Shown: positions 1-64,000 of the stretch, in pieces | Layout of the letters: each line of letters starts with the position of its first letter | Position numbering within the stretch: the stretch's first letter is position 1 | The notes under the pieces: model-generated | Seen by the model: the letters and a program-made list of their open reading frames with translations, nothing else | The model's database searches: none | Told to the model about the DNA's origin: nothing | Assembly (NCBI RefSeq): GCF_900119155.1 | Contig: NZ_FPIR01000006.1 | Span: 1-64,000 of the forward strand | Length of the DNA: 64,000 bases | Direction: 5' to 3' | From: Ruminococcus sp. YE71 | Lineage (GTDB): Bacteria > Bacillota > Clostridia > Oscillospirales > Ruminococcaceae | Program-made: the position numbers and the translations under genes

Positions 1-2
1 TG

Positions 3-173
3 TTCGGAGTGCTGAAAGAAGATCATGGCTTCAGAAGATTCCTTTGCAGGGGCAAAAACAACATCAAAACAGAGTTCATTTTGCTCGGGCTGGCATACAA
101 CATAAAGAAACTTTTTACGAAGATCTCGGGAAACCGACTCGGAATATCTCTTTTTGAACTAAAATCGGCATAA
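3..173 (+). CDS. IS1182-family transposase, C-terminal fragment
   Basis: The frame is open from base 3 to a TAA at 171-173, and its start lies outside the window. It encodes about 56 residues beginning FGVLKEDHGFRRFLCRGK and continuing with an FILLGLAYNIKKL-type helix. From memory this matches the conserved tail of IS1182-type DDE transposases (DDE_Tnp_1_6), where the same block follows the last catalytic glutamate. The tail looks intact to its stop codon, so the element may be complete upstream. A 78-codon minus-strand ORF covers the same bases and is its shadow. Confidence 0.72.
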   Translation, partial: FGVLKEDHGFRRFLCRGKNNIKTEFILLGLAYNIKKLFTKISGNRLGISLFELKSA

Positions 174-182
174 AACCAACAG

Positions 183-228
183 AACAAAACACCCCCGAGT
201 TCTCTTTTTGAAGAGGGCTTGGGGGTGT
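183..228 (-). terminator. terminator-like hairpin at the IS end
   Basis: An 11-base stem (189-199 with 218-228, one mismatch) is followed on the minus strand by a T-rich stretch at 183-189. It could stop minus-strand transcripts from metA or insulate the insertion sequence. Confidence 0.4.
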
Positions 229-352
229 GCGCGCTGAAAATGCCTATTTTACAAAGCATTGTATTCGACGGGTTAGATGTGCGGATATTGAGAGGGAGTG
301 CTGATGGTGCAACAGCTCCTCCCCCAATTCAAGACCCGCACTCACCCCACGT

Positions 353-382
353 AAAAAGCCGCAGCTGCGTGGGCGGCTGCGG
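353..382 (-). terminator. Rho-independent terminator of the sulfur operon
   Basis: CCGCAGC (359-365) pairs with GCTGCGG (376-382). On the minus strand the hairpin is followed by five T at 353-357. It lies just past the metA stop codon and closes the operon. Confidence 0.75.
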
Positions 383-391
383 GCATAATGG

Positions 392-1294
392 TCAGAATTC
401 GTAGGGGGTGATCTGGTATACGAAATAGTTGAGCCAGTTGGAGAAGAGGAGGCTCGATGCGGAGATCCAGCGGCTGACGGGTTCCTTGTCGGGGTCGTCG
501 TCGGGGAAGTAGTTGGCGGGGACTTCAGGGGAGATGCCCTTGTCGGTGTCACGGATGTACTCTTCGGCGAGACGGTAAAGATCATACTCGGGATGACCGT
601 TGACAAAGACATTTTTGCCGCCGTCGCTGATGATATACGGACCTGTCAGCTCCGACTCGGCGATGACCGACAGTTCGGAGACTTTGCGAACATCCTCGCT
701 CCTGATGCCCGTGTAGCGGGAATGGGGAGCGTAGAAATTCTTGTCGAAACCGCGGACAAGCTCGCTGGTCGGATCGGTCAGGACGTGCTCATAAACGCCC
801 GAGAGTTTCTTGTCAAGCTCGTACTTCGGCACGCCGTAGTGATAATACAGACCTGCCTGAGCCGCCCAGCAGAGGTGCAGAGTGGATGTTACGTGTATCC
901 TGCTCCATTCAAGTATCGAGGACAGCTCGCCCCAGTAATCGACGTCCTCGAATTCGAGCTTCTCGACAGGCGCACCCGTGATGATAAGACCGTCGAAATA
1001 CTTGTGTTCTATCTGGTAGAATGGCTGGTAGTTTTTCAGCAGATAGCCCATCGGTGTGTTCTTGTACTGGTGGGTGACGAGCCTGATGAACGTGACCTCG
1101 ATTTGCAGCGGCGAATTGGAGAGCAGCCGAAGCAGCTGCTGTTCGGTATTCTCCTTGTCTGGCATGAGGTTAAGGACCGCGATCTTGAGCTCTCTGATGT
1201 CCTGATGGCTTGCTCTTTCTTCGGTCATCGCAAAGATATTTTCCTTTTTCAGCTTTTCGATGACCGGTAACGTTTCTTTTAACCTAATCGGCAT
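392..1294 (-). CDS. metA: homoserine O-acyltransferase (probably acetyl-CoA type)
   Basis: Activates homoserine by O-acylation, the committed step of methionine synthesis. The protein has 300 residues, the usual MetA length. The catalytic residues are visible: Cys142 in HLCWAAQ, and His234 and Glu236 in NGHPEYD. Residue 111 is Glu (GAPVEKLEF). In this family Glu111 is known to go with acetyl-CoA and Gly111 with succinyl-CoA, so I infer an acetyltransferase. The ATG at 1294 was chosen because GGAGG lies just upstream. A longer frame to 1435 runs into the regulator gene and has no ribosome site. It is the last gene of the operon, 73 bases after the Rrf2 gene. Confidence 0.93.
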   Translation of the reverse strand: MPIRLKETLPVIEKLKKENIFAMTEERASHQDIRELKIAVLNLMPDKENTEQQLLRLLSNSPLQIEVTFIRLVTHQYKNTPMGYLLKNYQPFYQIEHKYFDGLIITGAPVEKLEFEDVDYWGELSSILEWSRIHVTSTLHLCWAAQAGLYYHYGVPKYELDKKLSGVYEHVLTDPTSELVRGFDKNFYAPHSRYTGIRSEDVRKVSELSVIAESELTGPYIISDGGKNVFVNGHPEYDLYRLAEEYIRDTDKGISPEVPANYFPDDDPDKEPVSRWISASSLLFSNWLNYFVYQITPYEF

Positions 1295-1330
1295 TACTCT
1301 TTCCTCCGTTTCCTTTTGATCGTGGATCGT

Positions 1331-1362
1331 GTTTCGGTGCTCCGACGCCCGCAGACCGAAAC
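1331..1362 (-). promoter_or_regulatory. hairpin between the rrf2-type gene and metA
   Basis: GTTTCGGT (1331-1338) and ACCGAAAC (1355-1362) form a perfect 8-bp stem with a 16-base loop in the 73-base gap upstream of metA. There is no T-run, so it is not a simple terminator. It may be an RNA processing or stability element, or an operator. It does not look like a SAM riboswitch. Confidence 0.35.
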
Positions 1363-1367
1363 AGATA

Positions 1368-1817
1368 TCAGATATAGTACATATAGGTTTTGCCGCTGCC
1401 CGAACTGTCCTTGTATTCCTTAATGAGGTCTGCAAGGGTCATCTGCTCGGTAAAGCGGCGCATATAGCTATTCATTTTGTCCCAGAGGCAGCTGTTGACA
1501 GACGAACGGATGTCGTTCGCCTGCGCTTCGTCAGCCTCGTAGGTGTCGGCAAGGATATTGTTATCGAGAGCGTTCAGGATCTCGGAGAGAAATATCTTTT
1601 CAGCAGGACGCGACAGAAGGTATCCTCCGTGAGAACCTTTCTGACCCTTCACGAAACCGCCCTGCCGAAGCCCGAGAATGATCTGTTCGAGATACTTCTG
1701 TGAGATATTCTGACGCTCGGCGATCTCTGCCGAGGAAACCGTGTTCCCGTTCTCGGAATTCACGGCGATGTCGGCAAGCGCCACGATCCCGAGCTCGACC
1801 CGAGTAGAGATCTTCAT
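1368..1817 (-). CDS. Rrf2-family transcriptional regulator
   Basis: A 149-residue winged-helix regulator. It begins MKISTRVELG and has the family recognition region ISQKYLEQIILGLRQGG followed by KGSHGGYLLSRP. It contains one cysteine (SVNSCLW), so the three-cysteine [2Fe-2S] site of IscR is absent. That makes it closer in kind to CymR, which controls cysteine metabolism with a partner enzyme. The start at 1817 is preceded by GGGGGTG, and the gene begins 1 base beyond the end of sufU. Its place between sufU and metA suggests it controls this operon according to cysteine or Fe-S status. That role is inferred. Confidence 0.85.
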   Translation of the reverse strand: MKISTRVELGIVALADIAVNSENGNTVSSAEIAERQNISQKYLEQIILGLRQGGFVKGQKGSHGGYLLSRPAEKIFLSEILNALDNNILADTYEADEAQANDIRSSVNSCLWDKMNSYMRRFTEQMTLADLIKEYKDSSGSGKTYMYYI

Positions 1818-1818
1818 T

Positions 1819-2247
1819 TCAACTGTCACCCCCATCCAGCAGTTTTTCCATCGTATTCCAACTGAGAAGTGCGCACTTCACACGGGCAGGCATCTTCGAG
1901 ACATTCTGCAAAGCGCCTGCTTCTTCAAGCTCTTCCAGCTCGTCCTCGGTGATCTCTCCGCTTATCATCCTGCGGAAAAGCGCTGTGTAGTACTTGGCCT
2001 GTTCGGGAGTTTTTCCGATTATCAGCTCAAGCATGATGTCCGCACTCGCCTGCGAGATGGCACAGCCGATACCCGTGAACGAGCCGTCGGTTATAATGCC
2101 GTCGTGGATGTCGAGGTGGAGCTCGATATCATCGCCGCAGGTAGGGTTCAGACCCTTACAGACATGAGTCGCACATGGCATATCATGCCTGTGCAGAGGG
2201 TGCAGATTGTGATCGGCAAGCACCTCGCCGTAAAAGCTATCCGTCAT
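1819..2247 (-). CDS. sufU: SufU Fe-S assembly protein / sulfurtransferase
   Basis: A 142-residue SufU-type zinc protein that accepts persulfide sulfur from SufS. The zinc and sulfur ligands are in place: Cys37 and Asp39 (NPTCGDD), Cys62 (GIGCAIS) and Cys125 (RVKCALLSW). The insertion relative to IscU typical of SufU is also present. The start overlaps the end of sufS by 11 bases, so the two are probably translationally coupled. It lies between sufS and the Rrf2 gene. Confidence 0.93.
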   Translation of the reverse strand: MTDSFYGEVLADHNLHPLHRHDMPCATHVCKGLNPTCGDDIELHLDIHDGIITDGSFTGIGCAISQASADIMLELIIGKTPEQAKYYTALFRRMISGEITEDELEELEEAGALQNVSKMPARVKCALLSWNTMEKLLDGGDS

Positions 2248-3460
2248 ATCCCATACGCCTCCTTATCGTTTTCAGTGTAGCAATAAAACGTTCGATATCC
2301 TGTTCGTCGTTGTAGAATGCGAGACTCATACGGGTGGTGGACTGCACGCCGAGATGCTGGTGAAGCGGCTGTGCGCAGTGATGACCTGCACGGATCGCAA
2401 CATTATCGGCATCGAAGATCGCCGCGATGTCGTGGGGATGCACGCCGTCGATGGTGAAAGTCAGGATGCCGTGATGGTCGGCGGCATTGTCGGCGCCGAT
2501 GATGTGAATGTGGGGGATCTTCTTCATCTCATTGAAAGCAAGCTCGGTCAGCTCGTTTTCGCGCTGTTCGATGGCATCAAAGCCGAGCTCATTTATATAA
2601 TCGATGGCCGCCGCAAGTCCGACCGCACCGCCGACATTGACCGTACCCGCCTCAAACTTGTGGGGCAGTTCGGCGTAAGTCGCGCCCTCGCGGGTCACGT
2701 ACTCGATCATCTCGCCGCCCGAAAGGAACGGCGGCATTTTTTCGAGGAGCTCTTTCCTGCCGTACAGCACGCCGATGCCCATCGGCGCAAGCATTTTGTG
2801 TCCCGAAAACGCAAGGAAATCAACGTCCAGCGACTGCACATCCACAGGGATGTGGGGCACGCTCTGCGCACCGTCGCACACGATGATAGTGCCGTTTTCG
2901 TGGCAGATCTGCGCGAATTCCTTTATCGGGTTCACACGTCCGAAAACGTTTGAGATCTGAGCTATCGCAAAAAGCTTTGTCTTTGGTGTGAGCGCCGCTC
3001 TGAACGCGTCAATCGTGTACTCTCCGAACTCATCACACTCAAGATAATTAAGCTTTGCGCCCTTCTCTTTAGCAAGCAGCTGCCACGGGAGAAGGTCGGA
3101 ATGGTGTTCGGAAACTGCGACCAGTATTTCGTCTCCTGTAATGATATTCGCACGGCCCCAGGAGTAAGCCACAAGGTTCAGGCTTTCCGAAGCGTTGCGG
3201 GTAAAGATTATTTCCTTAACACTTTTCGCACCTATGAAACCGCGGACTTTCTCCCTCGAATCCTCATACGCGTCAGTAGCCTTGACGCTGAGATCGTAAA
3301 GACCTCTGAGAGGGTTCGCATTCTGCTCATAATAGTAGGTATTCACCGCATCTACAACACTTTTCGGCTTCTGCTGAGTCGCCGAATTGTCGAGATAGAC
3401 GAGGTCTTTATACACATCAAAGACAGGAAAATTTGACTTTGAAAGTAAAGCCTTATTCAT
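2237..3460 (-). CDS. sufS: SufS cysteine desulfurase
   Basis: A 407-residue PLP enzyme that moves sulfur from cysteine to SufU for Fe-S assembly. PLP-binding Lys222 is in SGHKMLAPMG, a paired-His segment lies near residue 119 (SEHHSDLLPW), and catalytic Cys362 is in RAGHHCAQP. That is the group II (SufS) pattern. Three ATG codons occur in a row at 3466, 3463 and 3460. I chose 3460 because it is 8 bases from GGGG, while the first is only 2 bases away. It overlaps sufD by 8 bases. Confidence 0.95.
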   Translation of the reverse strand: MNKALLSKSNFPVFDVYKDLVYLDNSATQQKPKSVVDAVNTYYYEQNANPLRGLYDLSVKATDAYEDSREKVRGFIGAKSVKEIIFTRNASESLNLVAYSWGRANIITGDEILVAVSEHHSDLLPWQLLAKEKGAKLNYLECDEFGEYTIDAFRAALTPKTKLFAIAQISNVFGRVNPIKEFAQICHENGTIIVCDGAQSVPHIPVDVQSLDVDFLAFSGHKMLAPMGIGVLYGRKELLEKMPPFLSGGEMIEYVTREGATYAELPHKFEAGTVNVGGAVGLAAAIDYINELGFDAIEQRENELTELAFNEMKKIPHIHIIGADNAADHHGILTFTIDGVHPHDIAAIFDADNVAIRAGHHCAQPLHQHLGVQSTTRMSLAFYNDEQDIERFIATLKTIRRRMGYDG

Positions 3461-4289
3461 CATCATCACCCCATCCGAGTTTATCAAGAATTTGTTTTTC
3501 AGTCTGTTCATCGCCGATCTTTTTTATGATCTGAGCGATCTTGGACTTAGCAAGTAATGTAGTAATTTTCTCCTCGGGAATTCCTCTAGACTGCATATAG
3601 TAGACCTGATTTTCGTCAAGTCTTCCGATAGATGCGCCATGACTTCCGTCAACATCCTCTTCTGCACAAAGGATCAGCGGAACCGTTTTATTAACAACGT
3701 CGTCGCTCAGAAGAAGGACTTCCTCTTTTTCAGCGCCCTTTGCGCCTACAGCTCCGTTACGAAAATCTATCGTTCCCTTAAAAGTTTTCGCAGACTTTCC
3801 GTTAAGAACGCCCTTGACATTGATCTCCGAATTGCTCTTTCTGCCTGTCTGGACAGCAACGAGATTGACATCGAGCTTGTCCTCGTTATAAAGAAGATAC
3901 GCAATATCCGCAGTAAACTGCGATTTTCTGCCGCTCAGATCCGTAAGTATCTCGCTTACGGTGTCTCTGCCGAGGTAAAGCTGAACAAGTTCAAAATTAG
4001 CATCGTCGGCAACATTTGCAGTGATTTTCGCAATCGTTTTCGCTTCCGAATCGAAGATCTGAACGAGCTTCACCTTAGAACCGACAGCCGCGTTGACCTG
4101 CACCTCTACATTCTCCGAAGAATCAATATATATCAGCGAATTCTTGCTTTCGCCCTCTTTTGCATTTATTTCATGCCGTGCCGCAGCCCTCTCTGATGTT
4201 TCATTTTCTTTCACATCAAGCTCAACGCCATTGACTTTGAGCCATGAAAACGTAGGCACAGGCAAAATATTCAGTTTATTGTTTTGCAT
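3453..4289 (-). CDS. sufD: SufD Fe-S scaffold subunit
   Basis: A 278-residue SufD-like subunit of the SufBC2D scaffold. It is shorter than many SufD proteins, and its N-terminal part is weakly conserved. The C-terminal beta-helix and helical end are clear: VDGSHGASIGRLDENQVYYM, then SRGIPEEKITTLLAKS. A GTG at 4298 is in frame, but the ATG at 4289 has AGGG 8 bases upstream and fits better. It starts 5 bases past the end of sufB. The operon order C-B-D-S-U differs from the C-D-S-U-B of Bacillus. Confidence 0.88.
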   Translation of the reverse strand: MQNNKLNILPVPTFSWLKVNGVELDVKENETSERAAARHEINAKEGESKNSLIYIDSSENVEVQVNAAVGSKVKLVQIFDSEAKTIAKITANVADDANFELVQLYLGRDTVSEILTDLSGRKSQFTADIAYLLYNEDKLDVNLVAVQTGRKSNSEINVKGVLNGKSAKTFKGTIDFRNGAVGAKGAEKEEVLLLSDDVVNKTVPLILCAEEDVDGSHGASIGRLDENQVYYMQSRGIPEEKITTLLAKSKIAQIIKKIGDEQTEKQILDKLGWGDDDE

Positions 4290-4294
4290 AATTT

Positions 4295-5704
4295 TCACCC
4301 TATACTTCCGTGCATCTCAAGACCGATAAGGTTATTCATCTCCATCGCGTACTCGAGCGGAAGTTCCTTTGAAACGTTGTCCGCAAATCCGCGAACGATC
4401 ATCGCTTTCGCTTCCTCTTCGCTCAGACCGCGGGACATCAGATAGAATACAGACTCGTCACTGATGCGTCCGATCTTCGCCTCATGCCCGATATCACAGT
4501 GTTTTGTGCGGATATCCATCGCAGGCACAGTGTCCGAACGCGAGATCCTGTCGAGCATCAGCGACTCGCAGCTTACAGAGCTCTTGCTGCCGTGAGCGTT
4601 TTCGTTTACGACCACCGCACTTCTGAACGTGCTCGTCCCGCCGCTTTTCGAGATGGACTTAGTGTTCATATACGAGGAGGTATCGGGAGCATTGTGAACG
4701 ATTTTCGCACCCGTGTCAAGATTCTGACCCTCACCTGCAAAAGTGATTCCCGTGAACTCAGCGCTCGCTCCTCTTCCGTTTAATATACTCATAGGATAGA
4801 GATAACTTACGTGTGAACCGAAGCTGCCCGACACCCACTCTATTCGTCCGTTTTCTTGTACTAATGCACGCTTTGTGTTCAGATTGTACATATTCTTCGA
4901 CCAGTTTTCGATAGTCGAATAACGCAGCGTCGCGCCCTTTCCGACAAACAGCTCGACACAGCCCGCGTGAAGTCCCGCTTCGTAATATTTCGGAGCTGAA
5001 CATCCCTCGATAAAGTGCAGATATGCGCCTTCTTCAAGGATTATCAGCGTGTGCTCGAACTGTCCTGCGCCCTTTGCGTTGAGTCTGAAATAGGACTGGA
5101 GCGGAATATCCAAGTGTACATTTTTCGGTACATACACAAACGAACCGCCCGACCAGACTGCTCCGTGCAGTGCCGCAAACTTGTGGTCTGTCGGCGGTAC
5201 GAGCTTCATAAAATGTGATTTTATTAAATCGGCATAGCGCTCATCGTGCATCGCACTTTCGAGGTCGGTGTAGACGACTCCCGACTCTGCCACTTCCTGA
5301 CGCACGTTGTGATACACCAGCTCGCTGTCATACTGCGCTCCGACGCCTGCCAGCGATTCACGCTCAGCCTGCGGTATTCCGAGCTTTTCAAAGGTCTGCT
5401 TGATGTCGTCGGGAACGTCGTTCCAGTCGGTGTTCATGCGGCTCTTCTGACGGATGTAGGTCACGATGTTGTCAACGTTCAGACCCTCTATCGACGGGCC
5501 CCATTCCACCATCGGAGTTTTGTTGTAAATTTCAAGTGATCTCTGACGGAATTCTCTCATCCATTCGGGGTCGTTTTTCTCATCGGAGATCTCGGAGATT
5601 ATTTCGGGAGTTATACCACTGTCCAAAAAATCTCTCTCATTTTCATCGTATCTGAAATCGTAGAGCGAGCGGTCGATCTCGGCTACCTGTGTTTTCTCTT
5701 TCAT
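4295..5704 (-). CDS. sufB: SufB Fe-S scaffold subunit
   Basis: A 469-residue SufB, the normal length. It is the main scaffold subunit on which the cluster is built with SufC and SufD. Recognisable stretches are PEWMREFRQRSLEIY near the N terminus, GGSFVYVPKNVHLDIPLQSY, and SRSDTVPAMDIRTKHCDIGHE near the C terminus, which supplies conserved Cys and His ligands. The start at 5704 has GGGAG 7 bases upstream. The gene begins 4 bases after the sufC stop. Confidence 0.96.
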   Translation of the reverse strand: MKEKTQVAEIDRSLYDFRYDENERDFLDSGITPEIISEISDEKNDPEWMREFRQRSLEIYNKTPMVEWGPSIEGLNVDNIVTYIRQKSRMNTDWNDVPDDIKQTFEKLGIPQAERESLAGVGAQYDSELVYHNVRQEVAESGVVYTDLESAMHDERYADLIKSHFMKLVPPTDHKFAALHGAVWSGGSFVYVPKNVHLDIPLQSYFRLNAKGAGQFEHTLIILEEGAYLHFIEGCSAPKYYEAGLHAGCVELFVGKGATLRYSTIENWSKNMYNLNTKRALVQENGRIEWVSGSFGSHVSYLYPMSILNGRGASAEFTGITFAGEGQNLDTGAKIVHNAPDTSSYMNTKSISKSGGTSTFRSAVVVNENAHGSKSSVSCESLMLDRISRSDTVPAMDIRTKHCDIGHEAKIGRISDESVFYLMSRGLSEEEAKAMIVRGFADNVSKELPLEYAMEMNNLIGLEMHGSIG

Positions 5705-5708
5705 TCGC

Positions 5709-6455
5709 TCACTCCCTGACAATATATTTCTCGAAACCGTTTTCGATGACCTCGTTCACAAGCTCGCCGCTGCCCTCTGCAACGACCGTGCCTGCCGCAA
5801 GAATGTGGGTCTTGTCCACGTTCAGCGCCTCGAGGATCTTCGTGTTGTGTGTGATGACCAGCAGCGAACCGTTCGTCCTGCTTCTGTATTCCTCAATGCC
5901 CTTCGAGACCGTCTTGACCGCATCCACGTCCAGACCCGAGTCGGTCTCGTCGAGGATCGCCAGCTTAGGTTCGAGGATCAGCAGCTGCAAGATCTCAGCC
6001 TTTTTCTTCTCACCGCCCGAGAATCCCACGTTCAGGTCGCGGTCGGCGTAGGATGTGTCCATCTCCAGCAGCTCCATCGCCGCCTTGAGCTTCTTCTTGA
6101 AATCCCACAGCTTGAGGTGCTTGCCCGTCACCTGTTCGAGAGCGTTTCTCAGGAACTCCGACAGGGTGATGCCCGGTATCTCGATTGGGTTCTGGAACGA
6201 CAGAAAGATGCCGAGTTTCGCACGCTTATCCGCGCTGAGTGCGGTGATATCGTTACCGTCGAACAGGATGCTGCCGTCGGTGACCTTGTATTCGGGGTTG
6301 CCCATTATCACCGAACCGAGGGTCGATTTTCCCGCGCCGTTCGGTCCCATGAGAACGTGAGTCTCTCCCTCACCGATGGTGAGTTCCACCCCGTGGAGCA
6401 GTTCCTTTTCCTCGGCAGAAGCCGTGAGCCCGTTTATTTTAAGTAATTCTGACAT
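5709..6455 (-). CDS. sufC: SufC Fe-S assembly ATPase
   Basis: A 248-residue ABC-type ATPase that drives shape changes in SufBCD and is not a transporter. Visible motifs are Walker A GPNGAGKST, Q-loop SFQNPIEIPG, signature NVGFSGGEKKK, Walker B LAILDETDSGLD and H-loop VITHNTKI. It starts 13 bases after the amidotransferase gene and is followed by sufB after 4 bases. It is the first suf gene in the operon. Confidence 0.96.
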   Translation of the reverse strand: MSELLKINGLTASAEEKELLHGVELTIGEGETHVLMGPNGAGKSTLGSVIMGNPEYKVTDGSILFDGNDITALSADKRAKLGIFLSFQNPIEIPGITLSEFLRNALEQVTGKHLKLWDFKKKLKAAMELLEMDTSYADRDLNVGFSGGEKKKAEILQLLILEPKLAILDETDSGLDVDAVKTVSKGIEEYRSRTNGSLLVITHNTKILEALNVDKTHILAAGTVVAEGSGELVNEVIENGFEKYIVRE

Positions 6456-6468
6456 AGTATCTGTCCTT

Positions 6469-7227
6469 TCATATATTCATAGCATCAAGTGCTGTGATGT
6501 ATTCAAGATTCGGCACGAAGACCCCTTTGTGGACCGTGCCCCTGTACACGGCCTTCCCGTTCCTGAACGCCGTGACCTGCGCTATCGGGAACGGTATCCA
6601 GCCGTCGCCGTCAAGCGGTGTCGTCGAAAACAGCAGTCCGTTTTCGAGCTTTTTATAGCTGAGTGTATTTTTCAGGTTCTTGTGGATGTACATGAGGTCG
6701 CCGTCGAAGATCATCAGGTTGAGCTTGTTTCTCGGCGAGTTCTCGGTGATGAAGCCGTTCACCGCCGCGAACCTCTCACGCTCGCTCAGTTTTCCCGACG
6801 CGAGCTTCTCGTTCATCATGTCGATGAACGCCAGAAACAGCCTCTCTGAATCGGTGTCTCCCCGCTGCTCTCTCAGGTATTTGTACGTCCTTTCGCCCGA
6901 ATATATCGTTCCGTTGTGTATCATCGTCCAGGTCCTGCCCGAGATATCCGCTGCCGTGAAAGGGTGGCAGTTCTCGGTCTTTATCGAACCTATCGTCGCG
7001 TATCTGATGTGCGCGAGCATATTTTTCTGAGGCGTGAGCTCTTCGAGCACTTCGGGAAGAAGTTCGCTGTCCGAAGCCTTCACAGGCTCCTTGACGATAT
7101 GCCTGCTGCCGTCCTCATACATTATGCCCCATCCGTGAGGGTTAGTCTCACTGTGGCTGAAAAACACCTCCGCATACTGCCGAAGGTCGGTGGGCGCCGC
7201 CCCCGAAAAACCTAACAGTTCGCACAT
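6469..7227 (-). CDS. class II glutamine amidotransferase (YafJ/EgtC-like)
   Basis: A 252-residue N-terminal-nucleophile hydrolase. Cys2 follows the start Met (MCELLGFSG) and becomes the nucleophile after Met removal. HGWGIMYEDG, HIRYATIGS and MIHNGTIYSG are the usual glutamine-pocket segments of the YafJ/EgtC group. EgtC removes a gamma-glutamyl group from a thiol intermediate in ergothioneine synthesis. Here the gene lies 13 bases from a glutamate-cysteine ligase and 13 bases from sufC, so a gamma-glutamyl-thiol substrate is plausible but unproven. No synthase domain is attached. Confidence 0.85.
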   Translation of the reverse strand: MCELLGFSGAAPTDLRQYAEVFFSHSETNPHGWGIMYEDGSRHIVKEPVKASDSELLPEVLEELTPQKNMLAHIRYATIGSIKTENCHPFTAADISGRTWTMIHNGTIYSGERTYKYLREQRGDTDSERLFLAFIDMMNEKLASGKLSERERFAAVNGFITENSPRNKLNLMIFDGDLMYIHKNLKNTLSYKKLENGLLFSTTPLDGDGWIPFPIAQVTAFRNGKAVYRGTVHKGVFVPNLEYITALDAMNI

Positions 7228-7240
7228 TGAAAATCATCCT

Positions 7241-8395
7241 TTATCCGTAAATATCACCCGGGTCTATCCTTTCACACAAGCGATCATTCAGTTTCGTTTT
7301 TTCATATCCGAGCACTGCCAGCGCCGCCTCGTCCCCCTCGAAGAACTTCTCCATTTCGCCGATCACCTGCGAAGCCTTCTCCAGTATCGGAGTACCGCCG
7401 ATGGTCACACCTTCGAGCGAATAGAGCGAAGCGTTCTGATGGTCGATGACCGCCTGTTCCTGACGTTCTTCCGTGAAGTCGAGATCGGGCTGTGCCGACA
7501 GATACATCATCAGCAAATGCGCGAATCTCAGGTCGTCCTCATTCACGCCTAGCGGTTCGGTGGGGTCGAGATCGAACATTCGCAGCTCGATGTGGCTCAC
7601 GCCGTTTTTGAAGCTCGACAGGTCGTTGACGCCGCAGGGTTTCAGTCTTACGGGCAGGTAAAGCTCACTCGCGGAGAAAAGCATTCCCTTATCGACGTGT
7701 TCCCTGATGCTCGCGATGAAGTCATCGAGACTGCCGAATCTCAGCTTCGGTCTGAAGGAGTTCCAGTAGCCTCTCTCGCCGCTGCGGATAGAAGCGTATC
7801 TCGTTCTGAACGCTCCCGACGCGCCGTCCTCGTACAGCGAAGCGTCGCATATCGGGCTCGAAGCCGTCAGCAGCACCAGCAGCCAGCTGTGCGCCGAGAT
7901 CTGCTTGTAGAGCCGCAGATAAAACGCGTCCCTGAATCTGCCGAAGTCCTCGCCGCCGCTTATGCTGCGCAGGTACTCGTCATCGAATGAGAAGTTGAAA
8001 TGTATCCCCGAGAAGAGCATCAGGCGCTTGCCGTAACGGCGTTCGAGCTGTTCGCGGTACAGGCGTTTTCCCGAATGCTCGCCCGTGAAGTTCGCAACGG
8101 GGATGTCGCCCTCGTTCTCGAAGTGCGGAGGATTACTGTACAGCCAGATGGACTCATTCATCTTCGCCAGCTTTTTACGTGCGGCGTGGTCGAGCTTTTC
8201 CAGTTCATCCATAACCTCATCGATACTGTGACAGACAGGCGTTATCAGCTCGATCTGATTCTCGCAGAAGTCGCGGGTCATATGTTCATCATCGCCGAAG
8301 GGATGCGGCGTCTGTGCAAGTCTGCCGTCGCGGTCAACACGCAGCGTCTCACGCTCAAGTCCGAAACATCCTTTATAAAAAAGCCTATTATCCAT
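7241..8395 (-). CDS. glutamate-cysteine ligase-like protein
   Basis: A 384-residue protein related to the ligase domain of GshA/GshF, which joins glutamate to cysteine with ATP. Diagnostic stretches are FGLERETLRVD at residues 11-21, TRDFCENQIELITP, LMLFSGIHFNFSF and HIELRMFDLDP. There is no ATP-grasp glutathione synthetase part and no gshB in the window, so the product may stop at gamma-glutamylcysteine. It is the first gene of the run leading into suf. The ATG at 8395 follows AAGGAGG. Family assignment is firm; the exact product is inferred. Confidence 0.85.
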   Translation of the reverse strand: MDNRLFYKGCFGLERETLRVDRDGRLAQTPHPFGDDEHMTRDFCENQIELITPVCHSIDEVMDELEKLDHAARKKLAKMNESIWLYSNPPHFENEGDIPVANFTGEHSGKRLYREQLERRYGKRLMLFSGIHFNFSFDDEYLRSISGGEDFGRFRDAFYLRLYKQISAHSWLLVLLTASSPICDASLYEDGASGAFRTRYASIRSGERGYWNSFRPKLRFGSLDDFIASIREHVDKGMLFSASELYLPVRLKPCGVNDLSSFKNGVSHIELRMFDLDPTEPLGVNEDDLRFAHLLMMYLSAQPDLDFTEERQEQAVIDHQNASLYSLEGVTIGGTPILEKASQVIGEMEKFFEGDEAALAVLGYEKTKLNDRLCERIDPGDIYG

Positions 8396-8404
8396 CTTTC
8401 CTCC

Positions 8405-8433
8405 TTGACATCCCGCCGACTTTTGTCTATAAT
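8405..8433 (+). promoter_or_regulatory. sigma-A promoter for the serine hydrolase gene
   Basis: TTGACA (8405-8410), a 17-base spacer and TATAAT (8428-8433): a perfect consensus match. The start of the divergent sulfur operon is only 10 bases from the -35 box, so regulation of the two units could interfere. Confidence 0.85.
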
Positions 8434-8452
8434 TAAAACGGAGGTGTCATTC

Positions 8453-9319
8453 ATGCCTGAAACTGTTATCGAACGTCTTGCCGCCGCAGGACTTGACATC
8501 CACGGCTTAGAGGTGTTTTACCGCGGCGAGACGAGCCGTCGGCTCTTCGCCGATGATGTCCGCCGACCGATATATTCGGTCACGAAATCCATCACGTCCG
8601 CCGCCTTTGCGCTTGCCTGTGATGACGGTCTGCTCGCTCCCGAACTGCCCCTTGCCGACTATCTCGACAAGAGCGTCCGTCCGCTCGCATCCGCCGCTTT
8701 CCGCGGACTGCCTTTCAGCCGTTTTCTCACGATGACGGCGGGCAAATATCCTTTCCGTCCCGAGGGCGGCAACTGGCAGGAGCATATCCTGTCGCTCCCC
8801 GCCAACCATTCCGACACCGCTTTCCACTACTCGAACATCCCCGCCTATCTTGTGGGGGCGGCGGTGGAAAACGCTTTCGGCGGCGACCTCATGTGCGTGC
8901 TGAACGAGCGTATCTTCACGCCCCTCGGCATACCCGAACCGCCTTTCGTAAAAAGTCCCGAGGGACATTTCTACGGTGCGACGGGTGTCGGGCTCACGCT
9001 TCACGAGCTGACTCTTCTCGGCCGTTTCTTCCTGCAAAAAGGCAGATGGAACGGCGAACAGCTCATTTCTGAAGCTGCCGTTTCCCGTGCGGTCTCGCCT
9101 GCCGTTGAGACAGGTTCGGGTGACTGCTACGGTTATTTCTTCCGCGTGTCGGACAACTGCTTTGCGATGTGCGGCAAGTGGGGTCAGCGCTGTCTGGTCT
9201 ATCCCGAGCAGGAGCTCGTCGCAGCCTATCTCTCGCACCAGCCCGACCGCTCCGAGGAGCTTCACGGCATCATCCGCGAGTTTACCGACAGTATCGCGGA
9301 GCAGGGTGTATTCCTATAA
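8453..9319 (+). CDS. beta-lactamase-fold serine hydrolase (class C/PBP-like)
   Basis: A 288-residue protein of the beta-lactamase/transpeptidase-like superfamily. The SxxK motif is in YSVTKSITS and the YxN motif in HYSNIPAY. A GKWGQ stretch late in the protein may stand in for KTG. No signal peptide is visible, so it probably acts in the cytoplasm as an esterase or amidase and not as a periplasmic lactamase. GGAGG lies 8 bases before ATG 8453. A longer frame from 8000 overlaps the opposite-strand ligase gene and was rejected. Substrate unknown. Confidence 0.82.
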   Translation: MPETVIERLAAAGLDIHGLEVFYRGETSRRLFADDVRRPIYSVTKSITSAAFALACDDGLLAPELPLADYLDKSVRPLASAAFRGLPFSRFLTMTAGKYPFRPEGGNWQEHILSLPANHSDTAFHYSNIPAYLVGAAVENAFGGDLMCVLNERIFTPLGIPEPPFVKSPEGHFYGATGVGLTLHELTLLGRFFLQKGRWNGEQLISEAAVSRAVSPAVETGSGDCYGYFFRVSDNCFAMCGKWGQRCLVYPEQELVAAYLSHQPDRSEELHGIIREFTDSIAEQGVFL

Positions 9320-9443
9320 GTCCGCTATGAATTAATGCTATTGTATCATATATTTCCTACTATGTCAATAGGCTTTATTACTTTTTATGAATCCCTACAA
9401 CGTAGATAGGTTTTATTTAAAAGTATTTGTTCAACATTTCCTA

Positions 9444-9473
9444 TTGACTTGCTATGCTTTTCTAAGGTATAAT
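9444..9473 (+). promoter_or_regulatory. sigma-A promoter for mnmA
   Basis: TTGACT (9444-9449), an 18-base spacer and TATAAT (9468-9473), ending about 40 bases before the mnmA start. Confidence 0.75.
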
Positions 9474-9514
9474 TTTATTAGTTCTTGATTATTTTTATAA
9501 GTCGGGTGATGTTG

Positions 9515-10573
9515 ATGAAAAGAGTAATAGTCGGGCTTTCGGGCGGTGTGGACAGTGCTGTCGCGGCGTATCTGCTGAAACTCGCAGGATACGACGTGAT
9601 AGGCGTCACCCTTCGGACATGGGTCTCGGCGGACGGAAAAGAAAGCCGCTGCTGCGAGATAGATGATGCGCGTGAGGTCTCGGCACAGCTCGGGATACCC
9701 TACTACGCCGTCAACTGTCAGGCGGATTTCCGCAGGTACATCACCGAGCCCTTTGTCAGCGAATATGTCAGCGGCAGAACACCTAATCCCTGCATAATCT
9801 GCAACCGCGCGATAAAATGGGACAAGATGCTGGAGTTTGCCGACGTCATGCAGGCTGACCTCATCGCAACGGGACACTACGCCTGCGTCGAGCGCCTGCC
9901 GAACGGTCGGTTCACGGTCAGACAGGCAGATCACACGGAAAAAGACCAGACCTATATGCTCTATCGGCTGACACAGCAGCAGCTCGCCCGCACGATGATG
10001 CCCCTCGGCAGGCTTTCCAAGCAGGAAGTCCGCGGCATCGCAGAAAAAGCGGGTCTGTCGGTCGCCGACAAGCCCGATTCACAGGAGATATGCTTCGTCC
10101 CCGACGGCGACTACATCGGCTACATCGAGGAACACGTCGAAACGCTCCCGCCCGAGGGCAGCTTCGTGGACACTTCGGGCAAAGTCCTCGGCACCCACGG
10201 CGGCATCCACCGCTACACGGTGGGACAGCGCAAGGGGCTCGGGCTGTCCCTCGGCTACCCTGCTTACGTCAGGGAGCTTGACAGCGCATCCGACACGGTG
10301 GTGATAGGCGATGAGAGCTCGCTCTACTCGTCACAGATCCGCTGTTCCGACGCGGTCTTTATGGGGATGGAGGAGCCTTCCGTCGGCGAACGTTTCAGCG
10401 GTCTCGCAAAGATACGCTACCACCACTCACCCCAGCCCGCCGAAGCCGAACTTCTCCCCGACCGCACCCTCTCCCTCACATTCCGAACGCCCGTCCGCGC
10501 CGCCGCACGCGGTCAGTCCGCAGTCCTCTACTCCGAAAACGGCTCCGTCCTCTGCGGCGGCGTCATAATGTAG
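9515..10573 (+). CDS. mnmA: tRNA 2-thiouridylase MnmA
   Basis: A 352-residue ATP-dependent enzyme that puts sulfur on U34 of tRNA for Glu, Gln and Lys. The PP-loop GLSGGVDSAVAA is at residues 7-18. The two active cysteines are Cys93 (TPNPCIICN) and Cys193 (SQEICFVPDGD). GQRKGLG and the C-terminal beta-barrel are present. ATG 9515 was chosen. An in-frame ATG at 9509 is also possible, and the ribosome site (GGGTG) is weak for both. Sulfur is probably supplied by the IscS encoded at 55088-56230. Confidence 0.95.
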   Translation: MKRVIVGLSGGVDSAVAAYLLKLAGYDVIGVTLRTWVSADGKESRCCEIDDAREVSAQLGIPYYAVNCQADFRRYITEPFVSEYVSGRTPNPCIICNRAIKWDKMLEFADVMQADLIATGHYACVERLPNGRFTVRQADHTEKDQTYMLYRLTQQQLARTMMPLGRLSKQEVRGIAEKAGLSVADKPDSQEICFVPDGDYIGYIEEHVETLPPEGSFVDTSGKVLGTHGGIHRYTVGQRKGLGLSLGYPAYVRELDSASDTVVIGDESSLYSSQIRCSDAVFMGMEEPSVGERFSGLAKIRYHHSPQPAEAELLPDRTLSLTFRTPVRAAARGQSAVLYSENGSVLCGGVIM

Positions 10574-10691
10574 ACCGCTGCGCACAAGATTTAGCGCAAA
10601 ACAATCGTTTTTTGTCGTATTTCCAATAGTTTTTGTTTATAATATACAAGTGCTGTTTTATACGCTTTCTGAAAGCTATGCGAATTAACCG

Positions 10692-10720
10692 TTGATATTT
10701 CTTCATTTTTATGTTATAAT
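10692..10720 (+). promoter_or_regulatory. sigma-A promoter for the 10778 lipoprotein
   Basis: TTGATA (10692-10697), 17 bases and TATAAT (10715-10720). A second TATAAT at about 10638 has no good -35 box. Confidence 0.75.
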
Positions 10721-10777
10721 TTTACCATATAGTAGAATACTATATCAATTTTTTACAGGAGAAATGGAGATGAGCTT

Positions 10778-11908
10778 ATGAAAAAATTCGCAGCTATGGT
10801 GCTGGCACTCGTGATGTGCCTCGGAATGACGTCCTGCGGCGACAGCGGCTCGGAAAGCAAGGACAAGGAGGATACCTCTTCCGTTTCGGCTAAATCCGAC
10901 AGTGAAAAGCCTGCCGAGACATCGGCAGCGGACAGCGCCGACAATGCCGAGACCGAAGCTACAGAACCCGCCGAACCCGAAGTCGAGGTACAGTCTGTAG
11001 AGGCGGCCAACGAACTGCTCGGCATCAAGTGCTCTTTCGATGTCCCGAAGTTCGAGGGATGGGAACAGGAAAAATACGAGGAAGACGGCGACCAGACAAG
11101 GGTAAAACTCAAGTATTCCTTCACGGCAGATGACGGAAGCAATTCCTACTGCACGATAGACGTATACCTGCTCGTAGACAGCACCAACGGTCTCGACTGG
11201 TTCATGGAGAAGAACGAGAACATCCCGAACACCGAATATATGGGCTATATCAACGGCCACACAAGGTCTCAGGACTGCCCGATGTACTTCTACGGCGAGG
11301 ACTATCTCGACGGCAAGGTAAGAGTCGACGTCAACGTTTCGTGCATGGATGAGAATATGCCTCAGGACAAGTACGAGGAGATGCTGACCACCATCCAGAA
11401 ATCCCTCAGAACAGAAGTCCTCGACACCAATAAGATCTACGACAGCGACGGAAATCTTCTGACCGTTGACGGCAAGTTAAAGATACCCCCTGTCGTTGAG
11501 ATCGCGGGCACAAAGGCTGAAGTTCACTTTGCAACATATAACAGGACCATCGACGCACAGACCGAGTTCACGGCGGACGGCAACAACGTTGAGATGCACG
11601 AGAGCGGTCTTGTGAGGAGCGACATTTTCGATAAGTTCATCGAAAGCTACGCAAAGGATCAGCCCTACGACTGCGAGGTCAACGGACACGCCGCAAAGGG
11701 CAGACTCTGGAACGATTTCGGCACCCTGACCGCCGAATACATCGTTCAGTTCGACGACGAGACATTCTACCGTTTCTATGTCAGCTCGAAGGGTTCCCTC
11801 GACCTTGCCGCCATCAACGAGATGATGAACGGTGCAGAGCGCGGAACTCTCGAAGCTCAGCTGAACGGCTATCTCAGCGATTTCGTATCTTCTATCGAAA
11901 CGCTCTGA
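10778..11908 (+). CDS. lipoprotein of unknown function
   Basis: 376 residues. A lipoprotein signal (MKKFAAMVLALVMCLGMTSC) gives lipid-modified Cys20. A linker of Ser, Asp, Glu and Ala to about residue 75 is followed by a folded region I cannot assign. That region contains ELLGIKCSFDVPKF near residue 85 and a second half beginning near residue 230, possibly two related halves. It should sit on the outer face of the membrane. A good ribosome site (AGGAGAAATGGAG) precedes the ATG. It is a single-gene unit with its own promoter and terminator. Confidence 0.75.
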   Translation: MKKFAAMVLALVMCLGMTSCGDSGSESKDKEDTSSVSAKSDSEKPAETSAADSADNAETEATEPAEPEVEVQSVEAANELLGIKCSFDVPKFEGWEQEKYEEDGDQTRVKLKYSFTADDGSNSYCTIDVYLLVDSTNGLDWFMEKNENIPNTEYMGYINGHTRSQDCPMYFYGEDYLDGKVRVDVNVSCMDENMPQDKYEEMLTTIQKSLRTEVLDTNKIYDSDGNLLTVDGKLKIPPVVEIAGTKAEVHFATYNRTIDAQTEFTADGNNVEMHESGLVRSDIFDKFIESYAKDQPYDCEVNGHAAKGRLWNDFGTLTAEYIVQFDDETFYRFYVSSKGSLDLAAINEMMNGAERGTLEAQLNGYLSDFVSSIETL

Positions 11909-11931
11909 TAAACCGCATATCTTCAAGGCAT

Positions 11932-11971
11932 AAAAAAAAGCACAGCGCGATTCATATCCGCTGTGCTTTTT
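11932..11971. terminator. bidirectional terminator
   Basis: A stem of about 12 bp (AAAGCACAGCG facing CGCTGTGCTTT) has A-rich and T-rich flanks on opposite sides. It can end both the 10778 lipoprotein gene and the minus-strand gene that stops at 11995. Confidence 0.85.
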
Positions 11972-11994
11972 GCTGTCTGCTTTTTTGTACAATA

Positions 11995-12891
11995 TCAATA
12001 GCTTCTCCACTTCTTCTCGGGCTCGGCGATATCGACCTTGACCTCGTTGCCGTCGTACTTGTGGACAGCGTCTTTGAACCCCTCCTCGGCTTCGTCGAGA
12101 TCTCTGTATCTCTCATTCTCCGCGTCGAAGTTGTGGACTGCTTCCTCGTATCCGTCATCGGGGTCGTCAAACTCGGGCATTTCGAGCTCCGCCTCGCCGT
12201 CGGATCCCGAGAGCTTGTCGGTATACTCGTCCTCGGGAGTGTCGAACTCGCCGTGCTTGATGTGGAAATCCTCCAGATGGCGTTCAGGCAGCTGAGAGAG
12301 CAGCTCCTCAGCCTGCGAACCGTCGTATTCCTCGTGGGGCTTCTGCGGCATCTTGTCCTTTGCGAGGGTCTGATTCGCCTTCTCGCTGTAAAGCAGGGTA
12401 CGCTCATACTCCATCCGCTCAAGCTCCACCCTCTCAAGAAACGGGAAATCGGGCAGCTGCTTCATGAAAAGCACCTGCTCGGCGATGGGCTTCATAAGTA
12501 CAGCCGCCACGGTATAGTAGCAGACCATTATCACTGCCACAACCGATACCGAGCCGAACAGCACGAACGGTATAAGCGTGAACGCGCCCATGAGAACGGG
12601 TGCCGCAACAAACCGCTCGGTATGCTCCACAGGCAGAAAAGGAACGCACAGCATGATGCAGACCCAGGTCGCCATATCAATGGTATTGTTGGCAAGGATG
12701 CCTGTCATCGGTCCGTCGAATAACTGCGCCGTTAATGACGCACCCATCGAGATGGATGTGAACAGTATCCCCGCCACCGCAAAAAAGAACGGAAGACTGA
12801 ACCATATCTTCTGCCTGCGTCTCAGCATCGCATAGTATTCGCGCAGTTGTTTGAAGGTCATGAATTTGTGGTGGCTGTAGATGTCTCTCAT
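11995..12891 (-). CDS. membrane protein of unknown function
   Basis: 298 residues. The N-terminal half holds about four hydrophobic segments (near residues 30-52, 72-86, 95-112 and 115-132). The C-terminal half is a long, very acidic, probably disordered cytoplasmic tail with heptad-like charged stretches (FDDPDDGYEEAVHNFD, DEAEEGFKDAVHKYD) that look like a duplicated unit. I recognise no family. AAGGAG precedes ATG 12891. It lies 18 bases after the phosphoesterase gene and is last in a three-gene minus-strand set. Confidence 0.7.
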   Translation of the reverse strand: MRDIYSHHKFMTFKQLREYYAMLRRRQKIWFSLPFFFAVAGILFTSISMGASLTAQLFDGPMTGILANNTIDMATWVCIMLCVPFLPVEHTERFVAAPVLMGAFTLIPFVLFGSVSVVAVIMVCYYTVAAVLMKPIAEQVLFMKQLPDFPFLERVELERMEYERTLLYSEKANQTLAKDKMPQKPHEEYDGSQAEELLSQLPERHLEDFHIKHGEFDTPEDEYTDKLSGSDGEAELEMPEFDDPDDGYEEAVHNFDAENERYRDLDEAEEGFKDAVHKYDGNEVKVDIAEPEKKWRSY

Positions 12892-12909
12892 TTCTTTTCT
12901 CCTTGTTGT

Positions 12910-13734
12910 TTATTTACCCGAAACATGAACGCTGACGATCTCGGGCGGATCGAACACCCTCACGGGGATGACGCTGTTGCCGAGTCCGCGGCTGACTATC
13001 ATCGCAGTCTCGCCGTCAGTGAACTTCCCTTCCGTGTACTTCGGGAAAAAGCCCTGATCGGGCGCGACAAGTCCGCCGATGAAGGGCAGCCGCACCTGTC
13101 CGCCGTGAGCGTGACCCGTCAGCACCAGATCGGGCGAGTAAGTGCAGTAATCCGAAAAATACTGCGGCTCGTGCGCAAGAAGTATCACGGGCATACTGCG
13201 GTCAAACTCCGCCGAAAGGTCGCGCAGGGTATCGGTATAGAGGCTGTCGTCGTCCAGTCCGCAGAGCTGCACCCTGTCGCCGTTTATCCCGACAGTCACC
13301 GTCTCGTCATCGAGGATGACGGTGCCGCTGTCCCTTATCCCGTCGAACAGCTGACGCTTCTCATCGTCGCTGAGCCAGTGCTCGTGATTACCCGTGACGT
13401 AGTAGGTCGGGCAGATCGCCGCCGCCTGCTCACAGAAGTCCACTCCCACCGAAACGTTAGTGAAGCTCCCGTCCACAAGGTCGCCCGTTATCGCGATGAT
13501 GTCGGGCGAAAGGGAACGTATCCGCTCGATGAGCCTGCGGTTCCCCCTGCCGAAACGTGCGTTGTGCAGGTCGGACACCTGCACGATGGTGAACCCGTTT
13601 TCTATGCGGCTGTCGGTAAAGTCATACTCGCTGACGGTCAGCCACTTGTTGTTCAGAACGCTGAACACGAACAGCACTGCGAGCACTATGCCCCAGACTT
13701 TCAGCCGTTTTTTCAGCTTTGTTTTCTTGTCCAT
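12910..13734 (-). CDS. membrane-anchored metallophosphoesterase (YkuE/YaeI-like)
   Basis: 274 residues with one N-terminal membrane anchor (about residues 12-30), then a calcineurin-like phosphoesterase domain. Metal-binding motifs are in order: VSDLHNARFG, TGDLVDG, GNHEHW, AHEPQYF and GHAHGGQ. Relatives act on phospholipid headgroups or UDP-sugar lipids on the outer face. The real substrate is unknown. It starts 12 bases after the acetyltransferase gene stops and has a weak ribosome site, so it is probably translated by coupling. Confidence 0.88.
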   Translation of the reverse strand: MDKKTKLKKRLKVWGIVLAVLFVFSVLNNKWLTVSEYDFTDSRIENGFTIVQVSDLHNARFGRGNRRLIERIRSLSPDIIAITGDLVDGSFTNVSVGVDFCEQAAAICPTYYVTGNHEHWLSDDEKRQLFDGIRDSGTVILDDETVTVGINGDRVQLCGLDDDSLYTDTLRDLSAEFDRSMPVILLAHEPQYFSDYCTYSPDLVLTGHAHGGQVRLPFIGGLVAPDQGFFPKYTEGKFTDGETAMIVSRGLGNSVIPVRVFDPPEIVSVHVSGK

Positions 13735-13746
13735 ATTTTTGTACTG

Positions 13747-14394
13747 TCAACCCTTTCCGAGCATACGTCCGAGCTGTTCCTTCACCCGTCCGAGATCGGA
13801 GTCGGTGAGTATCGGGATGAGCCTGTCTATCTCCTCGATGCTCCTGTCCCACCAGCGGAACTCCAGCAGCAGAGCGGTCAGTTCGTCGTCGAAACGTCTG
13901 CGCAGTTCCCTTGCAGGGTCGCCTGCAACGATGGTATAAGGCGGCACATCGCTGCCCACCACACTGCACGCCCCGATTATCGCACCGTCGCCGATGTGAA
14001 CTCCCGGAAGTATCGTTGCATTCTGACCTATCCACACGTCGTTGCCGATGATGGTGTCGCCCTTTAGCGGCAGGTCGGAATGTTCGGGCGGCTCGGCGTT
14101 CCAGCCTTCGAGGGTGTAAAAAGGAAAGGTCGTTACCGCGTTCATCTGATGGTTCGCGCCGTTCATCACGAACTCCACCCCAGCGGCTATCTGACAGAAC
14201 CGCCCGATGATGAGCCTGTCCCCGATGAAGTCGTAGTGGTGGGTCACATGGCTCTCAAAATCCTTGTCGGCAATATACGTGAAGTCCCCGACGATAATGT
14301 TCCCCCTCGTCACGGCAGGCTTGACATATATCTCGTTCTCGTACCCCTCTATCGGATAAAGGGTATTCGGATCAGGTGTCTTACCGTTCTTCAT
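13747..14394 (-). CDS. Vat-like xenobiotic O-acetyltransferase
   Basis: A 215-residue left-handed beta-helix acetyltransferase of the CatB/Vat group. VTHHYDFIGDRLIIGRFCQIA, MNGANHQMN with catalytic His82, LPLKGDTIIGNDVWIG and GDGAIIGACSVV closely follow streptogramin A acetyltransferases. Resistance is a family-based guess. Chromosomal relatives also acetylate other small molecules. AAAGGAGC precedes the ATG. It is first in the minus-strand set with the phosphoesterase and membrane protein genes. Confidence 0.85.
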   Translation of the reverse strand: MKNGKTPDPNTLYPIEGYENEIYVKPAVTRGNIIVGDFTYIADKDFESHVTHHYDFIGDRLIIGRFCQIAAGVEFVMNGANHQMNAVTTFPFYTLEGWNAEPPEHSDLPLKGDTIIGNDVWIGQNATILPGVHIGDGAIIGACSVVGSDVPPYTIVAGDPARELRRRFDDELTALLLEFRWWDRSIEEIDRLIPILTDSDLGRVKEQLGRMLGKG

Positions 14395-14423
14395 TTTCTG
14401 CTCCTTTTTCTGCGGGTATTAAC

Positions 14424-14749
14424 CGGGGGAAACCCGCCTTAGCTTCGCACGGCTTGAAGAAAGGTTCTCCCCTTGCCGTGCGTAGCTAAGGCGGCCCCCA
14501 TTCCAAAGACTTTTAATATGTTGGACGATAGTTGTGTTTTAGTAGATAGTCCCTTGACATTTCAAGAGATAACATCTGATGAATACGCTCCAGCGTCCGT
14601 CTTTTTGGCAAGGTCAAGCCATATAGTAGAAGAAATACAATCTTCCCGACCTATACAAATTTAGGAAGAAACACCACAAGCCAAAAAGTATTAAAAGTTT
14701 TAGTGAGGGGGTTTGGGGGAAGACCCTTTTTCAAAAGGGTCTCCCCCAA
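14424..14749 (+). repeat. twin-hairpin intergenic repeat, copy A
   Basis: A repeat of about 326 bases. Its left hairpin is 14434-14453 with 14475-14494 (20-bp stem, one mismatch, 21-base loop). Its right hairpin is 14713-14749 (about 17 bp, 2-base loop). Inside is an inverted pair, ACTTTTAATA at 14509-14518 and TATTAAAAGT at 14689-14698, enclosing about 170 bases. Copy B at 16098-16443 is the same sequence inverted. The 63-codon ORF inside does not look coding. The right hairpin ends 2 bases past the rlmH stop and may serve as its terminator. Confidence 0.85.
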
Positions 14750-14751
14750 TG

Positions 14752-15237
14752 CTATTTATGGTACTTAGCGTTCGCCGCGATGGAAAAAGCGCGGTAGACT
14801 TGTTCGCAGAGCATCACTCTTGCGAGCTGGTGGGGGAAGGTCATGGGCGACATGGACAGGCGGAAGCCGCAGGAGCGTTTCACCCTGTCCGCGAGCCCGA
14901 AGGACGACCCGATGAAGAGGTTCACCGCAGAGTAACCCCCGACAGCCGCGTCGGTCAGTTTCTTCGACAGCTCTTCCGAGCTGATAGTCTTGCCCTCGAT
15001 GCACATGGCGATGTTGTACGCGCCCTTTGCGGTCAGGTACTTGTCCATCAGGCAGGCTTCCTTTTCGAGCGCCGCCGCTATCTCCTTGTCGGAGGGCGAG
15101 TCTGGCAGCCGCGATTCGGGCAGTTCCGCCACCGAGAAGGTGCAGTACGCCCCGAGCCGTTTGGTGTATTCGCTCACAGCGTCGCGCCAGTAGCCCTCTT
15201 TCAGCTTGCCGACGCAGACGATAGTCACTTTCAGCAT
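14752..15237 (-). CDS. rlmH: 23S rRNA pseudouridine-1915 N3-methyltransferase RlmH
   Basis: A 161-residue SPOUT methyltransferase, the standard RlmH length. It methylates pseudouridine 1915 in helix 69 of 23S rRNA on assembled ribosomes. The SAM-binding knot is seen in NLFIGSSFGLADRVK, and MSPMTFPHQLARVMLCEQVYRAF with the final YHK are family signatures. GGGAGG precedes the ATG. It lies 13 bases downstream of walJ, a pairing common in Firmicutes. Repeat copy A abuts its stop codon. Confidence 0.96.
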   Translation of the reverse strand: MLKVTIVCVGKLKEGYWRDAVSEYTKRLGAYCTFSVAELPESRLPDSPSDKEIAAALEKEACLMDKYLTAKGAYNIAMCIEGKTISSEELSKKLTDAAVGGYSAVNLFIGSSFGLADRVKRSCGFRLSMSPMTFPHQLARVMLCEQVYRAFSIAANAKYHK

Positions 15238-15250
15238 AGTCTCCCTCCCG

Positions 15251-16030
15251 TCAGAATGCGATAGCCGAACCGCCGCAGGGCTTTGCCACCGTCAGCAGAT
15301 AATCACGCCCGAAGGTCAGCGGCAGAAGCGCGTTCTTCGCCGAACGCTCGGCAAGCTCGGGAGTGTTGCTCTCCTCACTCAGGTGCCCCAGCACGAAATG
15401 CCGCGTCCCGTTCTGCGCAAGCTCCGCGAGCATACGTCCGCAGTCGGGGTTCGAGAGATGTCCGCACTCCCCTGCTATGCGCTGCTTGAGGTAGGGCGCG
15501 TAGCTGCAAGTCCGCAGCCTGTCGGGGTCGTAGTTCGACTCTATCATCACAAGCTCGCAGCCGATGATGCCCGTCCGCACTTCCTCGGTGACTCTGCCGA
15601 GGTCGGTGCAGACCGCCGCCGTCTTGCCGTCGGGGAACACCACCCTGTAACCGCAGCTCGCCTCACAGTCGTGGGGCGTGACGAAAGGCACGACCGTAAA
15701 CCCCTCGACGCTGACGCTTCCGTTAAGGGTGCGGCAGTCGGCGCCGTCGGGCAGCTTGCCGCCGCTCATCAGCGAAGCGATGTTGTCCGCCTGCGCATAG
15801 AGCGGCACTCCGAGCTTTTTCACAAGCGTTTTAAGCCCTGAAACGTGGTCGGAGTGGGTATGGGTCACGAACACAGCCTTTACCGCTTCAAGCGGCAGAC
15901 CGTTCGCACTCATCGCCTCAGACGCGCGCTTGAAGGAAACGCCGCAGTCTATCATGATGCCCGCGTGAGCGTCCCCGAGGTAAATGCAGTTCCCCTTGCT
16001 GGAGGAAAACAGCGGATATATCCTTGCCAA
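15251..16030 (-). CDS. walJ: WalJ/YycJ-type metallo-beta-lactamase-fold protein
   Basis: 259 residues from a probable TTG start at 16030, giving MARIYPLFSSSKGNCIYLG, the usual N terminus of this family. The metal site THTHSDHVSGL is followed by further His and Asp ligands (VTPHDCEASCGYRV, VLGHLSEESNT). Members are linked to cell-wall and DNA maintenance, but the substrate is not settled. The frame stays open to 16144, but that part runs into repeat copy B and lacks a ribosome site. AAGAAAGAG lies 9 bases before the TTG. Confidence 0.88.
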   Translation of the reverse strand: MARIYPLFSSSKGNCIYLGDAHAGIMIDCGVSFKRASEAMSANGLPLEAVKAVFVTHTHSDHVSGLKTLVKKLGVPLYAQADNIASLMSGGKLPDGADCRTLNGSVSVEGFTVVPFVTPHDCEASCGYRVVFPDGKTAAVCTDLGRVTEEVRTGIIGCELVMIESNYDPDRLRTCSYAPYLKQRIAGECGHLSNPDCGRMLAELAQNGTRHFVLGHLSEESNTPELAERSAKNALLPLTFGRDYLLTVAKPCGGSAIAF

Positions 16031-16097
16031 GAAAATCAACTCTTTCTTAAATGTTCCATTTGAATAAGAATTTGTGGTGCTGACTGCGGGTGCTCTC

Positions 16098-16443
16098 TTG
16101 AGGGAGACCCTTTTGAAAAAGGGTCTTCCCCCAAACCCCCTCACTAAAACTTTTAATACTTTTTGGCTTGTGGTGCTTCTTCCTTAGTTTGTACAGATCG
16201 GGAAGATTGTGATTCTTCTCTTAGGTAGCTTGCCCATTGCCAAAAAGACGTTCATGAGTGCATAACGCATTATTGAGCGTATTCATCAGATGGTCTCTCT
16301 TGAAGCGGAGAGAGTCTGTCTTCCCGACCACAACAAACTGCCAACATATTAAAAGTCTTTGGAATGGGAGCCGACTTAGCTACGCACGGCAAAGGGAGAA
16401 CCTTTCTTCAAGCCGTGCGAAGCTAAGGCGGGTTTCCCCCAGT
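16098..16443 (-). repeat. twin-hairpin intergenic repeat, copy B (inverted)
   Basis: A second full copy, opposite in orientation to copy A. The shared order is: hairpin at 16098-16134, TATTAAAAGT-type inverted repeats, the CCAAAAAGACG motif, AATCTTCCCGA, then the hairpin arms at 16371-16390 and 16412-16431. The hairpin ends and edges are nearly identical to A; the middle is more diverged. It lies between the walJ start and the promoter of the GH25 gene. Confidence 0.85.
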
Positions 16444-16521
16444 AAGATCCGCAGACAGCACCGCATAAAATGAGGTTATAAAAATTATATCACACTCTGC
16501 GGTGAAAGTCAAATTTCGCGC

Positions 16522-16550
16522 TTTACAATCCGCGCAAAACGTGTTATAAT
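16522..16550 (+). promoter_or_regulatory. sigma-A promoter for the GH25 lipoprotein gene
   Basis: TTTACA (16522-16527), 17 bases and TATAAT (16545-16550), 32 bases before the start codon. Confidence 0.8.
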
Positions 16551-16581
16551 AATAAGGTACCCCATTTAAAGGAGAGAAGAT

Positions 16582-17928
16582 ATGAAAAAACAACTCGCCT
16601 GCTGTACGGCTGCGCTCCTGCTCACCGCCTGCGGCACCGATATAGAACAGAAGTCCTCGATGCCCGAGCGCGGCACGGAGAAATCGGCGGTCGCGGCTGT
16701 GACACCGATGACGGACACCTCGGAAGTGCCCGACATCTCCGAGAGCACCCCCGACGAACCTGCGGTCACTCCCGATTCGGCTTCGTCTGCCGCGGACAGC
16801 AAGACCGACGATAAAAAAGCTCTTCGCAAAAAGCTCCGCAAGGAGATAACCCTCGATTATCCCAAGACTGTCGAGCAGTTTGCGGAGATAAAGCTCTCCG
16901 ATGCGGTAACGACCAACGCGAAGCTCACCGCTCCCGACACCCTGCTTGAGACCGACAAGGCAGGCGAGCACGAACAGAAGATAGAGCTTGAATACGAGGG
17001 CGAGAAATTCAGCTTCACTCTGAAATTCACCGTCGCCGATACTCAGCCCCCCGTCTGCCTGCTGGACGGCTCGGGAAACACCATCCTCACAGGCTCGGAT
17101 CTCGACCTGAACAGCCTTGTCAGCTACGCCGATTACTGCGACCCCGAGCCGACGCTCAGCTATGCGGGCTTCGTGGACACCTCCACGGCGGGCGTTTACC
17201 CGATAACCGTCACCGTCACCGACCACAGCGGCAACTATATCAGCTGGGACCTCGACATCAACGTCTCGGACAGCAAGCCCGAACCCTACGTTGACGCAGG
17301 CGACCAGATAGAGTTCTCCGACTTCATGCAGATGTATGCAGGCGCCGACCGCAGTTTCGGCATCGACGTTTCGCGCTGGCAGGGAGATATTGATTTCGAG
17401 AAGGTCCGCGACGCAGGCTGTGAATTCGTAATTCTGCGAATGGGCTTCTCCTCCGACGGCACCGTCACCACCGACGAGTGCTACGACTACAACATACAGG
17501 CTGCCCGTGCAGCAGGGCTGAAGGTCGGCATCTACGTCTACAGCGAGGACACCGACCCCGCCGACGCGTTCGGAGTCGGCAAGTGGGTCGCGGCAAAGCT
17601 CGGCGGAACGGCTGTGGATATGCCGATAGCCTTCGACTGGGAGGATTTCTACAACTTCCAAAACTACAAACTCAGCATCCACGACATGGAAATGGTGCTC
17701 GACTCCTTCGCGGCGGGTCTGCGCGAGAGCGGCTACAGCACCATGCTCTACAGCTCGAAAAACTTCCTCGAACGCTTCTGGGTCAACCGCGACAAGTACC
17801 CCGTGTGGTGCGCGGCTTACCTTTCCTCAGACACATATGACGGAGCGCACATACTCTGGCAGCGCTGCGGAAACGGCATTATTGACGGTATAAACGGCGC
17901 AGTTGACCTGAATATATGGTACAAGTGA
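16582..17928 (+). CDS. GH25 lysozyme-like lipoprotein
   Basis: 448 residues. The lipobox LLLTAC gives Cys17. An acidic linker to about residue 80 is followed by a beta-rich, Ig-like region (about 85-228) resembling domains placed before cell-wall enzymes. A GH25 lysozyme domain runs from about 259 to the end. GH25 catalytic acids are visible: Asp262 in GIDVSRWQG, and Asp352 and Glu354 in AFDWEDF. It probably cuts peptidoglycan while tethered to the outer membrane face, for wall remodelling. AGGAGAGAAG precedes the ATG. It stands alone under its own promoter. Confidence 0.9.
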   Translation: MKKQLACCTAALLLTACGTDIEQKSSMPERGTEKSAVAAVTPMTDTSEVPDISESTPDEPAVTPDSASSAADSKTDDKKALRKKLRKEITLDYPKTVEQFAEIKLSDAVTTNAKLTAPDTLLETDKAGEHEQKIELEYEGEKFSFTLKFTVADTQPPVCLLDGSGNTILTGSDLDLNSLVSYADYCDPEPTLSYAGFVDTSTAGVYPITVTVTDHSGNYISWDLDINVSDSKPEPYVDAGDQIEFSDFMQMYAGADRSFGIDVSRWQGDIDFEKVRDAGCEFVILRMGFSSDGTVTTDECYDYNIQAARAAGLKVGIYVYSEDTDPADAFGVGKWVAAKLGGTAVDMPIAFDWEDFYNFQNYKLSIHDMEMVLDSFAAGLRESGYSTMLYSSKNFLERFWVNRDKYPVWCAAYLSSDTYDGAHILWQRCGNGIIDGINGAVDLNIWYK

Positions 17929-18234
17929 CCAAACCGCGGCACCATATGTGGCGTATACGTGAAAAGAAACGGAACGTTCGGGAGCGGGCGCAAAATATTT
18001 GCCGAGTTTTGACAGAAAACTTTGTCAGACTTGCACAAATTCTTAATTTTTTTGAAATCAGGGAGAAAAAATGTACTCCAATTCGTTACAAAACGATAAT
18101 AGTGTTACATAAAGGTTTCAACTGTCCGTTATTATTGCCACTGTAGATAACAAAGCGGTTACAAATTGTGAACTTTTTTAATAATGATGGTCGTGTGACA
18201 GCTTGACGAAAAATACTGTACGCAAAAAAAAGAC

Positions 18235-18263
18235 TTGCAATTTTTAGTATAATATGTTAGAAT
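18235..18263 (+). promoter_or_regulatory. candidate promoter for murA
   Basis: TTGCAA (18235-18240), 17 bases and TAGAAT (18258-18263). A TATAAT also occurs at 18248-18253 but has no -35 at the right distance. Confidence 0.5.
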
Positions 18264-18268
18264 AATAG

Positions 18269-18315
18269 AGGCGCGAAACTTAAATGAACTTTAAATTTGC
18301 CGCCTTTATTTTTTC
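18269..18315 (+). terminator. terminator-like hairpin in the murA leader
   Basis: AGGCG pairs with CGCCT across an AT-rich interior, with further A-T pairs inside, and is followed by TTATTTTTT. It begins almost at the predicted transcription start, so it may be an attenuator or a very short transcript. The stem is imperfect. Confidence 0.35.
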
Positions 18316-18418
18316 TCAAAAAATACCGCCGTTTTTTTACTGTTATGAGATCACGCTTTGACGGCAAGAATAATAAGGCGCTTCAAAACTTACAGACGCC
18401 TGAAAAAAAGCTCAAGGG

Positions 18419-19723
18419 ATGTGGACGACATTGGAAAAAATAGTCATTAAAGGTGGCTCGCCTCTCAAGGGAGAGGTGCATATCAGTGCGGCTAAAAACG
18501 CTGTGCTGCCGATAGTTGCTGCTACGATCCTCTGTGACGAACCCGTCATTCTGGAAAACGTTCCGCAGATAAGCGATATCACCTTTTGTCTGAAAATATT
18601 ACGCTCGATGGGCGCAGAAGTCAAGCTCATCAATAAAAACAGGGTAATGTTCGACACTCGCTCGATCACTAACCCCAAGGTGCCCTACGAAATGGCGACC
18701 AAGATGAGGGCTTCCTCATACTTCCTCGGCGCTCTGCTCGGAAGGTTCCATGAGGCACACGTTGCGATGCCCGGCGGCTGCGACCTCGGCGACAGACCGA
18801 TCGACCAGCACCTCAAGGCATTCAGGGCTCTCGGCGCGACCGACACCCTCGAAAGCGGCGAGGTAAGCCTCTACGCCGACGAACTCATCGGCTCGCTCGT
18901 ATACTTCGATATGAACAGCGTCGGTGCTACCATCAACGCTATGCTCGCAGCCGTAAAGGCTGAGAGTCTGACAGTGCTCGAAAACTGCGCTAAGGAGCCG
19001 CACATCGTTGATGTTGCGAACTTCCTCAACAGCATGGGCGCTGACATCATGGGCGCAGGCACCGATACCATCAAGATAAGAGGCGTCAAGAAACTCAAAG
19101 GCATCGAGTACTCGGTCATCCCCGACCAGATCGAGGCAGGCACTTTCATGGCTGCCGCTGCGATCACAGGCGGTGATGTCCTCGTCAAGAACGTTATCCC
19201 GAAGCATCTGGAGAGCATCACTCAGGCTCTCAGAAAGATCGGCGTTACCGTTGACGAGTTTGACGACTACGTAAGGGTTCATGTTGAGGGCGAGCTCAAG
19301 GCAGCTAAGCTCAAGACCATGCCCCACCCGGGTTTTCCCACCGATATGCAACCGCAGATCTCCACTCTGCTGACGCTCGCAAACGGCGCAAGTGTTGTTA
19401 CCGAAGCTATCTTCGACAACCGCTTCGCATATGCAAAGGAGCTTCGCAGGATGGGCGCTGACATTACCGTGAGCGGTAAGGCAGTACTGATAAACGGCGT
19501 TGATAAACTCAAGGGCGCACCCGTAAACGCGTCCGACCTCAGAGCAGGCGCGGCTCTCGTTATCGCAGGTCTTGCCGCAGACGGCACGACCGAAATAGGC
19601 AATATCCACTTCATCCAGAGGGGATATGAAAACATTGTGGAAAAGTTCAAGGAACTCGGAGCTGACATCAAGTACTCTCACTACCCCGACCTCGGCGAAG
19701 GCGAGATCAAGAGAGAGGCGTAA
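18419..19723 (+). CDS. murA: UDP-N-acetylglucosamine 1-carboxyvinyltransferase MurA
   Basis: The first committed enzyme of peptidoglycan synthesis: it transfers enolpyruvate from PEP to UDP-GlcNAc. About 434 residues of typical inside-out alpha-beta barrel. Lys26 is in SAAKNAVLP. The PEP-adduct cysteine is present at Cys121 (MPGGCDLGDRPIDQH), so the fosfomycin target residue is intact. LRAGAALVIAGLAADG and the C-terminal FIQRGYENI are also typical. The start is uncertain: ATG 18419 has no clear ribosome site, and TTG 18431 (LEKIVIKGG) has AAGGG upstream. Confidence 0.95.
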   Translation: MWTTLEKIVIKGGSPLKGEVHISAAKNAVLPIVAATILCDEPVILENVPQISDITFCLKILRSMGAEVKLINKNRVMFDTRSITNPKVPYEMATKMRASSYFLGALLGRFHEAHVAMPGGCDLGDRPIDQHLKAFRALGATDTLESGEVSLYADELIGSLVYFDMNSVGATINAMLAAVKAESLTVLENCAKEPHIVDVANFLNSMGADIMGAGTDTIKIRGVKKLKGIEYSVIPDQIEAGTFMAAAAITGGDVLVKNVIPKHLESITQALRKIGVTVDEFDDYVRVHVEGELKAAKLKTMPHPGFPTDMQPQISTLLTLANGASVVTEAIFDNRFAYAKELRRMGADITVSGKAVLINGVDKLKGAPVNASDLRAGAALVIAGLAADGTTEIGNIHFIQRGYENIVEKFKELGADIKYSHYPDLGEGEIKREA

Positions 19724-20065
19724 GATAAACGCTCGCAGGCGCGTAAATGCGCTATTGATTTGAAAACTATTTACCCGACTTACAGGGTATCGGATCATAA
19801 TGCACCGACATCGCAGAGATGTCGGTGTTTTTGTTTTTTGCGGCAAAAAAAGGCGGCGTGGGAAGCCTGACATTGCTTTGACACGGTACCTTCTTTTACG
19901 GCTGCTCAATTGTCATTCGTCAACTTCCATATTTTATCCACTTAATGTTAATAATTGTTGGTTGATTTTAGTGACTTTTCGTGTTAATATTATGCTATAA
20001 TGTTACGTAAACGATTGCATTCAATATTTTAGTCGCTTTATATTAATAAGAAGAGGAGAATCATA
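19724..20065. other. intergenic region between murA and the GH43 gene
   Basis: 342 bases holding the murA terminator and, near its right end, the promoter region of the hemicellulase pair. TATAAT is at 19996-20001, with a weak TGACTT-type -35 near 19972. Next to it (about 20005-20020) is an imperfect GTAAACGATTGCAT palindrome of the kind bound by LacI-family regulators. That operator reading is tentative. Confidence 0.45.
19803..19835 (+). terminator. murA terminator
   Basis: CACCGACATC (19803-19812) pairs with GATGTCGGTG (19818-19827), followed by TTTTTGTTTTTT. Confidence 0.85.
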
Positions 20066-22159
20066 ATGAAAAAATTTTTTTCGGCAGTTACAGCGGCGGC
20101 GCTGACAGCCGTGACGCTCTGCACATCAGCACCAATTGTTACGCAGGCAGATAATCCTATCGTCCAGACCTCGTTCACCCCCGACCCCGCACCCGTCGTC
20201 ATCGGCGACGAGCTGTACGTGTTTACGGGCTGCGACCGTGAGGGCGATAACGATTTCTACTACATGACGGGCTGGCAGTGCTTCTCAACAAAGGACATGA
20301 AGAACTGGACAGACCACGGCAGGATACTCGAAGACACATCCTTCTCATGGTGCAACAAAAACGACGCATGGGCTTCCCAGTGCATCGAGCGCAACGGCAA
20401 GTACTACTTCTATTTCACGACCACCAACAAGGGCGGCGGCGGAAGAGCGATCGGCGTCGCAGTCGCCGATTCGCCGGCAGGCCCCTACCGCGACCCCATC
20501 GGCAAGCCCCTCTGCGGCCCCAACTGGGACTATATCGACCCGACCGTCATCCTCGACGACGACGGACAGGCATGGCTCATGTTCGGCAACCCCAAGTGCT
20601 ACTACGTCAAGCTGAAGGAAGACATGGTGACCCTCGACGGTCAGATAAAGCAGTTCGACATGAACGCACAGCAGTTCGGCTCAAGCCAGAAGGGCACCAC
20701 CTACGGCGAGGGTCCGTGGATATACAAGCACGACAGCCTGTACTATCTCGTGTGGGCGTCCTTCGTTGACGGCTTCGGCGGCGAGAGCCAGTGCTATGCG
20801 ACGGGACCCTCCGTAACGGGGCCGTGGACGTACCGCGGCGTGATACAGGAAGGCTCAAACTGCTACACAACTCACGGCGGTATCATCGATTATAAGGATC
20901 ATTCCTACTTCTTCTACCACAAGAACGGCATCCCCGGCGGCGGCGCTTTCAACCGCAGCGCTTCCTGCGATGAGTTCACCTACAACGCCGACGGCACTAT
21001 CCCCGTCGTGAAGCTCACCAACAGCGGCCCCGACCAGCTGGAACCCCTCAACCCCTTCGAGAGGGTCGAGGCTGAGACCATCTGCTGGAGCGAGGGCATC
21101 AAGACCGAAAAGGATGACAACAATTCGGTGAACATCGGCTTTATCCAAAAGGGCTCCTACGTCAAGGTCGCGGGCGTTGACTTCGGTGAGGGCGCGGATA
21201 AGTTCACGGCTTCGGTCGCTTCTGCGGGAAGCGGCGGAACCATCGAGCTCCACCTCGACAGCAAGACAGGTAAGACCATCGGCACCCTCAAAGTCGGCAG
21301 CACGGACGGCTGGCACGACTGGGAGGAGCTCACCTGCGACGTTTCGGGCGCAAGCGGCGAGCACGACCTCTACCTCGTGTTCAACGGCGGCGACGGTTAC
21401 CTCATGAACGTTGACTGGTGGAAGTTTGACGGCGCAGGTGCAAGCGCGGCGGCGACTGACAAGACCTACATCTTCAAGAACACCTTCGAGGGCAAGCTCG
21501 ACGGCTGCACAGACCGCGGCGGCGCAAAGGTCGCGCTGACCATCGACGAGGCGTATGAGGGCAGCGGCTCCGTTTACTGCTCCGACCGTTCGGCGTCCTG
21601 GAAGGGCGTGGGCAAGAGCCTGAACTACAAGTTCAAGGCTGGCGAAAGCTACAGCTTCTCGACCGTCGTCAAGTACAACGAGGGCGCACCGACGACTAAG
21701 TTCCACTTCACGCTCCAGTACAAGGGCTCGGACGGCGAGATCTACTACGACAAGATCGACACCAAGACTGTCAAGAAGGGCGAGTGGACGCAGCTTGCGA
21801 ACACAAGCTACAAGATACCCGCAGGCGCCAAGGAGCTTCTCATTTACGTCGAGACCGAGGGCGACTCGGACGACGACACCCCCGCAACGAATTTCTATGT
21901 GGATAATTTCTTCGCGGCGGTAAGCGGCACAGTTATCGAGGGGCCGACGGTAAGGACCACGAACTGGGGCGACGCAAACGTTGACGGCGTCACGGACATG
22001 AGTGACGTTATCCTCATCATGCAGTCTGTCGCCGCTCCCGACAAGTACAAGCTCACCGAACAGGGCAGGTACAACGCGGACGTGGTCGGCACCGACGGCA
22101 GTATAACAGAGGACGACGCGCTCGCTATCCGCAAGCACCTCGTTTCCATGCCCGAATGA
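20066..22159 (+). CDS. cellulosomal GH43 enzyme: GH43-CBM6-CBM22-dockerin
   Basis: 697 residues, secreted (signal peptide about 1-28). The GH43 five-blade propeller (about 30-325) has all three acids: Asp40 (PDPAPV), Asp158 (YIDPTV) and Glu215 (YGEGPW). That suggests arabinofuranosidase or xylosidase action on arabinoxylan. A CBM6-like module follows (about 331-457, FERVEAE at its start), then a CBM22-like module (about 467-625). A type I dockerin (about 634-697) has two calcium loops, DANVDGVTDMSDV and GTDGSITEDDAL. It is followed after 115 bases by a second dockerin enzyme. AGAGGAG precedes the ATG. Confidence 0.93.
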   Translation: MKKFFSAVTAAALTAVTLCTSAPIVTQADNPIVQTSFTPDPAPVVIGDELYVFTGCDREGDNDFYYMTGWQCFSTKDMKNWTDHGRILEDTSFSWCNKNDAWASQCIERNGKYYFYFTTTNKGGGGRAIGVAVADSPAGPYRDPIGKPLCGPNWDYIDPTVILDDDGQAWLMFGNPKCYYVKLKEDMVTLDGQIKQFDMNAQQFGSSQKGTTYGEGPWIYKHDSLYYLVWASFVDGFGGESQCYATGPSVTGPWTYRGVIQEGSNCYTTHGGIIDYKDHSYFFYHKNGIPGGGAFNRSASCDEFTYNADGTIPVVKLTNSGPDQLEPLNPFERVEAETICWSEGIKTEKDDNNSVNIGFIQKGSYVKVAGVDFGEGADKFTASVASAGSGGTIELHLDSKTGKTIGTLKVGSTDGWHDWEELTCDVSGASGEHDLYLVFNGGDGYLMNVDWWKFDGAGASAAATDKTYIFKNTFEGKLDGCTDRGGAKVALTIDEAYEGSGSVYCSDRSASWKGVGKSLNYKFKAGESYSFSTVVKYNEGAPTTKFHFTLQYKGSDGEIYYDKIDTKTVKKGEWTQLANTSYKIPAGAKELLIYVETEGDSDDDTPATNFYVDNFFAAVSGTVIEGPTVRTTNWGDANVDGVTDMSDVILIMQSVAAPDKYKLTEQGRYNADVVGTDGSITEDDALAIRKHLVSMPE

Positions 22160-22274
22160 CCCGCAGACCGCACGCCGTATTTCTCAAATCAACAAAGTGC
22201 TTATCGGCACTTTCAAGAACAGAATATTATTTCTGAAAGCTCAACAACCTCAACTCAGATCGGAGGAAAATGAA

Positions 22275-23936
22275 ATGTCAAGATCAAAAACGATTACCAA
22301 AAGATTATTGTCAGTACTGTCATCAGCAGCCCTGACCGCGTCCTGTCTGGCAATTGCGCCTGCGGCTCCCGCCATCACCGTCGAAGCGGCAGGTTACGCA
22401 GCCGCATACAATGCAGGCAGCTACCTGTTCCACGACACCTTTGAAAGCGGAACGGACGGATGGACGGCAAGAGGCGGATGTACGGCAGCCGTAAGCGGCA
22501 ACGCTAAGTACGATGGTTCAAAGTCGCTGTTCCTTTCGGGCAGAACTTCTGCATGGAACGGCGGACAGAAATCGCTCAGCACCGACACCTTCGTGCCGGG
22601 TCAGAGCTACGCATTCAGCGCCTGCTTCACGAACCTGACAGGTTCCAACCCCACCGAGTTCAAGCTCACGCTCCAGTACAACCTGAACGGCGACCCGAAT
22701 TATGACAAGATCGCTCAGGAGACTGCGAACCGCGGCGAGTTCGTTCAGCTGTACAACGCTGAATACACCATCCCCGCAGGTGCTGCCGACCTCGTTCTCG
22801 TAGTCGAGACCACCAAATCGACCTGCGACTTCTATGTAGATGAAATCATCGCCGCTCCCGCAGGAACTAAGATCGACGGACCCGTGTCGGTAGTTATTAC
22901 CGCAGAGGATATCAGAAGAGGCGACGTCGATTTCGACGGCGAGATCACAGTGGCAGACCTCGTCAAACTCCGGAGAGTGATCCTCGAAGGCACAGACGAC
23001 AAGTTCATCGCACAGAATGCCGACGTTGACCGGAGCGGCGTTATCGACGAAGCAGACCTTGCCGCGCTCCATTCGTACATTGTCGGCGAGATCACCGAAT
23101 TCCCTGTTGTATCGGTATCCAATCATCTTTCGATGGCAGACTTCACCGCCCAGGTACAGCCCATCATCGTCGAGAAGGAGCCCGATTCCGCAAACTGGGC
23201 AAAGAGCGGCGTAGCTTACGGCGAGATCCAGAAGAAGAGCTACTATTCGACCACCTGCAACAGACAGAAGGATGTAAATATCCTGCTTCCTCCGAACTAC
23301 GACCCCAACAAGCAGTACCCCGTAATGTACATCTTGCACGGTTACTATGAGGGCATCGACAGAATGCTCACAAAGGGCAATGCCGAGATGCACACCCGTG
23401 AGATGATCGGAAACGCTATCGCAGAGGGCGCGGCAAAGGAAATGATCTGCGTATTCCCCGATGTATTCTCAAGCCCGACTCTCAAATCCTGCACAGCCAT
23501 GGACGAGACCAACAATCAGGCATACGACAACTTCATCAACGACCTCACCAAGGATCTCATGCCCTATATCGAGAACAATTACAGCATCAAGACGGGCAAG
23601 GACAACACCGCTATCACAGGCTTCTCGATGGGCGGACGCGAGTCTCTCCTTATCGGCATGAAGAGACCCGACCTCTTCGGCTATATCGGCGCTATCTGCC
23701 CTGCTCCGGGAGTTACAGGCTCCTTCAACTGGAGCGCTGACGAACAGCCCTACTTCCTGATGATAACCGCAGGAAGTGACGACAGGACCGTTTACGACAA
23801 CCCGAAGAACTACCACAACAACTTCGAGAAGAACGGCGTTCCGCATATCTGGCACTATGTAAACGGCGGCTACCACGGTGACAACTGCATAAGAGCTCAC
23901 CTCTACAACTTCTTCCGCATAGCTTTCCAGAACTAA
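22275..23936 (+). CDS. cellulosomal CE1-type esterase: CBM22-dockerin-esterase
   Basis: 553 residues, secreted (signal about 1-39). Order: CBM22-like module (about 48-195), a type I dockerin in the middle (213-272, loops DVDFDGEITVADL and DVDRSGVIDEADL), then a CE1 esterase domain (about 290-553). The catalytic triad is Ser451 (GFSMGG), Asp502 or Asp503 (AGSDD) and His534 (GGYHGDN). This is the feruloyl or acetyl-xylan esterase type that strips side groups from xylan. ATG 22275 has GGAGG 8 bases upstream. A longer frame from 22197 has no ribosome site. It shares the hemicellulose task with the GH43 gene. Confidence 0.93.
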   Translation: MSRSKTITKRLLSVLSSAALTASCLAIAPAAPAITVEAAGYAAAYNAGSYLFHDTFESGTDGWTARGGCTAAVSGNAKYDGSKSLFLSGRTSAWNGGQKSLSTDTFVPGQSYAFSACFTNLTGSNPTEFKLTLQYNLNGDPNYDKIAQETANRGEFVQLYNAEYTIPAGAADLVLVVETTKSTCDFYVDEIIAAPAGTKIDGPVSVVITAEDIRRGDVDFDGEITVADLVKLRRVILEGTDDKFIAQNADVDRSGVIDEADLAALHSYIVGEITEFPVVSVSNHLSMADFTAQVQPIIVEKEPDSANWAKSGVAYGEIQKKSYYSTTCNRQKDVNILLPPNYDPNKQYPVMYILHGYYEGIDRMLTKGNAEMHTREMIGNAIAEGAAKEMICVFPDVFSSPTLKSCTAMDETNNQAYDNFINDLTKDLMPYIENNYSIKTGKDNTAITGFSMGGRESLLIGMKRPDLFGYIGAICPAPGVTGSFNWSADEQPYFLMITAGSDDRTVYDNPKNYHNNFEKNGVPHIWHYVNGGYHGDNCIRAHLYNFFRIAFQN

Positions 23937-23957
23937 GAGTTATTTCATCTGAAAAAT

Positions 23958-23996
23958 AAGGCTGCGTGACCTGTACGGCTACGCAGCCTTTCTCTT
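23958..23996 (+). terminator. terminator of the hemicellulase pair
   Basis: AAGGCTGCGT pairs with ACGCAGCCTT, followed by TCTCTTTTT. Confidence 0.8.
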
Positions 23997-24013
23997 TTTC
24001 AGTGCTTCAGCGG

Positions 24014-24045
24014 CAAAAAAAGACTGCGGATCGCTCCGCAGTCTT
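24014..24045 (-). terminator. terminator of the 24066 lipoprotein gene
   Basis: AAGACTGCGGA (24020-24030) pairs with TCCGCAGTCTT (24035-24045) and is followed on the minus strand by a run of T at 24014-24020. Confidence 0.85.
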
Positions 24046-24065
24046 GATGTATATTTGAGTAGTAA

Positions 24066-25190
24066 TTATTCCTTGACAGGGGTTCCGAGATCCATATCCT
24101 TGTAGGAAGTGATGATACCGTTCTCGTCGCGGGTGATAACGCCGTCGGGGAGAAGGTCGGAGTTGTCCTGCTGCTCGTAGGAAGCGCCGCCGGGGATGTT
24201 CTCAGCGGGAACAGGGATGATGTTGCCGTCCTCGTCCTCGAATACGATGTCAGCGATGTACCAGTCGATGTGGCTCTTTACCTGCCATGCCATAATGGTC
24301 ATGAAGTTCTTTTCATAGTCCTTCTTGAACATAGCGCTGTCCTTGAGACCCGGACGAGCCATTACCTCGGTATAAGCCCACTGGTTTGCCCACTCAACTT
24401 CGCTGTCCTCGCCGCTCATGAGGGATGCGCAGCTCCACTCGATAAGGTTGCCGTCCCACTTGTCGTTGTTGTTGCAGCCGAATGCGCCGCCGTACCATGC
24501 AACGGTAACAGGGCCGAGACCTGCGTCGCCGTCAGCGTTCTCGTCATATACAGCCTGATCTCTTGCGATGCAGACAATATCCACCTTCATGGTGAAGATC
24601 TTCTCCATATCCTCTTCGTGACCCTTGAACATCTTGTTCATATCGAAACGGATCTTCGGAGTCCAGTAGAAAGGTCTGCCTCTCTTGAACACGTTCTCCT
24701 TCTCGAAAACTTCGTTCATCTTGAGCATGGGGATGCCTGCAACGTCCTCAACGGAAAGCTCCATATAAGCTTCATCGCCGTAATCATAGTAGCCCTCATC
24801 ACCAGGCTTCTTGCCGTTAACTTCCTCGTTGAACATCTCAACGAAAGCATTTACATCGGTATCAGCATTAAACTTGAGCGAGCAGTTGTCGTAGTTCTTG
24901 AGTGCATCAGCAACGCCCGAAATAGGAGTGAACTGTGTGCCCGCAGAAGCAGTCTCATCAGACTTAGACTCGTCAGCGGTGCTCTCTTCGGCCTTGGACT
25001 CCTCTGCACTGTCAGCTGCGGACTCCTCAGCGCTGTCAGCCTTGGACTCCTCGGTGCTCTCAGCTGCACTCTCAGCAGCCTTGGTGGTGGTAGTGGTGCT
25101 GCCGGAAGAGGACGAATCGTCCGAACCGCAGGCAGTCATCATGGAAGCAGCAAGGATAGCAGCAACCGTGCAAGCTAAAATTTTCTTCAT
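24066..25190 (-). CDS. lipoprotein of unknown function
   Basis: 374 residues. The lipobox SMMTAC gives Cys21. A low-complexity linker rich in Ser, Glu, Ala, Lys and Asp (about residues 25-85) is built from units like EESKAD and ESAADS. The folded region (about 88-374) includes VAWYGGAFGCNNNDKWDGNLIEW and an aromatic-rich C-terminal half. I do not recognise the family. The hydrophobic face and acidic surface suggest ligand or carbohydrate binding, but that is a guess. GGAGG precedes ATG 25190. It has its own promoter and terminator. Confidence 0.75.
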   Translation of the reverse strand: MKKILACTVAAILAASMMTACGSDDSSSSGSTTTTTKAAESAAESTEESKADSAEESAADSAEESKAEESTADESKSDETASAGTQFTPISGVADALKNYDNCSLKFNADTDVNAFVEMFNEEVNGKKPGDEGYYDYGDEAYMELSVEDVAGIPMLKMNEVFEKENVFKRGRPFYWTPKIRFDMNKMFKGHEEDMEKIFTMKVDIVCIARDQAVYDENADGDAGLGPVTVAWYGGAFGCNNNDKWDGNLIEWSCASLMSGEDSEVEWANQWAYTEVMARPGLKDSAMFKKDYEKNFMTIMAWQVKSHIDWYIADIVFEDEDGNIIPVPAENIPGGASYEQQDNSDLLPDGVITRDENGIITSYKDMDLGTPVKE

Positions 25191-25240
25191 AATAATAACC
25201 TCCGAATTTTAAACAAAAGAATATTGCTTCTTTATAGTCA

Positions 25241-25269
25241 ATTATAGCATAAAGCACGTATTTTTTCAA
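25241..25269 (-). promoter_or_regulatory. sigma-A promoter for the 24066 lipoprotein gene
   Basis: On the minus strand: TTGAAA (25264-25269), 17 bases and TATAAT (25241-25246). Confidence 0.85.
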
Positions 25270-25354
25270 TATGCGCTTTTCACAATAATAAAAAATGCTT
25301 TTGTTAAATTCACACAGATAACGTTTACAAAACCGTGCAGATTACACAAAAGAT

Positions 25355-25490
25355 GCAGCGCTCCTCGGGGGTGTTTTTTCCCGGTGGAGAACCTTTCCAA
25401 CGACTTATAAATATGTCATAAGATAGATGTGTTCGGGAAGATCGTGATTCATTTTATATATTGTTGCTCATTGCCAAAAAGACGGTGATA
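25355..25490 (-). repeat. twin-hairpin repeat, partial copy C
   Basis: A degraded piece of the copy A/B element in the same orientation as B. GGAGAACCTTTC at about 25385 and CGGGAAGATCGTGATTC followed by TTGCTCATTGCCAAAAAGACG (about 25434-25484) match the interior of B. The long hairpins are lost. It lies between the terminator of the 25559 gene and the promoter of the 24066 gene. Confidence 0.7.
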
Positions 25491-25496
25491 AGCACA

Positions 25497-25524
25497 AAAG
25501 ACCGCGTCCGAAGACACGGTCTTT
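25497..25524 (-). terminator. terminator of the 25559 gene
   Basis: AAGACCG and CGGTCTT arms with short inner pairing. On the minus strand the hairpin is followed by TTTTG. Confidence 0.65.
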
Positions 25525-25558
25525 CTCGTTTTAAGCGAATTACGCAAATATCCGAAAA

Positions 25559-26641
25559 TTACTTCTTGCGGGATACAACGATTGCTGCACCTGCGAGAGC
25601 TGCGATAGCGAGACCTACGCCTGCTGCTGCACCGCTTGCTGCGTTCTCGGTGTTGTCGGAAGCAGCGGTAGAAGCAGATGTGCTGGTCGAACCGCCTGTT
25701 GTAGAAGCCTTGCTGGTAGTGGAGCTGCCGGACTTGCTGGTAGTGCTCGTCGTAGAAGAAGTGGACGAGGAGTTGCTCGAAGTGGTCGAGCTGTTGCTGT
25801 CAGTAGTGCTGCTGGAGCTGTCACTCTTGCTGTCTTCCTTGCCGCTGGTCTTGCCGCCGGGGATCTGCTTGTTGATCTCGTCGGAAGAAACTACAGCCCA
25901 CTTGCCTGTATCAGCTTCCTGAGTCTGGGAAGCGTCAACGTTGTTCGGCAGTACGGTACCTGCTGTCATGCTGAATACCTGATAGATGTTGCCGTTCTCG
26001 TCAGTCTCTTCGTAGGGGTGATACTCCCATGTAGACTCAGAGCAGTCAACGTGTACGGTAAAGGTAAGAGCGGAAACGTTGGTGTCGGTCAGAGTGATCT
26101 GAGCCCATTCACCGTTGTACTTGCTCGGGCCGGTGGACATATTGTTGATGTCGCAGGCGCCCCAAGCCATCTTCTGAGAGCCGTCATCCTCATACTCGAA
26201 CTTCTTCCAGCCCTTCTCGTCATCCTTAGGCGAGTCTTGGTTCCAGGAAGTCTGAACGGTGTACATATAGCCCGAACCTACGCCGCCGTTGCCGTCGTAG
26301 ATGTTGTTTGCAGAGCTGGTTACCTCGATAGTGAGCTTAGCGTTGGTAACATGACCTACCTGAATGTTGAATCCGAGGTTGTAGGTATCAACAGTACCGG
26401 TCTCCGTATTGGTATAACCAACGAGCTGAGCCTTCTTGTCCTTGAGTGCATTTGCATCAGGGTCAACAATAGCATCGCCTGCGATAGCAGCGATGTCAGC
26501 GCCGGAATAAACATAGGTAGCATCATAAGTAGCAGGATAGAAGCTGCCCGATACTGCTTCTTCCGCGGAAACGGTCATAGCAGTCATAGATGCAGCAAGT
26601 GCTAATGCAGACATACCTGCAAAGATCTTTGCAACTTTCAT
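25559..26641 (-). CDS. secreted surface protein with C-terminal membrane anchor
   Basis: 360 residues. Signal peptide about 1-26 (cleavage near VSAEE). A beta-rich folded region runs to about residue 245. A linker of Ser, Thr, Lys and Gly follows (about 262-325), then a hydrophobic stretch (AAAGVGLAIAALAGAAIVV) and a short positive tail SRKK. The end looks like a cell-wall sorting signal, but there is no LPXTG; NTENAASG stands in the motif's place. It may be held in the membrane or sorted through a variant signal. Ligand unknown. GGAGGAG precedes the ATG. Confidence 0.78.
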   Translation of the reverse strand: MKVAKIFAGMSALALAASMTAMTVSAEEAVSGSFYPATYDATYVYSGADIAAIAGDAIVDPDANALKDKKAQLVGYTNTETGTVDTYNLGFNIQVGHVTNAKLTIEVTSSANNIYDGNGGVGSGYMYTVQTSWNQDSPKDDEKGWKKFEYEDDGSQKMAWGACDINNMSTGPSKYNGEWAQITLTDTNVSALTFTVHVDCSESTWEYHPYEETDENGNIYQVFSMTAGTVLPNNVDASQTQEADTGKWAVVSSDEINKQIPGGKTSGKEDSKSDSSSSTTDSNSSTTSSNSSSTSSTTSTTSKSGSSTTSKASTTGGSTSTSASTAASDNTENAASGAAAGVGLAIAALAGAAIVVSRKK

Positions 26642-26727
26642 TTAAATCTCCTCCATATTATAAAGATCGAACCTAAAAGATACGGAAAAACCATGATAAA
26701 TACAGTTATCCCGTTGATTCATATATC

Positions 26728-26756
26728 ATTATAGCAGAATCCCGCCCGAAAATCAA
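26728..26756 (-). promoter_or_regulatory. sigma-A promoter for the 25559 surface protein gene
   Basis: Minus strand: TTGATT (26751-26756), 17 bases and TATAAT (26728-26733). Confidence 0.85.
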
Positions 26757-26914
26757 GCTTTTTTCAAAAAAATCTTTTGCCATTATCGTCGAATTTGTCA
26801 CAAACTTTTCACATATTTTTTGTGCAACAATTATAGAAAACGATTACCTTCCCGCCTGCGAGGCAAGAAAAAAAGAGGGCAGAAGCGCCCTCTTTCAGGA
26901 TATTTTTTTCTGCA

Positions 26915-29260
26915 TTATACCGCAACATCCGAGAATTCCACGCCGACCTGCTTGCCTTCATACTCGCAGGTGTACTTGCAGCCGACGTTATGGATGATAA
27001 CGTTGTCCGAGTCATCGATCTCGAACACGCCCTCGACCGTCTTTGTGATATACAGCTTCTTTTCCACTCCCGGATAGTTGCTGTCATAAACGGTCAGCAC
27101 GTACTTGCGGTGGTCTGTGCTGTCCTGTATCAGACCCGTAGCGTTAACGGTATGTGAGCCGTCAATCATGGTAACGACAGGCTCGCCCACCGCCAGAAGA
27201 TGTTTCAGGTTCTCGAAGCCCTGCTCCCCGTTCCTGAGGTCGAAGGTCGCGCCCTCGTCCGCCCACTGCACGGCGTTGAGCCTGTAGAGCGCCTTGTAGA
27301 ACTCGGTCTCCCACTCGGAGCACGAGGCTCTTATCTTTTCCTCGGAGCCCGCGATGTCCAGCGAAAGCAGTTCAACGCGCTTCCAGTGCAGGTTATTGGA
27401 ATTGAGCTTATACTCCCTGACCTTCCAGCCCTCTTTCGCCACCTTGGCGTCAAGTTCGGAAGAAACTCTGAGGGTATTGCCCAGCGAATTGTAGTCGAGA
27501 TAGCGCTTGACATCTGCAAGCTCGCCATTCTGGAGCGTCGGCACGAGGTTCGAGAGCGGCTGATGGTCTTTGAAACGCTTTTCGACATCAGTACCCTTGA
27601 AGCTGTAGCCTGCCGCCGCGTACTTTTGGGCGCTCTCCTCGAAGGGTTCGATATCGCCGAGCTTCATCGGCAGTCTGCCGACGTACCAGTCTCTCGCCAT
27701 TATCGCGATGCCGTAGTCAAGGCTCGGGGTCTCGGAAGCGCGGAAATTCTTCACCGCAAGACCGTTCTTCACGGGGTCGAAGCCCGTATTGTACAGCGAG
27801 TAGCCGTGAAGCGCCTCGTCGCTCTCCGAGTAATCAACGATATCGTAATTAAGTGTGGTCACTATCTGCAAATAAACGTTTTCCAGCGCGTCCGCGTCGG
27901 AAGCCGAGTAGTACTTTCCGCCCGTTTCCGCCGAAACGTTCTGGAGCCAGTTTCTGTCAGCCTCACGTCCGAGGCCTACGGTCATGATAATGATATTCTT
28001 CTCGTCCGCTATCTTCGCCAGCTGTGCGATGGTCTTTGCGTTAGACTCATCCGAAGCGCCGTCCGAAAGCAGAACGATTATGTTTCGTGTATTCGTGGAC
28101 TTGGTATTGTCGAAGGATTCCATACACTGCTGCAAAGCCGACTCGATATGTGAGCCGTCGAACACCTCATCCTCGTTCCGTATGCGTTTGAGCGCGGAGT
28201 TGAGCTTGGTGGTGTCCGTAGTAAAGCTCTGCATCAGCTTATACGAGCCCGTGAATTTCGCGATGGAGTATTTGTAATCCCCCTCGCCCTCTATCTTGCT
28301 GATAAGCCCCCTTGTGAAATCAAGGCGCTTGAAGTTGACGTCGTTCTCGGGGGATACCGAGCATTTCTCGACGGGGTACATCGAGCCCGAGTTATCCAGC
28401 AGGAACGCTATCCTCGTGAGGGGCGTCTTGTTTGCCGAGCCCACCACGCCGACCACATACGTGCCGTATTCCGTGATCTCCGCGTTGACTGTAGCCTTTT
28501 CGCTGTCGCAGGTGCTGTCTATCTTGGCATACTGCTGATTCGCGGGGTTGAACCTGAGCACCGAGAGGTCGCTCATGTCTATGCCCTGCTTCCTCAGCCT
28601 GTTCTTGTCGATCTGGAACGAAAGCGACGCGGTCTCAAACTTATAGTCGGACATTATATCGTAAGCCTTGCTGACGATGCCCGAGTTCGAGCTGATGCCG
28701 AAAAGGTTCAGCTCCGTCATCGAAATATTCGCAATATTTGCCGTACCCGTGACGTGCATCGACAGCTGCCCTTCCTTCAGCGTGTGATCCATCATACGCA
28801 CGATATCACGGGTGGTGCCGTCGGTACGTTCTTTTTTGGGGTCGAGCCCCACGATGAGCTCGTAACCGTCAAGCAGAGTATCGCCGTCGGTATCGGGGTT
28901 CAGCGGGTCGGTGCCGAACTTGTTCTCTATCCCGTCCGACACGCCGTCCGAATCGCTGTCCTCATCGAGCGGATTGGTGCCGAGCTCCTTTTCCTCACCG
29001 TTTGTGAGCCCGTCGCCGTCGTTATCGTCATCATCGGCAAGCTCGGGTTCGCGGTAGGTGGTGTTTATCTCAAACTGAGAAATAAGGTTCTGTGCGAGAA
29101 GGATGGAATCGTTCTTTTTAAGCCTGCTGATAGTCACCGCGCTGACAGCGCCTGCGCCGACTATCGCGATACCGGCGACGACCGCCAGTATTTTCCTGCC
29201 CCGATCACGTTTCAACTGTTTCCCTGCCAGAGCCTGTGCCGCAGAGCGTTCGTTTTTCAT
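26915..29260 (-). CDS. membrane-anchored VWA protein with thrombospondin type 3-like repeats
   Basis: 781 residues. A basic cytoplasmic N terminus precedes one membrane segment (about 24-44). About three calcium-binding DxDxDG repeats (76-140) are rich in NDGDG, DSDSDG and DTDGD. A linker domain follows, then a von Willebrand A domain (about 282-470) with an intact MIDAS (LLDNSGSM at 287-294, later a conserved Thr and LSDGASD). The last 150 residues resemble a papain-like fold (GEPVVTMIDGSH, then YDSNYPG) without a clear catalytic Cys. It probably acts outside the cell in adhesion or substrate binding. Single gene; AAGGAGG precedes the ATG. Confidence 0.85.
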   Translation of the reverse strand: MKNERSAAQALAGKQLKRDRGRKILAVVAGIAIVGAGAVSAVTISRLKKNDSILLAQNLISQFEINTTYREPELADDDDNDGDGLTNGEEKELGTNPLDEDSDSDGVSDGIENKFGTDPLNPDTDGDTLLDGYELIVGLDPKKERTDGTTRDIVRMMDHTLKEGQLSMHVTGTANIANISMTELNLFGISSNSGIVSKAYDIMSDYKFETASLSFQIDKNRLRKQGIDMSDLSVLRFNPANQQYAKIDSTCDSEKATVNAEITEYGTYVVGVVGSANKTPLTRIAFLLDNSGSMYPVEKCSVSPENDVNFKRLDFTRGLISKIEGEGDYKYSIAKFTGSYKLMQSFTTDTTKLNSALKRIRNEDEVFDGSHIESALQQCMESFDNTKSTNTRNIIVLLSDGASDESNAKTIAQLAKIADEKNIIIMTVGLGREADRNWLQNVSAETGGKYYSASDADALENVYLQIVTTLNYDIVDYSESDEALHGYSLYNTGFDPVKNGLAVKNFRASETPSLDYGIAIMARDWYVGRLPMKLGDIEPFEESAQKYAAAGYSFKGTDVEKRFKDHQPLSNLVPTLQNGELADVKRYLDYNSLGNTLRVSSELDAKVAKEGWKVREYKLNSNNLHWKRVELLSLDIAGSEEKIRASCSEWETEFYKALYRLNAVQWADEGATFDLRNGEQGFENLKHLLAVGEPVVTMIDGSHTVNATGLIQDSTDHRKYVLTVYDSNYPGVEKKLYITKTVEGVFEIDDSDNVIIHNVGCKYTCEYEGKQVGVEFSDVAV

Positions 29261-29451
29261 CAGTGGCGTTCCTCCTTGACATCAGGCGGTTTTTTCCATA
29301 AAAAAAGCCGCACCAATAAGAATGTATTAACCTTTTATCAATTATATCATATATTGCGAAATATTTCAAGGCTTTTTTCACATATTTTTATTACAAACAT
29401 ATAAACTGGATAAGATATCGGATAAAATAATAAAAAATTCGTATATCCGTA

Positions 29452-29480
29452 TTGCATTGAAAGAAAAAAAATGTTATAAT
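29452..29480 (+). promoter_or_regulatory. promoter of the 29555-34633 operon
   Basis: TTGCAT (29452-29457), 17 bases and TATAAT (29475-29480). A second TATAAT follows at 29487-29492. Confidence 0.7.
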
Positions 29481-29554
29481 AAAGGTTATAATAAAAATCG
29501 CGGTCGGAAGCGCGTTCTTTCCGCCGCACCCACCCCCTCAGCAAGGAGAAAAAA

Positions 29555-31045
29555 ATGTCACAACCGATAAAAAAGCCTGTGACCGTCAGGCATATAAGAA
29601 GCAGGATGACGATGTTCTATACCGTGCTTATACTCACGATAGTCATCATCGGGAGCCTGCTGCTGTATTTCCATATCAGACACACCGTAGAGAAAAAACT
29701 GCGTTCAGAAGTCACCTCGCTCGCTTTGCAGATGGCTACCACCGTCAACAACTTCACCGCGTCCGCCGAGCTGGACTGCACCGAAGCCTTCAGGAGCGGC
29801 TGCGCCACCGACTTCGACCCCATCAGCGGTCAGATAGAAGAGTATGAGGCTCAGGCAGCCAAGACAGAGATGAAAAACCGCCTGCTGGGACTTTCGGCAG
29901 GCAAGAACTACAACGACTTTTTCTTCATCTACTCCGACTCGGAGACGGTGGGAAAGGTCAGCTCGGGCACGTCCGAACTTATCTCAAGGCTCGGGTATGA
30001 GCTTTTCAGCGACCGCCTCGGAAGTCAGGGCGACTGCTGGCTCTACTCCCCTGCCGTAAGCTCGGGAAAGGTGTTCTACCTCAGACGCGCCACCGACCAT
30101 TCGCTCTTCGTGCTGTCCTTCTACGCCGAGAAGATGGAGACCCTCTTCCCCGACGCCGAGCTTATCAGCAACACCTACGCAGTGGCGACCGAGAAGAACG
30201 TCATCATCCTTTCCAACGAGGCGGGACTCGCAAGAGGAACAAAGATCCCCTCGGATATCTCCGAACTGTTTGACGACCAGAACGGCGAGTCGGTGCTCAA
30301 AAACAGCACCCTCGGCGCAAGCGTCGCCGTTGACGCAGGCTGGCACGTTATCGTTACCCTGCCGTCGCCCATCCCCGACCTGCCCACAAGGGCTGTACTG
30401 CTGGCTCTGGTAATGTACGTGGCGGCAGCGGCATCGCTCAGCTGGCTCGTCGGACTTGTGGCAGCCGCACCTTTCAGACGCGATGAGATAAAGGCTGAGG
30501 GCAACGAGTTCATCGACCCCATCACAGGCAAGCTGAACGAATACGGACTCGATGAGAACATAAGCGAGAAGATCGAGACTTCGCTGGTGGGCAGCACCTA
30601 CGCGTTCATCGTACTCGGAGTCAAGGACCCCGAACAGGTGCGCTCGGCAGTTTCCTCAAAGTACTGGAACGATATCCGCTCAAAACTGATAGCCATGTCC
30701 GAGGAGTTCTTTGCAGAAAAGGAAAAAGAGATCCTTATCGGAAGGACGCAGGGCGACAGGATCGTTGTCTTTGCCGACTTCTCGGAATTCGATATTTTCA
30801 AGGCACACCGCACCCTCGAAATGACCTGTGCGGACTTCTGCTCATCTTTCAGCGGCTTCTCCGCAGGTGAGGACGGGGCGCTCAAACTCCACGTCAACGT
30901 CGGAGTCAGCGTATACCCCGACAGTGCCGACGATTTCGATTCGCTGCTCGAAAAGGCTTCAAAGGCATTTCTTGCAGCCAACAGACTGGACGGCGACAGC
31001 TTCGTGCTGTACGACCCCGCAAAGCACGAAAGTGAGGCGCTGTAA
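29555..31045 (+). CDS. membrane sensor with degenerate GGDEF domain
   Basis: 496 residues. One membrane helix at about 20-42, an extracellular sensor domain (about 43-275), a second helix at about 284-310, then a GGDEF-like domain (about 320-490). The family signature at 397-403 reads RTQGDRI where an active enzyme has R-x-GGDEF, so catalysis is unlikely. VNVGVSVYPDSADDFDSLLEKA matches the end of a GGDEF fold. It is probably a receptor that passes on a signal or binds nucleotide. The next gene, 4 bases later, is a solute-binding lipoprotein that may feed its sensor domain. Confidence 0.8.
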   Translation: MSQPIKKPVTVRHIRSRMTMFYTVLILTIVIIGSLLLYFHIRHTVEKKLRSEVTSLALQMATTVNNFTASAELDCTEAFRSGCATDFDPISGQIEEYEAQAAKTEMKNRLLGLSAGKNYNDFFFIYSDSETVGKVSSGTSELISRLGYELFSDRLGSQGDCWLYSPAVSSGKVFYLRRATDHSLFVLSFYAEKMETLFPDAELISNTYAVATEKNVIILSNEAGLARGTKIPSDISELFDDQNGESVLKNSTLGASVAVDAGWHVIVTLPSPIPDLPTRAVLLALVMYVAAAASLSWLVGLVAAAPFRRDEIKAEGNEFIDPITGKLNEYGLDENISEKIETSLVGSTYAFIVLGVKDPEQVRSAVSSKYWNDIRSKLIAMSEEFFAEKEKEILIGRTQGDRIVVFADFSEFDIFKAHRTLEMTCADFCSSFSGFSAGEDGALKLHVNVGVSVYPDSADDFDSLLEKASKAFLAANRLDGDSFVLYDPAKHESEAL

Positions 31046-31049
31046 GACA

Positions 31050-32294
31050 TTGAAGCTATCATTACGAAAAAAGATGCTCTGCCTGCTGTGCTCGCTGACA
31101 CTGACGCTGACAGGCTGCATCATGGACGACGACGAGATACATGAACCAATAGTACAGCCCCAGAAGATAACCTTCTCATGGTGGGGCAGCGAGATGCGCA
31201 GCGACTACACCATCCAGGGGCTCGAAGTGTTCGAGAAGAAGAACGACGAGATCTCGGTAGTCCCCTACTCCAACGAGTTCACGGGGTACAAGGAGAACCT
31301 TGACGCTCTCATGATGTCGGGCAACGAGTACGACGTCATGCAGATAAACTCAGCGTGGCTGGATGAATACTCCCCCAACGGCGAGGGTTTCTACGACCTG
31401 TTCGAGCTGAGCGACATCATCCACCTGAGCAATTTCTCGGATGACGAGCTGAAATACGGCATCCGCAACGGAAAGCTCAACGCCATCCCCATTTCGCTGA
31501 ACGCACAGACCTTCTACTACAACGAGAAACTGCTGAAAGACAACGGACTCTCCGTGCCGCAGACCTGGGACGATCTGTTTGCCTGCGCGGAAGTGCTCAA
31601 AAACAAAGACGTGCTGATGCTGGACGCGGCTCCGAAATCGCACTGGATAGCGCTGGTGGCTCACGAAGAACAGGTGTCGGGCAAAAAAGCCTTCGGCGGA
31701 TTCAGCGAGGAAAACGCGAAGAATATGTTCGAGTTCGAGGCGGAGCTTGTTGACAAGGGCGTGTTCTCCCGCAGCGAGTATGTCAAGGAGAACTTTCTGA
31801 ATAACAAGTCGGCAGGCGTCATCATGTGGGTCTCCGACGCACAGTACTACGTGTCCCCCATCAACGACCACGGAGGAAAAGCCGTCATCGGAGACTATGT
31901 CTGCGAGCCTAACTCGAAAAGGTTCGGCTGGTACGTTAAGCCCACCAGCCTTTACGCCATAAGCCGCACCAGCAAAAACCCTAAACAGGCGGCAAAGCTC
32001 GTTGACTTCCTGCTGAATAACGAGACTATGGCAATGTTACAGGGCACGGAAAAGGGCGTTCCGCTGTCACGCTCGGCTATCGAGACGCTTGACGCCTGCT
32101 CGAAGCTGTCGGGCGTTTCCTACGAAGCCAGCATGAAGATATCCGCGACACAGGAATTCGAGCTGATGGATCCCGAGCTTGAAGATACCGCACGCATCGA
32201 GGAGTTCTTCAGGCTGTTCGACCTGTACCACTACGGACATATAACAGCCGAGGAAGCCGCGGCGCAGTTCACGGCGGCATATCCGTTCAGCTGA
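31050..32294 (+). CDS. extracellular solute-binding lipoprotein (family 1)
   Basis: 414 residues from a TTG start at 31050, which supplies the basic n-region (KLSLRKK) before the hydrophobic core and lipobox LTGC. An ATG at 31074 would lose it. The folded part shows ITFSWWGSEMR, NEYDVMQINSAWL, IPISLNAQTFYYN and PTSLYAISRTSKNPKQAAKLVDFLL, typical of family 1 sugar-binding proteins. There is no ABC permease or ATPase gene nearby. The upstream partner is a GGDEF-like membrane sensor, so it may serve signalling and not import. Confidence 0.88.
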   Translation: MKLSLRKKMLCLLCSLTLTLTGCIMDDDEIHEPIVQPQKITFSWWGSEMRSDYTIQGLEVFEKKNDEISVVPYSNEFTGYKENLDALMMSGNEYDVMQINSAWLDEYSPNGEGFYDLFELSDIIHLSNFSDDELKYGIRNGKLNAIPISLNAQTFYYNEKLLKDNGLSVPQTWDDLFACAEVLKNKDVLMLDAAPKSHWIALVAHEEQVSGKKAFGGFSEENAKNMFEFEAELVDKGVFSRSEYVKENFLNNKSAGVIMWVSDAQYYVSPINDHGGKAVIGDYVCEPNSKRFGWYVKPTSLYAISRTSKNPKQAAKLVDFLLNNETMAMLQGTEKGVPLSRSAIETLDACSKLSGVSYEASMKISATQEFELMDPELEDTARIEEFFRLFDLYHYGHITAEEAAAQFTAAYPFS

Positions 32295-32324
32295 GATATT
32301 ACAGATATATAAAGGAACAACAGA

Positions 32325-32774
32325 ATGAACAATATCAGACCTGCACGGGAAAGCGACGCTTCGAGAATCGCCGAGATGCTCGTCACCAATTACCGTGTGA
32401 ATTTCTACAAGTTTTTCAAAAACGATGAATACTACTTCGGCGAGCTGAACGTCATCGACAAGGCTGCCGAATTCACAAACGACCCGTCGGCTGTCCGCGA
32501 GACCTTCGTCTACGACGACGGAGCGGTCAAGGGCTTCATCCGCATCAGCGGCACCGAGATAGTCAAGCTGTACGTGGAACCGACTTTTCAGAGCTGCGGC
32601 ATCGGCGGCGCTCTGGTCGAATACGCCATCGGACAGTTCGGGGCAGACCACCTGTGGGCACTCGAATACAACGAACGCGGACAGGCGTTCTACCGCAGGC
32701 ACGGCTTTGAGCTTACGGGCGAAAAAATGACTGAGGATGAGTGGGTACCTCTCCTCATGATGAGAAGAAAGTGA
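32325..32774 (+). CDS. GNAT-family N-acetyltransferase
   Basis: 149 residues, one GNAT domain. IRPARESDASRIAEML is the usual first strand and helix. VKLYVEPTFQSCGIGGALVEYA carries the acetyl-CoA loop (R/Q-x-x-G-x-G/A, here QSCGIGGA). ALEYNERGQAFYRRHGFE is the common last motif. The acceptor is unknown. AAAGGAAC precedes the ATG. It lies 30 bases after the solute-binding gene and 10 before the DUF4236 gene, so it is part of the same run. Confidence 0.9.
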   Translation: MNNIRPARESDASRIAEMLVTNYRVNFYKFFKNDEYYFGELNVIDKAAEFTNDPSAVRETFVYDDGAVKGFIRISGTEIVKLYVEPTFQSCGIGGALVEYAIGQFGADHLWALEYNERGQAFYRRHGFELTGEKMTEDEWVPLLMMRRK

Positions 32775-32784
32775 GGGTGAGCTT

Positions 32785-33312
32785 ATGGGCTTCAATTTCA
32801 GGAAAAGCATCAATCTCGGCAACGGAATGAGACTTAACCTCGGCAAAAAGAGCGCTTCGGTGTCGGTGGGCAAAAAGGGAGTGCGCCATTCGATAAGCAC
32901 GACGGGCAGACAGACCACGACGGTCGGCATCCCCGGTACGGGAGTTTCCTATACCCACACCACAGGCACGAAAAAGGCTGCTGCCGAAAAGAAGAAAAAA
33001 GAAGCCGCAAAGCAGAGCGCGAAACTCACCCGCGAACAGGAAAAGCTCGCAAAGGAAAGACAGCAGCTTGAGGCGGAACGCGCCGAGCTTGAACGTATGA
33101 AGCTCGAAAACGAACGTGCGAAGATAGCCGAGGAAAAGGCGGCTCTCGAACGTGAGCGCAGGGGCGAGACCGCAGAAACGCAGGAGAAGAGGCGCTTCTC
33201 GTTCAGAAAGCGCGAAGAAACTGCCGAGGCGACACCTCAGCCGCAGCCTGCACCGCAGACCCCTCAGCCCTCGAACCCGTATTCGAGCGGCAGAGCGAAA
33301 AAGAGCTATTGA
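32785..33312 (+). CDS. DUF4236 protein with coiled-coil tail
   Basis: 175 residues. The first about 60 (MGFNFRKSINLGNGMRLNLG through GIPGTGVSYTHTT) match DUF4236, a short glycine-rich beta domain of unknown role. Residues about 64-135 are a long charged helix of Lys, Glu and Arg heptads (coiled coil). The end is Pro/Gln-rich. GAGGGTGAGCTT precedes the ATG. The next two genes encode small proteins with membrane segments, so the three may form a complex. Confidence 0.82.
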   Translation: MGFNFRKSINLGNGMRLNLGKKSASVSVGKKGVRHSISTTGRQTTTVGIPGTGVSYTHTTGTKKAAAEKKKKEAAKQSAKLTREQEKLAKERQQLEAERAELERMKLENERAKIAEEKAALERERRGETAETQEKRRFSFRKREETAEATPQPQPAPQTPQPSNPYSSGRAKKSY

Positions 33313-33328
33313 ACGGAGTGTTGGAGAT

Positions 33329-33679
33329 ATGAACATAGATAAGGCAAAGGTAAATGCCGCTGTCAAAAAAGTCAAGGAGATACGCGCCGAGAGCGAGCGC
33401 AAGAAGCGTGAGCCGAAAAAGGCGGATTTCCCCTATCAGGTTGGCAGCGAACGCGAGATGACCCTCATCGGGCTCGGACTTGCGATGGCTCTCGCTGTCC
33501 TCATGCCGAACAAGAAGAAAAAGCCGTTTGCCAAGCGCGTGAAGAAATGGTACGGCAGACTCGGCGGCATCCTCGGCGCGACTGTGGGTCAGCAGCTGAA
33601 CATCGACAAGGAACAGGTCTACAAGGACGCTAAGCTCAACGCCCTTGAGATAGAGAACGCCGTGAAATTCGAGCTGTGA
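33329..33679 (+). CDS. small protein of unknown function with a hydrophobic segment
   Basis: 116 residues from ATG 33329 (GGAG 5 bases upstream); a longer frame overlaps DUF4236 and was rejected. A basic, charged N-terminal 45 residues is followed by a short hydrophobic stretch (about 46-59, LIGLGLAMALAVLM), then KKKKPFAKRVKKWYG and a C-terminal helix. I recognise no family. It is probably peripheral or monotopic at the membrane. It lies between DUF4236 and a two-helix membrane protein with gaps of 16 and 10 bases. Confidence 0.65.
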   Translation: MNIDKAKVNAAVKKVKEIRAESERKKREPKKADFPYQVGSEREMTLIGLGLAMALAVLMPNKKKKPFAKRVKKWYGRLGGILGATVGQQLNIDKEQVYKDAKLNALEIENAVKFEL

Positions 33680-33689
33680 GGTAACTCTC

Positions 33690-34034
33690 ATGAAAAAATA
33701 TTTTCTCGAATACATAGCCTTCCTCGATGCGGCGCTGGCAGACCCCGACACCGACTACGCAAGGCTGATGCGCATACACAAGGAAAAAACACGCTATTTT
33801 CAGCATGAGCGCTTTGTGCATCTGTTCGTGATGATACTGTTCGCACTGTGTACGGTCGCCTGCTTTTTAGTCATCGCGGTGACCGAGCTCATCATGCTGA
33901 TACCGCTTACTGTACTTTTTCTTGTACTGCTGATACCATACATAGCACACTACTATTTCCTCGAAAATAATGTGCAGAAGCTGTACAAATACTACGATAC
34001 CATCGCGGAAAAACTCCCGAAGGAGGACTTATGA
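33690..34034 (+). CDS. two-helix membrane protein of unknown function
   Basis: 114 residues with two adjacent membrane helices (about 43-65 and 67-89) forming a hairpin, charged ends on the same side and aromatic-rich flanks (YFLEYIAFLD, HYYFLENNVQKLYKYYD). No family recognised. GAGG precedes the ATG. The last 4 bases overlap the start of the flavin reductase gene (ATGA), so translation is coupled. Confidence 0.7.
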   Translation: MKKYFLEYIAFLDAALADPDTDYARLMRIHKEKTRYFQHERFVHLFVMILFALCTVACFLVIAVTELIMLIPLTVLFLVLLIPYIAHYYFLENNVQKLYKYYDTIAEKLPKEDL

Positions 34035-34633
34035 CCGAAGTCAGCGACAAGCAATTTGAAAAAGAGGTCTGGAAAGGCAGCGTCATCACCTCGCCCATAC
34101 CGCCGACCCTCGTCAGCTGCGGCACCGTGGACGCGCCGAACGTGCTGACCGTTGCATGGACAGGCATACTCTGCACGCGCCCGCCGATAGTCTACATCTC
34201 GGTGAGACCCGAGCGGTATTCCTACGACCTGATAAAACAGACGGGAGAGTTCGTGATAAACCTGCCCACCGAGCGCCTTGTGAGAGCAGTGGATATGTGC
34301 GGCGTGAAAAGCGGCAGGAACTGCGATAAATTCGCGCTGACGGGACTGACACCTCAGCCCTCTTCGCAGGTGAGCGCTCCGCTGGTGGCGGAATGCCCCG
34401 TCAACATCGAATGCAGGGTGCGCGATACCGTGCAGCTGGGCTCCCACGATATGTTCATCGCGGATGTGACGGCGGTCAATGCCGCAAAAGAGCTCATCGA
34501 CGAAAAGGGCAGGCTCGCACTCGAACGTGCGGGGCTCATCGCATATGCACACGGGCAGTATTTCGCGCTAGGGAAGGTGCTGGGCAGCTTCGGCTGGTCG
34601 GTGAAGAAAAAGCTGCGGAGAAACAGAAAATAA
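34031..34633 (+). CDS. flavin reductase-like FMN-binding protein
   Basis: 200 residues of the flavin reductase / FMN-binding split-barrel family. NVLTVAWTGILCTRPPIVYISV, RYSYDLIKQTGEFVINLP and VKSGRNCDKFALTGLTP are the usual segments. The last gives the phosphate-binding loop. It is likely an NAD(P)H-dependent flavin reductase or a small flavoprotein in redox balance; the partner is unknown. AAGGAGG precedes the ATG. It is the last gene in the run from 29555. Confidence 0.87.
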   Translation: MTEVSDKQFEKEVWKGSVITSPIPPTLVSCGTVDAPNVLTVAWTGILCTRPPIVYISVRPERYSYDLIKQTGEFVINLPTERLVRAVDMCGVKSGRNCDKFALTGLTPQPSSQVSAPLVAECPVNIECRVRDTVQLGSHDMFIADVTAVNAAKELIDEKGRLALERAGLIAYAHGQYFALGKVLGSFGWSVKKKLRRNRK

Positions 34634-34709
34634 CGGATAATTATTGTCAAAGGCGAGTGCGGAAAATGTGAGCCTTTTTTCATAATATGATGAAAAAAGC
34701 CAAAAACCC

Positions 34710-34738
34710 TTGCAAAAAAAGTGCAGATGGGTTATAAT
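34710..34738 (+). promoter_or_regulatory. sigma-A promoter for the 34791 lipoprotein
   Basis: TTGCAA (34710-34715), 17 bases and TATAAT (34733-34738). Confidence 0.8.
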
Positions 34739-34790
34739 GTAATAGCGTATAAAATCATATCATCTTGACAGAATAAAAAAAGAGGAAGCT

Positions 34791-35876
34791 ATGATACTGA
34801 AAAAAACAGCCGCTATACTGTCGGCGGCAGTGCTGCTCACTGCCTGCTCGAAAGGTTCGGGCGGCGGAAATGAGAGCCGCGGCCTTTCGCCCGACTCCAG
34901 TAAGTCGAGCAAGGACAGCAGCGTGAGGATGAACGAAAAACACGCCGAGTTTCCCGAATCGCTGAAAGGACTGACAAAGGCTGACGTGCTCAGAAACGTC
35001 GTGTTCACGACCTTCGACGCGGCGTCGCTCATCGTTGAGCCCGAAAAACAGCCGTTCAACGGGTATAAATGCACGGCCTGCTTCAACGGGAGCTACTACA
35101 TCTTCAAGGACGACAAGGGCTTCGGTCTGCTGGATCAGAGGGGCAGTGAGCTCATCAATTCCGACAGAGTGAAGAAGATAACCGCTGTTTCGCCCGACAT
35201 GATAAGCGTGAAATACAGCGATAATACAACAAAATATTTCAGGACCGTCAACGGCGGCATCAAAGAGGAAAAGGTATCCTTCGACAAGAACAGGATAGCC
35301 TTTGAACCGCTGACGGGCGGCGAAGAGGATATGTACGACACTCAGCACTACGTCGTGACTCTCGACGGCAACATCCTCTACGAAAGCAAGTGGATAGGCT
35401 ACGAGGAGACTGACCTGAAGTCGCTGGACACGTCTGAGGATTACGAGACGGTATACAAGGCGTGGAACGGCAGAGGGCTGTATTACCTCGCCTTCGACAG
35501 GTTCTGCAATCTGACCGTCTGTGAGGCCGAGTACGCAAAGGTCGAGCTGAGGATCGGCGAGGACTACTGCGAATGCTACATTACCGACCCCGACGAATAC
35601 GACGACCTCGAAACGCTGATAAGCTCCTTCGGTTCGGAGGAACGCACCGACGCCCCAGGCAAGGCTTCGGGCTCGGATTACATCAGGATAGAGGGCGGAC
35701 TTGCTGAGGGCAGCCGATGGGTGCGCACTATTTCCCCCGACGGCTACTGCTTCACAGAGCTTGCGCCCGACAAATCGGACGCGGCAAATGCGGCTTTCCC
35801 CGATATGTACTTCACCGTCATGAACCCTAGGACGTTCACAGACCTGGTCTCCTGGACGGCAGGGGCAGTCAAATAA
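34791..35876 (+). CDS. lipoprotein of unknown function
   Basis: 361 residues. The lipobox LLTAC gives a Cys near residue 19, followed by a short Gly/Ser/Lys linker. The folded part (about 45-361) is mixed alpha-beta, with repeated short KY/DDKGFGLLDQRGSE-type strands that hint at KWG-like repeats (FKDDKGFGLLD). I cannot name the family with confidence. AGAGGAAG precedes the ATG. It is followed after 59 bases by an L,D-transpeptidase gene, so a role at the cell wall is possible. Confidence 0.68.
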   Translation: MILKKTAAILSAAVLLTACSKGSGGGNESRGLSPDSSKSSKDSSVRMNEKHAEFPESLKGLTKADVLRNVVFTTFDAASLIVEPEKQPFNGYKCTACFNGSYYIFKDDKGFGLLDQRGSELINSDRVKKITAVSPDMISVKYSDNTTKYFRTVNGGIKEEKVSFDKNRIAFEPLTGGEEDMYDTQHYVVTLDGNILYESKWIGYEETDLKSLDTSEDYETVYKAWNGRGLYYLAFDRFCNLTVCEAEYAKVELRIGEDYCECYITDPDEYDDLETLISSFGSEERTDAPGKASGSDYIRIEGGLAEGSRWVRTISPDGYCFTELAPDKSDAANAAFPDMYFTVMNPRTFTDLVSWTAGAVK

Positions 35877-35935
35877 GACAACATAACAGACAAAAGATAA
35901 AGGATTTCAGTTTTTGATTGGAGATAGATAGACCA

Positions 35936-37804
35936 ATGAGCGAAGAAAACAAGTCGCAGAAGCTCTCGAAAGAAGAGCTGGCGAGGAAGATACAGGGTGC
36001 TGCCGCTCAGCGCAGCAACGCAGAGATGCGGTTCGCGGATGTCTCATCCGTTGCAGGCAGACTGCCGAAATACCCCGATTTCAGCGCCGCCCCGAAGTTC
36101 ACCGATAACAACGACTTCGGATATGACGACACCTACTACGACGAGGTGTACAGAACTCCCCCTCCGCGCAGCTCCGCACAGCCGCACCGTCAGCAAAGCG
36201 GCGCAAACAGCGGCGGTCAGGGCGGTCAGAGACGCAGACCTCCTCAGCAGCAGAAACAGCCTCAGCACAGGAACGGCAGCAAGAACAGCCGCTCCGCTGC
36301 CGACCGCAGACGCGCTCAGCAGGAACTCGCAAAAAAGCGCAAGAAGCAGAACGCAAGACGTCTCGCGGCGGCAGGCATAACCGCAGCTATAATGCTGGTG
36401 GGCGCAGGCGCAGGCGGTCTTTTCTGGTTCACGCAGGGCAAGGCCAAGTATGAGGGCAGGTTCCTTGAGAACACCTCGATCAACGGCGCCAACGTCAGCG
36501 GCATGACCCCCGAGGAAGCCGCAGAAGAGGTTCGTCAGACAGGCGATTCACCCGACGTTATCACTCTCACCCGTCCCGACGGGACAGACGTCCGCATAGC
36601 CCTCAAGGACATAGGCGGCACCGACAATATCGACAAGAGCGTCGAGAACCTCTATAACGATCAGGATCACAACGGCTGGTTCAAGGCCAAGACCCAGAAA
36701 TCGGTGTACAACTTCAACATCGAGTTCACTTTTGATGAGAAGAAATTCTATCAGGAAGTGGAGAACAAGATCGTCAACGTCAAATCGAAGAATACTTCCA
36801 AAAACGCCTATATCGAAAAGACTACCAGCGGTTTCCAGATCGTGCCCGAGGTAGTCGGCACCAGCATCGACGCAGACAAGGTGCAGGCACTCTACGACTA
36901 TATACAGGGCTTCCTCGACAGAGGCAAGTACTCCATCGACCTGTCAAACTGCAACTGCTACGAGCTTCCGAAGGTCAGAGAGGCCGACCTCAGAGAACAG
37001 CTTTCGACTCTCGACGCCCTCTATGACGTGCAGTTCACTTTCGATTTCGGCTACACCACCGAACGTCTCGACGGTTCGGAGTGCATCAACTGGATCACCT
37101 TCCAGACCGAAAATCCCCTCGACGGCTGGACTGTTGACGAGGAAAAGGTCATGCAGTACGTCGAACAGCTCGGCACTAAATACGACAGCTACGGCAAAGA
37201 ACGCGCCTTCCATTCCACAACCCGCGGCGATATTACCGTCGAACAGGGCGAGGGCGACTACGGCTGGTGGATAGACCGCGACAAGACCGCCACACTGCTC
37301 GCAGAGCTCGTAAAGGACGGCATCTCGGCTACCGTTAAGCCGTACTACTACAAGAATCCGAGCACGGGTTACGAATATACCTGCAATTGCGACAGAACTC
37401 CTACATCGGATATCGGTGACACCTACTGCGAGATAGACCTCGAAAAACAGCACTTCTGGTACTATAAGAACGGTAAGAAAAAGTATGAGTGCGACATCGT
37501 TTCGGGTCTGCCTACCGCCGCAAGAAATACCCCAGGCGGCGTGTATAAGATTTGGTACAAGGAAAAGGATAAGGTGCTCAGAGGCTCGACTACCGACGGC
37601 GAGTCATGGACAACTCCCGTTACCTACTGGAACAATATCTCGACCTTCGGTATCGGTCTGCACGACGCTACCTGGCACAGCTACTTCGGCGGCTCCGCTT
37701 ACACCGTAAACGGCTCGCACGGATGCATCAATATGCCTTTTGATGCCGCGAAGTACGTTTTCGAGAACATCGAGATCGGCACTCCCGTTGTAATGTATTG
37801 GTAA
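35936..37804 (+). CDS. membrane-anchored L,D-transpeptidase (YkuD)
   Basis: 622 residues. A long cytoplasmic N terminus rich in Gln, Arg, Pro and Ser (to about 140), one membrane helix (about 150-172), then two peptidoglycan-binding-type domains (about 180-310 and 320-470). A YkuD catalytic domain closes the protein. Its active site HGC is in SHGCINM with Cys597, and the upstream His is in GLHDATWHS. It forms 3-3 crosslinks or attaches proteins to peptidoglycan outside the cell. ATG 35936 has GGAGAT 10 bases upstream; an in-frame TTG at 35918 is less likely. Confidence 0.92.
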   Translation: MSEENKSQKLSKEELARKIQGAAAQRSNAEMRFADVSSVAGRLPKYPDFSAAPKFTDNNDFGYDDTYYDEVYRTPPPRSSAQPHRQQSGANSGGQGGQRRRPPQQQKQPQHRNGSKNSRSAADRRRAQQELAKKRKKQNARRLAAAGITAAIMLVGAGAGGLFWFTQGKAKYEGRFLENTSINGANVSGMTPEEAAEEVRQTGDSPDVITLTRPDGTDVRIALKDIGGTDNIDKSVENLYNDQDHNGWFKAKTQKSVYNFNIEFTFDEKKFYQEVENKIVNVKSKNTSKNAYIEKTTSGFQIVPEVVGTSIDADKVQALYDYIQGFLDRGKYSIDLSNCNCYELPKVREADLREQLSTLDALYDVQFTFDFGYTTERLDGSECINWITFQTENPLDGWTVDEEKVMQYVEQLGTKYDSYGKERAFHSTTRGDITVEQGEGDYGWWIDRDKTATLLAELVKDGISATVKPYYYKNPSTGYEYTCNCDRTPTSDIGDTYCEIDLEKQHFWYYKNGKKKYECDIVSGLPTAARNTPGGVYKIWYKEKDKVLRGSTTDGESWTTPVTYWNNISTFGIGLHDATWHSYFGGSAYTVNGSHGCINMPFDAAKYVFENIEIGTPVVMYW

Positions 37805-37824
37805 AGACAGGTCATAAATATTTC

Positions 37825-37861
37825 GGGACGCTGAAAATAATACAGCGTCCCTTTTTTTTTA
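37825..37861 (+). terminator. terminator of the L,D-transpeptidase gene
   Basis: GGGACGCTG (37825-37833) pairs with CAGCGTCCC (37843-37851), then ten T. Confidence 0.95.
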
Positions 37862-37879
37862 GTCCGAGTGAGATTTACG

Positions 37880-37936
37880 CAGAAAGTCAAGAACGATCGG
37901 CGCGGATATGTTATACTTATATCAGAAAGTACTTTC
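37880..37936 (+). promoter_or_regulatory. candidate operator and promoter of the AraC-GGDEF gene
   Basis: CAGAAAGT occurs at 37880-37887 and again at 37923-37930 in direct repeat, 43 bases apart. The second copy is half of a perfect palindrome GAAAGTACTTTC (37925-37936). TATACT at 37912-37917 is a likely -10 box, so the first copy touches the -35 position and the second covers the transcription start. This is a typical layout for self-repression by an AraC-type protein. Inferred. Confidence 0.45.
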
Positions 37937-37959
37937 AGAATTATTTAGGAGCGGATAAA

Positions 37960-38733
37960 ATGAAGGATCTTTACATTTTTGTCAGCGCACTTGAATACAT
38001 CGAGGCACATCTCGGTGACAAAATAACGCAGGAGGACATAGCCGCGCACAGCTGCTGCTCGCTCTCCGCACTGCAAAAAACGTGGAAATACTGCACTCAC
38101 ACGGGCGTGATGACCTACATCAAGAGACGCAGACTGACCCTTGCGGCAAGAGAGCTTATGGCAGGGGCAGGCGTTCTCGATACGGCTGTCAAGTACGGCT
38201 ACGGCTCGAACGAAGCGTTCACAAGGGCGTTTCGCTCACTGTGGGGCGTGAATCCTTCAGAGTTTGTAAAAACGCGCAGCTTTACAGACATATATCCGAA
38301 AATGAACAAGCATTACATGGACGGAGGTATTGATATGAGGATAAAATTTGACCTTACAGAGCTTTACGACAGGCTCACCGACAAGAAAGACACATACATA
38401 GTTTGTTTCGACATAAAGAATCTTGACTACATCAACAAGCAGCTCAGCCGCGAACTCGGTGACGAGGTGATAAAGGCTTGCGTCAGACGCATCGACAAGG
38501 CTCTCGGCAAGGATATGTTCGTATTCAGAGTCGGCGGAGATGAATTCGCGGCAGTCACGGGCTACACCGATATCGCTGATGCCGAGCGTTTCCGCGCCGA
38601 GGTGACGGCAGGCAACGATGAGGAAGTGAGCATCGGCGGCAAGACCGCAAAGGCGTATCTTCACAGCGGCATAATGCTCTACAACGGGAGCGGCGACCTC
38701 TATGACGAGTTTGAAAAAAGCATAGTCAGATAA
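37960..38733 (+). CDS. AraC-type DNA-binding domain fused to a GGDEF domain
   Basis: 257 residues. Residues about 5-105 are an AraC/XylS double helix-turn-helix (ITQEDIAAHSCCSLSALQKTW, then TAVKYGYGSNEAFTRAFRSLWGVNPSEF). Residues about 140-257 form a compact GGDEF domain with the metal Asp151 (CFDIKNLDYIN), LGDEV at 167-171 and an intact RVGGDEF (190-196). No sensor domain lies between them. It may be a transcription factor that makes or senses cyclic di-GMP. The domain is about 40 residues shorter than usual, so activity is uncertain. GGAG precedes ATG 37960. Confidence 0.87.
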   Translation: MKDLYIFVSALEYIEAHLGDKITQEDIAAHSCCSLSALQKTWKYCTHTGVMTYIKRRRLTLAARELMAGAGVLDTAVKYGYGSNEAFTRAFRSLWGVNPSEFVKTRSFTDIYPKMNKHYMDGGIDMRIKFDLTELYDRLTDKKDTYIVCFDIKNLDYINKQLSRELGDEVIKACVRRIDKALGKDMFVFRVGGDEFAAVTGYTDIADAERFRAEVTAGNDEEVSIGGKTAKAYLHSGIMLYNGSGDLYDEFEKSIVR

Positions 38734-38739
38734 AACAAC

Positions 38740-38776
38740 AGCGGCAGGGACAACTTCCCTGCCGCTCATGCTTTTT
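38740..38776. terminator. bidirectional terminator
   Basis: AGCGGCAGGGA (38740-38750) pairs with TCCCTGCCGCT (38756-38766) between two convergent genes, followed on the plus strand by CTTTTTATT. Confidence 0.75.
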
Positions 38777-40199
38777 ATTCGTACATACCGAGCGACATGA
38801 GGATGCCGCCTGTTACCTGCTGCATCAGGGACACGAGGAGTTCGTGGCCGATGCTGACGAGGTCGCTGCGCTGTGCAACGGCAGCTTCTTCAAGTTCTTT
38901 CGCCTTGTCGTGGAGTCTGACCGCGCCGACAGTCAGTGCCGCGCTTTTGAGCGAATGGACGTAATTGCGGTACTTTTCCATGTCGCGGTTTTCCATGCTT
39001 ATCGTCAGCCTTACCTCACGGTCGGAGATGTTGGACACGAACTCATGCAGCATCTCCTTGTAGAATTCCACGTCGTTCATGCAGTATTTCATGCCCACCG
39101 CCGTGTCGATGCCGCCTGCTTCAAGCATCGAGAGGAATCCGAATACGGTATCATCCTCGGGGTTGTCCGCTTCGGACGCAGCCTCACACATACGGTAATC
39201 CTTGTCCTCCTCGATCATTTCGAGCATTATCTCGGCGAATGCGGGGTCAAACTGAGTGCCCCTGCACTTCATGAACTCGCCCCTGATGTATTCCTGCGCG
39301 AACATCTCGTGATAGCTTCTGCGCGAGGACATAGCGTCATAAGCGTCAGCCACCGCGATTATCCTTGCTTCAACGGGTATCTCCATACCCTTCAGACCGT
39401 CGGGATAGCCCTTGCCGTCGTAACGCTCGTGATGCCACCTTGCGCCGATGGCGAGCTTCGGCATCTCGCTTATGTTCTTCAGAATGTTGTAGCCCACCAC
39501 GGGATGAGACTTTATCAGCTCGAACTCCTCTTCCGTGAGCTTCGAGGGCTTGTTGATAACGGTATCGGGAACGCCTATCTTGCCCACGTCGTGCAGCAGA
39601 CCCATCATATAGATATCCTCGCACGCCTTCGCGGACATCCCCGACCTCTTGGCTATCTCCTTCGCGTACTTCGCGACTCTTGCCGAGTGACCCTTGGTGT
39701 AGGTATCCTTCGCGTCGATCGTTCCTGCGAGGGTCTGCACTATCTGCAAGGACAGCCGCTCGTTCTTTTCAAGCTGACGCAGGACCTCATCGTTTTTCTC
39801 CCTGACCTCTTCTTTCAGACCGTTTTGCAGTCTGAAAAGCTCGATGGTATTGCGCACCCTCAGCAGCAGCACCGTCGCCACGAAGGGCTTTGCCACGAAG
39901 TCCATAGCGCCTGCCGCAAGAGCCTTCGTCTCGGTCTCGGCGTCGTCATCCGCCGTCAGGAAGATAACGGGCACGCTTCGGGAGTACTTGCCGCTCTTGA
40001 GCTGTCTCATCGTCTCGAAACCATCCATGCCCGTCATGTGAACGTCGAGCAGTATCAGGTCGGGAGTATTTGATTTCATATATTCCACCAGCTCTTCGCC
40101 CGAGCTGATGCAGACGACCTCGTACCCGTTAAAGCTCAGAATGCGGTCTGCCGCCTTTCTGTTGAGTATGTCGTCATCCGTGACTACTATGCGATACAT
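38775..40199 (-). CDS. response regulator REC-HD-GYP-HPt
   Basis: 474 residues. Receiver domain 1-120 with Asp52 (LILLDVHM) and Lys104. A coiled linker follows, then an HD-GYP phosphodiesterase domain (about 148-335) with the HD pair at 203-204 (LLHDVGKIG), HHERYDGKGYPDG (GYP at 264-266) and metal ligands kept. A C-terminal HPt domain (about 355-474) has His415 (YVHSLKSAA). It should hydrolyse cyclic di-GMP when phosphorylated and can also relay phosphate. It lies 21 bases downstream of the hybrid kinase gene, its probable partner. GGAGG precedes the ATG. Confidence 0.93.
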   Translation of the reverse strand: MYRIVVTDDDILNRKAADRILSFNGYEVVCISSGEELVEYMKSNTPDLILLDVHMTGMDGFETMRQLKSGKYSRSVPVIFLTADDDAETETKALAAGAMDFVAKPFVATVLLLRVRNTIELFRLQNGLKEEVREKNDEVLRQLEKNERLSLQIVQTLAGTIDAKDTYTKGHSARVAKYAKEIAKRSGMSAKACEDIYMMGLLHDVGKIGVPDTVINKPSKLTEEEFELIKSHPVVGYNILKNISEMPKLAIGARWHHERYDGKGYPDGLKGMEIPVEARIIAVADAYDAMSSRRSYHEMFAQEYIRGEFMKCRGTQFDPAFAEIMLEMIEEDKDYRMCEAASEADNPEDDTVFGFLSMLEAGGIDTAVGMKYCMNDVEFYKEMLHEFVSNISDREVRLTISMENRDMEKYRNYVHSLKSAALTVGAVRLHDKAKELEEAAVAQRSDLVSIGHELLVSLMQQVTGGILMSLGMYE

Positions 40200-40220
40200 A
40201 TATTTCCTCCGCTCTGAAAA

Positions 40221-43200
40221 TTAACCAAACTGCTCTATGATCTTGCGTATGTTCTCAGCAGTTTCTCTGAACGCCGCGATGAGCTCCGCGTGTTCCTGTC
40301 TGATGCGTTCCGTGTCTCCTGCCTTTGCCGCCGTTTCGAGGACTCTCGCCTTCTCCGACAGCACCAGTGCCCCGACGGTCTTTGCGGCGCTCTTCATCGA
40401 GTGAACCGACACGCCGTAGCCGTGGATATCATTCTCCGCAAAGCACTTTTCAAGCGTTTCGGCGCGCTCCTCGTTTGCGAACTCGCCGAGCATCTCCATG
40501 TAGAAATCGCGTTCCCACATACAGTACCCGAGACCCGTGATGACATTCAGTTCGGGGCATACCGCGCTAATCTGCCTGAGTTCTTCATCGGTAAAAGCGC
40601 TGATATTCTTCTCTTCCATATCCGTCACCTGCTCAGTTCTGTTCTCATTCTCTGTCGGGTGCTCATGATAGCTCACGAGTTCCGCGGGCAGATACCTTGC
40701 AAGCATTTTCTCCAGCTGTTTCGGCTCGATGGGCTTTGAAAGGTAGTCATCGAAGCCTGCGTCGATGTAGCTCTCACGGGCACCGACTATCGCGTTTGCG
40801 GTCAGTGAGATCATCTTCGTGTCGCCCACAAGGTCTCTTGCGCGAAGTATCTTCAGCGTGTCGATGCCGTCGAGCACGGGCATCATGTGGTCGAGGAACA
40901 CGATGTCGAACTTCTCTCTGCCGAGCAGTTCAATCGTCTCCTCGCCCGACACCGCGAGTTTCGGCGTGATGCCGTGCAGCTTCATAAGCGCCGCCGCGAC
41001 CTTGCGGTTCATCTCATTATCATCGGTCACGAGCACTCTCGCATCGGGAGCGTAGAGATAGCCCGTTTCCTCCTCTTCTGTCTCAAAGCTCGCGGCACGC
41101 TTATGGTAATCGCCCATAGGCTCGCCCCTGACTATCTTCTGCGGCAGCAGGAACGAGAACGCCGAGCCCTTGCCGTAGGTACTCTCGATATTCAGTTCGC
41201 TGTCCATCATCCTTAGCAGCTTCGTGACTATCGACATACCGAGACCCGTTCCCTCAACATTCCTGTTGCGCCTGATGTCGAGCCTTCTGAAGGAGACTTC
41301 GAGCTTGTCGATATCCTCTTCTTTGATGCCGATGCCCGTGTCCGCGATCTCCACGAACAGCTTCACGCTGTCGTCGGTGCGTTCCTCAGCCCTGACGGTG
41401 AGGGTCACGGAACCCGAATCGGTGTACTTGACCGCATTGGTCAGCAGGTTCGAGATGACCTGCTTGATACGCACGTCGTCGCCCATCAGTGAAGTCGGCA
41501 GGCTGCTGTCTATCCTGAGTCTCAGCGCAAGCCCCTTCGCCGAAGCCCTCGGCGAGACAGCGGCCACAAGGTCGCTTATCATCAAGGCGGTGTCGTATTC
41601 GGCAGGGACTATCTCCATCTTGCCGTCCTCTATCTTCGAGAAGTCGAGGATGCTGTTTATCAGCGCCAGCAGAGTCCTGCCCGCGCTCTGAATATTCCGC
41701 GAATATTCGCGTATCTCGCTGTCGGTGCATTCGCGGAGAATCATCTCGTTCATGCCGAGTACAGCGTTTATCGGTGTGCGTATCTCATGGGACATCTGCG
41801 CTAAGAAGCTGCTCTTCGCCTTGTCGGCAGCGATAGCGGCGTCCGCAGACTCTTTCAGTTTGAGGTTCGCATTTTCCTGAAGCTCGATGAGGTTGGTCAT
41901 CAGCTTATATATCATTATGATGCAGAATGCGAAAGCGGATGCGCAGACGAGCACGTATAATATCGTGCTGCCGTATATCATCCACAGGCTGCTGACAACG
42001 TACACCGAGAACCTTGAGCTGTCGCTCGTGGTGGCGATGAGCGCTTTCAGACTGCCGTCGTAGTCCTTGATTATCCTGACGGTGTGACCGTCGGGCTGCA
42101 CCTTGTTGTAGTTCAGTTCGTTGACGTTGGTCTTGATATTCTCGGTCATCTGGTATCTGCCGAAGGGATGGTTGATGATGTCGCCGCTTGCGTCGGCAAG
42201 GAAGGCGTAACCCGTATCGGTGTTCGACTTGCCGAGGATATCCACCAGCTTGTCCATATAGAAATCTATGCCGAAATTCCCGAGAAACTCGCCCGTTCTG
42301 GCGTCGTAGACCTTCTCGCAGAAAGTCACGCAGTAAAGACCCGTCTGCTCGTCATAGTATGGCGAGGAAATGCTCCAGTCCTTGTCCGAAGCCATGAGCT
42401 CCTTGTACCAGTCGCGGTCTTCAACGTGCCAGTCTTCATCGGGCTCCCAGCCGTTGTTCATGTAGACGGTATGTTCAAGGTCGGGATTGGTCATGTAGCT
42501 CACCGAAATTTCGGGGAACTGCTTTGTTATCTCATCGAGATACACGACCGTGCCCTCGTAATCGTCCAGCATTTCGGGGTGAGTCGAGAAAATCGAGCAG
42601 AACATATCGAGTATGCTCTTCTGGGTGTTTATCCACTCGCCCAGCTGATACTCACAGCTCGCCACCTCGTTTTGCAGCCGCGATTCTCCCCAGCTGTAGA
42701 CGGCGTTGACGTTCGTATAAAGGCTGACCGCCATGACCGCCACGAGTATGATAACGATGATAGTCCTGAAATGTCTGTTGACTTTCAGACCCGAGCTGTT
42801 GCTCAGAGGTGTGTCGAGCTTTTCCGTCCTGACGATCGACTGATATGACAGCATCTCGCCTATCATGTGTGAGAGTTTTCCCGCCTGTTCCTTTATCCCC
42901 GTGAGCCTGTCGGCGAATTCATCGGGGTCGGAAATGTTCGGGTCGGATGAGCTTTTCAGTATCGAGCGTATGGGAACTTGCAGCTCTGCCGTGACGTTCG
43001 ATATGAACTCTTCCTTGTATTTCAGCGCTTCCGCCGCCTTTTTCGCGGTGCGGTCGGAGCGTATGAAAAGCACGATTATCACAACGTAAACTGTGAGCGA
43101 CAGCACCGTTATCGCGAGAAGCTGAACGTACAGATTTTTGTACAGCGACATATTGCTCTCGTTCACGATAAGGTACCAGCCGAAGTCGGACGACGCCGCA

Positions 43201-43937
43201 AAAAGGTTCTCACCGCGGCGCTTGATATGCACGCTGCCGTCTGAACTCTTCGCAAGAGAGAAAATGCCTGCGTAATCGGGCATCTCGTAAACGAGACTTT
43301 TGCCGATGAGGGATTCATCGGTGCAGCCTGCGATTATGCCTTCCTGAGTCACGATAACGGCGTTTCGCTCGTCGTCGTGGTACATCTGTGAGATGTGCTG
43401 CTGAATCGCGTCCATCTTGAAGTCGATGGCGACGACAGTTCTTCGGTCGGGCAGCATGACCGCCACCGAATAACAGAAACCGCCCGTCAGCGCGTCAACA
43501 TACGGGTCGGTGACGTAGGGGGTACCGCCGTTTCTGACTGCGCCCACATACCACGCACGCTTCGTGACATCAAAACCGCCCTCGGGCTCGTTAAAATCGG
43601 GGATTATGTACCAGTCGGGAGCGCCGATGTAGGTGTTGAAACATATCTCGTTGGTCTCTTCGAGAAGTTCGGTCTTTCTGCGCCTGATGAATTTTTCAAG
43701 CTCGTTCTTGTCGTTGAGGTACATCTGGACCTCAATCGAAAGCTCAAGGGCTGTGCTCCTCGCGTCGGAAATGCTGTCTTCAAGCTCGCCGCTGATGGCT
43801 TCGAGCCTGTTTGCGCCTGACTCAACCGTCTGCTGAGTGGTCACACGGTATACGAGCATTATCTCGGCTGTCGCTGATACGAACAGAATTATCCCGACGA
43901 TAAGCACGATAAGAAAATCACGTCCCTTTTTAACCAA
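40221..43937 (-). CDS. hybrid sensor histidine kinase with two Cache domains
   Basis: 1238 residues. Order: helix 8-30; first Cache sensor (about 35-265); helix 271-293; a vestigial kinase stub (about 305-370, FISNVTAELQVP with Ala317 where the phospho-His should be); helix 391-409; second Cache sensor (about 415-645); helix 655-678; active HisKA with His717 (MSHEIRTP); HATPase with DTGIG and GTGLG; receiver with Asp1016 and Lys1068; HPt with His1179. The start is TTG 43937, preceded by GGAGGTGG. It probably senses small molecules outside and passes phosphate to the HD-GYP regulator. Confidence 0.93.
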   Translation of the reverse strand: MVKKGRDFLIVLIVGIILFVSATAEIMLVYRVTTQQTVESGANRLEAISGELEDSISDARSTALELSIEVQMYLNDKNELEKFIRRRKTELLEETNEICFNTYIGAPDWYIIPDFNEPEGGFDVTKRAWYVGAVRNGGTPYVTDPYVDALTGGFCYSVAVMLPDRRTVVAIDFKMDAIQQHISQMYHDDERNAVIVTQEGIIAGCTDESLIGKSLVYEMPDYAGIFSLAKSSDGSVHIKRRGENLFAASSDFGWYLIVNESNMSLYKNLYVQLLAITVLSLTVYVVIIVLFIRSDRTAKKAAEALKYKEEFISNVTAELQVPIRSILKSSSDPNISDPDEFADRLTGIKEQAGKLSHMIGEMLSYQSIVRTEKLDTPLSNSSGLKVNRHFRTIIVIILVAVMAVSLYTNVNAVYSWGESRLQNEVASCEYQLGEWINTQKSILDMFCSIFSTHPEMLDDYEGTVVYLDEITKQFPEISVSYMTNPDLEHTVYMNNGWEPDEDWHVEDRDWYKELMASDKDWSISSPYYDEQTGLYCVTFCEKVYDARTGEFLGNFGIDFYMDKLVDILGKSNTDTGYAFLADASGDIINHPFGRYQMTENIKTNVNELNYNKVQPDGHTVRIIKDYDGSLKALIATTSDSSRFSVYVVSSLWMIYGSTILYVLVCASAFAFCIIMIYKLMTNLIELQENANLKLKESADAAIAADKAKSSFLAQMSHEIRTPINAVLGMNEMILRECTDSEIREYSRNIQSAGRTLLALINSILDFSKIEDGKMEIVPAEYDTALMISDLVAAVSPRASAKGLALRLRIDSSLPTSLMGDDVRIKQVISNLLTNAVKYTDSGSVTLTVRAEERTDDSVKLFVEIADTGIGIKEEDIDKLEVSFRRLDIRRNRNVEGTGLGMSIVTKLLRMMDSELNIESTYGKGSAFSFLLPQKIVRGEPMGDYHKRAASFETEEEETGYLYAPDARVLVTDDNEMNRKVAAALMKLHGITPKLAVSGEETIELLGREKFDIVFLDHMMPVLDGIDTLKILRARDLVGDTKMISLTANAIVGARESYIDAGFDDYLSKPIEPKQLEKMLARYLPAELVSYHEHPTENENRTEQVTDMEEKNISAFTDEELRQISAVCPELNVITGLGYCMWERDFYMEMLGEFANEERAETLEKCFAENDIHGYGVSVHSMKSAAKTVGALVLSEKARVLETAAKAGDTERIRQEHAELIAAFRETAENIRKIIEQFG

Positions 43938-43990
43938 GAGGAAACCACCTCCGCAAACGAGATATCTACAGGTACAACATATCTTATAAT

Positions 43991-44019
43991 ATTATATCAC
44001 ATTAGGACAAAATAATCAA
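43991..44019 (-). promoter_or_regulatory. sigma-A promoter of the kinase/HD-GYP operon
   Basis: Minus strand: TTGATT (44014-44019), 17 bases and TATAAT (43991-43996). Confidence 0.85.
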
Positions 44020-44056
44020 GAGTTTATTAAAAAAATGTAACTCATTTTCTACGGAA

Positions 44057-44250
44057 GTGAGTTCTGAACTAATTGGCGGAGACCCCGCCTTTGCTGCGGC
44101 GTTCTCAAAGCATAAAAAAGCGACGGGAGCAAGCCCACGTCCTACAAATGTTCATCTCTTGAAATGGAGAGAGTCTATCTTCCCCTCCGCAACAAACTGC
44201 CAACAATATCAAAAGTCTTTGGAAGGGGGTTCTTCCCCCAGAAAAAAGCG
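44057..44250 (-). repeat. twin-hairpin repeat, partial copy D
   Basis: Interior and one edge of the A/B element in the same orientation as B. CATCTCTTGAAATGGAGAG, then GTCTATCTTCCC, CAACAAACTGCCAACA and TCAAAAGTCTTTGGAA (44151-44225) match B at about 16290-16365. The left part (44057-44140) contains GGCGGAGACCCCGCC-type pairing not seen in A or B. The long end hairpin is replaced by a short GGGGGTTCTTCCCCC. Confidence 0.75.
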
Positions 44251-44322
44251 CACAAAAAAGAGGGTATGCAGCATATAATGGAAAAGAGCAACACGGCTCA
44301 GGCAGAAAGAACGGAGCGGCTT

Positions 44323-44532
44323 ATGAAGCAACTGATTGGGATGACCTCGATAACGTATGCTGTGAAGGCGCAGAAGCTGCTCGGGAAAAAAGGCATCCGA
44401 GTGCGGATAGTCCCGACGCCGAAGAATGTCGGCAGCGGGTGCGGCTACTCGCTGGAGACGGACGGGAACGCCGACCGTATCACGCGGATACTCGCCGAGA
44501 ACGGCATCAAATTCAAATCGGTCTACACCTGA
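44323..44532 (+). CDS. DUF3343 small protein (putative Se/S carrier-like)
   Basis: 69 residues from ATG 44323, which has GGAG 6 bases upstream. In-frame ATGs at 44278 and 44266 give longer forms with weaker sites. MTSITYAVKAQKLLGKKGI and VPTPKNVGSGCGYSLE match DUF3343, described as a putative selenium or sulfur carrier. The Cys in SGCGYS is the proposed active residue. It stands alone. The frame upstream of 44266 runs through the repeat and is not likely coding. Confidence 0.82.
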   Translation: MKQLIGMTSITYAVKAQKLLGKKGIRVRIVPTPKNVGSGCGYSLETDGNADRITRILAENGIKFKSVYT

Positions 44533-44538
44533 AAAGCG

Positions 44539-44577
44539 GACCCGTCCGAAGGGAGACTTTCGGGCGGGTCTTATTCA
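44539..44577 (+). terminator. terminator of the DUF3343 gene
   Basis: GACCCGTCCGAA (44539-44550) pairs with TTCGGGCGGGTC (44559-44570), followed by TTATT. Confidence 0.75.
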
Positions 44578-44585
44578 TTCGATCC

Positions 44586-45434
44586 TCAGCGAAGTGCCGT
44601 TTCGAGCATTTCGATGGTGATGCAGCTGTCAAGGCCGATCTTGTACCAGTCGCAGCTGCTTATATCGTCACGCAGTACATACAGCCGCCTGTTTTCCCTG
44701 TCGAAGTACACCTTGTCGGTGGTCAGATACGGCTCGGGAAGCTCCCTGAAGATCATGTCCTCGGGTCTGTAAAGATCGTGTATCTCAAGCCTGTCCATGT
44801 CCTCAAGCTCGGGGCTTTCAGGCGAAAGAAACACGCCGCTGTCCTTCGTCAGGTCTAAAACGCTGCCAAAGCACAGCCCGAACATATCGTTGACGGCATT
44901 TTTGCCGATATCATAAGTCACACCGCCCGAGGTGAACTGTGCGCTGTCAAAATAGCGATCATATTTTATCTTATTGCCATTGTAGGACAGGTGCTTTGAA
45001 TGGTGCATCTCATAGGCGATATTCAGCTGGTCATCGACCATGACCCGATAGATATCCGCGCCGTAATAATAGTCGCCGCCACCGAGCAGATCGACGAGGA
45101 TATACGTCTCCCCTGCCGAGACCGCCCTGAAATCCCAGCCAAAGCGTAGCTCGTTGTAGTGAGATGCAGCGTGTCTCCTGCTTTCCTCGATCACGCCCGA
45201 AACGGTGAGCCTGTATTCGCCGCGGTCGCCTGCGGAACTTGTTCCGTTGTTAATGATGCGAAGCTCGCCGCTGTCGGTGATCTCTGTTTTCAGGCTTTCG
45301 AGCTTTTGCTTATCTGCCCGATCCTGCTTTTCGGAAATAGCGAACATGACAGCAAGTATCAGTACAACTCCGATAACTAACGCAAGCACCACAAGTCCTA
45401 TCCACCGAAATATCGCTTTAAGTGCATTTTTCAT
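44586..45434 (-). CDS. membrane-anchored protein of unknown function
   Basis: 282 residues with one N-terminal helix (about 11-34), then a charged helix and a beta-rich outer domain (ELRIINNGTSSAGDRGEYRLTVSG, GETYILVDLLGGGDYYYGADIYRVMV). No family recognised. AAGGGAG precedes ATG 45434. It has its own promoter (TTGACA-18-TATAAT) and lies convergent to the DUF3343 gene. Confidence 0.68.
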   Translation of the reverse strand: MKNALKAIFRWIGLVVLALVIGVVLILAVMFAISEKQDRADKQKLESLKTEITDSGELRIINNGTSSAGDRGEYRLTVSGVIEESRRHAASHYNELRFGWDFRAVSAGETYILVDLLGGGDYYYGADIYRVMVDDQLNIAYEMHHSKHLSYNGNKIKYDRYFDSAQFTSGGVTYDIGKNAVNDMFGLCFGSVLDLTKDSGVFLSPESPELEDMDRLEIHDLYRPEDMIFRELPEPYLTTDKVYFDRENRRLYVLRDDISSCDWYKIGLDSCITIEMLETALR

Positions 45435-45468
45435 TCTACCGCTCCCTTTTGTTCTTTTGTCTGATACT

Positions 45469-45498
45469 ATTATATCACCCTCGACCTGACAATGTCAA
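45469..45498 (-). promoter_or_regulatory. sigma-A promoter of the 44586 gene
   Basis: Minus strand: TTGACA (45493-45498), 18 bases and TATAAT (45469-45474). It abuts the gap terminator. Confidence 0.8.
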
Positions 45499-45532
45499 CA
45501 AAAAAGCGTCCCTGCCCAAAAGCAGAGACGCT
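45499..45532 (-). terminator. gap terminator
   Basis: AGCGTCcCTGC (45505-45515) pairs with GCAGaGACGCT (45522-45532), followed on the minus strand by six T. Confidence 0.85.
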
Positions 45533-45565
45533 CATATTGTTTAACTTGCGATTTAAGCTATTTGA

Positions 45566-46603
45566 TTAGCCCAGCTCAGCGAAGTACTTGATGGTTCTAA
45601 CCATCTGGCTGGTGTAGCTGTTCTCGTTGTCGTACCAGGAAACAACCTGAACCTCGAACAGATCGTCAGCGATCTTGGAAACCATGGTCTGGGTTGCATC
45701 GAAGAGAGAACCGTATCTCATGCCGATAACGTCAGAAGAAACGATAGGATCGGTGTTGTAACCGAAGCTCTCGGAAGCAGCAGCCTTCATAGCAGCGTTG
45801 ATGCCCTCAGCGGTAACGTCAGTACCCTTTACAACAGCGGTAAGGATAGTGGTGGAACCGGTCGGAACAGGAACTCTCTGAGCGGAGCCGATGAGCTTGC
45901 CGTTCAGTTCGGGGATAACGAGGCCGATAGCCTTAGCAGCACCGGTGCTGTTAGGAACGATGTTAGCAGCGCCAGCTCTTGCTCTTCTGAGGTCGCCCTT
46001 TCTGTGAGGACCATCGAGGATCATCTGGTCGCCGGTGTAAGCGTGGATGGTGCTCATGATACCGCTCTGGATAGGAGCATAGTCGTTAAGAGCCTTAGCC
46101 ATAGGAGCGAGGCAGTTGGTGGTGCAGGAAGCAGCCGAGATGATCTTGTCATCAGCGGTCAGGGTGTTCTCGTTTACAGAGAATACGATGGTCTTGAGGT
46201 CCTTGCCTGCGGGAGCAGAGATAACGACCTTCTTAGCGCCTGCGTCGATGTGAGCCTGGCTCTTCTCCTTAGAGCAATAGAAACCGGTGCACTCGAGAAC
46301 AACGTCAACGCCGATCTCACCCCAAGGAAGCTCAGCAGCGTTAGCCTTAGCATAGATCTGAAGGGTCTTGCCGTCTACAGTGATGGTGTTAGCCTCGTCG
46401 TCAGCCTCTACGGTGTGAAGATTCTCACCGATCTTGCCGCAGTAGCCGCCCTGAGCGGTATCGTACTTGAGAAGATCTGCGAGCATGGAGGGCTTGGTAA
46501 GATCGTTGATAGCTACGACCTCGTAACCCTCAGCACCAAACATCTGTCTGAATGCGAGACGACCGATGCGGCCAAAACCATTGATAGCAACTTTAACTGA
46601 CAT
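45566..46603 (-). CDS. gap: glyceraldehyde-3-phosphate dehydrogenase
   Basis: 345 residues, type I phosphorylating enzyme of glycolysis. NAD-binding NGFGRIGRL is at residues 8-16, catalytic Cys in [13 protein letters not shown], then [19 protein letters not shown] and [12 protein letters not shown]. Asp34 in INDLTKP favours NAD over NADP. GGAGG precedes the ATG. Single gene with its own promoter and terminator. Codon use is more regular than that of its neighbours, as expected for a highly expressed gene. Confidence 0.97.
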
Positions 46604-46677
46604 ATTAAGTCAACCTCCTAAAAGTATTTAAGGAATCCGGATGCGTCGGCACAACATCTGCCGCGCTCCACATTACC

Positions 46678-46706
46678 ATTATACTACAACTCGATTTTTT
46701 TTTCAA
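46678..46706 (-). promoter_or_regulatory. sigma-A promoter of gap
   Basis: Minus strand: TTGAAA (46701-46706), 17 bases and TATAAT (46678-46683). The predicted leader is about 65-70 bases. Confidence 0.85.
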
Positions 46707-46781
46707 GCCCTTATTCCGTGAAATTTGTGATAAAATTGTCAATTTACATTTTATTTACACTGCGTTCATTCTGTGTAAACA

Positions 46782-47648
46782 TCAGCCGTTGACCTGTCTG
46801 AGATATTCGAGGACGCTTTCGGGCGAAAGTGCGATGGATGCGCCCTCCGCAAGCAGCTCCGACTGTCCCCAGAAATGCTTGTCCGTCAGGTCGGAAGGCG
46901 GTATCACGAACACTTCCTTCCCCATCTCAGCCGCCAGCGAAGCCGTGTTCAGCGCACCGCTTGGGATGCCTGCCTCAGCCACCAGTACGCAGTCTGACAC
47001 GCCCGCGATAAGGCGGTTGCGCACCTTGAAGTTCTCCTTCGCGGGCAGCGCCGTAGGCAGATATTCCGAGACGACCACGCCTTTTTCGGCGATGCGTTTT
47101 CTCAGCGCGAGCGAACCTTTCGGGTAGTCGCAAAGCAGTCCGCAGCCGAGGAATGCCGCCGTGTACCCTCCCGACGCCAGTGCCGAATCGTGCGCCGCCG
47201 TGTCGATACCGACTGCCGAACCGCTGACGGTGCAGACGTTCTGAGCGGCGAACGCCCGCGCAAAGATAGCCGCCATCGCCGCGCCGTACCTTGTGCAGTC
47301 CCTCGAACCGACTATCGCCGCCGAAACGAACCTGTTCAGAACCCCGATGTCCCCTTTCGCAAAAAGCACCGCAGGCGGCGCATCAAGGAACCGCAGATCA
47401 TACGGATAATCCTCGGAGTCGATGGTCGTCACAGTTATCCCGTGCCTTTCGCAGATGTCAAAGATACTGTCAAGTTGTTCGTTTGACACAGATTTATACT
47501 TACGAACATAACTATCATACTGTAAAGTCTCATCACTTAACAGTCTTCTGATACACTCATCGGGCTCATCGGGACGGATGTATTCCCAGAGTTTGCCGTT
47601 TCCTGCGCCGAAAGCTATCGCCGCCCGAAGCCAGTCACGGGTCTCCAT
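46782..47648 (-). CDS. dprA: DNA processing protein DprA
   Basis: 288 residues from ATG 47648 (METRDWLRAA). The Rossmann-like core shows AAIVGSRDCTRYG, VSGSAVGIDTAAHDSAL, FLGCGLLCDYPKGS, VVSEYLPTALPAKENFKVRNRLIAG and AGIPSGALNTA. It loads RecA on incoming single-stranded DNA. The C-terminal winged helix of many DprA proteins is absent. The start overlaps maf by 14 bases, so they are coupled. Confidence 0.93.
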   Translation of the reverse strand: METRDWLRAAIAFGAGNGKLWEYIRPDEPDECIRRLLSDETLQYDSYVRKYKSVSNEQLDSIFDICERHGITVTTIDSEDYPYDLRFLDAPPAVLFAKGDIGVLNRFVSAAIVGSRDCTRYGAAMAAIFARAFAAQNVCTVSGSAVGIDTAAHDSALASGGYTAAFLGCGLLCDYPKGSLALRKRIAEKGVVVSEYLPTALPAKENFKVRNRLIAGVSDCVLVAEAGIPSGALNTASLAAEMGKEVFVIPPSDLTDKHFWGQSELLAEGASIALSPESVLEYLRQVNG

Positions 47649-48252
47649 TTTCGTCCCCGAGTATCGAACAGATAACGGTGGAAAGTTCATTCACGGGCAG
47701 ACCGACGATGCTGTTGTAATCGCCGTCAACATTTGAAGCCAGCAGACCGCCCAGCTCCTGAATGCCGTATGCGCCCGCCTTGTCCATCGGCTCGCCTGTT
47801 GAGATGTAGTAGCGCAGCTCCTCGTCGGTGTGAGCGCTGAAGGTCACCCACGCGTCGTCATACGAAGTGTGGTACCTGCCCTTGTACCAGACGCAGAGAC
47901 CGCTCACCACCTGATGAGTCTCGGCGCACAGCGAGGACAGCATCCTGAAAGCGTCCTCCTCGTCCTTCGGCTTACCGAGGATCTCGTCGCGGAGTATCAC
48001 GACCGTGTCACATCCGATGACGATGGTGTTATCGTCGGGCTGACAGCGGCTCACGACGTCGCGGCACTTCTGCTCCGCAAGGCAGATCGGCACCTCGACC
48101 GCAGGCACCCCCTCGGGCACTATCTCCTCGCATTGTGAAGGCTGCACCTCGAAATCGTCCGTGAGCAGGTGCAGAAGTTCCCTGCGTCTCGGGCTCTGCG
48201 AACCCAGCACCACGCGTTTTCCCTTCAAAAGTTCTCTTACCAAAACCGACAT
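47635..48252 (-). CDS. maf: Maf-family nucleotide pyrophosphatase
   Basis: 205 residues from ATG 48252, with AGGAGG 6 bases upstream; a longer frame to 48480 has no such site. VVLGSQSPRRRELLHLL is the Maf N-terminal signature, followed by VIGCDTVVI and GAYGIQELGG. It removes pyrophosphate from modified or non-canonical nucleoside triphosphates. It lies before dprA. Confidence 0.94.
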   Translation of the reverse strand: MSVLVRELLKGKRVVLGSQSPRRRELLHLLTDDFEVQPSQCEEIVPEGVPAVEVPICLAEQKCRDVVSRCQPDDNTIVIGCDTVVILRDEILGKPKDEEDAFRMLSSLCAETHQVVSGLCVWYKGRYHTSYDDAWVTFSAHTDEELRYYISTGEPMDKAGAYGIQELGGLLASNVDGDYNSIVGLPVNELSTVICSILGDENGDP

Positions 48253-48281
48253 AGCCATCCTCCTGATATGTAAACCGTCCG

Positions 48282-48311
48282 AACTTGACAGAGCCGTCAG
48301 CCCGTCAAGTT
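48282..48311. promoter_or_regulatory. inverted repeat upstream of maf
   Basis: AACTTGAC (48282-48289) and GTCAAGTT (48304-48311) form a perfect 8-bp inverted repeat 30 bases upstream of maf and next to the terminator of the zinc-ribbon gene. It may be an operator, or it may extend the terminator. No clear -10 box is seen. Confidence 0.3.
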
Positions 48312-48312
48312 C

Positions 48313-48336
48313 AAAAAAGGACTGCCTGAGCAGTCC
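48313..48336 (-). terminator. terminator of the zinc-ribbon gene
   Basis: GGACTGC and GCAGTCC arms (48319-48336) with a 4-base loop, followed on the minus strand by six T. Confidence 0.85.
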
Positions 48337-48343
48337 CTTATTT

Positions 48344-48910
48344 TCAATCCGATAATCTCGTTCCGCACTCCGAGCAGAAAACCGCTTCGGGTGCTTCTTT
48401 GCTGCCGCAGCTCGGGCAGACCTTCTCGGTCGGCTCGGGAGCGGGCTGAGCCTGTTCTTCCTGCTGCGCAGTCTCCTCAACGGGCTTGACCTCTTCGGCT
48501 GCCGCTGTCTCTTCGGCGCTCTTCACAACATTCACGCGAACGACTTTCGGCTCGGTCGGCTTCGGTATCTCGTTGCGAGTGCCGCACTCGGGGCAGAACA
48601 GCGAATCCGCGGATATCTCAGCGTTGCAGTTCACGCAGAACCTGTTCCCTCGTATAGCCACAAGCTCCTTTTCAAGATCGGCGTTTCTTTCAAAAAGCGC
48701 GTCGATCTTAGCCGAGATCTCGTCAGCCTCATCTATCCCGAAGCTGCCGTTTTTTGCTTCCTTGAGAAGCATTCCGAGCTTCATGTAAAGCTTGTCGGCT
48801 TCACGCTTGTTCTGCGTGATCTCGTTGTTTATCTTTGCAGTTTCTCCCGTCTTTCTGACCGAATTCGATATCGAATTCGCTCCCGACGTGATCTTATCCA
48901 TTATCGACAT
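48344..48910 (-). CDS. protein with two zinc ribbons and a coiled coil
   Basis: 188 residues. An N-terminal helical region with heptads (about 10-88) is followed by a zinc ribbon (FCVNCNAEI...FCPECGTRN, about 91-113). A Glu/Pro-rich linker leads to a second zinc ribbon at the end (CPSCGSKEAPEAVFCSECG). Such proteins are common in clostridia; the role is unknown. GAGGCGATG precedes the ATG. It lies 41 bases after the SpoIID-like gene. Confidence 0.8.
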   Translation of the reverse strand: MSIMDKITSGANSISNSVRKTGETAKINNEITQNKREADKLYMKLGMLLKEAKNGSFGIDEADEISAKIDALFERNADLEKELVAIRGNRFCVNCNAEISADSLFCPECGTRNEIPKPTEPKVVRVNVVKSAEETAAAEEVKPVEETAQQEEQAQPAPEPTEKVCPSCGSKEAPEAVFCSECGTRLSD

Positions 48911-48951
48911 GATTCATCGCCTCATTTTTTGCAGACATCATCATCGTTCTG

Positions 48952-50286
48952 TCAGCCCTGACCTCTCGCGACCGCTTTTGAGCTTTCCTTCGAGAGTGCG
49001 ACTGTCGTATTGAGATAATAATGTCTCAGGATCTGATCGTAAGTAAAACCATGCTCCGCATAGTAGCAGGCGCCCCACTGTGACATTCCGACGCCGTGAC
49101 CCCATCCGAAGGTGTGGAACACTACCTTGCCGTCGCTCACGCTCACGGTGAACGCCTGAGAGGTCATATCGAAAGCGTCCTGTATCTCTCTTGCAGGAAC
49201 GCGCTTCTGTCCGTCGAGGGTGATGTAACCGACGTATCTGCCGCTGTAGATATCATCCATCACGAACCAGTTGTCGTAGTTGTCCGAAAGGCTGATGCCG
49301 AAAGCCGTCGCGATGATCGACTTGCACTCGTCGTAGCTGAAGGAGTACTCCAGTCCGTAGTTCGGGTCTTCGTAGTCGTATTCGCTGACTACCGCTCTGA
49401 GGTACGGGTAATAAACGTCCCAGATGCGCTCGCTCTCGACCGTGTAGCCTGCCGTCGAAGCAGAGTATACGGCGTTGATGATCTTGTTATCGTAGAAAAC
49501 AGCCTGTCCCTCGACAGCGGAAACGCATTTCTCGATCTTGCTGTTGTAATCCGACTTGAGCCCGACCTCGGGAGTCAGACCGATAGTGTCGTTATACCGC
49601 AGGAAAGAGTAAGCCGCAACGATCTGAGCCTTGATAGCTTCCTCGTTCCATTCGCCGCCGATCTCGTTGTTCACGATACGGCAGAGCATCTCGTGGGCGT
49701 TCATGGTTACAGTGCTGCCCGAAATGATGTCATGGACTGTAAAATATTCATTCTTGACACTTCTTGTAGCCGTCAGATTGAGCGGTTCGGGCTTCGGATC
49801 ATAGATCTCTGTCGAGCAGTTCTCATAGACCTTATCGAAAGCCTCGCCCTTTGCGAGACCTGTCTGTGTGCCCTTGCTCTTCATGGACCTTGCGGGTACA
49901 GCGCCGTTCATTTCGGCAGCCGCGGAAGTTCTTCCCGCCTTCTCCGCGTCCTTTTCAGCCTGAGTCTTTTTCTTGTCGATCTTGATGAGCATCTTGTAAT
50001 CGTCAAGAGACGCCTTAGTCCCCGAGCTTCCCTTAGGGAGCTGAAGATCCGCGGCGCTGAGCGTTGTCACAGACACAGAACCCACGCTGTCCACAGCGTG
50101 TTCAGCCATTACGGAGCCAAGCTGCATATCGGCAGAGCGGATATGCAGGGAAGGTATCGGCTCATTATGTGCTATCTGCTGAGGTGCGGAGGGAGTAAAC
50201 ACATACTTTCCGCCAACGGCTATCAGACCTGCGCCCAGCACGACAGAACCCACAGAAGTCAGAACTCTTTTTGCAGTTTTTTTCAT
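48952..50286 (-). CDS. SpoIID/LytB-domain protein
   Basis: 444 residues with one N-terminal membrane segment (about 8-29), a long linker, then a SpoIID/LytB domain (about 185-430). IVNNEIGGEWNEEAIKAQIVAAYSFL carries the catalytic Glu region, and FGWGHGVGMSQWGACYYAEHGFTY is the C-terminal signature. SpoIID is a lytic transglycosylase that strips peptidoglycan during engulfment; vegetative relatives also exist. GAGGATTTATC precedes the ATG. It has its own promoter. Confidence 0.9.
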   Translation of the reverse strand: MKKTAKRVLTSVGSVVLGAGLIAVGGKYVFTPSAPQQIAHNEPIPSLHIRSADMQLGSVMAEHAVDSVGSVSVTTLSAADLQLPKGSSGTKASLDDYKMLIKIDKKKTQAEKDAEKAGRTSAAAEMNGAVPARSMKSKGTQTGLAKGEAFDKVYENCSTEIYDPKPEPLNLTATRSVKNEYFTVHDIISGSTVTMNAHEMLCRIVNNEIGGEWNEEAIKAQIVAAYSFLRYNDTIGLTPEVGLKSDYNSKIEKCVSAVEGQAVFYDNKIINAVYSASTAGYTVESERIWDVYYPYLRAVVSEYDYEDPNYGLEYSFSYDECKSIIATAFGISLSDNYDNWFVMDDIYSGRYVGYITLDGQKRVPAREIQDAFDMTSQAFTVSVSDGKVVFHTFGWGHGVGMSQWGACYYAEHGFTYDQILRHYYLNTTVALSKESSKAVARGQG

Positions 50287-50348
50287 GATAAATCCTCAAT
50301 GATCGTCCGCAGTCGGATACGAAAAAGCTTATCCAACGCCTAATTTTC

Positions 50349-50376
50349 ATTATACCATAAAACACCGAAAAGTCAA
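50349..50376 (-). promoter_or_regulatory. promoter of the SpoIID-like gene
   Basis: Minus strand: TTGACT (50371-50376), 16 bases and TATAAT (50349-50354). A sigma-A-type promoter, so expression may not be limited to sporulation. Confidence 0.75.
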
Positions 50377-50461
50377 GGAGATAAAACTGCTGCCCTGACT
50401 TTTCATTATTTTACACAACATCGTCCGACGCATCATGTGTAATACGCCGAACGACATAACT

Positions 50462-51628
50462 TTACTTAAAATATCTCTGTCCGTCGATCTCGGTGCAGAA
50501 TGTCAGCGTCTCGAACCAAGCCGCAGTAGAGCTTCCACAGTAAGCGGGAGCGTAGTAGTAAACAGCTCCGTTGGAGTTGTCCTCACCGCCAAGGGCACGC
50601 TTAGCGCACTCGATGGTGTTCTCGTTCGGAACGGTGGTGCCGTTGTAGTAGCCGTAGATAGCGTCGAACTGTCCGGGAGAAGTGAGCACCTCGGAGATGC
50701 TGTTGGGGAAGAGGGGGGACTTTACGCGGTTGAGAATCACGTTTGCCACCGCGATCTTGCTCGCCTCGGAGCAGTTGCCGACCTCACCCTGAAGAACATA
50801 GCAGAGCATATCGAACTCTGTCTCGGTGTAGTCAACGGTGGGATTAGTTACCTTCTTTTCGTCCTCGGGCTTTGTATCGGTGAGATACTTCTTGAGGCAG
50901 TAGCCTGTCTCGCCGTCAGCCTTGATCCTGTACCAGTCGCTGTTGTAGCCTGTAACGATGACCTCGGAACCTGTGCCGAGCACTCTGAGGACATCACCGC
51001 TGAGGGAAGGCTGCTCTCTGAGGTTAACGCCCTCGGAGGTGTACATGGTCTTAACGCCGCAGCTCTTTATCTCGTCGGTCACTTCCACGGTAGCGGGCTC
51101 GGTCTGAGCTGCTGTTGTGGTAGTGGTCTCGGCAGCGGTGGTAGTCTTAGCTGCCGCAGTCTCTATCTTGTTGGAAACTGTAGTCTCGCTCTTTGTGGTG
51201 GAAGAAGTCCTGAGAGTAGTCTTAGCAGCCGAAGTAGTGGTCTTAGACTTTGAAACAGCCGCAGCCTTCTTGACCGCAGCGCCTGCGCTGCTCTTTGTTG
51301 CCTTGACGGTCTCTACAACGAGGTCGTACTCGTCGATGCCAGCCTTGCGCCATGTTTCGGCAGCCTGTGAGGAAGTCTGAGCGGTCTCTTCGGTGATGAC
51401 GGAGGACTGCTCCGCAGCAGTCTGAGTTACCGAGAACTTGGGCAGAGCCTTGTTTTCGATATTGGTGGGGATAGCGCGTCCGCCGAGCATCGCATAGACG
51501 CCCACAGCGCCGACTGCAACAACAGCCGCAGCTCCCAGTCCCAGAACGCTGCCTGCTCTCTTTACGAAAGTGACCTCACGTTCGTCATTATTCTCTTTAA
51601 GCGATTCGTTGAAGTTTTCCTGCTTCAT
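50462..51628 (-). CDS. SleB-type cell wall hydrolase with SH3 domain
   Basis: 388 residues. A membrane anchor at about 27-48, a long Thr/Ser/Ala/Lys linker (about 70-185), an SH3b domain (about 190-250, GVNLREQPSLSGDVLRVLG) and a Hydrolase_2 domain (about 268-388, MLCYVLQGEVGNCSEASKIAVANVILNRV). SleB relatives cut cortex peptidoglycan at germination. Here the PG-binding module is replaced by SH3 and a membrane anchor. The ribosome site is weak (AAAGG, far upstream). It lies 92 bases after the sortase gene. Confidence 0.87.
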   Translation of the reverse strand: MKQENFNESLKENNDEREVTFVKRAGSVLGLGAAAVVAVGAVGVYAMLGGRAIPTNIENKALPKFSVTQTAAEQSSVITEETAQTSSQAAETWRKAGIDEYDLVVETVKATKSSAGAAVKKAAAVSKSKTTTSAAKTTLRTSSTTKSETTVSNKIETAAAKTTTAAETTTTTAAQTEPATVEVTDEIKSCGVKTMYTSEGVNLREQPSLSGDVLRVLGTGSEVIVTGYNSDWYRIKADGETGYCLKKYLTDTKPEDEKKVTNPTVDYTETEFDMLCYVLQGEVGNCSEASKIAVANVILNRVKSPLFPNSISEVLTSPGQFDAIYGYYNGTTVPNENTIECAKRALGGEDNSNGAVYYYAPAYCGSSTAAWFETLTFCTEIDGQRYFK

Positions 51629-51720
51629 TTCAGTATCACATTACCTTTCCGACGGTCAGACCGTCATTATCCGTGCCGTGAACACACGGACTAAAAAAAT
51701 TCAAGTACCTTTTGGCTTTA

Positions 51721-52788
51721 TCAGTAAGCCCAGCCGAGATACTTTCTGCTGTTTCCCCAGACGTTTCTCCACACCTGCGGGAAGTAGATATCCTTATCTT
51801 TCTTGTCCTGATAGGAGGCGATGACCGCTTCCTTATCGTCATCCTCGTCGAGCTTCTTGGCGATTATTACCCATCTCATATTCGCGACCTCATTTGAGCA
51901 GGTCGAGAGGGTGATATAATCGTCTTCGGGGTCGCACTGGATGTCTACCGAGTACCAGGAAGCCTTCGCGATGTTATCGAGCCATGTGCTGAACTTGTAG
52001 TCGCCGTCGTCGAAGTTGCGGTAGCGCCAGTAATCGAAGAGATGACCGTTGTCCTGCGACTCGTTGATAGCAGCCACGAAGCAGCTGATTATCGCATATT
52101 CCTGATTGCTCTCGTAGATGGTGTTGAATTCGATTATCGGATGTTTTCTGAGAAATTTGATGCCGCTCTTATACTCTGCCAGATGTGTGAAGGAGGTACC
52201 GAGCTTTCTCATATGGTGTCCGTAGATCGTGATATTGTCAGCCTGACCGTCCGCGTTTATCGGGATAAGGTAGTCGGCGTAAATGCTGCCCGACTCGTAA
52301 GGCTGATTGTCAATGTTGTGTGTGAGGTACCAGTCGTTGTCCTCATGCTGAAGTACGGGGAAGTTTATGTATTCCTTGCCGTCCGAATTGCAGAAGCCCG
52401 GGATCTTTATCCAGCCCACGACCTCTTTGTTTCTTTTCTGCAAGTCCTTCGCCCATTCCTGGACTTGTCTCTTCTGAGCCTCGGGAGCATCGGAACCGTC
52501 CTTTCCGCCCGTCTTCGCACCGACGATGTTCACCTCATCGGAAAAATCGGGTTCAAGTGACTGTATCTGAGCCGAGTACTCAAGAGTTTCCTTATCGGTC
52601 TCAAGGAAATCCGTCAGCTGGTTTATCGAGCTGCAAAACAGTACGATAGAACCAACGAAGATTATCTTTCTTATGACCTCGCCAGCTCCGTCGCCCTTCC
52701 AGGGAACGAAGTACTTGAAGAACCTGACGAAGAAATTTGAATTATCTCTCTGCTTCTCAAGTCCGAGGGTTTCGTTAGTCATAGACAT
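51721..52788 (-). CDS. class B sortase
   Basis: 355 residues, longer than many sortases. A cytoplasmic start, one helix (about 40-58), then the sortase barrel. The catalytic set is complete: His191 (IYGHHMRK), Cys297 (TLSTCSN) and Arg305 (NMRWVIIA). It cuts a sorting signal and joins the protein to peptidoglycan or builds polymers. No clear LPXTG or NPXTN protein is seen in the window. It starts 2 bases after the CinA-domain gene. Confidence 0.93.
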   Translation of the reverse strand: MSMTNETLGLEKQRDNSNFFVRFFKYFVPWKGDGAGEVIRKIIFVGSIVLFCSSINQLTDFLETDKETLEYSAQIQSLEPDFSDEVNIVGAKTGGKDGSDAPEAQKRQVQEWAKDLQKRNKEVVGWIKIPGFCNSDGKEYINFPVLQHEDNDWYLTHNIDNQPYESGSIYADYLIPINADGQADNITIYGHHMRKLGTSFTHLAEYKSGIKFLRKHPIIEFNTIYESNQEYAIISCFVAAINESQDNGHLFDYWRYRNFDDGDYKFSTWLDNIAKASWYSVDIQCDPEDDYITLSTCSNEVANMRWVIIAKKLDEDDDKEAVIASYQDKKDKDIYFPQVWRNVWGNSRKYLGWAY

Positions 52789-52790
52789 AT

Positions 52791-53336
52791 TCAGTTACCG
52801 TTCCTTTCTTCTTTCTTAAATTCATCCTCAAGCATTTCAAGGCTTTTAAGAACTGTCAGCTCACGGATACTTCTTCTGTCTAACTTTTCATATTCTTTAT
52901 ACAGTGCAAGGTCACGGGTAACAGTGCCGTTCTTTCCGCTCACCGAAACGTAGACGGTCCCGACGGGCTTTTCGTCAGTGCCGCCCGAGGGTCCTGCGAT
53001 CCCCGTTATCCCGATGCCGAAGTCGGAGCCTGTGAGTTCCCTCACGCCCTCGCTCATCTCAGCGGCGGTCTCCGCGGAATACACGGTGAACCGTTCAAGC
53101 GTCTCACGCCTTACACCCACGAGCTTCATCTTCATCTCCTCGGTGTATGTCACCGCACCGCCGAGGAATACCGCCGACGCCCCCGCCACCGAAGTAACGG
53201 CTGCCGCAAGCGCTCCGCCCGTGCAGCTTTCCGCGCAGGACAGACTAAGCCCGTGTTCTGTCATATATTTTACAACACAAGCCGCTGCGCTGTCAATACT
53301 TTTTGTTACCGATTTGTTATCTTCGTAAAAATTCAT
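52791..53336 (-). CDS. pncC: CinA C-terminal domain protein (NMN amidase type)
   Basis: 181 residues from ATG 53336, with GAGGG 8 bases upstream. LSCAESCTGGALAAAVTSVAGASAVFLGGAVTY is the PncC/CinA-C signature. GIGITGIAGPSGGTDEKPVGTVYV completes the active site. Stand-alone members convert nicotinamide mononucleotide to the acid form. The N-terminal MoCF-like CinA domain is absent. It leads into sortase B. Confidence 0.9.
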   Translation of the reverse strand: MNFYEDNKSVTKSIDSAAACVVKYMTEHGLSLSCAESCTGGALAAAVTSVAGASAVFLGGAVTYTEEMKMKLVGVRRETLERFTVYSAETAAEMSEGVRELTGSDFGIGITGIAGPSGGTDEKPVGTVYVSVSGKNGTVTRDLALYKEYEKLDRRSIRELTVLKSLEMLEDEFKKEERNGN

Positions 53337-53813
53337 AAAACTGCCCTCAAACTTTATGGGAATTATGCACATACAAAAACGACCAAATCAGGTCATTCTA
53401 TGAATTTAATTAGGAATTTTAACCATAATATCATCTGTCCAAATGCTCGTACACGGTGAAACGTAATACTCGCGTAACATTTTTGCATTTTACTTGACAT
53501 CCTCGAAAAATGTCGGAAACCCACGGAATACCGCAAAAAGAAGATGTTTTTTATCAAGCGTCAGCTGTACGTTTTTTTACACATATGTGCAAAGAACGGG
53601 ATGAAAAAGTTACAGTTTGATACGGTTGTCATTTCTCTGTAACCGGCTGTAATTGTACAGAATTTGCGACAGAAAGAACTGTCCAAAAATGCCCGTTCGT
53701 AAAGTACATAGACTTGTCAGAGACATTTTTTCGTTATTCTGTCCTAAAAAAGACCCGCTGCCGAATTATGGCAAAAAAGCGGTGAAATGTCGCTATTTTT
53801 GTACTGTAAAGCC
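53337..53813. other. 477-base intergenic region upstream of the cinA-type gene
   Basis: No gene I can support. A plus-strand ORF from 53653 runs through the thiI end and lacks a ribosome site. It holds TTGACA near 53494 without a -10 box, repeated CTTACAG/GTTTACAG words next to the thiI stop, and a loose hairpin that may end thiI. Confidence 0.5.
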
Positions 53814-55007
53814 TTACAGGTTTACAGTTTCTTCGCCGCATCTGAACAGCTTAAACTGCGTATTTTCAACGGCTTTTGCGATCATCGGCTCGAAATCGAA
53901 AGAGGTCTGAGCCTTCACAACATCGTCAAGCTGCGGCTTGGTCTTCGGGTGCTTCGGCGTGAATACCGTGCAGCAGTCCTCGTAAGGGAGTATCGACGTG
54001 TCGAAGGTGCCGATGTCGCGCGCGATCTTTACGATCTCGGATTTGTCAAGTCCGATGCAGGGACGGAACACGGGCATACGGCAGGCCGCGTCGGTGCAGA
54101 CGATCGCACCCATTGTCTGACTCGCCACCTGTCCCATGCTCTCGCCCGTGATAAGGCAGGAGCAGGTCTCGCGCTCGCAGATGCGTTGAGCGATTTCCAT
54201 CATCAGACGGCGCATGATTATCGTGAACAGTTCCTCGGGGCAGTTGTCGCGGATCGCCACCTGAATGTCGGTGAAGGGCACGCAGTGGAAAGCGATGTCG
54301 CCGCAGTAAGCCGAGATCTCCTCGGCGAGTTTCTCGACCTTGAGTCTCGCGCGCTCGGAGGTGTAGGGCGGCGCTTCAAAGTGTATCGCCTGAAGCTGAA
54401 CGCCGCGCTTTGCCATCATGTAGCCTGCAACAGGCGAGTCGATACCGCCCGACAGCAGGAGCATACCGCGTCCGCTGGTTCCGATGGGCAGACCGCCTGC
54501 ACCGTCGATGTTCTGCGCGTGAACGAAGGCGTGCTTTTCGCGGATCTCGACCATGACCAGCACATCGGGATTCTTCACGTCAACGGTCAGGTGCGGGAAC
54601 TTTTCAAGGAGCTTTCCGCCCAGCTCGGCGCAGATCTCGGGGGACTTCGCAGGAAACTGCTTGTCAGCACGCTTTGCCTCGACCTTAAAGGTTTTCGCGT
54701 CTTCGAGGGCGTCGGTCAGGTACTCGATCGGGTCGCGGAGTATAGACTCCATCGACTTCTCGACCTCCAGCGCTCGGCAGAGCTTCACGATGCCGAAAAC
54801 GTGCTTCAGCTCTTCGAGCACCTCATCCATATCGGTATCCTCGGAATTGGGGTAAACGTACAGCGTGGACTGTGCTCTCCAGAGCTCGAAGCTGCCATAC
54901 CTGCGCAGACGTCTTTTAACGTTCTTGACGAGCACGCTCTCGAAGGTGGACTTGTTCAGACCCTTCAGCGCGATCTCGCCGAATTTACAAAGTATGATCT
55001 CTTTCAT
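53814..55007 (-). CDS. thiI: tRNA 4-thiouridine synthetase ThiI
   Basis: 397 residues. An N-terminal ferredoxin-like and THUMP region (to about 165) precedes the PP-loop domain with LLLSGGIDSPVAGYMMAKRG near residue 185. CLITGESMGQVASQT and MPVFRPCIGLDKSEI are also typical. There is no rhodanese domain, so tRNA thiolation uses another Cys route or an external carrier. ATG 55007 follows AAAGGAAC. It lies 80 bases after iscS, a usual pairing for sulfur supply. Confidence 0.95.
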   Translation of the reverse strand: MKEIILCKFGEIALKGLNKSTFESVLVKNVKRRLRRYGSFELWRAQSTLYVYPNSEDTDMDEVLEELKHVFGIVKLCRALEVEKSMESILRDPIEYLTDALEDAKTFKVEAKRADKQFPAKSPEICAELGGKLLEKFPHLTVDVKNPDVLVMVEIREKHAFVHAQNIDGAGGLPIGTSGRGMLLLSGGIDSPVAGYMMAKRGVQLQAIHFEAPPYTSERARLKVEKLAEEISAYCGDIAFHCVPFTDIQVAIRDNCPEELFTIIMRRLMMEIAQRICERETCSCLITGESMGQVASQTMGAIVCTDAACRMPVFRPCIGLDKSEIVKIARDIGTFDTSILPYEDCCTVFTPKHPKTKPQLDDVVKAQTSFDFEPMIAKAVENTQFKLFRCGEETVNL

Positions 55008-55087
55008 TATCTGAGTTCCTTTCAAGAAATTGTCGATGTATGTCGCCTTATATATTATATATAGTACAGAACATTTGTTCTCCTGCT

Positions 55088-56230
55088 TTATTTGCTGACA
55101 AGTTCCCTGCCCGCGTCGTCGAGAGCGGCAAGAAGTGTGTTAACCTCATTTACTTGATTCATATATGAGAAGCTTATCCTGAGCGTTGAATCTGCAAGCT
55201 CATCGGGCACTCCGAACTCGCCGAGCACCGAACTTTTCTTTCCCTTCGAGCAAGCAGAACCACTTGACACGTATATTTCGCGCTTTTCGAGGTAGTGGAG
55301 AAGAACTTCCGAGCGAAGCCACTTGACAGCGATGCTGTTGACGTAGGGCGAAGCGCCGTCGGGCGAATTGAACAGGATGTTCGGGTGAGCTTCGGCGATC
55401 TGACTGCGGAGATAAGATGACAGCTCGCTGACGTGTTTGTATCTTTCGTCCAAATTTGCGGACAGTTGCTCGACAGCCGCGCCGAACGCCGCAATCAGCG
55501 GAACGCTCTCGGTACCCGAGCGGAATCCCCTTTCCTGACCGCCGCCGAACACCAGCGACGGAAGGTGCACGCCTTTTCGCACGTACAGCCCGCCGATGCC
55601 CTTGAGCGCATGGACCTTATGACCGCTGACCGAGATCATGTCGGCGTTCAGCTTTTTCGCCTTGACAGGCAGCTTCATAAAAGCCTGAACCGCGTCACAG
55701 TGGGTCAGGGTGTCGGGATGAAGTTTCTTGACGCGGCGGAAAACCTCGGCAACAGGCAGGACCGCACCCGTCTCATTGTTGCAGAGCATCATCGTGACCA
55801 GGCAGGTCCTGTCATCCACCTCGCGGACGAAATCCTCGGCAAAGAACACACGTTCGCCGTGCTCGTTCTCCCGCGGATGGACTCTAACGACCTCGAAGCC
55901 GCGTTCTTCGAGCACACTGCAAGGCTCGGCGACCGAAGGGTGCTCGACAGAGGAGACAACGATCTTCGGCTTGCGTTTGCCGAGCGAATTTGCGGCGCCG
56001 AAAATTGCGGTATTATTCGATTCTGTCGCCCCCGAAGTGAAGAAAAGCTCTTGATCCGTCACACCAAGCGCTCCCGAAATGATCTTGCGGGCGTAAGAGA
56101 CTTTCTGCTGAGCAGTCAGCCCGAGACCGTGAAGCGAGGACGGGTTTCCGAAATCCTCCATCGCCTCGGCGACCGCCTTTTTAACTTGTTCGATCGGCGC
56201 AGTTGTCGCCGCATTGTCAAAATAGATCAT
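55088..56230 (-). CDS. iscS: IscS/NifS-type cysteine desulfurase
   Basis: 380 residues from ATG 56230 (MIYFDNAATT). PLP Lys205 is in SVSGHKVHALKG. The mobile catalytic Cys327 is in SSGSACSKGKKS, the group I pattern. There is no iscU nearby. With thiI directly downstream it probably supplies sulfur for thiolated tRNA (ThiI, MnmA) and thiazole. This separates it from the SufS in the suf operon. Confidence 0.93.
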   Translation of the reverse strand: MIYFDNAATTAPIEQVKKAVAEAMEDFGNPSSLHGLGLTAQQKVSYARKIISGALGVTDQELFFTSGATESNNTAIFGAANSLGKRKPKIVVSSVEHPSVAEPCSVLEERGFEVVRVHPRENEHGERVFFAEDFVREVDDRTCLVTMMLCNNETGAVLPVAEVFRRVKKLHPDTLTHCDAVQAFMKLPVKAKKLNADMISVSGHKVHALKGIGGLYVRKGVHLPSLVFGGGQERGFRSGTESVPLIAAFGAAVEQLSANLDERYKHVSELSSYLRSQIAEAHPNILFNSPDGASPYVNSIAVKWLRSEVLLHYLEKREIYVSSGSACSKGKKSSVLGEFGVPDELADSTLRISFSYMNQVNEVNTLLAALDDAGRELVSK

Positions 56231-56408
56231 GTTCTGCCCCTTTCCGAAGATTATCATTTTATTTTATCACATTTTTGTGAACAAAAAGCGTTACTTTGGA
56301 ATAATTTTTAGTAAACGAACAATAATATATTTGCGATACGTTTTTATGTACAGATATTAACATTTGACCAAGTTTTTGCACATATAACAAGAAAGGATAT
56401 ATAAGCAT

Positions 56409-57746
56409 ATGAAATTCAGAAAAAGAACATTGATCCGCATAATGCTGTACGGAATAACCGCGCTCGCGATATTGATGACGCGCAACATCTCACTGATGCG
56501 TGAAAACAAAGCCAAGCAGACCTTCATAACAAACAGCTACCTTCGGGCGCTCGAGGACCTCGCAGTCGCCGCTGACAACATCAACTCAACTCTCGAAAAA
56601 CAGCTTTACGCAGGTACCGCCGAACAGCAGGCAGCCCTCGCGAATAAACTGTTCAACGAAGCGTCTAATGCCAAGCTCGCGATGTCGCGCCTTCCCGTGA
56701 CTCAGCTCAATCTTGAGAAGACCAACAAGTTCCTGTCTCAGGTCGGCAACTACGCGCGAGCCGCCGCCGATAAAAGCGCCTACGGTCAGGAACCCGATAA
56801 AGAATACTATAATAATTTGAAGAAGCTCCACAAGTTTGCAGTCAAACTTTCAGACGATCTATGGAAGCTTGAAAAAGAGATCTCATGCGGCGAGGCGTCG
56901 TTTGATGAAATTTCAGATAACTATATGGAGATCGAATCCGCTGACGTCGCTGAAAGCTTCACAGACTACGAGAAGGGTTTCACATCTTACCCAAGACTCA
57001 TCTATGACGGTCCATTTTCTGACCACATCATGGAAAAGCAGCCCGAAATGACAAAGAGTGCCGATACGATATCTAAGAAAAAGGCGCTTCAGATAGCGTC
57101 ATCAGCCGTCGGGGTTTCTTCAAACGATCTGACAGTGATCTACAATCGCGACGGGAATATGCCCGCATGGATATTTTCCGATACAGACGGAACCGTAAGC
57201 TGTGCTGTGACTCTGCAAGGTGGTTATGTTTCATATTTTGTTAAGTCAAGACAGCCGAATAGCAGTGAGCTATCTCTGAACGATGCGATTGAGAAGTGTT
57301 CCGAGTACCTGAAAGAGTGCGGATATAGCAATATGAAAGTGACTTACTACGAGCGTTCAGGAAACACAGTCACAGTAAATTTTGCCTATACGATCGACGA
57401 CATCGTCTGCTACACCGACCTGATAAAGGTCACAGCCGCACTCGACAACGGCGAGATTCTTGGCCTCGAAGCCGACGGATATCTGACAAATCACACCCGC
57501 AGGCAGTTCCCAGAAAAGACCATGTCAGTTGCCGCCTGCAAGCAGCTGCTGTCACCGTACCTCAAATGCGTTTCGAGCTGCAAGGCGCTCATTCCGCTCG
57601 AAGGCGGAAAGGAAGCCTATTGCTACGAGTACAAGTGTAAAACCGACGAGGGACGAAATGTCCTTGTCTATTTCAACGTCCGTACCGGCAAAGAAGAGCA
57701 GATTCTGATCCTGCTTGAAAGTGAAAACGGAACGTTGACAATATAA
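56409..57746 (+). CDS. ypeB: germination protein YpeB
   Basis: 445 residues. N-terminal membrane segment (about 10-26), a helical region (about 40-190), then PepSY-like repeats in the C-terminal half (KKALQIASSAVGV, EKCSEYLKECGYSNM, DIVCYTDLIKVTAALDNGEILGLEA). The arrangement matches YpeB, which keeps SleB stable and inactive in the spore. Unlike in Bacillus it is not next to the sleB-type gene at 50462. AAAGGATATATAAG precedes the ATG. Confidence 0.88.
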   Translation: MKFRKRTLIRIMLYGITALAILMTRNISLMRENKAKQTFITNSYLRALEDLAVAADNINSTLEKQLYAGTAEQQAALANKLFNEASNAKLAMSRLPVTQLNLEKTNKFLSQVGNYARAAADKSAYGQEPDKEYYNNLKKLHKFAVKLSDDLWKLEKEISCGEASFDEISDNYMEIESADVAESFTDYEKGFTSYPRLIYDGPFSDHIMEKQPEMTKSADTISKKKALQIASSAVGVSSNDLTVIYNRDGNMPAWIFSDTDGTVSCAVTLQGGYVSYFVKSRQPNSSELSLNDAIEKCSEYLKECGYSNMKVTYYERSGNTVTVNFAYTIDDIVCYTDLIKVTAALDNGEILGLEADGYLTNHTRRQFPEKTMSVAACKQLLSPYLKCVSSCKALIPLEGGKEAYCYEYKCKTDEGRNVLVYFNVRTGKEEQILILLESENGTLTI

Positions 57747-57774
57747 TAATATTAATCAAAAATGAGGTGAATTT

Positions 57775-58371
57775 ATGAGTACAGATTTCAGTACTTCTAT
57801 TACAAAACAGAACCTTATGCGAGCATTCGCAGGGGAATGTCAGGCTCACCTGAGATACTCGTTTGCCAAACAGCTTTGTGACGCTCAGAAAGATTTCGTT
57901 ATTGGTATGCTTTTCAAATTCACGTCCGCACAGGAGAAGGAGCACGCCGAGGTTTTCTATAACTATCTGAAACAGCAGAACATTTCTGATTGCGAGTTTA
58001 CAGCCGACTACCCCGTCGTCACAGGCAGTGATATCTGCAAGTTGTTATCTGACAGCCTGCAAAACGAACTTCGCGAAGCAAACGACATCTACCCGTCTTT
58101 TGCCGCCAAAGCCCGTGAAGAAGGCTTTTCCGAGATCGCACAGAGCATTGAAAACATCGCTTCGATCGAGCGTTCGCACGCCGAACGGTTCCGCACCTTC
58201 ATCGAACTTTACCAAAACGGCAGGCTCTATTCATCCGAACAGCCCGAGCGTTGGATCTGCATGAACTGCGGCTATATCCTCGAAAGCGACTCCGTTCCCG
58301 AGAAATGTCCCGTTTGCAGCGCCGACCGCGGTTACTATATCCGCCTTTCAATGTCGGGCTGGGGTTTGTAA
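57775..58371 (+). CDS. rbr: rubrerythrin
   Basis: 198 residues. A four-helix diiron domain has ligands in GECQAHLRY, SAQEKEHAEVF and ASIERSHAERF. A C-terminal rubredoxin-like domain (about 160-198) has CMNCGY and CPVC for one iron. It reduces hydrogen peroxide in anaerobes. GAGGTGAATTT precedes the ATG. It lies 28 bases after ypeB, so the two may share a transcript. Confidence 0.96.
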   Translation: MSTDFSTSITKQNLMRAFAGECQAHLRYSFAKQLCDAQKDFVIGMLFKFTSAQEKEHAEVFYNYLKQQNISDCEFTADYPVVTGSDICKLLSDSLQNELREANDIYPSFAAKAREEGFSEIAQSIENIASIERSHAERFRTFIELYQNGRLYSSEQPERWICMNCGYILESDSVPEKCPVCSADRGYYIRLSMSGWGL

Positions 58372-58380
58372 GCGTACAAA

Positions 58381-58417
58381 AAGTTCCCTTCAAGCATAAC
58401 TCGAAGGGGACTTTTTT
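58381..58417. terminator. bidirectional terminator
   Basis: AAGTTCCCTTC (58381-58391) pairs with GAAGGGGACTT (58403-58413), with A-rich and T-rich flanks. It lies between two convergent genes. Confidence 0.85.
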
Positions 58418-58431
58418 ATAATAATATTATC

Positions 58432-59358
58432 TTAATATTTCAAAGAGCTTCCGCCAATGAACTCTCTTACCAGCGAATCCTTCGGCATGATATCATCAGG
58501 TATCGGGTCAAGCACATTTATCAGTTCGCTTATCGGTGCAAAGCGTTTATACCCGTCATAGCTGTTTTTCAGCTCTGCAAAGTCATCAATGATGTAGTTT
58601 CTGTACAGACTCGGTTCAAACGCGTGGAAAGTATCAAACTGTATATGCGCACGCTGCTTGAACGGTGCTATATAAAGATTTTCACCTCTCTGCACGCTAT
58701 TAAACATATCGAGCGTTTCCGTAGGCTTGCGTCCGCGGAAGTTTCTGTCGCGGATGATACGGCGCATCGCACGGATAAGCTCGGGGTGAACAAGCTCGCC
58801 GTTCGGGAGCTGTATCCTCGTTCTTACGCTCACATACATACAGGTCGAGATGTCGTCATAGCCCGTGACCTCGGGATTCAGCGCATGGATGCCTTCAAAA
58901 AGCACCAGCTCACCCTTGCGGCGTTTCAGCTCGTAGCCCTCGATCCTGTCCTGTTCCTTAAAATCAAACCCCGGAACATTCACCGTCTCGCATTTTGCAA
59001 GAGCGCGCATATGCTCCTGCAAAAGCGCAATATCGATCCGATGCGGAGACTCATAGTCGATCTGATTATTTTCATCATAGATCTTTATCTGATCCTTCGG
59101 CAGGAAGTAGTTGTCCATCGACACCGTGTGGGTCTCAAGCCCCATTTTGTCAAGATAGCCCTCGACCTTGAGGGCGGTGGTCGTCTTGCCCGAGCCGCTG
59201 GGCCCCGCAAGCAGGATTATCGGGTGTTCCTTCAGATGCGCCGCGATCTTTTCGGCAGCGTCCTTGCATTTTTGGTCATATTCGTAGCAGCATTCCTCCA
59301 CGAACCCTTTCGGGTCGCGGGCAGCCGCATTTATCTCACTGTAGTGGATTATTCTCAT
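58432..59358 (-). CDS. uridine kinase-like P-loop kinase
   Basis: 308 residues. A P-loop GPSGSGKTTTALKVEGYL at about residue 51 is followed by SMDNYFLPKDQ and VPGFDFKEQDR, ELVLFEGIHALNPE and RRIIRDRNFRGR, as in phosphoribulokinase/uridine kinases. The extra N-terminal 45 residues and C-terminal tail are typical of a clostridial subgroup. Substrate may be uridine or another sugar-like molecule. AGGAGC precedes the ATG. It lies 17 bases after the beta-CASP gene. Confidence 0.88.
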   Translation of the reverse strand: MRIIHYSEINAAARDPKGFVEECCYEYDQKCKDAAEKIAAHLKEHPIILLAGPSGSGKTTTALKVEGYLDKMGLETHTVSMDNYFLPKDQIKIYDENNQIDYESPHRIDIALLQEHMRALAKCETVNVPGFDFKEQDRIEGYELKRRKGELVLFEGIHALNPEVTGYDDISTCMYVSVRTRIQLPNGELVHPELIRAMRRIIRDRNFRGRKPTETLDMFNSVQRGENLYIAPFKQRAHIQFDTFHAFEPSLYRNYIIDDFAELKNSYDGYKRFAPISELINVLDPIPDDIMPKDSLVREFIGGSSLKY

Positions 59359-59375
59359 GAAATTGTGCTCCTATC

Positions 59376-60959
59376 TCACTGCTCCCATTTGGCGCAGAGG
59401 TTGTTCAATGTGTCGGTCATCTGAGCGAGTTCCTTGTTACTCAGACCCGACGATCTCGCGATCAGTTTTTGCAGTCTGTCCGCCGCCGCTTTCAGCCGCA
59501 GGTAAGGCGTGCTCTCGAAGGCAGTCTTGGCGGCAGGTCTCGGCTCGGCGTTGACGAACTCATTGGTCAGCAGGTCGAGGGTCGCGCCGCTGTACGGGCA
59601 ATCGACCGTCAGACCCATCTCCTCACGAAGATGCGCGGCGTATTCCTCCATGACCGTGTCCTCGCCGTGGTTCACGATGACGTGCTGCAAACCGCCGATG
59701 GCACTGATCCAGCGGTCGAGCCCGTTTTTGTCGGCGTGACCGCTCATTCCGGGCAGTTGCATGATGGTCGCACCCACCGCGATGTCCTCACCGAAGAGCT
59801 TGACAGTCCGCGCTCCCTCGATCAGCTTGCGGCCAAGAGTGCCGACCGCCTGATAGCCCACGAACAGCACAAGGCACTCACGCCGCCAGAGGTTGTGCTT
59901 GAGGTGGTGCTTGATGCGGCCTGCCTCGCACATACCGCTCGCCGAGATGATGACCTTCGGCTTCTTGTCGAAGTTGATGGCTCGCGATTCGTCGCTGGTG
60001 ACCGCGATCTTCAGACCGTTGAAGCTGATGGGGTTGACCCCTGCGGTGACGTACCTGAGCGCCTCCTCGTCGTAGCAGGAATCCTCGTTGCGGTTGAAAA
60101 TGGCGGTGGCTTCGATGGCGAGGGGCGAGTCCACGTACACGTCGAAATCGGGCACGCTGGTCACCAGCATCTCCTGCTTGATCTGCCTGAAATGGTAGAG
60201 CAGTTCCTGAGTCCTGCCCACCGCAAACGACGGTATCACAACGTTTCCGCCGTTCCCGAGCGTTTCATCGACCACCTTCGCCAGCGCTTCGGCGTAGTCA
60301 CTCGGCTTGTCGTGCAGCCTGTTGCCGTAGGTCGATTCCATCACTGCATAGTCTGCCTTCTCGAAGTACTGCGGCTCACGAATCAGCGGGATGTGTTCGT
60401 TGCCGATGTCGCCCGAGAACACTATCGTCCGCGTCTCGCCGTCCTCGGTCAGGGTCAGTTTTATCCCCGACGACCCCAGCAGATGTCCCGCGTCGCGGAA
60501 CATCACGCGGATGCCCTCCGAAAGCTCGGTCTCATCCTCGTAGGCGTGAGGGCAGAGTGCCTCGATAGCCTTTTCCGCGTCAGCCATCGTGTAGAGCGGC
60601 GTCACTTCCTTGACGCCCTTACGCTTGCCCTTACGGCTGCGCCACTCGGCTTCAAACTCCTGTATGTGCGCCGAATCGCGGAGCATTATCGAACAAAGGT
60701 TCGCGGTCGCTTTCTGGCAGTGTATCTTCCCTGCGAAGCCGCCTGCGCAAAGCAGCGGCAGCAGTCCGGAGTGATCTATATGAGCGTGCGTCAGCAGCAC
60801 GAAGTCTATCTCCGACGGAGCACAGGGGATCTGGTCGTTCTCATAAACGTTTATGCCCTGTTCCATACCGAAATCCACGAGGAATTTCTTCCCGCACGCC
60901 TCGATGAAGGTGCAGCTTCCGGTGACCTCATGTGTCGCACCGATAAAAGTCAGTTTCAT
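59376..60959 (-). CDS. beta-CASP metallo-beta-lactamase RNase (YsgA/CPSF-like)
   Basis: 527 residues. The metallo-beta-lactamase core has HAHIDHSGLLP, DAGHLLGSSG and FSGDIGNE. The beta-CASP region has VIPSFAVGRTQELLYH, VIISASGMCEAGRIKHHL and MSGHADKNGLDRW. This places it with RNA-cutting beta-CASP proteins (CPSF-73-like), distinct from RNase J. Target RNA unknown. AAAGG precedes the ATG. Confidence 0.88.
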   Translation of the reverse strand: MKLTFIGATHEVTGSCTFIEACGKKFLVDFGMEQGINVYENDQIPCAPSEIDFVLLTHAHIDHSGLLPLLCAGGFAGKIHCQKATANLCSIMLRDSAHIQEFEAEWRSRKGKRKGVKEVTPLYTMADAEKAIEALCPHAYEDETELSEGIRVMFRDAGHLLGSSGIKLTLTEDGETRTIVFSGDIGNEHIPLIREPQYFEKADYAVMESTYGNRLHDKPSDYAEALAKVVDETLGNGGNVVIPSFAVGRTQELLYHFRQIKQEMLVTSVPDFDVYVDSPLAIEATAIFNRNEDSCYDEEALRYVTAGVNPISFNGLKIAVTSDESRAINFDKKPKVIISASGMCEAGRIKHHLKHNLWRRECLVLFVGYQAVGTLGRKLIEGARTVKLFGEDIAVGATIMQLPGMSGHADKNGLDRWISAIGGLQHVIVNHGEDTVMEEYAAHLREEMGLTVDCPYSGATLDLLTNEFVNAEPRPAAKTAFESTPYLRLKAAADRLQKLIARSSGLSNKELAQMTDTLNNLCAKWEQ

Positions 60960-61000
60960 AACATCATCGCCTTTCCGAGAGAGTTACCTCTCCATGTAAT

Positions 61001-61029
61001 ATTCTACCATATTTCACAGCTTTTTTCAA
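61001..61029 (-). promoter_or_regulatory. promoter of the beta-CASP gene
   Basis: Minus strand: TTGAAA (61024-61029), 17 bases and TAGAAT (61001-61006). Confidence 0.75.
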
Positions 61030-61121
61030 TAGCTTTTTGTCATTTTTGTGCATTTTCACGAATCTTTTCGTCGATATTTCGTCATTCCGTTTCCGATTTT
61101 TCACACCGGACAAAATGAACC

Positions 61122-61148
61122 GCTCCCACATTATATGCAGGAGCGGAT
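61122..61148 (-). terminator. weak terminator of the 61181 gene
   Basis: CCGCTCC and GGAGCGG arms lie around a loop of about 13 bases; on the minus strand the hairpin is followed by TTCATTTTG. Confidence 0.45.
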
Positions 61149-61180
61149 AATTTCATTTTTCAGCTTTTCACGCTGTCAGC

Positions 61181-63166
61181 TCACGGAACTTTCTCCTCGG
61201 AGGAAGAATCAGCCTTGCTCTCAGCAGCGGACTCAGCCTTGCTTTCGTCTGCCTTGCTGTCAGCTGCGGACTCATCAGCCTTGGACTCGTCTGCCTTGCT
61301 CTCGTCAGCCTTGGATTCATCAGCCTTCGACTCGTCAGCCTTGGACTCGGTAGAAGCCTCGCCGCCGTTGCCGAATGCATTTACAGTGTAGCCTGCGAGA
61401 CCCTCAACAGCCTCGATAGCGTCTCTGTTCTTCTCATAGAAGGTGTAATCAACATCTTCGGTGCTCGAATAGGTACCGTCGGTATTGATAATGTTGTCAA
61501 CGTAAGCAACGATGTAGAAGCTCTGCTTGCCGCCGTTATCGAGTGTAACATCGACCTTGTATACTCTGCTGATCCTGTTAACAGCAGCACCCCAGCCGAG
61601 GGACGAATAATCGGTGATATCGTTCATGCTGTAGTAGTTGGAAACAGCCTTGAGCGATACAGACTTAGCCTTATCGTCGAGCGAAACGCCGTCTCTCAGG
61701 TACTTATTGCCCTGGATGTACTGCTTGAGGGTTGTCTCGGCATTGGCGAAGGTCTCTTCAAGAGCAGCGTTAGCGTCGGGAGCCTCAGCAGCGGTAGCAT
61801 AGTGAGGAGCGGTCTCGGGAATAGTTATGTCAACATAGCTGTAACCGTCGTCGTCAACATCCTTGAGCTTGTAGCCTGCTTCCTTGAGGCTGTAGTAGCC
61901 GTATACTCTTACCTTGATGGTGTCGCCTGCCTTGTATCGGTCATTGTAGCTGTCTTCGATACCTACGGAGATGTAATCAGCGTACTTGGAGCCGCTCTTT
62001 ACCTTAGCGGTAACATCGAGGAACGGAGAAGCTCCCGAGTACTCAAGCTCGATCTCCTCTGCGGGATCAACAACTTCAAGACCCTTCAGACCCTCAACGG
62101 TGTATTCCTTTGAAACATTGGATGACTCGTAAGGCCATACATAGAGCTTGCCGTCATTAGCGAACCAGAAGCCCTTCTTCTCGTCCTTGTTGTCGAGGTA
62201 GTGGATGTCGTAAGTCTCGCAGCTTGCGGTGAACTTCAGCTTGTCGCCGTTGCTCAGACCGTAGTTGGAGCCTTCGTTGTAGATGTAAACGAACTTGTAG
62301 TCGCCGCCGTAGGAGTCGTAACTGCACGAACCCTCGCTGTCAAGACCCTCGAACTTGGGCTTGAAGCCTGCGAAAGCGTCGTCGATGGTGATAGCCTCTG
62401 TAAGACCCTTTACCTCAACTTCCCAGGAAGTGTTCTCAAGCTTGATCTTGTTCTCCTTGAGGTATTCCTCATCGAAATCTACCTCTAAGGTGACCTTGTC
62501 GCCATTCTTCAGACCGTTCTCCTTGGAAGGCTTTACCTTGAGCGTGAACTCATTCTTCTTCTTATCTACTTCGAGAAGAGCATCTCTCTTATCCTTAGCG
62601 TCGCTCTTGTCCTTGGACTTCTTGTAAGCCTTGAGCAGGTCTTTTCTGTCGTCCGAGAAGTAGTTGCTGTACTCGACCTTTTTCTTCTTGGTGAGCTCAT
62701 CGTCATCGTCGCTGTCGTTCTTGATAACGAAAGCCTTGGTCTGGGAGTAGTCCTCCATCTCAACCTTGTACTCAGTGTAAGCGAGAACAGGGTCGATATC
62801 GAGCTGTGCGTAGCAAATACCGTAGCCGTTAGGACCCGAGAACGAAACATCGAACAGATCCTTGGCGTCGATCTTCTCGTAGCTGAATACCGACTTCAGG
62901 ATCACCGCGATAACGATGATAACTACGAGAGCTGCTGCTGCGATTATCAGCGGGATCGGATTCATTTTCTTCTTATCTGCTGTACCGCCGCTCACGCCAA
63001 AGCCCGACTGTGTCTGCTCCTGAGCGGGAGCGCTGTAAGCAGGCTGTGAGTAATCTGTCTGGATCTGCTCGGCGGGAGCTGCCCCTTCGAGCTGAGCGCC
63101 GCACGACTGACAGAACTTATCTGTATCAGAGTTCTGTGTGCCGCATTTCGGACAAAAAACTGCCAT
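61181..63166 (-). CDS. zinc-ribbon membrane protein with repeated beta domains
   Basis: 661 residues from ATG 63166, with GGAGG 9 bases upstream. It opens with a zinc ribbon (FCPKCGTQNSDTDKFCQSCG, residues 4-23) and has a disordered stretch, a membrane helix (about 72-92) and a large extracellular part. That part has several similar beta units marked by NGDKVTLEVDFDEEYLK, SNGDKLKFTAS and KAGDTIKVRVYG. A C-terminal helical/beta domain and a tail of ESKAD pentads follow. The zinc ribbon lies inside the cell. Function unknown; a wall-spanning signalling or scaffold role is a guess. Confidence 0.82.
   Translation of the reverse strand: MAVFCPKCGTQNSDTDKFCQSCGAQLEGAAPAEQIQTDYSQPAYSAPAQEQTQSGFGVSGGTADKKKMNPIPLIIAAAALVVIIVIAVILKSVFSYEKIDAKDLFDVSFSGPNGYGICYAQLDIDPVLAYTEYKVEMEDYSQTKAFVIKNDSDDDDELTKKKKVEYSNYFSDDRKDLLKAYKKSKDKSDAKDKRDALLEVDKKKNEFTLKVKPSKENGLKNGDKVTLEVDFDEEYLKENKIKLENTSWEVEVKGLTEAITIDDAFAGFKPKFEGLDSEGSCSYDSYGGDYKFVYIYNEGSNYGLSNGDKLKFTASCETYDIHYLDNKDEKKGFWFANDGKLYVWPYESSNVSKEYTVEGLKGLEVVDPAEEIELEYSGASPFLDVTAKVKSGSKYADYISVGIEDSYNDRYKAGDTIKVRVYGYYSLKEAGYKLKDVDDDGYSYVDITIPETAPHYATAAEAPDANAALEETFANAETTLKQYIQGNKYLRDGVSLDDKAKSVSLKAVSNYYSMNDITDYSSLGWGAAVNRISRVYKVDVTLDNGGKQSFYIVAYVDNIINTDGTYSSTEDVDYTFYEKNRDAIEAVEGLAGYTVNAFGNGGEASTESKADESKADESKADESKADESKADESAADSKADESKAESAAESKADSSSEEKVP
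61274..61348 (-). repeat. tandem 15-base repeat coding ESKAD
   Basis: Five perfect Glu-Ser-Lys-Ala-Asp units near the end of the 61181 gene, followed by decayed units to about 61200. A similar tail occurs as the linker of the 24066 lipoprotein. Likely to vary in copy number. Confidence 0.8.
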
Positions 63167-63263
63167 ATCTGTGTACCTCCATCTTTTGGGATAACTGTAA
63201 AATAATAAATGAGAGAGCCGAAACGGTCGCAAACCGCCTTATTTCGCAACTCTACTCTTCTAA

Positions 63264-63292
63264 ATTATAATATATTTTTACAATAAAGTCAA
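63264..63292 (-). promoter_or_regulatory. sigma-A promoter of the 61181 gene
   Basis: Minus strand: TTGACT (63287-63292), 17 bases and TATAAT (63264-63269). Confidence 0.85.
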
Positions 63293-63397
63293 TAGAAAAA
63301 AACACCTAATTATCACAAACGAATCAATCTCACTTTATGGTATTATAACCAAATGTATTTTCGGCATATATAATTGTATATTCCCCGTTTTGGCAGC

Positions 63398-63440
63398 AAA
63401 ATATCACCCGAAAACGCGTTCTGCGGCGTTCACGGGTGAT
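63398..63440 (-). terminator. terminator of the DUF4363 gene
   Basis: ATCACCCG (63403-63410) pairs with CGGGTGAT (63433-63440), with inner GAACGC/GCGTT pairing, then ATTTT on the minus strand. Confidence 0.7.
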
Positions 63441-63466
63441 GATGCCGATATCGTTTTCGCAGCCCC

Positions 63467-63826
63467 TCAGAGCACTCCCGAAAGGCGCGGACGCTGTTCC
63501 TCGAAGATGATACGCGCCCTCTCACGCAGCGCCCGAAGCTCTGCCGCAAGTTCCTCGCCGTATTTATGCCGTATCACAGCCACCGAAACGCTCATGTCCT
63601 CCAGCGACTCCGAGCGCGTGATGAACGAGCTTTTTGAATAGTAGCTGTCCCAGTATTCCTCCAGTGCCTCCACCGCGGTCTCGCGGCTTTCGGAATCGTG
63701 CGCTTCGGCACAGCGTTCAATGCGGCGGCACAGTTCTTCCGTCGTCCCCTTCAGCACCCTCAGCGAACCCCACGATCCTGCCGCCACCGCAAAAAATATC
63801 ACCGAGCAAAGTATCAGCCTTCTCAT
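63467..63826 (-). CDS. DUF4363 membrane-anchored protein
   Basis: 119 residues from ATG 63826, with GGAG 8 bases upstream; a longer frame to 63934 overlaps the preceding gene. One N-terminal helix (about 4-20) and an outer helical domain with AVEALEEYWDSYYSKSSFITRSESLEDMS, the DUF4363 signature. This family often follows a DUF421 gene, as here. The start overlaps the DUF421 stop (ATGA). Role unknown. Confidence 0.85.
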   Translation of the reverse strand: MRRLILCSVIFFAVAAGSWGSLRVLKGTTEELCRRIERCAEAHDSESRETAVEALEEYWDSYYSKSSFITRSESLEDMSVSVAVIRHKYGEELAAELRALRERARIIFEEQRPRLSGVL

Positions 63827-64000
63827 CTGTTCTTCTCCTTTTTCAGCACCGTTGTCTTTCCGCTCCCGTCGCAGGTCATGATGAAAACATCCTGCTCGGT
63901 CACACCCTCCTTCGCCAGCGTCCGTTTCAGCCACTTCCCGTCCCGCTTCACTCGCGAGAGTGCGCCCCTGACCAGCACGCCGTCCTCGATAAGCACTACG
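63823..64000 (-). CDS. DUF421 (YetF-like) membrane protein, C-terminal fragment
   Basis: The frame is open from the right edge (first full codon at 63999) to a TGA at 63825-63823. It encodes 58 residues: VVLIEDGVLVRGALSRV, LAKEGVTEQDVF and a short end. This matches the C-terminal cytoplasmic domain of DUF421/YetF proteins, where a strand starting LIxDG is followed by the helix carrying LR-x-G-V. The N-terminal helices lie outside the window. Confidence 0.75.
   Translation of the reverse strand, partial: VVLIEDGVLVRGALSRVKRDGKWLKRTLAKEGVTEQDVFIMTCDGSGKTTVLKKEKNR

Follow-up and report, generated by a model that had tools for sequence, protein, structure and literature searches.

A palindromic non-coding doublet, probably mobile, on either side of walJ-rlmH in Ruminococcus sp. 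YE71, with related doublets in its relatives

Copies A and B at the walJ-rlmH locus

The window analysed here comprises the first 64,000 nucleotides of contig NZ_FPIR01000006.1 of Ruminococcus sp. YE71. In it, the minus-strand genes rlmH (14752-15237) and walJ (15251-16030, start codon approximate) are enclosed by two copies of a repeat, copy A on the plus strand (14410-14749; profile match 14419-14749, 284 bits) and copy B on the minus strand (16074-16465; profile match 16098-16446, 317 bits). Aligning A from 14424 with B from 16440 to 16098 gives 83.7% identity over 343 positions (E 1.5e-104), in agreement with the earlier note, which regarded them as one element, inverted on either side of the two genes. 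The hairpins described in that note are also present in A. H1 (14434-14494) consists of two inverted copies of a 20-bp module, seen in both the repeat listing and the module sites, with 20-nt arms matching at 95% (14434-14453 and 14475-14494). H2 (14716-14747, repeat listing) has 15-nt arms and a 2-nt loop (14716-14730 and 14733-14747). The inner inverted pair, likewise recovered, measures 23 nt in A (left arm 14496-14518, nearly invariant between copies; right arm 14689-14711, from the repeat listing) and 22 nt in B. The invariant core CGTCTTTTTGGCAA (14598-14611), identified by motif scan and column alignment, is complementary to GCCAAAAAG at 14680-14688. All of these features of A lie on the plus strand. 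The large hairpin of B appears in the predicted fold only, being missing from the repeat list because it carries more mismatches.

The core region first proposed for the element holds, but its limits were drawn too narrowly and left out the outer inverted half-sites. Copy B extends to both of them (GTGGTGCTGACTGCGGGT and ATCCGCAGACAGCACC, about 16074-16465), and copy A, which runs from its left half-site CTGCGGGT through E1 with H1 and the centre to E2 with H2, has lost the right one; its right end abuts the rlmH stop codon, 2-3 bases away. The two partial copies proposed elsewhere in the window exist, in a shorter form than claimed. Both are decayed minus-strand fragments, at 25418-25510 (profile positions 139-232, 31 bits) and 44152-44231 (profile positions 43-121, 64 bits). 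An additional end remnant, CTCCTCCCCCAATTCAAGACCCGCACTCACCCC, absent from the first list, was noticed at about 310-345 of the window.

A minus-strand promoter-like site at 16484-16512 matches the consensus at 11 of 12 positions, a consensus match only, with copy B lying between it and walJ. Because this site (16512-16484) faces walJ across B, copy B may lie within a transcribed walJ leader. The interval 16484-16550 holds two such sites back to back, each at 11 of 12, one directed toward walJ and the other toward the gene at 16582.

Anatomy of the element

The element is a doublet of two inverted, hairpin-bearing ends of about 60 bp, E1 and E2, around a centre. Inward from its outer half-site, each side has its hairpin (H1 or H2), then CCAAAGACTTTTAATA or TATTAAAAGTTTTAG, a stretch with almost no variation, and finally the centre, which carries CGTCTTTTTGGCAA and its complement. 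Given this inverted arrangement of hairpin-bearing ends, a single strand could fold into a four-way clover. Many complete copies reach outer inverted half-sites of the form GAGTGCGGGT/ACCCGCACTC or GTGCTGACTGCGGGT/ACCCGCAGTCAGCAC; the genome has 70 sites for half-site GAGTGCGGGT and 9 for its control. What was described as a 20-bp stem proves to be a module of 19/20 bp, missing in some copies and repeated in tandem up to six times in others. The module GCCGTGCGAAGCTAAGGCGG, found in the hairpins in variable number, has 180 sites at up to one mismatch (control 0), and of its 75 exact sites, 45 coincide with a profile match or are no more than 40 bp from one. A 19-bp tandem module, CCGTGCGAAGCTAAGGCGG, with 180 sites at up to one mismatch, occurs genome-wide, both in hairpins of the element and outside it, for example at C18:19554-19668 and C16:261696-261791 (L137).

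Copy number and gene context in the YE71 genome

The further copies on which the reading as a repeat family depended are present, about 100 in number. The core CGTCTTTTTGGCAA has 118 sites at up to one mismatch in the 4.07-Mb genome, at least 94 of them exact (100 of the 118 sites were listed). The reversed-letter control has 4, so the abundance of the core is not due to chance. The oriented profile, run on stretches around known copies and therefore giving lower bounds, yields at least 114 matches, at least 98 of them of 150 bp or more and at least 77 of 250 bp or more; in one candidate search the best 40 of 257 candidates were scored. The mean pairwise identity of 0.76 among 68 near-complete copies marks the family as old. 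Contigs of such genomes sometimes terminate in the repeats of the element.

Gene context was scored for 93 of the 98 copies of at least 150 bp (16 of the 114 matches are shorter, and five copies had an unscorable flank), with gene calls taken from our own codon-score open reading frames. For all 93, any overlap with a predicted gene stays within 60 nt. Their gaps are convergent in 34 cases, divergent in 15 and tandem in 44, where the window background is 6 convergent among 49 gene pairs, and the tandem-gap copies are oriented 24 to 20, without bias. Twelve neighbouring pairs within 2.5 kb occur among the 98 copies (6.3 expected at random), eight of them inverted. Such pairs being common, the enclosure of walJ-rlmH is unremarkable.

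Coding and RNA readings

The absence of a shared coding frame, already noted from the two copies, was confirmed across the family. Whichever of the six frames is taken, the centre is open in 0-11 of the 68 near-complete copies, core lengths are spread over all three phases, and column variability is nearly equal by phase (0.158, 0.190 and 0.211). An open frame seen by eye in some copies is disrupted by indels, and we rejected a coding element.

An RNA reading, in which the element would be a structured non-coding or cis-regulatory RNA, draws on a very stable predicted fold (z -7.6), on the possible transcription of copy B from the site at 16512-16484, and on compensatory changes. Covariation was found in the hairpins, with both sides changed in 17 cells of H1 and 31 of H2 across the 68 near-complete copies, in an alignment where some H1 columns are misaligned owing to the 20-bp module. 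It was not found in the central stems, which pair with their own partners no better than with shuffled ones (P2 0.743/0.746, P3a 0.798/0.781, P3b 0.704/0.723, P2b 0.798/0.796), and an RNA structure of the centre is thus unsupported. The nearly invariant stretches vary too little for covariation to be judged. A mutual-information ranking was not used, since true stem pairs share its top ranks with many non-pairing columns. In the related genomes G027, G245 and G073, compensatory changes in the paired spacer are visible by eye in the centres, unlike the central stems of the YE71 copies. Against the RNA reading stand the central stems, the lack of strand bias in tandem gaps, the lack of a G.T excess over A.C among mismatches (see below) and an Rfam search that matched no family. 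The structured RNA proposed in the earlier note is consequently unsupported, and we regard this explanation as extremely improbable.

Shared ends in other genomes

Copy A matches 7 of 60 relatives, each only around its right end (query 272-350). This right end is a shared building block, E; in other genera, pairs of E ends facing each other make up doublets around different centres. A 60-position model of E, searched with stricter filters, is present in 61 of 248 genomes of the family and 32 of 95 genera, with at least 22 E matches in many of the positive genomes. The expectation of further copies in relatives thus holds for the ends and fails for the centre of the YE71 element, which was not found in any other genome searched; among the 60 relatives this absence is provisional, because at most the best 11 candidates per genome were scored. 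In 84,980 species genomes (the record of YE71 itself perhaps excluded), the paired core gave three matches. Two are in Methylobacter; the third, in a metagenome-assembled genome (L085), appears by eye to be a xanthine phosphoribosyltransferase gene and was judged a chance match of a short pattern. Searches for carriage by phages, plasmids and IMG/VR sequences gave no match, the viral scan being one exact degenerate pattern.

Several composite forms of the ends were seen. In G009, the seven sampled E ends are all single, and by eye they lie (L280-L286) beside a different palindrome, AAAATCGGCAATTTC...GAAATTGCCGATTTTA; similar composites were seen by eye in G008. In the G027 copies L061 and L073, a hairpin with a 17-bp stem (GTACTAATTTCCAAATA / GTACTTATTTCCAAATA) is inserted within the E end at about 1620-1670. 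In the G031 locus L177 (880-1384), an E end is enclosed by several nested inverted repeats, giving the impression of palindromes that arose inside one another.

Copy-specific arms around the doublets of relatives

The flanks of the doublets were compared in 55 doublets from nine genomes, leaving out four G107 doublets near contig ends and G009 with its single ends. From 11 to 60 nt outward of the E ends, the two arms of a copy resemble each other more than they resemble the arms of other copies, and likeness falls to background beyond; over the first 10 nt outward, between-copy likeness is the greater. The longest exact arm run has a median of 11 in own pairs versus 6 in other pairings. Runs of at least 12 occur in 23 of 55 doublets versus 56 of 448 between-copy comparisons, runs of at least 15 in 16 versus 37, and runs of at least 20 in 7 versus 11 of the same totals; the long between-copy runs are partly due to one insert that three G031 elements have in common. 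The longest perfect arms are 39 bp (L157), 34 bp (L084) and 34 bp (L247). In 400 kb of G031, inverted repeats scoring at least 20 within 500 bp are confined to six elements: all six have such a centre, and in three the arms qualify as well, at scores of 20-34; plain hairpins reach at most 18. Ordinary hairpins were set aside as the origin of these long arms, since their scores end at 18; it is possible that longer terminators once existed and are now all occupied. The L157 locus of G031 is predicted to fold into a four-way clover (-104.4 kcal/mol, z -20.5).

These doublets lie downstream of genes, mostly in convergent gaps, and many sit within copy-specific arms that end in T-tracts. At 40-60 nt outward, 61 of 110 arms have T-tracts and 14 have A-tracts. 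Among the 50 doublets whose gene context could be scored (five of 55 had an unscorable flank; G031 served throughout as the training genome for the open reading frame scores), convergent gaps hold 30, tandem gaps 20 and divergent gaps none, with 30 of 281 gene pairs convergent in the G031 reference. The stop codons at convergent doublets lie at medians of 52 and 54 nt from the E ends. Many of the doublets of relatives look as though a bidirectional terminator held them in its loop.

Copy-specific arms are rare in YE71 itself. Over 53 copies the arms score 8.17 on average and other pairings 7.63 (permutation p 0.015), no more than 3 of the 53 score above 15, and a copy's own partner outscores on average 48% of others. 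T-tracts are weaker at 40-60 nt (31 of 106 arms, A-tracts 22) and stronger at 60-80 nt (39, A-tracts 9). Judged by the features of a bidirectional intrinsic terminator, namely a stem with A- and T-tracts downstream of genes, the arms of relatives fit and the YE71 copies fit weakly or not at all. The terminator module suggested in the earlier note holds in part for relatives, whose doublets lie inside terminator-like arms; in A and B, no T-run follows H2, and the terminator scan did not flag it.

The element could instead be a selected bidirectional terminator or 3'-end insulator that does not move, its copies resembling each other through recombination or convergence. In relatives, the T-tracts, the convergent bias, the lack of divergent sites and the short distances to stop codons all favor this explanation. 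We nevertheless consider it unlikely, given the 15 of 93 YE71 copies in divergent gaps, the unbiased orientation of the tandem copies, the unflagged H2 of A and B, and the 11 congeners without the element at rlmH described below.

Mismatches within the pairing were tallied with 13 of the 55 elements excluded, their end types being unclear. The arms have 128 G.T and 105 A.C mismatches and the centres 24 and 41, which is nearly strand-symmetric, as expected if the pairing is kept in DNA and not via one RNA strand. In L081 both arms contain a stop codon; we did not accept this as proof of copying, since a resident terminator spanning both stops would look alike.

Evidence for mobility and candidate mobilizing enzymes

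No E end (E up to 0.1) was found near rlmH in 11 genomes of the same genus, and 9 of these congeners have at least 180 nt covering the site upstream of walJ. Two of the 11, G009 and G012, are without E at rlmH, yet each has at least 22 E matches elsewhere. We infer mobility from the amplification together with this absence at the rlmH loci of 11 congeners, which could alternatively reflect loss or divergence. Of the readings in the earlier note, a non-autonomous mobile element gives the best fit, with about 100 copies, all scorable ones intergenic, and none at the rlmH loci of the congeners, although no transposition was observed and no mobilizing enzyme emerged.

The target-site duplications that might have marked insertion were not found, at 2-9 bp and over 60 x 60 offsets, in 53 copies here and 55 elsewhere. 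In an empty-site search for one G031 copy, the neighbouring gene was present in none of 59 congeners. The high copy number, the inverted ends and the intergenic sites would suit a classical MITE whose terminal inverted repeats are used by a DDE transposase. The terminal inverted repeats are indeed there, but without a target-site duplication of fixed length; in addition, the ends bear conserved hairpins and no autonomous partner was noticed, making a MITE of this type quite unlikely.

Y1/RAYT transposases were rejected as the mobilizer, since PF01797 shows no association with E. By a hand tally that assumes the same 248 genomes, it occurs in 23 of 61 genomes with E versus 88 of 187 without, and in 10 of the 35 genomes with E better than 1e-10. 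Among five E carriers examined singly, two have it, and G031 and G027 have none. The YE71 genome has one short match (L148, 1466-1610), by eye an internally deleted IS200-like stub.

Relation to known repeats

A REPIN is a doublet of REP sequences that forms hairpins (PMC3116915). The likeness is close, with two inverted palindromic ends around a variable paired spacer, a hairpin or clover fold, extragenic sites, high copy number and no genes. The ends of the present element are about 60 bp, compared with the short REP 16-mers there. The element also lacks GTAG and an association with Y1/RAYT, and in relatives copy-specific arms with T-tracts add a further stem on the outside. That the element is a true REPIN, with a RAYT (Y1) transposase as its mobilizer, would account for the architecture, which as described for REPINs comprises an inverted doublet, a spacer with compensatory changes and a hairpin or clover, but the lack of association between PF01797 and E, its absence from G031 and G027, the mere stub in YE71 and an E consensus with neither GTAG nor CGTC make it very unlikely. 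Because the Y1/RAYT link fails, we do not class the element as a REPIN.

The GTAG- and CGTC-tagged REPs of PMC3733652 are likewise intergenic palindromes in many copies, and the paper describes the CGTC type as lacking a dedicated transposase. By eye, the E consensus lacks either tag, although CGTC is present in the centre motif of the element. The strings Firmicutes, Clostridi and Ruminococc do not occur in the text of that paper. The IS elements that insert into REPs (PMC1525189) also link insertion to palindromic intergenic DNA; those are coding, in contrast to the element, which is non-coding and in relatives occupies terminator-like sites. Template switching, according to PMC8794818, is a known route by which perfect stems are made and mended. 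It is a mutation process and not an element, and it is proposed here for the arms only.

No known family was matched in the searches made, and among the titles and abstract openings covered, with subscription papers mostly outside the search, no description of the family was found. Like the element, BOX and ERIC are intergenic repeats of modular build in which the number of inner units varies; to our knowledge, their sequences are unrelated to it.

Proposed origin and significance

The doublet lies between genes, has multiplied in its own genome and is missing at rlmH in 11 congeners; elsewhere in the family its ends enclose different centres. We propose that A and B probably belong to a set of about 100 copies of mobile DNA that is non-coding, non-autonomous and REPIN-like. 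The family is probably moved by an enzyme acting on it. This trans-acting enzyme, not behaving like a Y1/RAYT transposase, would recognize the folded ends and insert the doublet into hairpin loops or 3' intergenic DNA. In relatives, arms and centres would stay paired through a process acting on DNA, such as template switching from one arm to the other, the arms being either resident terminators that were later perfected or structures made at insertion. In YE71, the family has expanded into tandem and divergent gaps as well, and it is in decay.

A more specific and more tentative possibility, which we think could be correct but do not favor, is that these are family-wide mobile palindromes whose enzyme lies outside Y1/RAYT and which enter or create the loops of bidirectional terminators, their outer arms re-forming wherever they land as perfect inverted copies of the local DNA. 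The terminator stem would then grow because one flank is copied onto its opposite, either when the palindrome inserts or when it is replicated afterwards.

REP and REPIN DNA is mainly attributed to Y1 transposases. REPIN-like doublets without a Y1 link therefore mean that another mobilizer, or another route of spreading, must exist. The copy-specific perfect arms offer natural test sites for the origin of long DNA stems, whether by template switching, terminator insertion or selection, and the family is relevant to the annotation and assembly of genomes that carry such repeats. What emerges is an apparently undescribed, large family of palindromic non-coding DNA in intergenic gaps, multiplied in YE71 and present in other versions in its relatives.
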